From: an uncultured Bermanella sp.
GTDB lineage: Bacteria; Pseudomonadota; Gammaproteobacteria; Pseudomonadales; Oceanobacteraceae
Length of the DNA: 37,621 nucleotides
Direction of reading: 5' to 3'
NCBI GenBank assembly: GCA_913058575.1
Contig: CAJXRF010000056.1
Span: 1-37,621 of the forward strand
The notes beneath the pieces were generated by a model that saw only the letters and a program-made list of their open reading frames with translations, did not search any database and was not told where the DNA came from. Positions 1 through 37,621 of this stretch are shown piece by piece (the stretch's first letter is position 1; the number at the start of each line of letters is the position of its first letter). A program made the translations under genes and the position numbers.

Positions 1-43
1 CACTTCTACCACGACTGGATTCGACAACACCATCAATTAAAAT

Positions 44-889
44 TTACTCTTTAATTTTAAGACGCTGAAAACTGGCAAATCTAGGTAACCCTTTATCGGT
101 AAACCCCTGATGAGAATAGGTAATTTCGCTACCAATAGGCGGAGGATTTTTTCGCTCTTGATTACTAAAACCTGTGCCAATTTTAAATAGAGTGCCATCT
201 GCCATTTCGACCCAGATGGCGCCCATCATGTTTTCAAACTTCCCACGCCCGGCCTGATAAGCAATAACTCGAGCTTCCGCATCTTGACGCAGTTTTAGTT
301 TAAGTAAGTTATCACTGCGACCGGCTTCATATAAACTGGCTGGCTTGCGAAGCATTAATCCTTCAGCGCCTTTATCTACTACTTCCTGTAAATAAGATTT
401 TATAGCGATTAGGCTTTCCATTTTCTTTTGAGCGACTCTCTTTAAGTACGGTGATTTAGATATAGTCACCAATGAACTTAGTTTGTTCTGCCTAATTTCA
501 AACGGCATGTTGCTGTGTGGTAAGTCAAACACTTGGTAACTTACTTGCTGCCACAATTTGTCATCAGGCTTTTTATCAAGGACGGCTTTCGTTAATAGCT
601 GATAACCACCACGTTTAATCCATAGCTCGCCATCAAGGGCTTGATTTGGGAAACCTTCAGTAAACCAGTTCGGTGAATGAATGACTCGCCCTGAGCGAGT
701 TTGGAGTTGCTGGCCATTCCAATAGCAACGAACTCCATCCAGCTTTTCACTCACCCAATAAGCTTGGGTGGCAATACTGTCTTTGAAGTTTTTAGCCAAT
801 GTTAACTGAGGGATAATATCTTTTGCATACAACCAACTAGGCAGCAGTAAACAGGCGAGAATGATAAAAATAACATAAATATTTTGCAT
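44..889 (-). CDS. ligE: Periplasmic ATP-dependent DNA ligase, LigE type
   Basis: This 281-residue protein is a minimal ATP-dependent DNA ligase with only the nucleotidyltransferase and OB-fold domains. The adenylation motif I is visible as EKLDGVR, with the nucleotide-accepting lysine at about residue 49. Later motifs read YQVFDLP (III), EGLMLRKP (IV) and LLKLKLR (V). The N-terminus (about residues 1-22, ending SWLYA-K) is hydrophobic and looks like a signal peptide, which is typical of LigE proteins of Haemophilus and Neisseria and implies periplasmic action on nicked DNA. The start is supported by AGGA seven bases upstream. No helicase, nuclease or competence gene is next to it; its neighbour is the carbonic anhydrase-like gene on the same strand. 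The family call is firm; the physiological role (uptake, biofilm DNA) is unproven. Confidence 0.88.
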   Translation of the reverse strand: MQNIYVIFIILACLLLPSWLYAKDIIPQLTLAKNFKDSIATQAYWVSEKLDGVRCYWNGQQLQTRSGRVIHSPNWFTEGFPNQALDGELWIKRGGYQLLTKAVLDKKPDDKLWQQVSYQVFDLPHSNMPFEIRQNKLSSLVTISKSPYLKRVAQKKMESLIAIKSYLQEVVDKGAEGLMLRKPASLYEAGRSDNLLKLKLRQDAEARVIAYQAGRGKFENMMGAIWVEMADGTLFKIGTGFSNQERKNPPPIGSEITYSHQGFTDKGLPRFASFQRLKIKE

Positions 890-1013
890 GGTTCATCCTG
901 AACACAAATAATGAAGATGAAAAATGAGCGCGAACAATAACAAAGGGTCCCACAAATTAAATCAGACAAATGTACTGGTTAATGTGAAGTGGGACTCAGC
1001 TAACTAATTCTTT

Positions 1014-1571
1014 TTAACTACCAACCCCTGTAGTCTCTTCTTCCATGTGCTCATTTTTCAATTTTACATAGTTTCCAGCGGTATAGGAAAAATAAGCCAA
1101 TTCTTTTTCCGTTAATGCACGCACCATTTTAGCAGGCCGACCTACATATAAATGACCGCTTTGCAAAACTTTACCTGGCGGCACCAAACTTCCTGCTCCT
1201 AATACCACTTTATCTTCGATCACTGCGCCATCCATCACCATGGCCTGCATACCAATCAATACTTGATTACCAATGGTACAACCATGAAGCATGGCCATAT
1301 GCCCAACCGTGACCTCATCCCCTAAATTAAGAGGGTACCCCCCTGGGTTATATTCACTGGCATGGGTGATATGAAGAATAGAGGCATCTTGAATACTGCA
1401 GCGCTTCCCAATACTGATTTTATGCATATCACCGCGTATCACGGTGTTAGGCCACACAGAAGAATCATCCCCCAACTCAACATTACCTATGACGGTAGCC
1501 GTTATATCCACAAAAACGTCAGATCCGAGTTTTGGCTTCATGCCTTTAAAGCTTCGTAAGGATTTTGTCAT
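1014..1571 (-). CDS. Gamma-carbonic anhydrase family protein (YrdA-like)
   Basis: The 185-residue protein is built of left-handed beta-helix hexapeptide repeats, such as ATVIGN, ISIGKRCSI and VTVGHMAMLHGCTIGNQVLIG. The three histidines expected to bind the metal are present at about H67 (in ILHITH), H91 and H96 (GHMAMLHG). The length matches bacterial YrdA/CaiE-like gamma-carbonic anhydrase homologues, which form cytoplasmic trimers. Many members of this subgroup have weak or no measured CO2 hydration activity, so the enzyme label is by family only. It is divergent from the oligopeptidase gene with a gap of about 86 bases. A GGAG eight bases before the ATG supports the start. Confidence 0.85.
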   Translation of the reverse strand: MTKSLRSFKGMKPKLGSDVFVDITATVIGNVELGDDSSVWPNTVIRGDMHKISIGKRCSIQDASILHITHASEYNPGGYPLNLGDEVTVGHMAMLHGCTIGNQVLIGMQAMVMDGAVIEDKVVLGAGSLVPPGKVLQSGHLYVGRPAKMVRALTEKELAYFSYTAGNYVKLKNEHMEEETTGVGS

Positions 1572-1657
1572 GAAATTTACTCCAGCTGCGCCTTCACGCT
1601 TGAATTCTTTTTTTGCGGCCCAACATAAAGACTATTACTCACGGCCGGCCATTAATT

Positions 1658-3703
1658 ATGTCTAATGTACCACGCAATACCTTATTTGAACCCAAAGCGT
1701 TACCCGTATTTAGTGAAGTGCAAATAGATCAAATTGAAACGGCTATCTCTAAACACCTTCAAGATAATTTAGAAGCCGTTAATAAATTAACCAAACAAAC
1801 TCAACCTTCTTGGAGCAACTTGGTGGCTCCCCTTGAAGAGTTAGACGACACTCTAAGCAAAGCTTGGTCACCAATTGGTCACTTAAACAGCACCATGAAT
1901 AGTGATGAATTACGTGAGGCCTACAATGCCTGTCTGCCTAAATTATCAGCTTACAGTACCGAACTGGGTCAAAATAAAGCCCTACAGCAAGCCTATCAAG
2001 CCATTAAAGATAGTGACCAATTTGCCACCCTAACGCTTGCCCAACAAAAAACCATCAACAATTCTCTAAGGGACTTTCACTTAGCCGGAGTGGATTTAAG
2101 CGATGATCAAAAAAAGCGCTATGGGAAAATTAAATCTCGTTTAAGCGAGCTATCCAGTAAGTTTGGGGAAAACGTATTAGATGCTACCAATAAATGGTCA
2201 AAATTAATTGAGGATAAAGCCTTATTAGCAGGAGTGCCGGAGTCATCCCTAGCAGGCTTCAAACAAGCCGCTGATGCTCAAGATAAACAAGGCTTTCTTC
2301 TCACATTAGATTTTCCCTGTTACCTGCCCATCATGACCTACTGTGATAACCCTGAATTACGAGAAGAAATGTACACCGCTTTTAGCACCCGTGCCTCAGA
2401 CAAAGGGCCTAATGCAGGGGAGTTTGATAACAGCGAAAATATGAAAGAGATATTGGCCCTGCGCCATGAGTTAGCAAAGTTATTGGGCTTTAACAATTTC
2501 GCACAATACAGCCTAGCCACTAAGATGGCAGAATCTGAAGAGCAAGTCATTGAGTTCCTAGAAGACCTTGCCACGAAAAGCCATCAGCAAGCGCAACAAG
2601 AGTTTAAAGAACTAAAAGAGTTTGCCAAGCAAAAACACAGTGTAGAAAACCTCAATGCTTGGGATGTGACCTATTATAGTGAGAAGCTAAAACTGGCCCG
2701 ATTTAGTGTCAGCCAAGAAGAAATTCGCCCTTATTTACCAGCCCCGAAAGTCATTGAAGGCCTATTTGAAGTAGCCAAGCGCTTGTTTGATATAAAAATT
2801 GAAGAAGTTAAAGGCGAAGACCTTTACCAAGAAGATGTGCAGTTATTTAAAATCTCTAAAGATGGCCAGTTGGTGGCGCAGTTTTATTTAGACATGTATG
2901 CACGAGGTAAAAAACGCGGCGGTGCTTGGATGGATGATTGCCGAGTGCGCCGAGTGCAGCAAAATGGTGAAATGCAAATTCCGGTGGCTTACCTTGTTTG
3001 TAACTTTACCGCGCCAGTGGGTGATCAGCCTGCGCTGTTAAATCACAATGAGCTGACGACCTTATTCCACGAATTTGGCCATGGCATTCATCACATGCTT
3101 ACCCAGGTGGATACCGCCGCGGTAAGTGGCATAAATGGCGTTGCTTGGGATGCGGTTGAATTGCCCAGTCAATTTCTAGAAAACTGGTGCTGGCAACCTG
3201 AAGCCCTTGCCTTTATTAGTGGCCATGTGGACACAGGTGAGCCATTACCTAAAGATTTATTGGATAAAATGCTGGACGCCAAACACTTCCAAAGTGCCAT
3301 GACCATGGTTCGACAACTGGAGTTTTCGTTATTCGATTTTAAAATGCACATGAATTACAACCCAGAAAATCCGCGAGATATTCAAGCTGTTTTAAATGAA
3401 GTACGTGAAAAAGTCAGCGTGGTACCCGCCCCTGATTTTAATCGCTTCCAGCATGGCTTTAGCCATATATTTGCAGGGGGCTACAGCGCGGGTTACTACA
3501 GCTACAAATGGGCCGAGGTTTTAAGCAGTGACGCCTTTAGTCGCTTTGAAGAAGAGGGTATTTTCAATAAAGAAACTGGCCAGTCATTTTTCAATGAGAT
3601 CCTAAGCCGTGGTGGTGTTGAAGACGCTGCAATTTTGTTTGAGAATTTCCGAGGCCGCAAACCCAGCGTAGATGCATTACTACGCCATAGCGGTATTGCC
3701 TAA
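1658..3703 (+). CDS. prlC: Oligopeptidase A, M3 family zinc metallopeptidase
   Basis: Starting at the ATG that gives MSNVPRNTLF, the protein is 681 residues, the size of E. coli OpdA/PrlC (about 680). An upstream in-frame ATG at 1613 would add 15 residues of unlikely sequence. The zinc site is HEFGH at about residues 471-475, followed by the conserved downstream glutamate region (WDAVELPSQFLENW). The C-terminal stretch HGFSHIFAGGYSAGYYSYKWAEVLSSDAF is the family's substrate-binding tyrosine/glycine segment. It degrades short peptides in the cytoplasm, including cleaved signal peptides. A yheV-type gene follows on the same strand. A strong hairpin lies just past the stop. Confidence 0.95.
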   Translation: MSNVPRNTLFEPKALPVFSEVQIDQIETAISKHLQDNLEAVNKLTKQTQPSWSNLVAPLEELDDTLSKAWSPIGHLNSTMNSDELREAYNACLPKLSAYSTELGQNKALQQAYQAIKDSDQFATLTLAQQKTINNSLRDFHLAGVDLSDDQKKRYGKIKSRLSELSSKFGENVLDATNKWSKLIEDKALLAGVPESSLAGFKQAADAQDKQGFLLTLDFPCYLPIMTYCDNPELREEMYTAFSTRASDKGPNAGEFDNSENMKEILALRHELAKLLGFNNFAQYSLATKMAESEEQVIEFLEDLATKSHQQAQQEFKELKEFAKQKHSVENLNAWDVTYYSEKLKLARFSVSQEEIRPYLPAPKVIEGLFEVAKRLFDIKIEEVKGEDLYQEDVQLFKISKDGQLVAQFYLDMYARGKKRGGAWMDDCRVRRVQQNGEMQIPVAYLVCNFTAPVGDQPALLNHNELTTLFHEFGHGIHHMLTQVDTAAVSGINGVAWDAVELPSQFLENWCWQPEALAFISGHVDTGEPLPKDLLDKMLDAKHFQSAMTMVRQLEFSLFDFKMHMNYNPENPRDIQAVLNEVREKVSVVPAPDFNRFQHGFSHIFAGGYSAGYYSYKWAEVLSSDAFSRFEEEGIFNKETGQSFFNEILSRGGVEDAAILFENFRGRKPSVDALLRHSGIA

Positions 3704-3763
3704 AGGGATTTAGGTACTTGATTTGTGTCGGGAACATACAAGCTTGTACTTAGACCACAGTAT

Positions 3764-3794
3764 AGATGCAGTATTACTAGAAAATACTGCATCT
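3764..3794 (+). repeat. Hairpin downstream of prlC
   Basis: AGATGCAGTATT (3764-3775) and AATACTGCATCT (3783-3794) form a perfect 12-bp stem with a seven-base loop. There is no T-run after it, so it is more likely an mRNA 3' stabiliser or processing site than a classical terminator. The core GATGCAGT also occurs in the palindrome at 5931-5950. Confidence 0.6.
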
Positions 3795-3858
3795 GACAGC
3801 CACACCATGAATGGCTATAATGGCGTTAATTATCTAAATCTATTCATTGAGAGCCACC

Positions 3859-4113
3859 ATGTTTAAAGCAAGCAAGCGATTTATTGCCGGTGCGGTATGC
3901 CCAAAGTGTTCAGAAATGGACAAGTTGGTCATGTATCGAAATGAAGAAGATGTTGAAACCCGTGAATGCGTGGCTTGTGGCTATAGCGATGTAATGAAAG
4001 AAGAGGTGAACCCAGCGGCGCAGTTAGAAACACGGGTTAGCCCAGAAGGTAAGGCGCTGCGAGATGAAGGCGAGCAAGCCATTAGAATCTTTGAAGCACC
4101 TCCTAAAAAATGA
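3859..4113 (+). CDS. yheV: YheV-family zinc ribbon protein (DUF2387)
   Basis: This 84-residue protein has a clear zinc ribbon: CPKC at residues 14-17 and CVAC at 37-40. The N-terminus MFKASKRFIAGAVCPKC and the acidic middle (YRNEEDVETRECVACGY) match the YheV family of gammaproteobacteria, which has no established function. The ATG start at 3859 is preferred over a TTG twelve bases upstream because it gives the family N-terminus and has GAGAG just ahead. It follows prlC on the same strand by 155 bases. The gene ends in front of a bidirectional hairpin shared with the convergent glycosyltransferase gene. Confidence 0.82.
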   Translation: MFKASKRFIAGAVCPKCSEMDKLVMYRNEEDVETRECVACGYSDVMKEEVNPAAQLETRVSPEGKALRDEGEQAIRIFEAPPKK

Positions 4114-4146
4114 GTTGAACTTGATTTTAGATAGAGCAATCAATAC

Positions 4147-4176
4147 TAAGTAAGTCCATTAAAATGGGCTTACTTA
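4147..4176. terminator. Bidirectional terminator hairpin between convergent genes
   Basis: TAAGTAAGTCCAT (4147-4159) pairs with ATGGGCTTACTTA (4164-4176) with one G-U type mismatch and a four-base loop. It sits between the stop of the zinc ribbon gene on the plus strand and the stop of the glycosyltransferase on the minus strand, so it can serve both. T-tracts are short. Confidence 0.6.
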
Positions 4177-4182
4177 AGTTAT

Positions 4183-5232
4183 TCACACCTCTCGATTGAA
4201 CACCTTACCCAATTGCATCATCACATCCTCCACTGTAATTAGATCCATGGCATTTTCATGATGAACACGCTCATGCCAGCCAGCGTCTTTTAGTGCTTTA
4301 CCTAAATACTGTTGTAGAGCCTGGGGATATTTGTCCACCGTGTAATCAGGGGTTTGATACGGGCCTGACAAGCCAGAACGAGCTACTGCATATAAGCCTA
4401 TAACAGGTGTATGCATGGCCACTGCAATATGAGCAGGCCCGGTATCTGGCGCAATTAAACAATCGACTTCGCCCAATAAAGCGGCTATTTGCTTATGCTT
4501 GGTTTTACCCACTAAATTATCAATTGGGGTCTTAGCCAACGATTGAATTTCCCCAGCTAAGTTAATCTCATTTTCCGCTGGACCGCCGGTTAAGACTACT
4601 TGTAGCTGGTATTTTTCAAAAGCCTCATCAATTAATGAAGCATAATTTTGAGCCGACCAAGTACGCTCACTTTTACTGGCCGCCGCATTAATAGCAATGT
4701 ATTTAGGTTGTGTTCGTTGCTGTTTCGCCCATGCCTTATCTTCTTCACTCACCGACAATTCCCAGCTTAGCTCATGGCTTTCAATTCCAAGCTTTTTAGC
4801 AAACCCCATAAAGCCTTCTGCTAGGTGTTCATCACGAGGTTCTATTTGCTCTTTCACAAACCAAGAGTGTAAGTCACGAGCTCGACCGTTATCAAAGCCG
4901 ATTTTTCGCTTGGCATTAATAAATGGATAAATTAGATTGGTGCGAAAACTGGCCTGAGCCGCCAGCAATATATCAAATTCATATTCTTTAAAAAGCTGGC
5001 GTAACGAAAGGTAGTCTTTAATTTTTTGCGGCTTTTTAATCACCAAAAACTCAACCCCCTCTAAGCCTTCAAGTAAGGGATAAACTGCCGAGCTGGTTAT
5101 CCAAATGATTTTACAATTAGGCCACTGTTTTTGAATGGACCGAATTAACGGAATGGCAAGCACCACATCACCAAGAGCTGACAGGCGAAAAAAAGCGATG
5201 TTTTTGGGGGGGGTTATCGATTGATCTGTCAT
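4183..5232 (-). CDS. Glycosyltransferase family 9 (heptosyltransferase-like)
   Basis: The 349-residue protein has the two Rossmann-like halves of GT-B family 9 enzymes. The N-terminal acceptor-side motif is RLSALGDVVLAIPLIRSIQ, with the catalytic-type Asp in GDV. A central INAAASKSERTW segment and the C-terminal donor-binding motif APDTGPAHIAVAMHTPVIGLY follow. These enzymes transfer heptose from ADP-heptose to the lipopolysaccharide inner core at the inner face of the cytoplasmic membrane. The sequence does not tell whether this one is a WaaC, WaaF or other type, and no other LPS core gene is next to it. It is transcribed in the same direction as the small exported protein upstream. No strong Shine-Dalgarno is visible before the ATG. 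Confidence 0.85.
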   Translation of the reverse strand: MTDQSITPPKNIAFFRLSALGDVVLAIPLIRSIQKQWPNCKIIWITSSAVYPLLEGLEGVEFLVIKKPQKIKDYLSLRQLFKEYEFDILLAAQASFRTNLIYPFINAKRKIGFDNGRARDLHSWFVKEQIEPRDEHLAEGFMGFAKKLGIESHELSWELSVSEEDKAWAKQQRTQPKYIAINAAASKSERTWSAQNYASLIDEAFEKYQLQVVLTGGPAENEINLAGEIQSLAKTPIDNLVGKTKHKQIAALLGEVDCLIAPDTGPAHIAVAMHTPVIGLYAVARSGLSGPYQTPDYTVDKYPQALQQYLGKALKDAGWHERVHHENAMDLITVEDVMMQLGKVFNREV

Positions 5233-5307
5233 GAGGTGCGCTTCTAATGTTTCGACTGATTATATAACAGACCGTACGCAACTGCATTTTTCTAGGAAAC
5301 TCGAAGC

Positions 5308-5772
5308 CTATATTCCATATCCAACTTTTAAACCATAAACTTTATATTCATCAACCTCATTATCATTCATTATATAATAACGACCATATATACCAATGCT
5401 AATATTTTTAAGGAATACATTCAGGCCGATTTCAGGATATACACCAAACGTAAATTTTGTATTACAGAACCCTTCATCCACTTCATTGCAACCCTCATGA
5501 ATACTTAGAAGCCCACCCAGTCCAAAATAAGATTGAAAAGTATTACCAAACGACATGCTTGCGCTGACATTTATTCCGTCATACTGTTCGTCTTTAAGTT
5601 TAAAGGCCATAATAGAGCCATGCAACAAAACATCCGGCTTATAATTGCCATATATTCCATACTCACCTACAAAAGTTTTACCTGCATCGTTTTTTAATCC
5701 TCCTAAATAAGCCCCTTTCGCATTTGATAAGCAGGGCCATAATATTAAACAAATAATTAATAACTGCTTCAT
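5308..5772 (-). CDS. Small exported protein, unknown function
   Basis: I do not recognise this 154-residue protein. It begins with a convincing signal peptide (MKQLLIICLILWPCLSNA-K). The mature part alternates glycine, aromatic and polar residues (GEYGIYGNYKP, QSYFGLGGLLSI, ISIGIYGRYYI) and ends VYGLKVGYGI, which suggests a small beta-rich or barrel-like envelope protein. Two cysteines (C92 and C100 approximately) could form a disulphide. The gene is noticeably AT-rich compared with its neighbours, and it lies directly downstream of the attTn7-type glmS end, a common landing site. Transfer is therefore possible but not shown. Confidence 0.6.
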   Translation of the reverse strand: MKQLLIICLILWPCLSNAKGAYLGGLKNDAGKTFVGEYGIYGNYKPDVLLHGSIMAFKLKDEQYDGINVSASMSFGNTFQSYFGLGGLLSIHEGCNEVDEGFCNTKFTFGVYPEIGLNVFLKNISIGIYGRYYIMNDNEVDEYKVYGLKVGYGI

Positions 5773-5901
5773 CTATTTCTCTAAGTAAAAATTGACTAGC
5801 CCTCAAGCTCTTCCGACCAGTCTAGGTGACAAGGCACAAAAATAGGCGAGAGACTGGAGTTTGGTGGTCTAAGTGAGGATCTATCACCTATTTTTTAACG
5901 C

Positions 5902-5922
5902 ACCTCTTCAAAATAAAGAGGT
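5902..5922. repeat. Stem-loop downstream of glmS
   Basis: ACCTCTT (5902-5908) pairs with AAGAGGT (5916-5922) around a seven-base loop. It lies about 75 bases past the glmS stop. There is no good T-run on either side, so terminator function is uncertain. Confidence 0.45.
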
Positions 5923-5930
5923 CAAGCGCA

Positions 5931-5950
5931 TGACTGCATCGATGCAGTCA
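5931..5950. repeat. Perfect 20-bp palindrome downstream of glmS
   Basis: TGACTGCATCGATGCAGTCA is identical to its own reverse complement. It lies about 46 bases past the glmS stop. As RNA it would form a stem only with a strained loop; as DNA it could be a dimeric protein site or cruciform. See the finding on the glmS end. Confidence 0.7.
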
Positions 5951-5995
5951 ATAGAACGACGCAGGAGCCAAAGTCGAGTAGCTTCCCTGTTTCAA

Positions 5996-6031
5996 TTACT
6001 CTACGGTTACTGACTTGGCTAGATTACGCGG
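5996..6031 (-). other. attTn7-type sequence at the 3' end of glmS
   Basis: On the minus strand the last codons read CCGCGTAATCTAGCCAAGTC followed by codons for VTVE and stop, very close to the TnsD-recognised end of E. coli glmS. The expected insertion point would be about 25 bases beyond the stop (near 5970). No Tn7 end or tns gene is seen in the window. This is a potential target, not an occupied one. Confidence 0.6.
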
Positions 6032-7828
6032 CTGGTCCACATCGGTCCCCTTCAAGACCGCCACATGATAGCTAAGCAATTGAAGTGGAATGATATATAA
6101 AACTGGCTCCATCAAGTCGCTCACCGATGGCATGCTTAATACTGTTAAGCCATCCGCCGGGGCAATATTGGCCTTTTCATCGGCAAATACAAACAACTCT
6201 CCGCCGCGAGCCCGCACTTCTTCAAGATTAGATTTAAGTTTATCCAATAACTCATTGTGGGGCGCCACTGTGACGATGGGCATATCTTTATCCACAAGCG
6301 CTAATGGACCGTGTTTTAACTCACCCGCTGGATAGGCTTCGGCATGAATGTAGGAGATCTCTTTTAGTTTAAGCGCCCCTTCCATCGCGATGGGGTACAT
6401 GGCACCGCGCCCTAAAAACAAACTATTATGTTTCTCAGCAAACGCTTGAGCCATTTTTTCAATGTCGCTATCCATGGCCAAAGATTTTTCTATTAGCTCC
6501 GGCATTTTAGAAAGCTCTTTAACAATTTCCTCTTCAACCTGCTCAACTAATCCATGACGGCGTCCAAGGGCAATGGTCAGCATCATCAAAGCGATTAATT
6601 GCGAAGTAAACGCCTTAGTAGACGCCACACCAATTTCAGGACCAGCATTCGTCATGATAGCCAAGTCTGATTCACGCACTAAAGACGAGCCAGGAACATT
6701 GCAAATAGACAGGCTTGCAGTAAATCCAATTTCCTTAGCTTTACGAAGAGCCGCTAAAGTGTCAGCTGTTTCGCCAGACTGAGAGATGGTAATGAATAAG
6801 CTATCTGGTAAGGCCACTGTTTTACGATAACGGTATTCGCTAGCCACTTCTATTTGGCAAGGAATGCCCACCAAAGATTCAATCCAATATTTAGCTACTA
6901 AACCAGAGTGATAAGAGGTACCGCAGGCAATAATTTGTACGGCTTTGGTTTTATCAAACACTTCTTTGGCTTTTACCCCAAAGGCTTGCTCTAATAACCG
7001 AGTTTCACTAATACGCCCTTCAAGACAATTACGCACAACATTAGGCTGCTCGTAAATTTCTTTCATCATATAGTGACGGTATTCGCCTTTATCGGCTGTG
7101 CCCAATTTATGGGTAAACACATTTACATCGTGGACTACTTCGCGATTATCTTTATCCCACACATGTAAATGATCGGTTGCAAGTTCAGCAACATCTCCTT
7201 CATTTAGGAAAATAAAACGGTCCGTCACCTGCAATAATGCCAATTGATCTGATGCGATAAAATGCTCGCCACTGCCTACACCAATCACTAAAGGTGAGCC
7301 CTGACGAGCAGCCACTAAAATGCCTGGATGATCTGCGCTTATTACACCCAATGCATAAGCGCCATCTAAGCGTTTAATGGTTTCTTTAACAGCGTCTGTT
7401 AATGAGGATGTTTTTTGCAGGTTTTGATGAATTAGATGAACAATCACTTCCGTATCGGTTTGCGATGAAAACTCATAACCAGTACTTTGTAATTCACGGC
7501 GCAATGTTTCGTGATTTTCAATAATACCATTATGAACAATCACCAAGCGCTCACCTGACATATGCGGGTGAGAGTTAGCCTCTGAAGGGACACCGTGGGT
7601 TGCCCAACGAGTGTGAGCAATACCCGTATTGCCATTAAAGGGGTTGGCTTCTAAACCAGTTTCTAATTCTTTCACTTTACCCATACGACGACAGCGCTCA
7701 ATGATGCCCGCATCGGTTAATACAGCAAGGCCAGCGCTGTCGTAGCCACGGTATTCAAGGCGACGCAGCCCTTCCAATAAAATTTCACTTACTTCTCGCT
7801 TAGCAATGCCGCCAACAATTCCGCACAT
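5996..7828 (-). CDS. glmS: Glutamine-fructose-6-phosphate aminotransferase
   Basis: This 610-residue enzyme makes glucosamine-6-phosphate from fructose-6-phosphate and glutamine, the first step of UDP-GlcNAc synthesis. After Met removal the N-terminal catalytic Cys is exposed (MCGIVGGI). The glutaminase domain (residues 1 to about 240) shows [14 protein letters not shown] and DTEVIVHL. Two SIS isomerase domains follow, with [23 protein letters not shown] and TKAFTSQ. The C-terminus [13 protein letters not shown] is the conserved end. It lies about 104 bases downstream of glmU, probably in one operon. The last codons form a Tn7-type attachment sequence. Confidence 0.98.
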
Positions 7829-7859
7829 TCTTTTTATATCCCTAATATTCTAATAACAC

Positions 7860-7879
7860 GGGCCATAAACCTAAGGCCC
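7860..7879. repeat. Intercistronic hairpin between glmU and glmS
   Basis: GGGCC (7860-7864) pairs with GGCCC (7875-7879) around a ten-base loop, about 30 bases upstream of the glmS start codon. On the glmUS transcript there is no T-run behind it, so it may be a processing or stability site, as known for glmUS mRNA in E. coli; that link is inference. Confidence 0.4.
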
Positions 7880-7932
7880 TTTTACTAATGAAAAAGCAAA
7901 TTTAATAGCAATTAATATGGCAAGCCTAGAAG

Positions 7933-9303
7933 CTATTTTTTGCTAGGACGCTGCCAATTCAAACTAACTTGCTTACCACGAGCTACTGCTAATTTATTGG
8001 CTGCTACATCTTTGGTAATAGTTGAGCCGGCGCCCACCGTGGCATTTTCACCCACAACCACAGGTGCCACCAGCGACGAATTTGAACCGATAAACACGCC
8101 ATCTTCAATTTGGGTTTTGAATTTATTCACCCCGTCATAATTACAAGTAATGGTACCTGCGCCTATGTTTACATTTTTACCAATGCTTGCGTCACCTATG
8201 TAAGTGAGGTGATTCACTTTAGAGCCTTCGCCAATCACTGACTTTTTCACTTCACAAAAGTTACCTACTTTTGCACCATTTTCTAAAATAGCGCCTGGGC
8301 GAAGACGCGCATAAGGCCCTATGTCGCACCCTTGAGCCACGTTAGCATCTTCGATATGACTAAAGGCTTTCACCACACTGCCTGCGGCAATAGAAGAATT
8401 TTTTATGATGCTGTTGGCTTCAATTTGAACTCCATCGCCTAACATTACTTCACCCTCTAAAATAACATTGGCATCAATGACCACATCCCTGCCTACATTC
8501 ACTCCAGCACCCGATGCGCGAATGTCCAAACGACTTGGGTCTAATACGGTTACTCCTTGAGTCATTAATTCGTTCACCAAACGAGCTTGATACCAGCGCT
8601 CTAATTCCGCTTGCTGGGCACGGTTATTCACCCCGTAAGTTTCTTCGGCAAATTCTGGCTGCAATGTTTCAACGTTTAAGCCCGACTCAACTGCCATGGC
8701 AATCACATCTGTTAAGTAATATTCCCCCTGAGCATTATCGCTTGATAACTGCGGCAGCCATTTATGTAAACTTTCTGTAGGCACCGCCATAATGCCTGTA
8801 TTCACTTCTTTTATGCTCAATTGAGCAGCATTAGCATCTTTATGCTCGACTATGCTGGTTACCTTGCCATTTTCATCTCGAACAATTCGACCATAACCGC
8901 TGGGATCATCCATATTTACCGTCAATAACGACATTTGTGTTGGCGACACCAAATTATTCAAAGCCTGCAAAGTATTGCTTTGAATCAGAGGAACATCACC
9001 ATATAAAATAAGGGTAATACCACTTTTAGCTAGATTATCTAGCGCCATTTTAACAGCATGGCCCGTGCCTTTTTGCTCAATTTGTAAAGCCCATTGAATA
9101 TCGTTGGCACCTTCAAAGGCCGCTTTAACTTTATCGCTACCGTGACCCACCACTACGTGAAGATCATTAGCGTCAACACTGCGAGCACAATCTAATACAT
9201 GAGCCAGCATGGGCTTGCCAGCAATGGGGTGTAACACTTTTGGAAGGTCGCTTTTCATACGCGAACCCTGTCCTGCTGCCAGTACCACAACATCAATATT
9301 CAT
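7933..9303 (-). CDS. glmU: Bifunctional UDP-GlcNAc pyrophosphorylase / GlcN-1-P acetyltransferase
   Basis: The 456-residue protein carries both standard domains. The N-terminal pyrophosphorylase begins MNIDVVVLAAGQGSRMKSDLPKVLHPIAGKPM, with LYGDVPLIQ and EVNTGIMAVP. From about residue 250 a left-handed beta-helix acetyltransferase follows (GEVMLGDGVQIEANSIIKN, SKVNHLTYIGDASIGKNVNIGAGTITCNYDG), ending in NWQRPSKK. It converts glucosamine-1-phosphate to UDP-GlcNAc for peptidoglycan and LPS. It is transcribed towards glmS and is divergent from the TrmB-like regulator with a 188-base gap that contains candidate operators. Confidence 0.98.
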   Translation of the reverse strand: MNIDVVVLAAGQGSRMKSDLPKVLHPIAGKPMLAHVLDCARSVDANDLHVVVGHGSDKVKAAFEGANDIQWALQIEQKGTGHAVKMALDNLAKSGITLILYGDVPLIQSNTLQALNNLVSPTQMSLLTVNMDDPSGYGRIVRDENGKVTSIVEHKDANAAQLSIKEVNTGIMAVPTESLHKWLPQLSSDNAQGEYYLTDVIAMAVESGLNVETLQPEFAEETYGVNNRAQQAELERWYQARLVNELMTQGVTVLDPSRLDIRASGAGVNVGRDVVIDANVILEGEVMLGDGVQIEANSIIKNSSIAAGSVVKAFSHIEDANVAQGCDIGPYARLRPGAILENGAKVGNFCEVKKSVIGEGSKVNHLTYIGDASIGKNVNIGAGTITCNYDGVNKFKTQIEDGVFIGSNSSLVAPVVVGENATVGAGSTITKDVAANKLAVARGKQVSLNWQRPSKK

Positions 9304-9395
9304 AACGGGTATCTCTTATATCTGTGCAACCGAGTAACATTTACTAATACTTATTGCTTAACTATTTAACTTAACTACTTTTATTATTCTTTAAG

Positions 9396-9414
9396 TGTCA
9401 AAACAGATCTGACA
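9396..9414. promoter_or_regulatory. Candidate operator TGTCA-N9-TGACA and glmU -35 element
   Basis: TGTCA (9396-9400) and TGACA (9410-9414) are inverted half-sites nine bases apart. On the minus strand the left half-site forms a consensus -35 box TTGACA (9401-9396) facing glmU, with a weak -10 (TAGTTA) about 18 bases further. A regulator bound here would cover the glmU promoter. The same arrangement recurs at 9469-9487. Confidence 0.5.
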
Positions 9415-9468
9415 TATTTTAAAAAAGTGATCCAGTCTATTGTTTTTGGTACGATTAACAATCCATTT

Positions 9469-9487
9469 TGTCACAAAAAAAATGACA
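9469..9487. promoter_or_regulatory. Candidate operator TGTCA-N9-TGACA before the TrmB-like gene
   Basis: TGTCA (9469-9473) and TGACA (9483-9487) are inverted half-sites with the same nine-base spacer as at 9396-9414, here extended to TTGTCA/TGACAA. The site ends four bases before the ATG of the regulator, so it could mediate autoregulation. No normal Shine-Dalgarno is visible before that ATG. Confidence 0.5.
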
Positions 9488-9491
9488 ACAT

Positions 9492-10226
9492 ATGAATTTA
9501 TCAGCATTATTGCAACTTGGTTTAACAGAACGTGAAATTGCCATTTATAAAGCGCTTATTGAGCTTGGCCCTTCCTCCATTCGCGACCTTGCCGACAAAA
9601 GCGGTTTTAATCGTGGCAGTACCTACGAAACCCTAAAAATGTTGGTGAATAAAGGCATCGTCAACTATTTACCCAAAGGTAAACGCCGGGTATTCCAGGC
9701 GGAAAAACCCGATAAATTACTGGATATGGCCGAAGAAAAGCGCATTAACCTAGAGCTTGCCTTATTAGAAATAAAAACAGATATCATCCCAGGCTTAAGC
9801 CAGCTCACACCTGAATTTAGCTCCAGTAACGTGCGTTTTTACGAAGGGGACGACGGGGTTGAAAGTGTATTGCGAGACATATTAACCACTGTCAGCAAGC
9901 AAGAAGATAAACACTACCGCGTTATCTCTACTCAAGCATTACGAGATCATATCTACCGCCCATTTCCAAATTTCACCAAACTGCGTATACAGAAGGGCAT
10001 TTCAGTTAAAGTTCTAGCCATAGGAGAAGGAGGAGAGGAAGCCGAATTGGCCGAGCGAAAATGGCTTAAAGGGGAGGGGGATGCCTCTTATATTGCTATT
10101 TACCCACCCAAAGTCGCCATGATTAGCTTAGCCAGTAACAACTATCCTGTGGTGGTGGTGATTGACAGCGATGCCATATCAGGCACCCAGAAGATGATGT
10201 TTGATACTTTGTGGAATCATTTGTGA
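9492..10226 (+). CDS. TrmB-family winged-helix transcriptional regulator
   Basis: The 244-residue protein starts with a winged helix typical of TrmB regulators: LQLGLTEREIAIYKALIELGPSSIRDLADKSG, then GSTYETLKMLVNKGIVNYL and a basic wing (PKGKRRVFQAEKP). A helical linker follows. The C-terminal part from about residue 105 (VRFYEGDDGVESVLRDIL) resembles the TrmB effector or PLD-like fold seen in family members lacking the long sugar-binding domain. TrmB proteins in archaea sense sugars; in bacteria few are characterised. Its position head-to-head with glmU, with paired operator-like repeats in between, suggests control of glmUS and of itself. That is inference. Confidence 0.8.
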   Translation: MNLSALLQLGLTEREIAIYKALIELGPSSIRDLADKSGFNRGSTYETLKMLVNKGIVNYLPKGKRRVFQAEKPDKLLDMAEEKRINLELALLEIKTDIIPGLSQLTPEFSSSNVRFYEGDDGVESVLRDILTTVSKQEDKHYRVISTQALRDHIYRPFPNFTKLRIQKGISVKVLAIGEGGEEAELAERKWLKGEGDASYIAIYPPKVAMISLASNNYPVVVVIDSDAISGTQKMMFDTLWNHL

Positions 10227-10242
10227 CAAACTAACCCTGTCA
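10224..10242. promoter_or_regulatory. Reversed-order repeat TGACA-N9-TGTCA
   Basis: TGACA (10224-10228) and TGTCA (10238-10242) have the same nine-base spacer as the two sites at 9396 and 9469, but with the half-sites everted. It spans the stop codon of the TrmB-like gene and the end of the epsilon-subunit gene. It could be a third regulator site or chance. Confidence 0.25.
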
Positions 10243-10243
10243 T

Positions 10244-10687
10244 TTAACCTCTGCCTAATACTTTACGAATTTCTTGTAAGGTTCTTAACTGAGCAATGGC
10301 TTGAGCAAGTTGGCCCACGGCTCGGGCATAATCCATATCTCGTGTGGGGTGAGTCATAAGTTCCTCTGCATGGCGCTTCGCTTCTAGCGCAGCGGCTTCA
10401 TCTATCTCGGTGCCTCGTAACGCTTGCTCAGCCAATACTGTCACTGAGCCAGGTACCACTTCTACAAAGCCACCCGATACATAATAAATAACTTCACTTT
10501 GAACAGGATCATCTAATGTTTCACAACAAAGGCGCACGACACCTGGCCTTAGTTTGGTGATGAGGGGACTGTGACCTGCATAAATACCCAGCTCGCCCAG
10601 CGCACCGGGCACTACAATACTTTTAACTTTCCCTGAATAAAACTGCTGTTCAGCAGTGACAATGTCACATTGAAATAGATGAGCCAT
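10244..10687 (-). CDS. atpC: Orphan second ATP synthase epsilon subunit
   Basis: This 147-residue protein is a full-length F1 epsilon subunit. It has an N-terminal beta-sandwich (CDIVTAEQQFYSGKV, GELGIYAGHSPLITKLRPG, YYVSGGFVEVVPGSVTVLAEQA). The C-terminal two-helix part reads [16 protein letters not shown] and YARAVGQLAQAIAQLRTLQEIRK. By eye about half of its residues match the operon copy at 23870-24298, with a four-residue insertion near residue 60. It stands alone, 13 kb from the atp operon, same strand, with no beta-subunit gene beside it. A TATAAT on the minus strand (10775-10770) could give it its own promoter. The ORF is intact, so it is unlikely to be a dead duplicate. Whether it is incorporated into ATP synthase is unknown. 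Confidence 0.9.
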   Translation of the reverse strand: MAHLFQCDIVTAEQQFYSGKVKSIVVPGALGELGIYAGHSPLITKLRPGVVRLCCETLDDPVQSEVIYYVSGGFVEVVPGSVTVLAEQALRGTEIDEAAALEAKRHAEELMTHPTRDMDYARAVGQLAQAIAQLRTLQEIRKVLGRG

Positions 10688-10857
10688 TTGGCCCCCAGCT
10701 TAAGAACTTAATTAATAGCATCCTGCAGGTGTTACGCCATTGCAACGACTAAGAACGCCTGAGCAATAAATTATAGGTATACCATCCAGCCGATATCATT
10801 CACAAATCGACCCACATTACCTAAGCTTAAATATAGTCGATTAATCGCTAGCGAGTT

Positions 10858-11610
10858 TTGCCCAAAGTGCTAAAGCAACTAACATTCGCCCTCACGCTCA
10901 TAATTCTGAGCCAATTTAGCCATGGTGCTGAGACTAAAATGGTCCGCGTGCTTTCTTATTACGAGATAGTGCCTTTTAAAATCACTGACACACAGGGACT
11001 ATCCTTTGATTTAGTCGCACAACTTAATGCCGCCAGCCCGCCTTCTTTACAGTTTACTCTGCAACACTTGCCACGAAATAGAATCAATAACGCCTTAACA
11101 TCTGATGAAGGGCTGATTGTATTATTGGTCAACCCCGCTTGGTTTGGTGATAAAGAAAAAACGCGTTATTTTTGGAGTGAAAGTTTATTTCAAGATGGAA
11201 ACGATGTGGTTTCACTGATCACTAGCCCCATTAGCTACACAGGAATAGAGTCACTTAAAGGTAAAAAAATGGGGGCATTGCTGGGAAGAAAATATGGCTT
11301 AATAGACAAAGCAGTGGAGGACGGTGACATCATTCGTGAAGACGTAAATGACCTAGGTAGAAATTTACGCAAGCTCAATGCAGGTTACATAGACTTTACA
11401 ATCTTAAGCAGAACGTGGTCAGCTTACCTGATTAATAGCCAGTTTCTGCACAGTAAATTTAAGCGCTCGCCTTTTAAAGACTTTACTCGCCACCTACTTA
11501 TAAGCCATAGCTTAAAACCCCATGTGAAATTTATAACCGACTGGGTTAATTCTTTAAATCACAGTGAGCAGTGGCAATTGACCCTCAAAAAGTACGGTAT
11601 AAAGCAGTAA
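10858..11610 (+). CDS. Exported substrate-binding protein, SBP_bac_3-like
   Basis: The 250-residue protein begins at a TTG, which is needed to include the signal peptide (MPKVLKQLTFALTLIILSQFSHG-A). The mature part is a two-lobed periplasmic binding domain: VRVLSYYEIVPFKI, GLSFDLVAQLN, LPRNRINNAL, NPAWFGDKEKTRYFWSES, SLKGKKMGALLGRKYGL. It is clearly paralogous to the C-terminal domain of the chemoreceptor encoded convergently at 11631-13490, sharing LPRNR, PAW-GD, SxKGKxMGxLxG and the spacing between them. No ABC permease is nearby, so it may be a periplasmic sensor partner rather than a transport component. The ligand is not predictable. The start codon is the main uncertainty. Confidence 0.75.
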   Translation: MPKVLKQLTFALTLIILSQFSHGAETKMVRVLSYYEIVPFKITDTQGLSFDLVAQLNAASPPSLQFTLQHLPRNRINNALTSDEGLIVLLVNPAWFGDKEKTRYFWSESLFQDGNDVVSLITSPISYTGIESLKGKKMGALLGRKYGLIDKAVEDGDIIREDVNDLGRNLRKLNAGYIDFTILSRTWSAYLINSQFLHSKFKRSPFKDFTRHLLISHSLKPHVKFITDWVNSLNHSEQWQLTLKKYGIKQ

Positions 11611-11630
11611 TAATTACAGAATTTTTTTAG

Positions 11631-13490
11631 TTATCTATATTTAGCCAGCCTATTCAGCCAGTCTTTATCCTGCATCATGTTTTTAGTGACACTAGATAGC
11701 TTATTATTTAAGGCATCTCCATTGGCGATGCTCATCATCTGATAATTAAACTCTTGGTGGTGCTTAGTAGAGAAGTGTATTTTATCCTTTAAATTAAGCT
11801 CACTAACCAGGTAGCGAGCAGTGGACTCTGTCACGAGCGCCGTATCAATTCGATTGGTGGTTAAGCGGGTAATGTTTTCTCTTATATTACTCACATCAAC
11901 TCGTTTAAATTCGCCTTTTTGAGCCAAATCATCTAACCCCAAATAAAAATAACCAATCAACCCTCCCATGGTTTTGCCCTTCATGGAGTCTGGGCCATTG
12001 TATTCAAAGGGTTGAGACGCAGGAGAAATAATGCAGTTTGAATCACTGGTGTAACCAGGCGTCCATTTATATTTAGTTTCATCAGGATCCCCGTGCCAGG
12101 CAGGAGACGTCCAAGGAACCAGCCCCTTAGCGTTTTTATCCACTAAACGGTCCGCCCTGTTTCTGGGCAAACGAAACACCACAAATTTATAATCACCCTT
12201 TAGTTTCTCATTTAAATATTCAGCCAAATCATAGGTTAAGCCCTTGCCAGAACCCACAATAAAAGGCGGCATATTCTGATAGCTGTAAATTCTAATGGTG
12301 CGCTCACTTACTTCGCTGTTATTTAAATTCAGCATGGCGCGCATGTAATCCACCATAAGCGTTTGCTCTTGAGCCGCCGCGGCACTTTCCTCTGAATGCT
12401 GGGCCGAGTCATCAATCATCTGAGTTAAGTTTTTAAGCCCTTGGTGAATACTTTGTGTTGAACTGCTTTGTGCCTCTACCGCACCAGCTGTTTGAATACT
12501 CATGTCGGTAATGGTCGATACTGCGTGGGTAATTTGCCCTAAAGACTCGCGGCCTTTTAAAGCACGCTCGGCGCTTTCATCTGCTTTGGTTTTACCATTG
12601 ATGATAGACGTTACTGCATGCTGACTGCCTTCTTGTAACTGGCTAATCATCTTTTGAATATCTTTGGTGGCATCGGCGGTACGGCGGGATAAATCCCGAA
12701 CTTCATCAGCCACCACGGCAAAGCCTCGGCCTAAATCGCCAGCCCGAGCCGCTTCAATGGCGGCATTCAAAGCCAGTAAATTGGTTTGATCGGATATATC
12801 ACTTATCACACTGACAATAGAGCCAATATGCTCACTTTGCTTGGCCAAGTCTTCAATCACAGGGGCGGCTTTATTCACATCTTCAGCCAATTCATTAATG
12901 GAGTTAATCACTCCTTCAATGACTGACTGGCCTTCCTGTGCATCGTCTCCTGCTTGCTTGGCAGCATCGGCAGCAGCATTACTATTGTCGGCCACTTCGC
13001 GCACTGCCGATGAAATGTTTTCAGTGGTTAACGCCACCGAATTAGATTCATCGTATTGCTTAATAATGCCCGCGCTGGTTTTTTCAGCCACAAGTGTGGC
13101 TCGGCTGGAATTTTCGGAAAGTTGTTGCGCAGCATCATTTACTTCATCAATGACGGCCAATAAACGCTGAATCAATTTGGCTAAATTACCCCGTAAAGAG
13201 CCATCATTAGCGCTGGATTGATCCTTAACAAAATTTCGCAAGTCACCATCAAACTGGCCATCATCATTGGCAAGCTTGTGAAGTATTTCAGGAAAGCCAT
13301 GGGAGGCTGGAAATTTTACATATTTCAGCAGAGTGTAAAAAATGCCAAACAAAATAAAGCCACTTAATAGAGAGGCTCCTAAGCTGCCCGTAAAAGCATC
13401 AGAGGCAGCTTTATCGCTGGCTAACACTGTAATTAAAAGCTGAATAAAGGTAGAAACTAGCGCAAAACCCACACTCAATTTTATTTTCAT
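11631..13490 (-). CDS. Methyl-accepting chemotaxis protein with C-terminal substrate-binding domain
   Basis: This 619-residue receptor has two membrane helices (about residues 6-24 and 35-57) joined by a loop of about ten residues, so it has essentially no periplasmic sensor. The signalling domain follows, with its hairpin tip around residues 228-275 ([39 protein letters not shown]). From about residue 397 to the end a complete SBP_bac_3-like domain appears ([62 protein letters not shown]). No membrane helix separates the two, so the binding domain should be cytoplasmic. It is tail-to-tail with an exported paralogue of that domain, 20 bases apart. The ATG is preceded by only a weak ribosome site. 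Confidence 0.9.
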
Positions 13491-13698
13491 ACCCTATGCA
13501 CCCATCCACTTTCCAGCATCTACAATTCAAGGCATTCAATGTAAAAAAAAAAGAAGCTACGTGGACCTCAAGTTCACGTTTTCAGTTAAAGACTCTCAAG
13601 TAATAAGAATAGCCGAGATAGAACAAAAGGCTTATTAATGAAGGAAAAATTGTCCAATAGGTGGAACATGAGGGCGACTAAAGACAAAGCAAAGGCAG

Positions 13699-13725
13699 AA
13701 CAGACACTCCTTTAACGTGTCTGTT
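13699..13725. terminator. Hairpin downstream of the GlcG-like gene
   Basis: AACAGACAC (13699-13707) pairs perfectly with GTGTCTGTT (13717-13725) around a nine-base loop, 26 bases past the stop of the minus-strand GlcG-like gene. The T-run is poor, so it may act as a 3' stabilising hairpin or a weak terminator. Confidence 0.5.
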
Positions 13726-13750
13726 AGAACATTTTGACCAAGCGCTATAC

Positions 13751-14182
13751 CTATAGGCAAGCACGATTAAAATTATCAATTCCCGCTTGAGCACAGCCAA
13801 GATCTTGCTCAGGAGATCCTGAACTGACACCTATGCCACCCACCACTTCACCATTAAAGCTCACAGGTAAGCCACCACCTACAATACACATACGACCACC
13901 CAATGCTGTATGAATACCAAAAAGGTTGTTCTCATGGCCAGGTATGCAGGCCTTGTTGTACTCATGGGTACCTTTACGGGCCGAAGCGGCGGTAAACGCC
14001 TTATCTTGAGAAATAGTAATACTGTGAATCTTACCGCCATCCATACGTTCAAACGCAATCAACGCACCCGATTCATCGGTCACGGCAATACACATGGGCA
14101 CGCCAATTTCATTGGCACGCGCCACAGCGCCATCAATTAACAATTTCGCTTCTGTTTGGCTGAGCCTATTAATAGTTAACAT
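13751..14182 (-). CDS. GlcG/HbpS-family heme-binding-like protein
   Basis: The 143-residue protein belongs to the GlcG/HbpS (DUF336) family: AVARANEIGVPMCIAVTDESGALIAFERMDG, SQDKAFTAASARKGT, IVGGGLPVSFNGEVVGGIGVSSGSPEQDLGCAQAGI. GlcG is encoded in the glycolate oxidase operon of E. coli, and some family members bind heme or corrinoids; the biochemical role of this subgroup is not settled. It sits next to bhcR and the beta-hydroxyaspartate cycle genes, so a role in glycolate or glyoxylate use is a reasonable inference. TAGGAGT eight bases before the ATG is a strong ribosome site. Confidence 0.85.
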   Translation of the reverse strand: MLTINRLSQTEAKLLIDGAVARANEIGVPMCIAVTDESGALIAFERMDGGKIHSITISQDKAFTAASARKGTHEYNKACIPGHENNLFGIHTALGGRMCIVGGGLPVSFNGEVVGGIGVSSGSPEQDLGCAQAGIDNFNRACL

Positions 14183-14294
14183 GGTGTCTTACTCCTAATG
14201 GTTTAAATATTATAATTGATTTCTAGACTCAACTTGAAAAACAAACGCCCTCAGGCATTCGCTCATGGGAATTACCCACAAGTTGCTTTCGATG

Positions 14295-14500
14295 CTAAGC
14301 CAATGGCACAAGCCATAAAATTCGTTTAAAAAAGGTGGCAGCTACTTCTGCCTGGTAATCTAAGTTTTCTTCGTTACGTCTAATAATTGCGGGCATTTGC
14401 TTAAGTTCTGCCACATTGAGCGGTTACCAATACGTTGAAGCACTGCGTAAATATCGCTATAAAATCTTTAGACTTAGCAAACTCAATCTTGCTGCAAGTT
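14295..14500 (-). pseudogene. Possible decayed coding remnant in the glcG-bhcR gap
   Basis: The 374-base gap between the GlcG-like gene and bhcR has no intact gene. On the minus strand two adjacent reading frames look protein-like but lack a start. One runs through IEFAKSKDFIAIFTQ (down to about 14415). A shifted frame continues as ELKQMPAIIRRNEEN and ends at a stop at 14295-14297. This could be the tail of a gene with a frameshift. I could not identify the family, and chance is a real alternative. Confidence 0.2.
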
Positions 14501-14556
14501 GAAACTCGTTATTATTGTGTAATTTTAAAAAGGTGGCTTCAAAGAGAGCCCCCTCA

Positions 14557-15333
14557 TCACGAACCTGTGTACCCCAGTTCAGCTGATAGCTCATTGCCTG
14601 CTGCCACTAAATCTTGAATCCACTCATCTTTACGACGCTCAATAGGCGCTGAAATAGATAAACCTGCCACTATTCCGCCGGTTCTGTCATATAAAAGTAC
14701 CCCTATACAACCCACATCCATCTCGGCTTCTTCATTATCTAGGGCATATCCTTGCTCAACACACTTCATACATTCCTCTGTTAGGGCGTCTAAAGTGGAG
14801 AAGGTTTTACGAGTATATGCAGGTAGGTTGGTGCGCTGCTCATAACCTTTAATGCCTTCAATGCCCCCCATACCCAGCATTAATTTACCCACACCAGTCA
14901 CATGTAAGGGCGCACGAGAACCGATAATTTGCTGCACATGCATCATTCTATTAGGAATCGCTTTCTCCAAATAAATGATCACATCTCCCTCACGAGTCGT
15001 AAGGTTGATGGTTTCGCCTAATTTATCACGCAGCTTTTCCATATAAGGCATGGCCACTTTGCGTAAATCTATGTCTGTGTATTGGCGATTACTTAATCGT
15101 AACAAACGCCCATTTAGCTGGTATTCGCCAGATGGGTCACGCTCCACAAAACGGTTATCTATTAATGAATGCAGAATTCGATAAGCCGTAGAAGGGGCTA
15201 GGTTAGTGTCTGCACTTAAGGCTTTGAGCTTAACCGGCTTGGAATAGCGCGACATGGCATCAAGCAACATGGCAGCTCGGTCAATCACCTGAATCCGCGA
15301 TTCGGGTTTGGATTTGAGAGTTGATTTATTCAT
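14557..15333 (-). CDS. bhcR: IclR-family regulator of the beta-hydroxyaspartate cycle
   Basis: The 258-residue protein has the IclR layout. An N-terminal winged helix covers about residues 15-80 (IDRAAMLLDAMSRYSKPVKLKALSADTNLAPSTAYRILHSLIDNRFVERDPSGEYQL). A linker helix and a C-terminal effector domain follow (INLTTREGDVIIYLEKA, RAPLHVTGVGKLMLG, EAEMDVGCIGVLLYDRTGGIVAGLSISAP). It is divergent from bhcABCD with a 302-base gap containing inverted repeats. This is the arrangement of BhcR in Paracoccus denitrificans, where the protein binds the bhc promoter and responds to glyoxylate. The assignment rests on this context plus the family. Confidence 0.88.
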   Translation of the reverse strand: MNKSTLKSKPESRIQVIDRAAMLLDAMSRYSKPVKLKALSADTNLAPSTAYRILHSLIDNRFVERDPSGEYQLNGRLLRLSNRQYTDIDLRKVAMPYMEKLRDKLGETINLTTREGDVIIYLEKAIPNRMMHVQQIIGSRAPLHVTGVGKLMLGMGGIEGIKGYEQRTNLPAYTRKTFSTLDALTEECMKCVEQGYALDNEEAEMDVGCIGVLLYDRTGGIVAGLSISAPIERRKDEWIQDLVAAGNELSAELGYTGS

Positions 15334-15417
15334 ATGGTTGACCGCTAAAGGTTAGAACCTGTTGGGAATATAAAACTTAAACTACTAAAAAACCACATAA
15401 TGAGAAATTCATATCCA

Positions 15418-15432
15418 TCCCACATTGTGGAA
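15418..15432. promoter_or_regulatory. Candidate BhcR site in the bhcR-bhcA gap
   Basis: TCCCACATTGTGGAA contains the near-perfect dyad CCACA-T-TGTGG (15420-15430). It lies 85 bases upstream of bhcR and upstream of a possible bhcA promoter (TATACT at 15464-15469). The shape and size fit IclR-type operators, but the assignment is inference. Confidence 0.45.
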
Positions 15433-15518
15433 CTTATAAATCCTGACTAAACAGTCAAGAAAATATACTATACAAAACAATTACTTACGAAGAAAAAAAA
15501 CAATAAACGCCATTAGTT

Positions 15519-15575
15519 TTCACAATATGAAATATATCCGTATTGCGGCAAGCCATTTTTACTCATATTGTGAAT
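15519..15575. promoter_or_regulatory. Paired inverted 12-mers upstream of bhcA
   Basis: TTCACAATATGA (15519-15530) and its exact reverse complement TCATATTGTGAA (15563-15574) are 44 bases apart start to start, four helical turns. The first copy is itself a partial dyad (TTCA-N5-TGAA). The pair ends about 60 bases before the bhcA start, as expected for operator sites of the divergent IclR regulator. Confidence 0.55.
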
Positions 15576-15635
15576 TCAGTCTTTAACCAATAACAACAAT
15601 TTTTAAATTACAGGCGCCTCGCCAAGAAGGTAATT

Positions 15636-16817
15636 ATGTCCAATCAGAATCCAGTATTTATTCCAGGGCCAACTAATATTCCAGATCGCTTGCTTAATGC
15701 TATGCATCAGCAAACCATGGATCACCGCTCTCCAAGCTTTGTTGAAATGTTAAAGCCAGTACTAAGCGACTGTAAGCGTGTTTTTGGTACCGAAACTGGC
15801 GAAGTCATTATTTTTCCATCTACTGGTACTGGCGGTTGGGAAGCCACTATTTGTAATACCTTATCTCCAGGCGACAAAGTACTTATCGCTCGCTACGGCA
15901 TGTTCTCTCATCGTTGGATCGACTTGTGTCAGCGCCACGGTCTAGATGTACAAATCATCGAATGCCCATGGGGTAGCGGTGCACCAAGCGACAAATTTGA
16001 AGAAGTATTAAGCCAAGATACCAACCACGAAATTAAAGCGGTTTTGGCCACTCATAATGAAACTGCTACTGGTGTTAAGAGCGACATTAAAGGCGTTCGT
16101 GGCGCCATGGATACAGCTAAGCACCCAGCTATGTTGTTTGTTGACTGCGTAAGCTCATTGGGTTCTATGCCATTTGATATGGATGCATGGGGTGTTGATG
16201 CGGCAATTTCTGGTTCACAAAAAGGCTTCATGCTAACCACTGGTTTGGCCATTTTAGCCGTTAGCCAAAAAGCCTTGGCTGCCATGGAAACCGCTAAGTT
16301 GCCACGCACCTTCTTTGACTTTAAAGACATGATGGCCGCCAACAACAGCGGCGGCTTCCCATATACACCGCCTCTACAATTGATTTACGGCTTACGTGAA
16401 AGTTTGGCCATGTTGTTAGAAGAAGGGTTAGACAATGTTTTCGATCGTCATCACCGCATGGCTGAAGGCGTTCGCCAAGCTGTTGCCGCTTGGGGTTTGA
16501 AGTTGTGTGCCAATTCTCCTGACTTGTACTCAGACAGCGTAAGCGCCATTTACGTGCCTGAAGGCTTCGACAGTAACCAGCTTACTGCCCATGCATTTGA
16601 TACCTACGGTGTGTCTTTTGGCATTGGTTTAGGGGAAATGAACACCAAAGCGTTCCGTATTGGTCACTTGGGTTCATTAACTGACGTAATGGTTCTTTCT
16701 GGATTGGCTACAATTGAAATGGCCATGGCAGATTTGAACTACCCAATTACCTTGGGAACAGGCGTTGCAGCGGCGCAAGAGTACTTCCGTAAAACAGCAC
16801 CTAAGAAAAGCGTTTAG
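15636..16817 (+). CDS. bhcA: Aspartate-glyoxylate aminotransferase
   Basis: This 393-residue fold-type I PLP enzyme of the serine-glyoxylate aminotransferase group starts MSNQNPVFIPGPTNIPDRLL. It contains STGTGGWEA for cofactor phosphate contacts, ATHNETATGV, the PLP aspartate in LFVDCVSS (about D170) and the Schiff-base lysine in SGSQKGFML (about K196). In the beta-hydroxyaspartate cycle BhcA moves the amino group of aspartate to glyoxylate, giving glycine and oxaloacetate. The specific name is by position as first gene of bhcABCD after a divergent IclR gene. AGAAGG precedes the ATG. A hairpin separates it from bhcB. Confidence 0.93.
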   Translation: MSNQNPVFIPGPTNIPDRLLNAMHQQTMDHRSPSFVEMLKPVLSDCKRVFGTETGEVIIFPSTGTGGWEATICNTLSPGDKVLIARYGMFSHRWIDLCQRHGLDVQIIECPWGSGAPSDKFEEVLSQDTNHEIKAVLATHNETATGVKSDIKGVRGAMDTAKHPAMLFVDCVSSLGSMPFDMDAWGVDAAISGSQKGFMLTTGLAILAVSQKALAAMETAKLPRTFFDFKDMMAANNSGGFPYTPPLQLIYGLRESLAMLLEEGLDNVFDRHHRMAEGVRQAVAAWGLKLCANSPDLYSDSVSAIYVPEGFDSNQLTAHAFDTYGVSFGIGLGEMNTKAFRIGHLGSLTDVMVLSGLATIEMAMADLNYPITLGTGVAAAQEYFRKTAPKKSV

Positions 16818-16846
16818 TCGGCACGACTCTAAATTAGCTTTTCAAC

Positions 16847-16875
16847 GTGACTTTAGAGCAGGTCTTTAAAGTCAC
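16847..16875 (+). repeat. Intercistronic hairpin between bhcA and bhcB
   Basis: GTGACTTTA (16847-16855) pairs with TAAAGTCAC (16867-16875), nine base pairs with an eleven-base loop and no T-run. It lies in the 110-base gap and is more likely an mRNA stability or processing element than a terminator. Confidence 0.55.
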
Positions 16876-16927
16876 CCATAAGAAAGCATTTAGTGGGCAC
16901 AGCCACCAATAATTTTGTGAGGTAAAC

Positions 16928-17905
16928 ATGAGCAGCTCCAACGAACCGACTATGACCATTCCTACATACAAAGATGTAGAAATCGCCCATGAACGCATCA
17001 AACCCTACATTCATGAAACGCCGGTTTTAACCTCACGTTTCCTAAATGAGTTAACGGGTGCTGAGCTGTTCTTTAAATGTGAAAACCTACAGAAAGCCGC
17101 TGCCTTTAAAGTGCGCGGTGCTTGTAACGCAGTTTTTGGCCTAAGTGAAGAGAAAGCCAAAATTGGTGTGGCCACTCACTCATCTGGTAACCACGCCCTA
17201 TCTTTGTCTTATGCAGCAGGCCAGCGCGGCATTCCGGTAACGGTGGTGATGCCACGCACTGCACCTCAAGCTAAGAAAGACGCGGTAATTGGTTACGGCG
17301 GTAAGATCATTGAATGCGAGCCATCCACTAGCTCTCGTGAAGCAGTATTTGCTGACGTAGTGGCAGAGTCAGGCGCTGACTTTGTACACCCATACAATGA
17401 CCCTCGTGTTATTGCAGGCCAAGCCACTTGCTCTAAAGAATTGGTTAGCCAAGTAGAAAATCTAGACATCGTAATCGCCCCTATTGGCGGCGGCGGTATG
17501 ATTTCAGGCACTTGCCTAACTTTGTCTAACATCGCACCAGACGTGAAAATTTACGCAGCTGAACCATTAAATGCTGATGATGCCGCGCGATCTTTAAAAG
17601 CCGGACACATTATCGCTGATGACGCTCCGAACACAGTAGCCGATGGTCTTAAAGTGCCACTAAAAGATTTAACTTGGCACTTTGTTAAAAACCACGTAAC
17701 CGACATTTTAACCGCAACCGAAGATGAAATTGTTGACGCAATGAAATTGATTTGGAAGCGCATGAAAATTGTAGTGGAGCCTAGCAGTGCCGTTCCACTG
17801 GCCACCATATTGAAAAACCCTGAAGTGTTTAAAGGTAAGCGTGTTGGCGTGATCATCACCGGAGGCAACGTCGATTTAGACAAGCTTCCGTGGATGAATA
17901 AGTAA
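16928..17905 (+). CDS. bhcB: Beta-hydroxyaspartate dehydratase
   Basis: The 325-residue protein is a fold-type II PLP enzyme of the serine/threonine dehydratase and racemase group. The Schiff-base lysine is in KAAAFKVRGA (about K61). SSGNHALSLSYAAG follows as the substrate loop, then IGGGGMISGT as the phosphate-binding glycine loop. In the cycle it removes water from (2R,3S)-beta-hydroxyaspartate to give iminosuccinate. Outside this context a threo-3-hydroxyaspartate dehydratase or serine racemase label would fit equally, so the neighbours decide. GAGG sits before the ATG; it is 110 bases behind bhcA and 57 bases ahead of bhcC. Confidence 0.92.
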   Translation: MSSSNEPTMTIPTYKDVEIAHERIKPYIHETPVLTSRFLNELTGAELFFKCENLQKAAAFKVRGACNAVFGLSEEKAKIGVATHSSGNHALSLSYAAGQRGIPVTVVMPRTAPQAKKDAVIGYGGKIIECEPSTSSREAVFADVVAESGADFVHPYNDPRVIAGQATCSKELVSQVENLDIVIAPIGGGGMISGTCLTLSNIAPDVKIYAAEPLNADDAARSLKAGHIIADDAPNTVADGLKVPLKDLTWHFVKNHVTDILTATEDEIVDAMKLIWKRMKIVVEPSSAVPLATILKNPEVFKGKRVGVIITGGNVDLDKLPWMNK

Positions 17906-17962
17906 ACCTAATTAGAAGTATTAAAAGCAATTAAAAAACATTTATAAATTTGGAGATACAAG

Positions 17963-19111
17963 ATGACAAATTACAACGACCTAGAAGTAGGCTACGACGT
18001 TCCAGCAGTACCGGGTATGAACGAAGCCGATATCCAAACTCCATGTTTGGTTGTGGACCTAGACGCCCTTGAGCGCAACATCGTTAAGATGGGCAACTAC
18101 GCCAAAGAAATGGGTGTTCGTCACCGTATTCACGGCAAAATGCACAAGTCAGTAGACATTGCTTTGCTTCAAGAAAAACTAGGCGACAGCTGTGGTGTTT
18201 GCTGTCAGAAAGTTTCTGAAGCCGAAGTATTTGCACGTGGCGGCATTAAAGACGTATTGGTTTCTAACCAAGTTCGTGACCCAGCTAAAATTGACCGTCT
18301 AGCACGCTTGCCAAAGCTTGGCGCACGCACCATCGTTTGTGTTGATGATATTGCCAACGTCGCTGAACTAGCCGCTGCCGTTAAAAAGCACGACACACAA
18401 ATCGAATGTCTTGTTGAGATTGATTGTGGTGCTGGTCGTTGTGGCGTTCAAGAAGGTCAGCCAGTTGTTGATATTGCGAAAGCCATTGAAGCCACTGCTG
18501 GTTTAACGTTCTCTGGTATTCAAGCTTATCAAGGCGCCATGCAACACATGGAAAGCTATGCAGGGCGTAAAGAAAAAACTGACATTGCCATTGGCATGGT
18601 TGCTCGCACAATTGAAATGCTTAAAGCCGAAGGCCTTGAGTGTAACATCGTAGGCGGCGGTGGTACTGGTTCTTACTACTTTGAAGGTGCTTCTGGTGTG
18701 TTTAATGAATTGCAGTGTGGTTCTTACGCGTTCATGGATGCCGATTACCAGCGCATTCACGATGAAAACGGTAAAAAGATTTCTGAATTCGAAAACTCTT
18801 TATTCATTTTGACTTCAGTAATGAGCCACACAAAAGCAGACAAAGCCATTTGTGATGCGGGTCTTAAAGCACAATCTGTTGATTCAGGTCTTCCATACAT
18901 CTTTGGCCGTGATGACGTTGAATACATCAAGTGTTCAGATGAGCACGGTGTGATCACAGACCCAACTGGCGCATTAAAAGTTAACGAAAAATTGAAATTG
19001 GTTCCTGGTCACTGTGATCCAACTTGTAACGTACACGATTACTACGTTGGTGTTCGTAACGGAAAAGTTGAAACTCTATGGCCTGTATCTGCACGTGGTA
19101 AAGCGTACTAA
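17963..19111 (+). CDS. bhcC: Beta-hydroxyaspartate aldolase (D-threonine aldolase-like)
   Basis: The 382-residue enzyme has the alanine racemase-like barrel of D-threonine aldolases. It opens with DIQTPCLVVDLDALERNIVKM, carries the PLP lysine in HGKMHKS (about K59) and a glycine-rich phosphate loop VGGGGTGSY, and ends with the divalent-metal site LVPGHCDPTCNVHDYYVG. In the cycle it joins glycine and glyoxylate to beta-hydroxyaspartate, the carbon-carbon bond-forming step. A strong GGAG ribosome site precedes the ATG. A very stable hairpin lies between this gene and bhcD. Confidence 0.93.
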   Translation: MTNYNDLEVGYDVPAVPGMNEADIQTPCLVVDLDALERNIVKMGNYAKEMGVRHRIHGKMHKSVDIALLQEKLGDSCGVCCQKVSEAEVFARGGIKDVLVSNQVRDPAKIDRLARLPKLGARTIVCVDDIANVAELAAAVKKHDTQIECLVEIDCGAGRCGVQEGQPVVDIAKAIEATAGLTFSGIQAYQGAMQHMESYAGRKEKTDIAIGMVARTIEMLKAEGLECNIVGGGGTGSYYFEGASGVFNELQCGSYAFMDADYQRIHDENGKKISEFENSLFILTSVMSHTKADKAICDAGLKAQSVDSGLPYIFGRDDVEYIKCSDEHGVITDPTGALKVNEKLKLVPGHCDPTCNVHDYYVGVRNGKVETLWPVSARGKAY

Positions 19112-19123
19112 TTAGCAGCCATG

Positions 19124-19152
19124 TAGTTCTCTCGGTATTGCCGAGAGAACTA
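19124..19152 (+). repeat. Strong intercistronic hairpin between bhcC and bhcD
   Basis: TAGTTCTCTCGG (19124-19135) pairs perfectly with CCGAGAGAACTA (19141-19152) around a five-base loop. No T-run follows, so readthrough into bhcD, 36 bases on, is expected. It may protect or process the mRNA and set a different level for BhcD. Confidence 0.7.
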
Positions 19153-19187
19153 TTCCAAATTCATAGCCATTTCGTAAGAGAGTTATT

Positions 19188-20180
19188 ATGAGTGAAGCGA
19201 ATCAAGATAAAGGCATAGCGCTAGTATCTGAAGCTGTATGTGAACAAGTAGTTGGCCGCAGCGAAGCATTTACCGCAGTTGAAAATGTATTTGCCGCCAT
19301 GGCAAAAGGCACCGCCTACAACTTCCCAGTTGTACGTGAAGCCATTGGTCACGCCGACGCGTTATACGGTTTTAAATCAGGTTTCGACCGTGATGGCATG
19401 GTGCTAGGTTTAAAATCTGGCGGTTACTGGCCTGGCAACATGGATAAAGGTTTAACCAACCATCAGTCTACGGTAATTTTATTTGACCCAGATACCGGCA
19501 AGTTAAAGTCTTTAGTCGGCGGTAACTACTTAACAGCGGTCCGTACTGCGGCATCATCAGCAGTATCCATAGCACACCTTGCTCGTATAGATGCCAAAGT
19601 ATTAGGCATGGTTGGCGCAGGTCATCAATCTACTTTCCAATTGCGTGCTGCAGTTGAGCAACGTGATTTTGAAAAAGTCGTGGCTTGGAATTTCCACCCT
19701 GACATGCTGCCTAAATTGGCTGCGGTTGCTGAGGAATTAGGCTTGCCTTTTGAATCGGTTACCCGTGAAGAACTAGGCGCACAAGCTGACGTGATTATTA
19801 CCATTACTTCAGCTTTTGAATCTTTAGTTAAAAAAGATTGGATTAAACCAGGTACACACATTGCGTGCATGGGAACCGACACAAAAGGCAAGCAAGAAGT
19901 AGATGCGGACCTTTTAGCGGTTGCCACTGTCTTTACTGACGAAGTAGCACAATCTATTTCTATTGGTGAAGCACAACATGCTGTAGCGTCTGGCTTAATT
20001 AAAGTTGAAGACATTACTCCTGTGGGCGCTGTGATTAATGGCACACATCCTGGGCGTACTTCTGACGACGAGATTACCTTGTTTGACGGTACTGGTGTTG
20101 GCCTTCAAGATTTAGCGGTAGCGTCTGTGGCTGCTGATCTGGCTGAAGAAAAAGGCCTTGCCAACTTCATTAACTTTTAA
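19188..20180 (+). CDS. bhcD: Iminosuccinate reductase (ornithine cyclodeaminase-like)
   Basis: The 330-residue protein belongs to the ornithine cyclodeaminase/mu-crystallin family. The N-terminal part carries the substrate-site lysine and arginine regions (FKSGFDRDGMVLGLKSGGYWPGN, AVRTAASSAVSIAHLARIDAK). A Rossmann dinucleotide motif VGAGHQSTFQLRA follows, with DVIITITSAFESL and CMGTDTKGKQEVDADLL. In the cycle it reduces iminosuccinate to aspartate with NADH, regenerating the amino donor used by BhcA. It closes the bhcABCD operon and is followed by a hairpin and then by a decarboxylase-like gene. Confidence 0.93.
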   Translation: MSEANQDKGIALVSEAVCEQVVGRSEAFTAVENVFAAMAKGTAYNFPVVREAIGHADALYGFKSGFDRDGMVLGLKSGGYWPGNMDKGLTNHQSTVILFDPDTGKLKSLVGGNYLTAVRTAASSAVSIAHLARIDAKVLGMVGAGHQSTFQLRAAVEQRDFEKVVAWNFHPDMLPKLAAVAEELGLPFESVTREELGAQADVIITITSAFESLVKKDWIKPGTHIACMGTDTKGKQEVDADLLAVATVFTDEVAQSISIGEAQHAVASGLIKVEDITPVGAVINGTHPGRTSDDEITLFDGTGVGLQDLAVASVAADLAEEKGLANFINF

Positions 20181-20213
20181 TCGCTGCTTTAAGCATTAGT
20201 TGTTAAGAAATAA

Positions 20214-20248
20214 AAACAGCTATTAGTGAAGGTCATTAATAGCTGTTT
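20214..20248. terminator. Hairpin terminator after bhcD
   Basis: AAACAGCTATTA (20214-20225) pairs perfectly with TAATAGCTGTTT (20237-20248), loop eleven bases. On the plus strand three T follow within the stem end. On the minus strand a better T-run (TTTTT) follows, so it may terminate from both sides, including the small minus-strand ORF at 20281-20472. Confidence 0.6.
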
Positions 20249-20280
20249 AATAAAAACTAGAAACGTAGATCACCCAAATT

Positions 20281-20472
20281 TCATGATGGTAAACAGTAAG
20301 ACTTAAACGTCCGTTTAGTAAATAGCAGCTGACTGCCGTCATAACAAACTCGTTCGATTCGAGTATCTCCTTTTGCTTCCGCATTTAAATTGGTCGCGCC
20401 CACGCCCTCTTTGAGGGTCTTTTTTTTCTTACAAGCACAGTAAAAAGAAGCTAAAGCTAACAATAATTCCAT
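20281..20472 (-). CDS. Possible 63-residue small protein
   Basis: This short ORF fills most of the 336-base gap between bhcD and the decarboxylase-like gene. In favour: a GGAG eight bases before the ATG, and a hairpin with a T-run just downstream on its strand (20214-20248). Against: no recognised family, odd composition (MELLLALASFYCACKKKK at the start), and a plus-strand terminator-like element inside it (20405-20428). The C-terminal half (DTRIERVCYDGSQLLFT) looks protein-like. It needs homologues to be believed. Confidence 0.35.
   Translation of the reverse strand: MELLLALASFYCACKKKKTLKEGVGATNLNAEAKGDTRIERVCYDGSQLLFTKRTFKSYCLPS
20405..20428 (+). terminator. Rho-independent terminator upstream of the decarboxylase-like gene
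   Basis: CCCTC (20405-20409) and GAGGG (20413-20417) form a compact stem followed by TCTTTTTTTT. It would stop any bhc transcript that passes the first hairpin, which suggests that the next gene has its own promoter between here and 20517. Confidence 0.55.
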
Positions 20473-20516
20473 TCATAAAACTCCGCTTAGTGAAAATTTG
20501 AATACAGGTAGTAAAC

Positions 20517-21380
20517 ATGAACAAAATCCCAAGACAACGCATGAGAGAACTTTTAGAAAGCCAACAATGTTTCACCTGCGCCTCTGTATTTGATCCGTTA
20601 TCTGCGCGCATGGCAGAAAGTATTGGTTTCAAAGTGGGGATTCTAGGGGGCTCAGTGGCAGCACTCATGACCCAAGGCGCGCCAGATATTGGTTTACTAA
20701 CATTAAGCGAATTAGCTGCACAAGCTAAAAGAGTATGTGGTGCTTCGGATTTACCTGTGATCGTAGATGGCGACGGCGGTTACGGAAATGCGCTAAATGT
20801 TATGAAAACCATTGAAGAATTAGAATACGCAGGAGCCTCCATGGTCACTCTTGAAGACACCATTTTGCCACGCCGCCATAAAGAAGCACCATTAAGTTTA
20901 ATTTCCATTGGCGAAGCCAAAAACAAATTAAAAGCCGCTCTTAGGGCTCGTTCTGATAATAGCTTTGCCATATTTGCTCGTACTCATGCGTTACCTAGCC
21001 AGTCCCTTGATGAATTATTAACCCGTGTTAAAAGTTACAGCGATGTGGGCGTAGATGGCATTACTATTTTTGGGTTAAGCGATAAAGACAAATTAGCACT
21101 TATTTCCGCCACAACTCACCTACCTATTATGGTCATCAGTTATGGGGACGTAGACTTAGGCACACCCAATGAACTGGCTATGCAAAAAGTACGTTTTCGC
21201 TTAGGGGGCCACCAAGCTTATGAAGAAGCGGTGCGAGCTACTTATAACTCTATGCTGAAACTGCATGATGCTCGAAATTTTGTTCAAAGTAATGACAGTG
21301 GCAAGGATATTATTCAACGCTATTCAGATAGTGATAAATATAATGACTTAACTAATGAGTTTATTTTTCCAGTTTCATAA
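20517..21380 (+). CDS. PEP mutase/isocitrate lyase superfamily protein, probable oxaloacetate decarboxylase
   Basis: The 287-residue protein is a single TIM barrel of the PEP mutase/isocitrate lyase superfamily. The N-terminus (CASVFDPLSARMAESIGFKVGILGGSVAAL) and a late GGHQAY motif closely follow the biotin-independent oxaloacetate decarboxylase group typified by Pseudomonas PA4872, also 287 residues as I recall. The metal-site strand reads VDGDGGYGNALNV, where PA4872 has ADHGYGN; the substitution at the histidine is worth noting. It would convert oxaloacetate to pyruvate and CO2, drawing on the product of the bhc genes just upstream. Alternative labels are methylisocitrate lyase-like or carboxyphosphonoenolpyruvate mutase-like. 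AGGT eight bases before the ATG supports the start. Confidence 0.75.
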   Translation: MNKIPRQRMRELLESQQCFTCASVFDPLSARMAESIGFKVGILGGSVAALMTQGAPDIGLLTLSELAAQAKRVCGASDLPVIVDGDGGYGNALNVMKTIEELEYAGASMVTLEDTILPRRHKEAPLSLISIGEAKNKLKAALRARSDNSFAIFARTHALPSQSLDELLTRVKSYSDVGVDGITIFGLSDKDKLALISATTHLPIMVISYGDVDLGTPNELAMQKVRFRLGGHQAYEEAVRATYNSMLKLHDARNFVQSNDSGKDIIQRYSDSDKYNDLTNEFIFPVS

Positions 21381-21411
21381 TCCTCTGCATTCTTTTGTAT
21401 CCCCCCCAATA

Positions 21412-21440
21412 CCAGCCAATTTTAAGAGCTGGTTTTTTTA
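21412..21440 (+). terminator. Rho-independent terminator of the decarboxylase-like gene
   Basis: ACCAGC (21412-21417) pairs with GCTGGT (21429-21434) and runs straight into seven T. It lies 32 bases after the stop codon. Confidence 0.8.
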
Positions 21441-21538
21441 TGCATAAATTCAACTACTTAGAAATGATTAGGTAGTGTATTTGCATCGCTTTAAGTCTTA
21501 GGTATGATGCGCCAGCGTTCATAAAATGAAGCAGGGAT

Positions 21539-21703
21539 ATGGAAAAGATAATAGTAATGGGGTTTTGCCTGTTGGCACTTTCTGGTTGCGGCTCAGATAC
21601 CGAGGATTGCCAACCAGCTACAGAAACCTGCAGCTTTGAACAAGAAGAAATTGTTAACAATAATTGGGACGAAAGGAACTGGAATGAACTTGAATGGAAA
21701 TAA
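21539..21703 (+). CDS. Small lipoprotein, 54 residues, unknown function
   Basis: This short gene reads MEKIIVMGFCLLALSGCGSD at its start: a short hydrophobic signal with a textbook lipobox LSGC, so Cys17 should be lipidated. The mature 38 residues are acidic and rich in Asn, Glu and Trp (it ends NWNELEWK), with two more cysteines at about 24 and 31. Residues after the lipid cysteine are Gly-Ser, which predicts outer-membrane sorting. A GCAGGG ribosome site lies just upstream. The last 20 bases overlap the start of the coiled-coil protein gene in another frame, which suggests translational coupling. Family unknown. Confidence 0.65.
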   Translation: MEKIIVMGFCLLALSGCGSDTEDCQPATETCSFEQEEIVNNNWDERNWNELEWK

Positions 21704-22529
21704 AATAGTAACCGCATCAGCACTTTTATTCGCCATTAACATGGCCAATGCTGAAGCACCAAACTTAGTCGAATTTACCTCTGGCACTGCCGCTAAGGCT
21801 TCTGAAGTTAATGCTAACTTTGAAAGCTTAAATACATATTCAGCTAGTTTAGAAAATCTGGTTGAAGCACAGGCTACTTTAATTGCAGCACTTGAAGAGA
21901 AAGCAACTGCAGCTGATACATCACGCACAGCATTAGAAGAAAAAGTCTCAGCACTTGAAACTGAAAGTGATGACTTGCAAAACCAAATTGCAAACTTGAG
22001 TGGTGGTGATGCCTATACGATTGCAGTTTATGGGGATGAGGAATTAATTGGGTATACGGACTACCCAAAGATTTCTAACGATAAGCAATACATGATTCTT
22101 AAAACTGAACATGGAATGGCAAGTTTAAAACCTAGTTCAGGTGAGTATATTTTGAACGATTATGACGAACTATCTGACGATGCCGACTCTAATTCTATAC
22201 ACTATACAGATGCTGTATGTAGCCAAGCTGTAACTGTATTAGCAAGTAATCCAATTTCAAGTTCCATGTTATTCACTAAAGAGGCAGGTGTACTTGATAC
22301 TCCACGAATAGCAACAAATGGAGACTCTATTTATCTAGCCGCTCAAGGGACTGAGTTTTCAAATGTGAGTATTAGTTTCTATTCTAAGAATGAAGGAGGA
22401 GATTGTGTGGATTCTTCTGAATACTATACTGGAAGTTTTTATATCCCAGTAGTAGAAATGACGGAAGAAAGTCATGGACTAAAGCCTAGCTATTCGTCGA
22501 TTAGCATAGAAGGCTATGAAACTAACTAG
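21684..22529 (+). CDS. Secreted coiled-coil protein, unknown function
   Basis: The ATG at 21684 has AAGGA six bases upstream and gives a proper signal peptide (MNLNGNKIVTASALLFAINMANA-E), so it is preferred to an in-frame ATG at 21636. The 281-residue protein then shows the stretch FTSGTAAKASEVNANFESL, a motif I recall at the N-terminus of many exported bacterial proteins. Next comes a heptad-patterned coiled coil at about residues 45-105 (ALEEKATAADTSRTALEEK, VSALETESDDLQNQIANL). A Ser/Asp/Tyr-rich C-terminal domain with two cysteines follows. It may be a cell-surface or oligomeric envelope protein. It overlaps the tiny lipoprotein gene, its likely partner. Confidence 0.75.
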   Translation: MNLNGNKIVTASALLFAINMANAEAPNLVEFTSGTAAKASEVNANFESLNTYSASLENLVEAQATLIAALEEKATAADTSRTALEEKVSALETESDDLQNQIANLSGGDAYTIAVYGDEELIGYTDYPKISNDKQYMILKTEHGMASLKPSSGEYILNDYDELSDDADSNSIHYTDAVCSQAVTVLASNPISSSMLFTKEAGVLDTPRIATNGDSIYLAAQGTEFSNVSISFYSKNEGGDCVDSSEYYTGSFYIPVVEMTEESHGLKPSYSSISIEGYETN

Positions 22530-22555
22530 AGTAAACTAGCTGCTTTACATACTAT

Positions 22556-22597
22556 TACCCCCTTGTTTCCTATGTAGGTAATCTAGGGGGTATTTTT
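22556..22597 (+). terminator. Terminator after the coiled-coil protein gene
   Basis: TACCCCCT (22556-22563) pairs with AGGGGGTA (22585-22592) and is followed by TTTTT. The 21-base loop can form a small inner stem. It separates this gene from the convergent outer-membrane candidate gene. Confidence 0.7.
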
Positions 22598-22618
22598 AGA
22601 TAATTCTCTTCATTTTTT

Positions 22619-23635
22619 CTAAAACATCCATTCCATATTAGCCGACAAACCACCGGTACTTACTTCAAGGGCACGTCCATCTTCAAACTTATCTTCATAA
22701 ATTTCGCCAAATAACATCACCATGGCAGACATATCGCTAAAGGATTTCTTGTAAACAATTTCAAAGTTAACACCCACCACTTCGCCATTATTTAAGGTTG
22801 TTGTGGAGTCTGTACTTAGATCTAAAAAGTCCGATTCATAATCAAAGGTGAAATACTCGAAGGTCTTAATCGAAAAGCCATCACTTAATTCATCAGAGGT
22901 GCGGTAAACCCCTAAGCCAATTCGAGTACCGTCATAATCAGCCTCGGCTGCCAAAGAATTTACTTCGGTAAGCTGAATTCTATTTCCCGACTCTAAAGCG
23001 TAAGAAAGGCCCAAGCCATCTAGCATCCAACTAATTTCAGGTAAGTTATACACCATGGAAATACGTTCATGCTTGGTTTGCGCACCATAACGATCGCCAA
23101 CCCCTAAAACTAATTGTGGGTCATTACCATTGTTAGCACCGTCAGTGGGCAAGTCCCAAATATTAGAGCCGTCACCCCATTTACTAATTAATAAGGCATT
23201 GTATTTATACTTTTGATAGCCGTAGCCAAAGTCACCAAAGCGAGTTTCGAAAGGCTTAATAAATACATTCACATATTCCACGTCTGCCGAGTTTTCACCG
23301 CCGCGGCGCTCACCTGATGTACTGGTGTCTAAATGAGAGTCTGCGCCTACCGTTGTTCCATAAGAAAGCTCTAACTTAAGAGTTTCTGGAAACAGTTTCA
23401 CACTGATATTACCCAATAAAACAGGCTCGGTATTAATGGTGACACTGGTTTCACCAGAGACAGTTAGGCTTGAATCCACATAGCCTGCACCAGCGCTAAT
23501 GCTCCATAACTTGTCAGAACCTTTTACCGCTTGGTTAATATCTGTTTGCACACTGTCCACAAGGGATGAGCTTTCTTCAGCCAGTGCGCTGTAAGATAAA
23601 AAAATTGAAAATAAAGCAGTACCTACACGCTTCAT
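22619..23635 (-). CDS. Putative outer-membrane beta-barrel protein
   Basis: The 338-residue protein has a signal peptide (MKRVGTALFSIFLSYSALA-E) and then many amphipathic strands with alternating residues (LWSISAGAGYVDSSLTVSG, LLGNISVKLFPETLKLELSYG, FGYGYQKYKYNALLIS, GTRIGLGVYRT). It ends in Trp-Met-Phe; a C-terminal Phe is the usual signal for barrel assembly. These features support an outer-membrane barrel of perhaps 12 to 16 strands. I do not recognise the family or a substrate. A GAGG ribosome site supports the start. It reads towards the coiled-coil protein gene and away from the atp operon. Confidence 0.7.
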   Translation of the reverse strand: MKRVGTALFSIFLSYSALAEESSSLVDSVQTDINQAVKGSDKLWSISAGAGYVDSSLTVSGETSVTINTEPVLLGNISVKLFPETLKLELSYGTTVGADSHLDTSTSGERRGGENSADVEYVNVFIKPFETRFGDFGYGYQKYKYNALLISKWGDGSNIWDLPTDGANNGNDPQLVLGVGDRYGAQTKHERISMVYNLPEISWMLDGLGLSYALESGNRIQLTEVNSLAAEADYDGTRIGLGVYRTSDELSDGFSIKTFEYFTFDYESDFLDLSTDSTTTLNNGEVVGVNFEIVYKKSFSDMSAMVMLFGEIYEDKFEDGRALEVSTGGLSANMEWMF

Positions 23636-23811
23636 AAATACCTCATATTTTTACTTAGAAATCTTTAAGTAGTGAATGCTTAAACAAGGCGAACCCTATC
23701 TGTATAACGTAAATTGTTTAAAAGTCATTCAATTTAATTAAGTTGAGAGTCTACCATAAAATCACAAGATTCCTTCTGATAAACGGTAAAGCTGATGGAA
23801 ATACAACAGAC

Positions 23812-23842
23812 AAAAAAAAGCAGCCATAAGGCTGCTTTTTTA
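23812..23842. terminator. Terminator of the atp operon
   Basis: AGCAGCC (23819-23825) and GGCTGCT (23830-23836) form a perfect stem with loop ATAA, flanked by eight A and six T. On the minus strand it gives a classical terminator 28 bases beyond the atpC stop. It can work in both directions. Confidence 0.9.
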
Positions 23843-23869
23843 GTGGGAAGTTTATTCCTAATTAAAGAA

Positions 23870-24298
23870 TTAACTCATACCCATTTTTTTGCGGATCTGC
23901 TGCAACGTGCGAAGTTGCGCAGTAGCTTCCGCCAGCTGAGATGCTGCACGAGAATAATCAAACTCACCGCTTTGATTTTCAAGTGCTTGTTCAGCGTGTT
24001 TTTGCGCTTCAAGCGCAGCTGCTTCGTCAATGTTGCCAGCACGTAACGCAGTATCTGCCAAAACAGTTACTGAGTTAGGCTGTACTTCAATGAAGCCGCC
24101 AGACACGTAGAACACTTCCTCTTCGCCGTTCTGTTTTACAATTCGAACGGGGCCAGGTTGAAGAGCAGTTACCAATGCAGCGTGACCAGGCATAACACCT
24201 AGATCACCACCCACACCAGCAGCTACTACTACTTCAACCAAGCCGGAGAAGATAGCTTCTTCAGCGCTAACGATATCGCAGTGAACCGTCATTGCCAT
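23870..24298 (-). CDS. atpC: ATP synthase epsilon subunit (operon copy)
   Basis: The 142-residue protein is the last gene of the atp operon, 14 bases after atpD. It has the beta-sandwich ([60 protein letters not shown]) and the regulatory helical hairpin ([37 protein letters not shown]). It is part of the central rotor stalk and moderates ATPase activity. A second, diverged copy is at 10244-10687. Confidence 0.97.
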
Positions 24299-24312
24299 AG
24301 CTGTCTCTCCTA

Positions 24313-25722
<1,410 letters not shown>

Positions 25723-25743
25723 TTATAAACCTTAAATGCAAGC

Positions 25744-26604
25744 CTATACCGCTGCAGCGCCACTACAGATCTCTGAGATCTCTTGGGTAATCGCTGCCTG
25801 ACGAGCCTTGTTGTAAATCAAGTTCAGCTCTTTGATGAAGTCACCGGCATTATCGGTGGCGGCTTTCATCGCCAACATACGGGCGGCCATTTCACACGCT
25901 GTGTTTTCAACAACAGCCTGATAAACCTGAGACTCTATGTAACGAACCAACATTTCGCTTAGCAATGCTTCAGCGTCTGGCTCGTAGATGTAATCCCAAT
26001 GGCCACTCAATGCTTCATCTTGTTCAGCTTCAAGCGGTAGAAGTTGGTTAACTGTTGGTTTCTGCGTCATGGTGTTAACAAAACCGTTACTCGCTAGATA
26101 CAAGCGGTCAATTTTACCGCTATCAAACGCATCTAACATCACCTTAACGCTACCGATTAAATCGCTGACTTCCGGTGCATCGCCCATTTGGGTTTTGGCT
26201 GCAACAACATTGCCTCCGTAGCTATTGAAAAAAGACACACCCTTTTGGCCGATGGCACAAATATCCACTTCAATTTTGTCGTTGTGGAAGGTTTTCATGT
26301 CTTTTACTAAGCTACGCAACAAGTTGGTGTTCAAACCACCACATAGGCCACGATCGGAAGTAATAACGATGTAACCAACACGTTTTACTTCACGCTCTTG
26401 CAGATAGGCATGACGGTATTCACTGGTAGCGTTAGCCATATGGCCCACTACCGCGCGGATTTTTTCTGCATATGGACGGCCAGCTGCCATTCGATCCTGC
26501 GCTTTACGCATTTTCGAGGCGGCTACCATTTCCATTGCAGAAGTAATCTTTTGCGTATTTTGAATACTGCCGATTTTCTGCTTTATCTCTTTTCCGACTG
26601 CCAT
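25744..26604 (-). CDS. atpG: ATP synthase gamma subunit
   Basis: The 286-residue central shaft protein has the conserved N-terminal helix [33 protein letters not shown]. The C-terminal helix [39 protein letters not shown] pairs with it in the rotor coiled coil. [10 protein letters not shown] is the usual Rossmann-like core motif. Length and motifs match E. coli AtpG (287). Confidence 0.98.
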
Positions 26605-26651
26605 ATTGACTGCCCCTAATTATCTGCTCGGCGAACCGACTAAGCCGAAGC

Positions 26652-28196
26652 TTAGTAAGTTTGAGTTGCCTTAAATTTCTCTAGCAAGTCCTTAAGACCA
26701 TTCTTTTCAGCGTCGCCGTATTTACCAGCACCGTTGATTAGATCAACCAGGTCTTTGAACTCAGCATGTGCGAAAGAAAGAAGAGCAGATTCGAAAGCTG
26801 CAATTTTTTCTATGGCAACATCTTTAAGGTGACCTTCGTTCGCAGAGAAAAGCATAATCGCCATCTCGGCAACACTCATAGGCGCGTACTGTTTCTGCTT
26901 CATTAGCTCAGTAACAGTTTTACCGTGCTCTAACTGTGCGCGAGTTGCGTCATCTAGATCAGATGCGAATGCAGCGAAAGCCGCCAATTCACGATACTGA
27001 GCCAGTGCGATACGAATACCACCACCCAATTTAGAGATGATCTTAGTTTGAGCTGAACCACCAACACGCGATACAGAAATACCGGCGTTCATTGCAGGAC
27101 GAATACCCGCATTGAAAAGGTTAGTCTCTAAGAAGATCTGACCATCGGTAATCGAAATTACGTTGGTCGGTACGAATGCAGATACGTCACCACCTTGGGT
27201 TTCGATGATTGGTAGCGCGGTTAAAGAACCGGTTTTACCTTTCACTTCACCGTTAGTGAACTGCTCAACATAGTTGGCATTTACGCGAGATGCACGCTCT
27301 AGTAGACGAGAGTGTAAATAGAAAACGTCACCAGGGTAGGCTTCACGGCCAGGTGGGCGCTTCAATAGTAGAGAGATTTGACGGTAAGCCCAGGCTTGTT
27401 TAGTCAAATCATCATATACGATTAAAGCGTCTTCACCGCGGTCACGGAAGTATTCACCCATGGCACAACCGGCGTATGGCGAAATAAACTGCATAGAAGC
27501 AGGATCAGATGCAGAAGCGGCTACGATAATGGTGTTTTCCATTGCGCCGTGCTCTTCAAGTTTACGAACAACGTTCGCAATTGAAGATTGCTTCTGACCG
27601 ATGGCTACGTATACGCATTTAATGCCAGAGTCTTTTTGGTTGATGATCGCATCGATCGCCATGGCTGTTTTACCAGTCTGACGGTCACCGATGATCAGTT
27701 CACGCTGGCCACGACCAACAGGAACCATGGCATCAACTGATTTATAACCAGTCTGTACTGGCTGATCTACGCTTTTACGCGAGATAACACCAGGAGCAAC
27801 ACGTTCTACCGGAGTAGAAGAAGATGCTTCGATTGGACCTTTACCATCAATTGGGTTACCCAAAGCATCTACAACACGGCCTAGTAATTCAGGACCTGTT
27901 GGTACTTCAAGGATACGACCAGTACAACGAGCCTTTTGGCCTTCTTGTAAAGGTAAGTAATCGCCCATAACGATCGCGCCTACAGAATCTTGCTCTAGGT
28001 TAAGAGCCATTCCGAATAGACCGCCGTCAAATTCAATCATCTCACCGTACATTACGTCGGCAAGACCGTGGATACGCACGATACCGTCAGCGACGGATAC
28101 AATGGTACCTTCGGTGCGAGCTTCAGAAGACACATCGAGTTTCTCGATACGGCTTTTGATCACATCGCTAATTTCGCTAGGATTCAGTTGCTGCAT
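26652..28196 (-). CDS. atpA: ATP synthase alpha subunit
   Basis: The 514-residue non-catalytic F1 subunit has Walker A GDRQTGKT (about residues 170-177), [47 protein letters not shown], and the signature region [20 protein letters not shown]. The N-terminal crown begins [18 protein letters not shown]. It pairs with AtpD in the alpha3beta3 head. It is full length with normal order in the operon. Confidence 0.99.
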
Positions 28197-28212
28197 ATTT
28201 ATCCCTATAAAC

Positions 28213-28749
28213 TCAGGAGTTCATTGCTTCAGCTAACTTAGCCAACTTACCGCGTACAGTACCGTCGATCACCATATCACCCGCTCGGATGATGGCGCCG
28301 CCTACTAGTGTTGAATCAACAGTAGTAGTTACTCGTACGTCTTTAGCAAGTTTTGCTTTGAGAGCGTCAGTTAATTTTTGCTTGGATTCGTCGCTTACTT
28401 CAAAAGCCGAGATGATTTCTACATCTACCGCTTTCTCTAGCTCTGCCTTCAAGTGCTCGAATTGTTCTAAAATTTGTGGCAATAGCGAAACACGCTTGTT
28501 TTCCGCTAGAACGCTAATCAGGTTTTGCACTGATTCGTTCAAAGTATCACCACAAACATCGATCAATGTTTGAGCTTGCTGCTGACCCGTAAGACCAGGG
28601 TGGCTTAACACCTTAGCCATGTCTTCGTTTAGGGTCACTTCGCTTGCGGTTACAAGCATGTCTGACCATGCTTGTAGTGCGCCAACGTCTGCAGCGGCTT
28701 GGAAGGCTGCTTTCGCGTATGGACGAGCCAATGTTGAAAGTTCAGCCAT
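28213..28749 (-). CDS. atpH: ATP synthase delta subunit
   Basis: The 178-residue protein is the OSCP-like peripheral stalk subunit. It opens with [14 protein letters not shown], has [19 protein letters not shown] in the middle, and carries the conserved C-terminal motif [28 protein letters not shown]. It joins the b-subunit dimer to the top of F1. It starts 12 bases after atpF. Confidence 0.97.
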
Positions 28750-28761
28750 GGTAAACCCCTT

Positions 28762-29232
28762 TTATAGCTCTTGAGCCAATTGATCAAGAAGCGCATCGTG
28801 CTTCTCAAGGTCAATTGAGGTTTCCAGGATTTTCGAAGCACCGGCTACTGCTAGAGCTGAAACCTGACTACGTAAGGTTTCTTTGGCACGGTTAACTTCT
28901 TGATCTATTTCTGCTTGAGCAGCAACTTTAATGCGATCACCTTCACTGCGAGCCGATTCTTTGGCTTCGTCAATGATTTGGGTGGCACGTTTGTTAGCTT
29001 GCTCAATGATTTGGGCCGCTTGCTCTTTGGCTTCACGTAATTGAGAACCGGCTTTTTCTTGAGCCAATTTCAAATCACGTTCAGCGCGGTTAGCAGCGTC
29101 CAAGCCATCTGCGATTTTCTTCGCGCGTTCTTCCATAGAGTTGATTAGCGGAGGCCAAACAAACTTCATGCAGAACCAAACGAAAACAGCAAAGGCGATG
29201 ATCTGGCCGATCAGAGTAGCATTTATATTCAC
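28762..29232 (-). CDS. atpF: ATP synthase b subunit
   Basis: The 156-residue protein has one N-terminal membrane helix ([27 protein letters not shown]). A long charged helix follows ([37 protein letters not shown] and onward) and forms the dimeric peripheral stalk. The length equals E. coli AtpF (156). One gene copy only, as in other gammaproteobacteria. Confidence 0.97.
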
Positions 29233-29269
29233 GCCTTAGTCCTCTTGTTCGTTGTAAGAAAAAATAATC

Positions 29270-29506
<237 letters not shown>

Positions 29507-29563
29507 CTATTTTAGTTAAGTGAAAGTTAAAGTTACGGGTTAAAAAAACTTTTCATAAAAGAA

Positions 29564-29595
29564 AGCGGCTCTGATTTTTCAAAACCAGTGCCGCT
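29564..29595 (-). promoter_or_regulatory. Hairpin in the atpB-atpE gap
   Basis: AGCGGC and CTG on one side (29564-29573) pair with CAG and GCCGCT on the other (29586-29595) with one internal mismatch. On the transcript the stem is followed by TTCTTTT. It lies in the longest gap within the operon (103 bases), directly ahead of the gene whose product is needed in highest copy number. Confidence 0.5.
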
Positions 29596-29600
29596 CTCCA

Positions 29601-30515
<915 letters not shown>

Positions 30516-30533
30516 TCACTCTCGTCTAAAGGT

Positions 30534-30932
30534 TTATAAATTTGCTATTTTTGAAACAAAAAAATTCGTACATTGCACCAACACAAATGTGCTAAACAGT
30601 GCCAGTACATCCAGAGGTTGGATCAGCTTAAACGCCACTGAAAATCCCACCCCTGTTAAAATCATCTTCCAAGAGCCACCCTGATAAAACGATTGCAATA
30701 CTGCGTTCGTTTGCTGAGCCCCTGTGTGTAAAAATGCTTTATAAATAAAATAAGCGTTTGGTATGGTGCAAATCAAACCACCTGCCAATGCCGATATCGC
30801 CGCATCTTCACTACGCAGTAAAAATAGAAGTGCAATTAAGACACTTAAGCCCAATTGAACCAGGCTAATTCTATAAACCGGAGGGCGTAAAATCGTCTGC
30901 CGCAACATAATCTCCGGTGGGTTTTTACCCAT
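30534..30932 (-). CDS. atpI: ATP synthase-associated protein I
   Basis: The protein has four hydrophobic segments (YRISLVQLGLSVLIALLFLL, AISALAGGLICTIPNAYFIY, and two after residue 95) and heads the atp operon, as AtpI does in E. coli. It aids assembly of the c ring and is not essential. Three starts are possible. TTG at 30974 is only about 8 bases from the predicted transcription start, so it is unlikely. ATG at 30932 (132 residues) is used here. ATG at 30908 (124 residues) has GGAG very close in front and is a real alternative. Confidence 0.85.
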   Translation of the reverse strand: MGKNPPEIMLRQTILRPPVYRISLVQLGLSVLIALLFLLRSEDAAISALAGGLICTIPNAYFIYKAFLHTGAQQTNAVLQSFYQGGSWKMILTGVGFSVAFKLIQPLDVLALFSTFVLVQCTNFFVSKIANL

Positions 30933-30988
30933 TTCTGCGTTGAAACACCCCTGTAAAAACAAAAGGTAGCCCAAATTGAGCGGGCAGA

Positions 30989-31017
30989 ATTATATTGGCT
31001 AAGCCGTATGTCTTCAA
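30989..31017 (-). promoter_or_regulatory. Promoter of the atp operon
   Basis: On the minus strand TTGAAG (31017-31012) and TATAAT (30994-30989) are spaced by 17 bases, a near-consensus sigma-70 promoter. Transcription would begin near 30982, some 50 to 75 bases ahead of atpI. The rest of the 322-base gap to parB holds no gene that I can see, apart from the hairpin at 31211-31234. Confidence 0.7.
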
Positions 31018-31210
31018 CCAAGCATTGCACTAATTGCCATTTAATTTAAATAAATAAGTTGAATGCTTGGTCAAGGTATAAAGGACTGGCACTCTAAAGC
31101 GCTCAAAAAGTAACCGAATATAGGCCACACACTGACAATTGCCAAGTACGCTCACCGATTATGGCCAGTAAAGGCTAATAAAAATGGGGTATCTCAAAGG
31201 TTTTTCTGTG

Positions 31211-31234
31211 AGCCTAAAAAGGACTTTTTAGGCT
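31211..31234. terminator. Hairpin downstream of parB
   Basis: AGCCTAAAAA (31211-31220) pairs perfectly with TTTTTAGGCT (31225-31234) around GGAC, 20 bases past the parB stop. It is AT-rich, but the internal T-run makes it a likely terminator separating parAB from the atp operon. Confidence 0.6.
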
Positions 31235-31254
31235 TATTAAAAATTGAAAAAAGG

Positions 31255-32148
31255 CTACTTAATGTGATCTAAAATGCCATCTAATTCATCAAGGCTTGAG
31301 TAACTAATGACCAACTTTCCCTTACCACGAGCATTGTGTTTAAGCTCAACCTTAGCGCCTAAACGCTCACCTAAACTGCCTTCTAAGCGTTGAATATCAG
31401 GGTTAGGGGCTGCTTTTTGATTGCTATTTTTTTGCTCATGCCAACCACGAACAAGCGCTTCGGTTTGTCGAACCGTAAGAGATTTAGAGGCCACTTGGCG
31501 AGCGGCTTCACTTTGATGAAGATCTTGAAGACCCAACAGGGCTCGGGCATGGCCCATCTCGATGTCACCGTGCTCTAACAAGGTTTTTACATCTTCATTC
31601 AAGTTCATTAAGCGCAATAAGTTCGTCACCGTCACACGGCTTTTGCCCACCGCTTCGGCCACTTGCTGCTGAGTTAATTCAAACTCCACTTGCAATCGAT
31701 GTAGAGCAACGGCTTCTTCCATGGGGTTTAAATTTTCACGCTGAATATTTTCAATCAATGCAATGGCAATGGCGGCTTCATCTGGCACATAACGCACAAG
31801 CGTAGGTACTTCTTGAAGGCCTGCCATTTGAGCCGCACGCCAGCGACGCTCGCCAGCAATAATTTCGTAGCGAGTGTCTTTGGAAACACTGGACAACGGG
31901 CGCACAATAATAGGCTGCATGATGCCTTGGCTACGAATAGACGCCGCCAGTTCTTCAAGTTGCTCTGGGTGCATGTCTTTACGAGGCTGATATTGGCCAG
32001 GTTGCAAAAACTCAATGGGCAAATGCTTTAGTTCGCCATCTACATTTGCGCTGGGTGCTGGTTCGCCTTCTATTGCAGGCGTCTTGCTGGATGCTCCTGC
32101 TAAAAGAGCATCCAAGCCCATGTTGCCCAGTCCGCGTTTCTTTGCCAT
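31255..32148 (-). CDS. parB: Chromosome partitioning protein ParB
   Basis: The 297-residue protein has the N-terminal ParB/Spo0J CTP-binding region (LPIEFLQPGQYQPRKDMHPEQLEELAASIRSQGIMQPIIVRP, GERRWRAAQMAGL, ENIQRENLNPMEEA). The helix-turn-helix that reads parS follows (LTQQQVAEAVGKSRVTVTNLLRL). A C-terminal dimer domain ends in ISYSSLDELDGILDHIK. It loads at parS near the origin and is moved by ParA. I saw no parS consensus (TGTTTCACGTGAAACA) in this window, so the sites must lie outside. Confidence 0.97.
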   Translation of the reverse strand: MAKKRGLGNMGLDALLAGASSKTPAIEGEPAPSANVDGELKHLPIEFLQPGQYQPRKDMHPEQLEELAASIRSQGIMQPIIVRPLSSVSKDTRYEIIAGERRWRAAQMAGLQEVPTLVRYVPDEAAIAIALIENIQRENLNPMEEAVALHRLQVEFELTQQQVAEAVGKSRVTVTNLLRLMNLNEDVKTLLEHGDIEMGHARALLGLQDLHQSEAARQVASKSLTVRQTEALVRGWHEQKNSNQKAAPNPDIQRLEGSLGERLGAKVELKHNARGKGKLVISYSSLDELDGILDHIK

Positions 32149-32242
32149 GTGTTAATAAGCCGTATCGAATATCTAGTGTGGTCTTGGCAGCGAACTACCA
32201 ATGATTGTTTATCACAGTGCACTTGTAATCAGTGCTTATTAC

Positions 32243-33031
32243 TTAAGAGGCTGCGGCCGCTTTTTTCAACTTTTTACATTTGCGATTCACTTCGCCAGCC
32301 AAGGCTAAATACGCCACAGCACCTCGCGAACTCTTATCGTAAAATAAAACGGGTACACCATAACTGGGTGCTTCAGCTAAACGAATGTTTCTAGGAATCA
32401 CCGTACCGTATACCTGATCACCAAAGTGATTAATGAGTTGAGACGACACATCAGTGGTTAAACTTGAGCGCGGATCATACATAGTACGCAGCAAGCCATC
32501 TATTTGCAGGCCGGGGTTAATGTCTTTAATGCGCTCAATGGTGGTTAATAAAGCACTTAGGCCTTCCAGAGCATAATATTCGCATTGCATAGGAATGATA
32601 ATGCCATCAGCGGCCACAAAGGCATTAATGGTGAGCATGTTTAAGGAAGGAGGGCAGTCAATGAGTATGTAATCGTACTGATCACTCACCGAATCCAGCG
32701 CGTCTTTTAAGCGACGTTCTTTATGCTCCACTTCAATTAACTCAACTTCGGCAGCCGTTAAATCACCGTTAGCCGGTATCACGTCAAAACCCACTTCGCT
32801 GTTGTGCACTTTAATGTCGTTGACTGATTGGTTACCCACCAGTAAATCATAAACAGAACTTTCAAGTTCGTGCTTATTAACCCCGCAACCCATTGTCGCG
32901 TTACCTTGAGGGTCAAGATCCACCACCAAAACTTTACGCTTTGTGGCCACCAGTGATGCCGATAAATTTACCGTGGTGGTGGTTTTACCCACACCGCCTT
33001 TCTGGTTAGCTACCGCTATGATTCGACCCAC
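32243..33031 (-). CDS. parA: Chromosome partitioning ATPase ParA
   Basis: The 262-residue ATPase starts at GTG (MGRIIAVANQKGG) with AAGGGT upstream. It carries the deviant Walker A motif KGGVGKTTTTVNL. VVDLDPQGNATMG and LIDCPPSLNMLT are the A' and B motifs. The length and lack of an N-terminal regulatory domain fit the chromosomal type (Soj-like). It lies 94 bases ahead of parB in one operon and works with it to segregate the origin. Confidence 0.97.
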   Translation of the reverse strand: MGRIIAVANQKGGVGKTTTTVNLSASLVATKRKVLVVDLDPQGNATMGCGVNKHELESSVYDLLVGNQSVNDIKVHNSEVGFDVIPANGDLTAAEVELIEVEHKERRLKDALDSVSDQYDYILIDCPPSLNMLTINAFVAADGIIIPMQCEYYALEGLSALLTTIERIKDINPGLQIDGLLRTMYDPRSSLTTDVSSQLINHFGDQVYGTVIPRNIRLAEAPSYGVPVLFYDKSSRGAVAYLALAGEVNRKCKKLKKAAAAS

Positions 33032-33235
33032 GGATTACCCTTGCATTAATTGCCTAGCGTCGTTCGTCGACACCTTCGTTCGATCATTTATACATGATTT
33101 CCACTACTGCTTCACCACAAGAGCCCGCAATAGCCAGAGAATATGAAAAAAGCCGATTCTACCTTTGATAAGTTTACAAGGGCAACCAACAACCGGCTTC
33201 AATAGGCAGTTATCCTTAAAAATGGCGAGCAACGC

Positions 33236-33244
33236 TGTGAATAA
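33236..33244 (-). promoter_or_regulatory. DnaA box between rsmG and parA
   Basis: TGTGAATAA is the reverse complement of TTATTCACA, a full match to the TTATNCACA consensus. It lies in the 292-base gap between rsmG and parA, a gap with no convincing gene. It could couple parAB expression to DnaA, but a single box can be chance. Confidence 0.35.
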
Positions 33245-33323
33245 CCTAAGAAACCTACCTGTGCATTCACAAAGGAAGCCTAATTCAAGGCCCTTATGCA
33301 CAGTTCAAAACAATAAATGGGAA

Positions 33324-33944
33324 TTATGAAAGACGCTGCATCTTAACTAAGTGACGCTCGCCTTCTTCACCTGGCACTTTTAAGGGGTAGCATTCCAACA
33401 CTTTTACTCGCTCGTCTAATTCACTGATTTCTTCTTCAGGCAATACACCTTTCATGGCGTAAAAATAGCCACCTACTTTTAGAAGGTGGATACTGCCATC
33501 GACCATGTCTTTTAATGTGGCAAAGGCACGACTGGTGATGGAATCGAACTCTTCATCTTCAAAACTTTCAATACGCGCCTGAACTGGCGTGACATTACTC
33601 AAAGCCAACTCAATTTTTGACTGAGTTAAAAAGCGAGTTTTTTTACCGTTGCTGTCTAGCAAGGTCAGCTCTTTTTCAGGGTAACAAATGGCCAATGGTA
33701 TACCCGGCAAGCCAGGTCCTGTACCTACATCTAGAATTCGTTGGCCATCAACATAAGGCAGAATGCTTAAGCTATCGAGCAAATGGCGGGAAATCATGGC
33801 TTCAGGGTCACGCACAGCCGTTAAGTTGAAGGATTTATTCCACTTAACCAATAAGCCATGATATGCCAATAGCTTATCCACTTTTTCATCATCAAGGACA
33901 ATGTTTAAGCGCTCTAAACCTTTTTCTAACAGGGATTTGTACAT
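33324..33944 (-). CDS. rsmG: 16S rRNA m7G527 methyltransferase
   Basis: The 206-residue protein is the GidB/RsmG methyltransferase. It has KWNKSFNLTAVRDPEAMISRHLLDSLSIL, then the SAM-binding loop DVGTGPGLPGIPLAI and TLLDSNGKKTRFL. It methylates G527 of 16S rRNA. It follows mnmG by 85 bases in the usual order, and AGGA precedes its ATG. Confidence 0.97.
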   Translation of the reverse strand: MYKSLLEKGLERLNIVLDDEKVDKLLAYHGLLVKWNKSFNLTAVRDPEAMISRHLLDSLSILPYVDGQRILDVGTGPGLPGIPLAICYPEKELTLLDSNGKKTRFLTQSKIELALSNVTPVQARIESFEDEEFDSITSRAFATLKDMVDGSIHLLKVGGYFYAMKGVLPEEEISELDERVKVLECYPLKVPGEEGERHLVKMQRLS

Positions 33945-34016
33945 GTATTTTTCCTAAACATTTAACCCACAACCTTGCCAATATTTCAGCTAACAGGCTG
34001 TGAGTTAAGTTAACGC

Positions 34017-34025
34017 TGTGGATAA
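34017..34025 (-). promoter_or_regulatory. Perfect DnaA box between mnmG and rsmG
   Basis: TGTGGATAA is the reverse complement of TTATCCACA, the strongest DnaA box. It lies in the short gap just after mnmG. Together with the boxes upstream of mnmG it fits an origin-proximal position. Confidence 0.5.
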
Positions 34026-34029
34026 CAGG

Positions 34030-35916
34030 CTAAGCAGATTTCTTTAAGATGGCATGATATTTTTTTAAATAGATAAGTAACTGACTAAGCGCAGCAGGCG
34101 TAACACCTTGAATTCGACTAGCGCTACCTAGGGTTTCAGGCCTAAGCTCGGTGAGTTTTTGAACGATCTCGTTACTTAACCCGCCTACTTTTGAGTAATC
34201 TAAATCGGTCGGTAACAGGGTGTTTTCATAGCGACGCATTTGTTCAATTTCTTCAAGCTGGCGCACAATATAACCTTCATATTTTGCGGCTATTTCCACT
34301 TGCTCGGCCACACGGGGGTCTTCTACGGATTGACCTTTTAAATCGCCAATGTGTTTATATTGAATTTCGGGGCGCTTCAGTAAATCCATTAAGCTGTATT
34401 CACGGCTTAGGGGAACCTTGACTAGTTCATCTAACTGCTTAGATTCTTCACTATTAGGTTGAACCCAAGTGCTCTTTAAACGTTGTGTTTCTAGCTCTAT
34501 GGCTTCTTTTTTCTTACTAAAAGCCGCCCAACGCTCATCGCCCACTAAACCTAGTTCACGGCCTATTTCGGTTAAGCGTAAATCGGCGTTATCTTCACGT
34601 AAAATTAAACGGTATTCGGCGCGGCTGGTAAACATACGGTAGGGCTCTTTGGTACCCATGGTAATCAGGTCGTCTACTAGTACGCCTAAATAAGCTTCAT
34701 CACGGCGAGGGTACCACGCGTCTTTTTCTAAACTTCTTAAGCCAGCATTAGTTCCTGCCAATAAACCCTGAGCACCTGCTTCTTCATAACCTGTGGTGCC
34801 GTTAATTTGTCCTGCGAAAAACAAACCATTCACAAATTTGGTTTCTAACGAGTGCTTTAAATCCTGTGGATTAAAATAATCGTATTCAATGGCATAACCA
34901 GGCTGAGTAATGTGAGCATTTTCAAAGCCCTTCATGGAGTGGATAAGGTCCATCTGTACATCAAATGGCAAACTGGTGCTGATGCCATTGGGGTATAACT
35001 CATGGGTGGATAACCCTTCGGGTTCTACAAATATTTGGTGAGAGTTTTTATCCGCAAACCTCATCACCTTGTCTTCAATAGACGGGCAATAGCGTGGGCC
35101 CACGCCTTCAATGACCCCAGTGTACATGGGGGAGCGATCTAATCCGGCACGAATAATATCGTGGGTTTTTTCATTGGTGTGAGTAATAAAGCATTCAATT
35201 TGCTGTGGATGATCATCAGTAGAACCCATAAAGGACATTACAGGGGTAATTTCATCTCCAGGCTGAGCCAGCATCACAGAAAAATCAACACTTCTGGCAT
35301 CAATACGGGCTGGGGTACCGGTTTTTAAACGGCCCACATTAAAGGGCATTTCACGTAAACGTTTTGCTAGCGCATTTGATGGCGGTGCGCCTACTCGGCC
35401 CCCTTGATGGTTTTCCAAACCAATGTGGATAACACCACCTAAAAAGGTACCAGTGGTTAATACCACTGAGTCGGCATATATTTTAATGCCCGCTTGAGTG
35501 ACCACGCCCTTAACTGTGTCGCCTTCTACAATTAAGTCGTCACAAGCTTGCTGGAAAAACTCTAAATTGGGCTGGTTTTCGACAATTTCACGAATAGCTG
35601 CTTTATACAAAGCACGGTCGGCCTGGGCACGAGTGGCACGCACAGCAGGACCTTTGCGACTATTAAGGGTACGAAATTGAATGCCGCCTTTATCGGTGGC
35701 GCGGGCCATGGCACCGTCTAATGCATCAATCTCTTTTACCAAATGAGATTTACCAATGCCGCCAATAGCTGGGTTACAAGACATGACCCCAACCGTTTCG
35801 ATAGAGTGTGTCAGTAATAGGGTCTTACACCCCATACGCGCAGCCGCTAAACAGGCTTCGGTACCGGCATGGCCGCCACCAATAACAATCACATCATAGC
35901 GTTTGGTAAAATCCAC
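34030..35916 (-). CDS. mnmG: tRNA uridine 5-carboxymethylaminomethyl modification enzyme MnmG
   Basis: The 628-residue flavoprotein starts at GTG ([22 protein letters not shown]) with AGGTGA ahead. It has the FAD motif GGGHAG and [23 protein letters not shown]. The second conserved block is [13 protein letters not shown], and [20 protein letters not shown] is the usual GidA signature. The C-terminal helical domain binds MnmE. With MnmE it modifies the wobble uridine of several tRNAs. The gene classically lies beside oriC in gammaproteobacteria. Confidence 0.98.
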
Positions 35917-36189
35917 TCAACTCACCTTTTCAACTCTTTAAAATCAGAGACTGCATTCAAACTATTAACAAGTGACTGCTCACTTATTGTACAAAAATTC
36001 ACCAGGGCGGGCATTATATAGATAAATGCCACGGGATACAGGTTTAAACAGGTGGAAATTGAGGGTTTTAATAAGGAATTTACATTTCCTAAGGCTAGGC
36101 AGCCCTCAAAACATTAGCCTCGCCCTTCAAAATTCTAAAATAAGCATTTTAATGTTTAATAAAGCCAAGGCTCTAGCCTGAGAGCTAGG

Positions 36190-36676
36190 TTATTCACGTC
36201 TACTAAAACACTTACATGAATGTTTTTACTTTTGAATAGTTATTTTACCCACAACCCACTTTACTCAATACAAAAAAGCTAAATGCAGTTTTGCATAAGC
36301 TACCTAGTTTGAAGGCCAGAATCGACATGTTATACAGCTAATCCACAGCAAAATGCCTTTATTTAAACTTTTAAGTCAAACCTCTAAATTCGGACCAATT
36401 ACAAAAAATGGTCAATTAGAAGAATAACGTCATAATTTATTCAGTTATCAACAAGTCATGAAGTCCCCATATTTAGGGCTTTTACATAATTATTAACAAT
36501 TTAATTATGATTTATGCACACTCACTAACAGCTTACCCACAGGCCTATATTGTCTTAATAAATGTTCATAATTACGTTAAAAGTTAAAAATAAGCTGTTT
36601 ATTAAAAATAACTTTTCCCTATTTTATAGGCAGAATAATCCCAACTAGATGACAACTTACAAACAGGTTATTCATA
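36190..36676. other. Candidate chromosomal replication origin (oriC)
   Basis: The 856-base gap upstream of mnmG (35917-36772) has no gene and is very AT-rich. It holds several DnaA-box-like 9-mers on the plus strand. TTATGCACA at 36512-36520 is a full match to TTATNCACA. One-mismatch copies are TTATTCACG (36190), TTACCCACA (36245 and 36533), TAATCCACA (36339) and TTATCAACA (36445). A weaker TTATTCATA is at 36668. The stretch 36542-36640 is especially AT-rich and could be the unwinding element. Neighbouring mnmG, rsmG and parAB support the call. The remainder of the gap (35917-36189) shows nothing that I can name. Confidence 0.65.
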
Positions 36677-36772
36677 AAGCCCACAAGATAATTATTGAAT
36701 GAATTAAATCGCTGTTACTTATTTTTATTAATTGAAGCTAAGATAAAGCACCATCATTTTCAGGACGAAATT

Positions 36773-37621
36773 ATGCGGCCCTTAAATCATCAGTCTTTAG
36801 CCTTAAAAATATCTTTAATGATTGCGAGCGTATTTTTACTAGCCGCCTGTAGCACAGGGCCAAAAGATAAACCACTTACCCTACACATTTTTGAATGTGG
36901 AGAAATTGAAGTACGCGATGTGTCTTTATTTTCCCCAGGGGTAGATATTGGCGTTACCAAACAAATGGTCGATAGCTGTTATTTAATTCAGCACCCAAAA
37001 GGTTCGCTTATTTGGGATACCGGCCTGAATGACGCAATAGGCCCAGACGGAATTGAGAAATGGAAAGGGGCATTCTTTATGAAAGTGCCAAAAACCCTCA
37101 GTAGTCAGTTGGATGAAATAGGTGTTAAAGCGCAAGACATTGATTATTTAGGGGTGTCACACTTTCATAGCGATCACGTGGGTAACGCAAATTTATTTAA
37201 AAATTCAGCGCTAATTATTCAAAAAGAAGAGCATGATGCCGCCTTTAGCAATGACCCTAGTAAATTTGGTTTTGATAAAAGCCTTTATGAAAAAGTAAAC
37301 GCCCAAAAGATAATGGTGATTGAAGGTGATAAAGACGTCTTTGGAGATGGTTCGGTCGTCATTAAGCGCGCTATTGGCCATACACCTGGCCATCAGGTAC
37401 TTTTCGTTGATTTAAAAGAAACAGGGCCTGTAGTGCTCTCTGGTGACTTATATCACTTCACTAAAAACCGCACACACAAACGAGTGCCTTCATTTAATTT
37501 CGATAAAGAGAAAAGCCTTATTGCCATGGAAGGAATTGAACGTTTTATAAAAGAAACTGGTGCACAGTTATGGATACAACACGACAAAGAACAAAACCAA
37601 TCTCTTAAACACGCTCCTGAA
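36773..37621 (+). CDS. Metallo-beta-lactamase-fold lipoprotein, lactonase-like (partial)
   Basis: The gene is cut by the right edge of the window; 283 residues are visible. It starts with a lipoprotein signal (IASVFLLAAC, lipidated Cys about residue 26). The zinc site HFHSDH is at about residues 130-135, followed by GHTPGH, LSGDLYH and a late WIQHD. This is the order found in N-acyl homoserine lactonase-type metallo-beta-lactamase proteins (AiiA/AttM relatives), which open lactone rings; a lipidated, envelope-located version could act on extracellular signals. The exact substrate cannot be told. AGGA seven bases before the ATG supports the start. Confidence 0.8.
   Translation, partial: MRPLNHQSLALKISLMIASVFLLAACSTGPKDKPLTLHIFECGEIEVRDVSLFSPGVDIGVTKQMVDSCYLIQHPKGSLIWDTGLNDAIGPDGIEKWKGAFFMKVPKTLSSQLDEIGVKAQDIDYLGVSHFHSDHVGNANLFKNSALIIQKEEHDAAFSNDPSKFGFDKSLYEKVNAQKIMVIEGDKDVFGDGSVVIKRAIGHTPGHQVLFVDLKETGPVVLSGDLYHFTKNRTHKRVPSFNFDKEKSLIAMEGIERFIKETGAQLWIQHDKEQNQSLKHAPE

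Follow-up and report, generated by a model that had tools for sequence, protein, structure and literature searches.

A complete beta-hydroxyaspartate cycle gene set in a Bermanella genome, probably acquired horizontally, and a suggested source of its glyoxylate in purines

The window (the whole 37,621-nt stretch from an uncultured Bermanella sp. analysed here) encodes a complete enzyme set for the beta-hydroxyaspartate cycle (BHAC), the four activities being predicted from sequence. Our preferred reading, to which we give a probability of roughly 0.6, is a complete BHAC of the gammaproteobacterial type that was probably acquired horizontally, has its own IclR-family regulator and operator, and most likely draws its glyoxylate from purines. 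The features concerned are:

10244..10687, minus strand: second, divergent atpC, at the island edge on the trmB side
13751..14182, minus strand: HbpS-like protein (PF03928) beside the regulator, 76-88% identical to relatives
14557..15333, minus strand: IclR-family regulator (HTH_IclR, IclR_C) of the gamma type, divergent from the bhc operon
15418..15432, no strand: weaker operator-like site TCCCACATTGTGGAA, PWM score 13.6, 100 bp before the main site
15518..15532, no strand: main operator candidate TTTCACAATATGAAA; the start codon of bhcA follows at 118 bp
15561..15575, no strand: degenerate third operator-like site, 3 mismatches, 43 bp after the main site
15636..16817, plus strand: bhcA, predicted L-aspartate-glyoxylate aminotransferase, NCBIfam 720 bits (cut-off 650)
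16928..17905, plus strand: bhcB, predicted beta-hydroxyaspartate dehydratase, NCBIfam 603 bits (cut-off 550)
17963..19111, plus strand: bhcC, predicted 3-hydroxy-D-aspartate aldolase, NCBIfam 722 bits (cut-off 690)
19188..20180, plus strand: bhcD, predicted iminosuccinate reductase, NCBIfam 586 bits (cut-off 500)
20517..21380, plus strand: ICL/PEPM-superfamily enzyme, probably a PA4872-type oxaloacetate decarboxylase
23870..24298, minus strand: native atpC, at the opposite island edge, 80-89% identical to four congeners

In the ORF reading of the window, iclR and bhcABCD are five intact ORFs spanning 14557-20180. All four Bhc proteins exceed their NCBIfam equivalog cut-offs, with runner-up families at 169 bits for BhcA, 363 for BhcB and 203 for BhcD, and none for BhcC. 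The top structure matches are 6qkb (D-3-hydroxyaspartate aldolase, 627 bits) for BhcC and 6rqa (iminosuccinate reductase, 416 bits) for BhcD. The four enzyme families, their clustering and order and the divergent IclR gene are shared with bhcR/bhcABCD of Paracoccus denitrificans. In trees built from BHAC relatives only, with outgroup families absent, the proteins fall among BHAC proteins. The earlier note's claim of complete BHAC enzymes in a gammaproteobacterium, next to its ATP synthase operon, is thus borne out: a placement of the proteins in the ordinary families of dehydratases, aldolases and cyclodeaminases would have spoken against it and did not occur, as judged from the family scores, the structure matches and the bhcBCD tree. 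The occurrence of the BHAC in Gammaproteobacteria is already known.

By analogy with the known cycle, BhcA would transfer the amino group of aspartate to glyoxylate, giving glycine and leaving oxaloacetate, and BhcC would join glycine to a second glyoxylate to give beta-hydroxyaspartate. BhcB would then remove water to form iminosuccinate, which BhcD would reduce to aspartate for re-entry at BhcA, so that two glyoxylate would yield oxaloacetate with no CO2 lost. Part of the oxaloacetate may be turned into pyruvate by the enzyme encoded at 20517-21380, on the same strand as bhcD and 336 bp downstream of it. Its best solved relative is the oxaloacetate decarboxylase PA4872 (3b8i, 215 bits; next structure 108 bits). 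The KRCGH stretch of methylisocitrate lyase, whose Cys we take to be catalytic, aligns to RRHKE in this protein, and the scores rule out an isocitrate or methylisocitrate lyase. A PA4872-type decarboxylase activity is therefore the probable, predicted function, with the difference that the window homologue stands beside bhcD. Homologues (53-59%) lie directly downstream of bhcD in three relatives' loci (L024, L030 and L080).

The regulator departs from the Paracoccus pattern. The earlier note had called it bhcR, an assignment that was not supported: BhcR (NF045644) is its top NCBIfam match, but at 147.3 bits against an equivalog cut-off of 350, and the 22 alpha/other bhc regulators compared fall in another IclR clade. 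In a quick tree without bootstrap, built with the first 22 alpha/other loci that had an IclR match, the window regulator and those of 23 other gamma bhc loci form one separate 24-row clade (SH-aLRT 100), and E. coli KdgR is placed next to it on long branches. Its identity to the alpha/other regulators averages 28% over the HTH region and 26% over the effector region. Five regulator positions are listed as binding glyoxylate or pyruvate oxygens in the available portion of PMC11323563, and the window protein keeps four of them (G160, D212, S239 and S241), with V at 161. From its sequence, its effector may be glyoxylate or a similar 2-oxoacid, and its predicted binding site is a palindrome, TTTCAY-N3-RTGAAA, before bhcA.

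This pattern lies in the shared iclR-bhcA promoter. It was sought on 14 of the 23 gamma loci and then scored on all 23 and the window; across the 14 loci the best 18-mer matches on average at 15.4 of its 18 positions, and the highest value among 60 shuffled controls is 12.4. All 24 gamma spacers between iclR and bhc (window included, relatives from the best 80 matches) contain a site that agrees with the main operator at 12 or more of 15 positions, and the operator precedes bhcA in 23/23 gamma loci with a matrix trained on those same loci. The distance of the weaker site from the main site agrees with relatives; the third site is within chance in sequence and agrees with relatives by spacing only. 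A palindrome upstream of bhcA has also been proposed for the P. denitrificans system, according to the sections available of PMC11323563, and is a feature that the two systems share. Sites of at least 16 bits occur in 19 of the 56 alpha/other loci among the best 80 matches, and all 21 alpha/other sites are upstream of the called start of bhcA, at distances of 6-160 bp.

The operator is also found away from bhcA in relatives. In 5/23 gamma loci a Xan_ur_permease-like gene follows it at 169-208 bp, and further sites precede hpt-like and xdhA-like genes, second permease genes and ytoQ; the off-locus sites read were ten hand-picked among those listed, plus those in stretches already collected. Total pattern counts per genome are mostly close to a reversed-pattern control (11 sites against 7 in the Bermanella genome itself). 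Two loci of this genome were checked as further targets (L247 and L256), and both sites proved to be inside called ORFs. No site of at least 14 bits was found in the 11.8 kb read of its purine contig, C28; the cluster's promoter lies beyond the contig end, so this result does not bear on a site there.

Several observations point to acquisition of the operon. BhcC exceeds its cut-off in 1/44 genomes of the family and BhcB in 1/9 of the genus, and three congeners have the matching interval without the bhc operon. The operon lies between two atpC genes that are 52% identical to each other, with atpC on one side of the island and trmB-glmU-glmS on the other; the location given earlier, between atpC and glmU, was close to this, to which the second atpC can be added. 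The atp, mnmG, parAB and glmUS genes of the contig match congener proteins at 74-96% with gene order kept, so a stray contig from another organism is ruled out. The second atpC was considered as a mark of the donor, but its identity to main atpC genes is 50-55% in genus members and 45-51% in five other genomes, and the donor is not nameable from it. We conclude that the operon was probably acquired horizontally, as judged from these sequence comparisons; the missing BHAC in the other 43 family genomes could alternatively reflect loss.

The relatives' loci compared are the best 80 matches of a scan and are biased toward close relatives. Among these 80, 44 carry bhcABCD with a divergent IclR gene, 11 carry bhcABCD with no IclR recognised there, and 21 have bhcBCD without bhcA in the stretch covered. 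The marine gamma loci (Marinomonas, Amphritea, Motiliproteus, Marinobacterium, Colwellia, Shewanella and Thalassotalea) share with the window the regulator clade (59-82% identity), the operator, BhcB (82-91% identical) and BhcC (78-93%). Many have HbpS-like or PA4872-like neighbours, as the window does, with the HbpS-like gene beside the regulator in 16/23 gamma bhc loci from the best 80 matches; both genes are additions relative to the P. denitrificans BHAC. A tree of concatenated bhcBCD was built from 22 gamma loci and from 30 of the 54 other loci in which all three genes are present. It places the window within the gamma group (SH-aLRT 92, and 96-99 for inner sets), as sister of a Colwellia/Shewanella/Thalassotalea clade. 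In the BhcA tree, the window is nearest Amphritea and the gamma rows do not form a single clade.

The gene set by itself names no glyoxylate source, and the relatives' loci suggest purine breakdown rather than glycolate. The most likely route would run from urate through allantoate and ureidoglycolate to glyoxylate and urea. On C28 of the Bermanella genome, guanine deaminase, hydroxyisourate hydrolase, OHCU decarboxylase, allantoicase, ureidoglycolate lyase (NCBIfam) and a PuuD-like gene are consecutive. The bhc operon and this cluster are on separate contigs, and the window operon differs from the marine gamma loci in lying outside a purine locus. This cluster and malate synthase G also occur in congeners that lack the BHAC, so the cycle is not needed for purine use, which counts against a purine-fed reading. 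By coordinates, bhcC is at most 25 kb from ureidoglycolate lyase in 12 of 18 gamma genomes other than its own, contigs of equal size being treated as one. Of the six remaining genomes, G010, G014, G016, G058 and G061 have the two genes on different contigs, and G015 gave no match. None of the three alpha genomes placed has the lyase within 25 kb of bhc. Purine genes were found at 19 of the 80 best-matching BHAC loci, with none within the stretch covered at the other 61. In a control, 0/10 MnmG loci had purine neighbours, but these stretches were 4.9 kb and not comparable with the 21-kb bhc loci, so the purine linkage stands without a matched control.

An ordinary BHAC on glycolate, as in P. 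denitrificans, would need a glycolate oxidase that went unrecognised here. The accessible text of PMC11323563 presents the BHAC as the dominant route for glycolate among Alpha- and Gammaproteobacteria, and GlcD-like proteins of 442-561 bits occur in 10/21 other BHAC genomes examined (including Amphritea, Motiliproteus, Marinobacterium and Colwellia ponticola), which makes glycolate a likely source in those organisms. Bits were compared because the TIGR00387 cut-off of 568 is reached by 0/22 BHAC genomes. The window's genome, unlike these, has no GlcD of the usual score: its best GlcD-like protein reaches 307 bits, below both the cut-off and that range, and is at most 32% identical to those of other BHAC genomes. 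Its neighbours are ilvA on one side and, as judged by eye, a serA-like gene on the other, and 7/8 congeners, in which no BHAC was found, carry one of the same level. GlcD homologues are at none of the 80 best-matching BHAC loci, against purine genes at 19. Growth on glycolate, predicted earlier, is thus weakly supported, GlcD being the only glycolate-oxidising enzyme sought, and we regard this source as unlikely. A glycerate pathway by Gcl was rejected, as 0/27 genomes exceed the cut-off (own genome 317 of 711 bits).

Somewhat unlikely, in our estimate, is a general module that assimilates or detoxifies glyoxylate from shunt overflow, glycine or sarcosine oxidation, purines and glycolate together. 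The four conserved oxygen-binding positions of the regulator fit a small 2-oxoacid effector of this kind, and malate synthase G is also present; the operator sites of relatives, which fall mainly at genes for purine permeases and at hpt-like, xdhA-like and ytoQ genes, argue against it. Finally, the operon might run not as a cycle but from glycine and glyoxylate to aspartate, as the bhcA-less sister clade seems able to do: BhcA exceeds its cut-off in none of the 11 Colwellia, Shewanella and Thalassotalea genomes tested, all of which have bhcBCD. The window differs from this clade in retaining an intact bhcA, over cut-off and first in the operon, which makes such an open route very improbable here.

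Returning to a purine-fed complete cycle, we tentatively extend it, at slightly less than even odds, to a wider proposal. The marine gamma BHAC would be the carbon-assimilating end of a purine-degradation regulon under its own IclR protein and TTTCAY-N3-RTGAAA. Colwellia, Shewanella and Thalassotalea would have dropped bhcA and opened the cycle to a glycine plus glyoxylate route to aspartate, the glycine coming from the AGXT-type aminotransferase found near bhcBCD in that clade. The window would be their nearest full-cycle relative found, moved from a purine locus into the variable atpC-trmB interval of a family otherwise without the BHAC. The BHAC, portrayed chiefly as a route for glycolate, has found use in the engineering of plants and bacteria. 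If it mainly recovers purine carbon in many marine bacteria, bhc-based glycolate surveys would be misread, marine nucleobase use would gain a carbon-assimilating end, and the natural bhcA-less form would provide a shorter module for engineering. The distinct regulator and the operator open these ideas to direct testing.

A pathway likewise dedicated to glyoxylate from purines and allantoin is PA1498-PA1502 of Pseudomonas aeruginosa, which is allantoin-inducible; as described in the available part of PMC12694930, it yields pyruvate, whereas the window set is a BHAC and would yield oxaloacetate.

The earlier note placed a complete beta-hydroxyaspartate cycle (BHAC), bhcR with bhcABCD, in the window, and the genes it named are intact. 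The island and its surroundings hold the following features.

10244-10687, second, divergent atpC
10858-11610 (+), orf10858, secreted by look (judged by eye)
11631-13490 (-), chemoreceptor-like protein (MCP gene)
13751-14182, HbpS-like gene (hbpS)
14557-20180, five intact genes, a divergent iclR and, on the + strand, bhcABCD
20517-21380, PA4872-like gene

NCBIfam equivalog models bear out the predicted identity of the four + strand enzymes: BhcA scores 720 bits (cut-off 650, next family 169), BhcB 603 (550, next 363), BhcC 722 (690, no next family) and BhcD 586 (500, next 203). The closest solved structures are 6qkb, D-3-hydroxyaspartate aldolase, for BhcC and 6rqa, iminosuccinate reductase, for BhcD. 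The divergent IclR gene is likewise present, but its designation as bhcR is not supported: the protein reaches 147 bits against a BhcR cut-off of 350, with BhcR still its top NCBIfam match, and belongs to a separate clade. We file the window as BHAC with a variant regulator. BHAC in Gammaproteobacteria is already in print (PMC11323563).

In a tree of 49 IclR proteins, built by a quick method without bootstrap, the window protein clusters with those of 23 gammaproteobacterial (gamma) bhc loci in a single group (SH-aLRT 100). The 22 regulators from alphaproteobacterial and other (alpha/other) loci fall outside it, together with the IclR and AllR proteins of E. coli; E. coli KdgR is placed beside the gamma group, but on long branches. 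Nine ligand positions, five of them oxygen-binding, were taken from PMC11323563; our alignment reproduced the letters printed for IclR and AllR of E. coli, and in 9/22 alpha/other proteins all the letters printed for BhcR. In the window protein these positions are M V A G V D V S S. Of the oxygen-binding five, G160, D212, S239 and S241 are conserved and V stands at 161; its hydrophobic positions differ. Position 160 is A in 3 of the 24 gamma proteins.

In all 24 gamma loci the spacer separating iclR from the first bhc gene carries an operator-like palindrome, TTTCAY-N3-RTGAAA, with at least 12 of 15 letters matching the window site. Three copies of at least 16 bits, 101-103 and 43 bp apart, occur in 11/23 gamma relatives; the window sites at 15418, 15518 and 15561 are spaced by 100 and 43, and only 15518 is strong. 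Because the scoring matrix was trained on gamma bhc spacers, an independent test was sought in the alpha/other loci (56 loci, 987 kb), where 21 sites of at least 16 bits, in 19 loci, all lie 6-160 bp before a called bhcA start. The operator thus seems older than the difference between the gamma and alpha/other regulators. A possible palindromic BhcR site before bhcA had already been proposed in P. denitrificans (PMC11323563).

The gamma loci hold 72 sites of at least 16 bits, 56 inside the bhc spacer and 16 outside it, in 9/23 loci. Of the latter, some are followed after 169-208 bp by a permease gene, in L021, L023, L025, L026 and L028 (Xan_ur_permease by Pfam in both copies checked), and others after 17-18 bp by an hpt-like gene, in L021 and L025 (the Thalassotalea copy is Pribosyltran by Pfam). 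In L024 one site lies between an HbpS-like gene and a gene that resembles pyruvate kinase by eye, and in L023 one is 133 bp upstream of a SulP-like gene (by eye); the remainder stand directly behind a class V aminotransferase gene (L017, L020, L023, L028, L034). Hand-chosen sites away from these loci include one that an xdhA-like gene follows after 285 bp in Colwellia 75C3 and, in Thalassotalea, one 310 bp upstream of a second Xan_ur_permease gene and one 102 bp upstream of a ytoQ gene; a ytoQ-like gene immediately follows bhcD in L023 and L027 (by eye). Further sites examined in the same genomes are intragenic or have neighbours with no evident purine role. Genome-wide totals of operator and reversed pattern were 11/7 in the window genome (G000), 8/8 in G001, 9/5 in G006, 11/8 in G004, 22/19 in G009, 11/7 in G013, 16/18 in G011, 13/14 in G010 and 7/1 in G012, so that only the clustering is informative.

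On another contig of the window genome (C28), a row of genes encodes guanine deaminase, hydroxyisourate hydrolase, OHCU decarboxylase, allantoicase and ureidoglycolate lyase, all over NCBIfam cut-offs, together with a PuuD-like gene named by eye, without an NCBIfam match; the row is cut off at the contig edge. Three congeners without BHAC (G001, G006, G004) have the same row, preceded by xdhA-, xdhB- and xdhC-like genes (the last by eye), with no operator of at least 14 bits at it. Ureidoglycolate lyase is present in 24/27 genomes. By coordinates, this gene and bhcC are at most 25 kb apart in 12 of the 18 gamma BHAC genomes besides the window's, in 0/3 alpha genomes and not in the window genome. 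Among the best 80 loci of the matches listed, at least one purine gene occurs in 5/24 gamma and 14/56 alpha/other locus stretches, and GlcD in 0/80.

The TIGR00387 cut-off of 568 is above every score in the BHAC genomes, so GlcD was compared by bits. The top GlcD-like protein scores 307 bits in the window genome, 305-318 in 7/8 congeners and 442-561 in 10/21 other BHAC genomes; none above 141 was found in Marinomonas, both Shewanella, Thalassotalea or 7/8 Colwellia. The window genome has malate synthase G (1102 bits, over cut-off), and no Gcl over cut-off was found in it. The C28 row, the purine links of relatives and the low GlcD score make purines the best-supported glyoxylate source in the window bacterium, by inference from relatives and with GlcD as the glycolate oxidase compared. 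Purines as one general glyoxylate source are already in print (PMC11323563). Besides that paper, none among the matches listed joined BHAC to allantoin, purine, urate or ureidoglycolate; the 2019 Nature BHAC paper, outside that search, may cover part of these findings. The openly accessible literature searched contained no paper joining BHAC to xanthine dehydrogenase.

Twelve alphaproteobacterial bhc loci (L040, L045, L050, L059, L061, L065, L071, L073, L079, L086, L087, L088) adjoin at least two purine-degradation genes, namely ureidoglycolate lyase, PuuE-type allantoinase, hydroxyisourate hydrolase and PuuD-like genes.

The bhcBCD tree places the window as sister (SH-aLRT 99) to a set of 16 rows from Colwellia, Thalassotalea and Shewanella (97); Marinomonas branches next. 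BhcA over cut-off was found in 3/16 genomes (window, Marinomonas, Amphritea); none was found in the 11 from the sister genera (top score 215 bits), in the Solemya symbiont or in DT_73. All 11 sister genomes encode a class V aminotransferase that shares 81-100% identity with the Thalassotalea protein and whose gene, by coordinates, is within 16 kb of bhcC. Its closest solved relative is 1vjo, alanine-glyoxylate aminotransferase (351 bits), and it could stand in for BhcA as glycine supplier. A 59% homologue is encoded elsewhere in the window genome, on a different contig.

Locus stretches with bhcBCD and without bhcA are L015-L021, L023, L025, L026, L028, L029, L031-L034 and L053, from Colwellia, Shewanella, Thalassotalea and the Solemya velum symbiont; no BhcA over cut-off was found in 12 such genomes searched whole. 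The stretch of Nitrincolaceae MAG DT_73 (L056) has a lone BhcC-like gene (10001-11140, 79%), without bhcA, bhcB or bhcD.

The window is an entire contig of a 5.72 Mb genome (completeness 99.7%) whose MnmG is gammaproteobacterial, closest among ten named BHAC genomes to Marinomonas (76%) and Amphritea and Marinobacterium (75%). BhcC over cut-off occurs in 1/44 family genomes and BhcB in 1/9 genus genomes, in each case the window's own. Three congener intervals, read whole (L206, L207, L208), run atpC, one or two genes, then trmB, glmU and glmS, with bhc genes absent between atpC and trmB; a fourth stretch (L209) ends at atpC. The window order is orf22619, orf21636, the PA4872-like gene, bhcDCBA, iclR, hbpS, the MCP gene, orf10858 and the second atpC, and one gene of the L207 interval is 32% similar to orf21636. 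Loss of bhc from the other genomes, instead of insertion in this one, is possible; the simplest reading is insertion of the bhc island into a variable interval on native DNA.

The PA4872-like protein is closest to PA4872 oxaloacetate decarboxylase (215 bits against 108 for the next), and in Amphritea, the L030 bin and Marinobacterium a homologue (53-59%) stands after bhcD. Judged by this resemblance, it would open an oxaloacetate-to-pyruvate outlet, fitting growth on C2 units.

The second atpC, at the island edge, is 52% identical to the native atpC; a single atpC match was found in G001 and in G006, and two in G007. Two kinds of HbpS-like gene recur next to gamma bhc operons, in the window, L024 (16149-16601, with an operator site 205 bp upstream) and L080 (13691-14122). 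In the chemoreceptor-like protein the MCP signalling domain spans 174-358, and the C-terminal stretch behind it resembles the neighbouring orf10858 (32% over 135 aa, E 2.5e-22). This binding-protein-like domain behind the signalling domain would be cytoplasmic by apparent topology, an odd arrangement.
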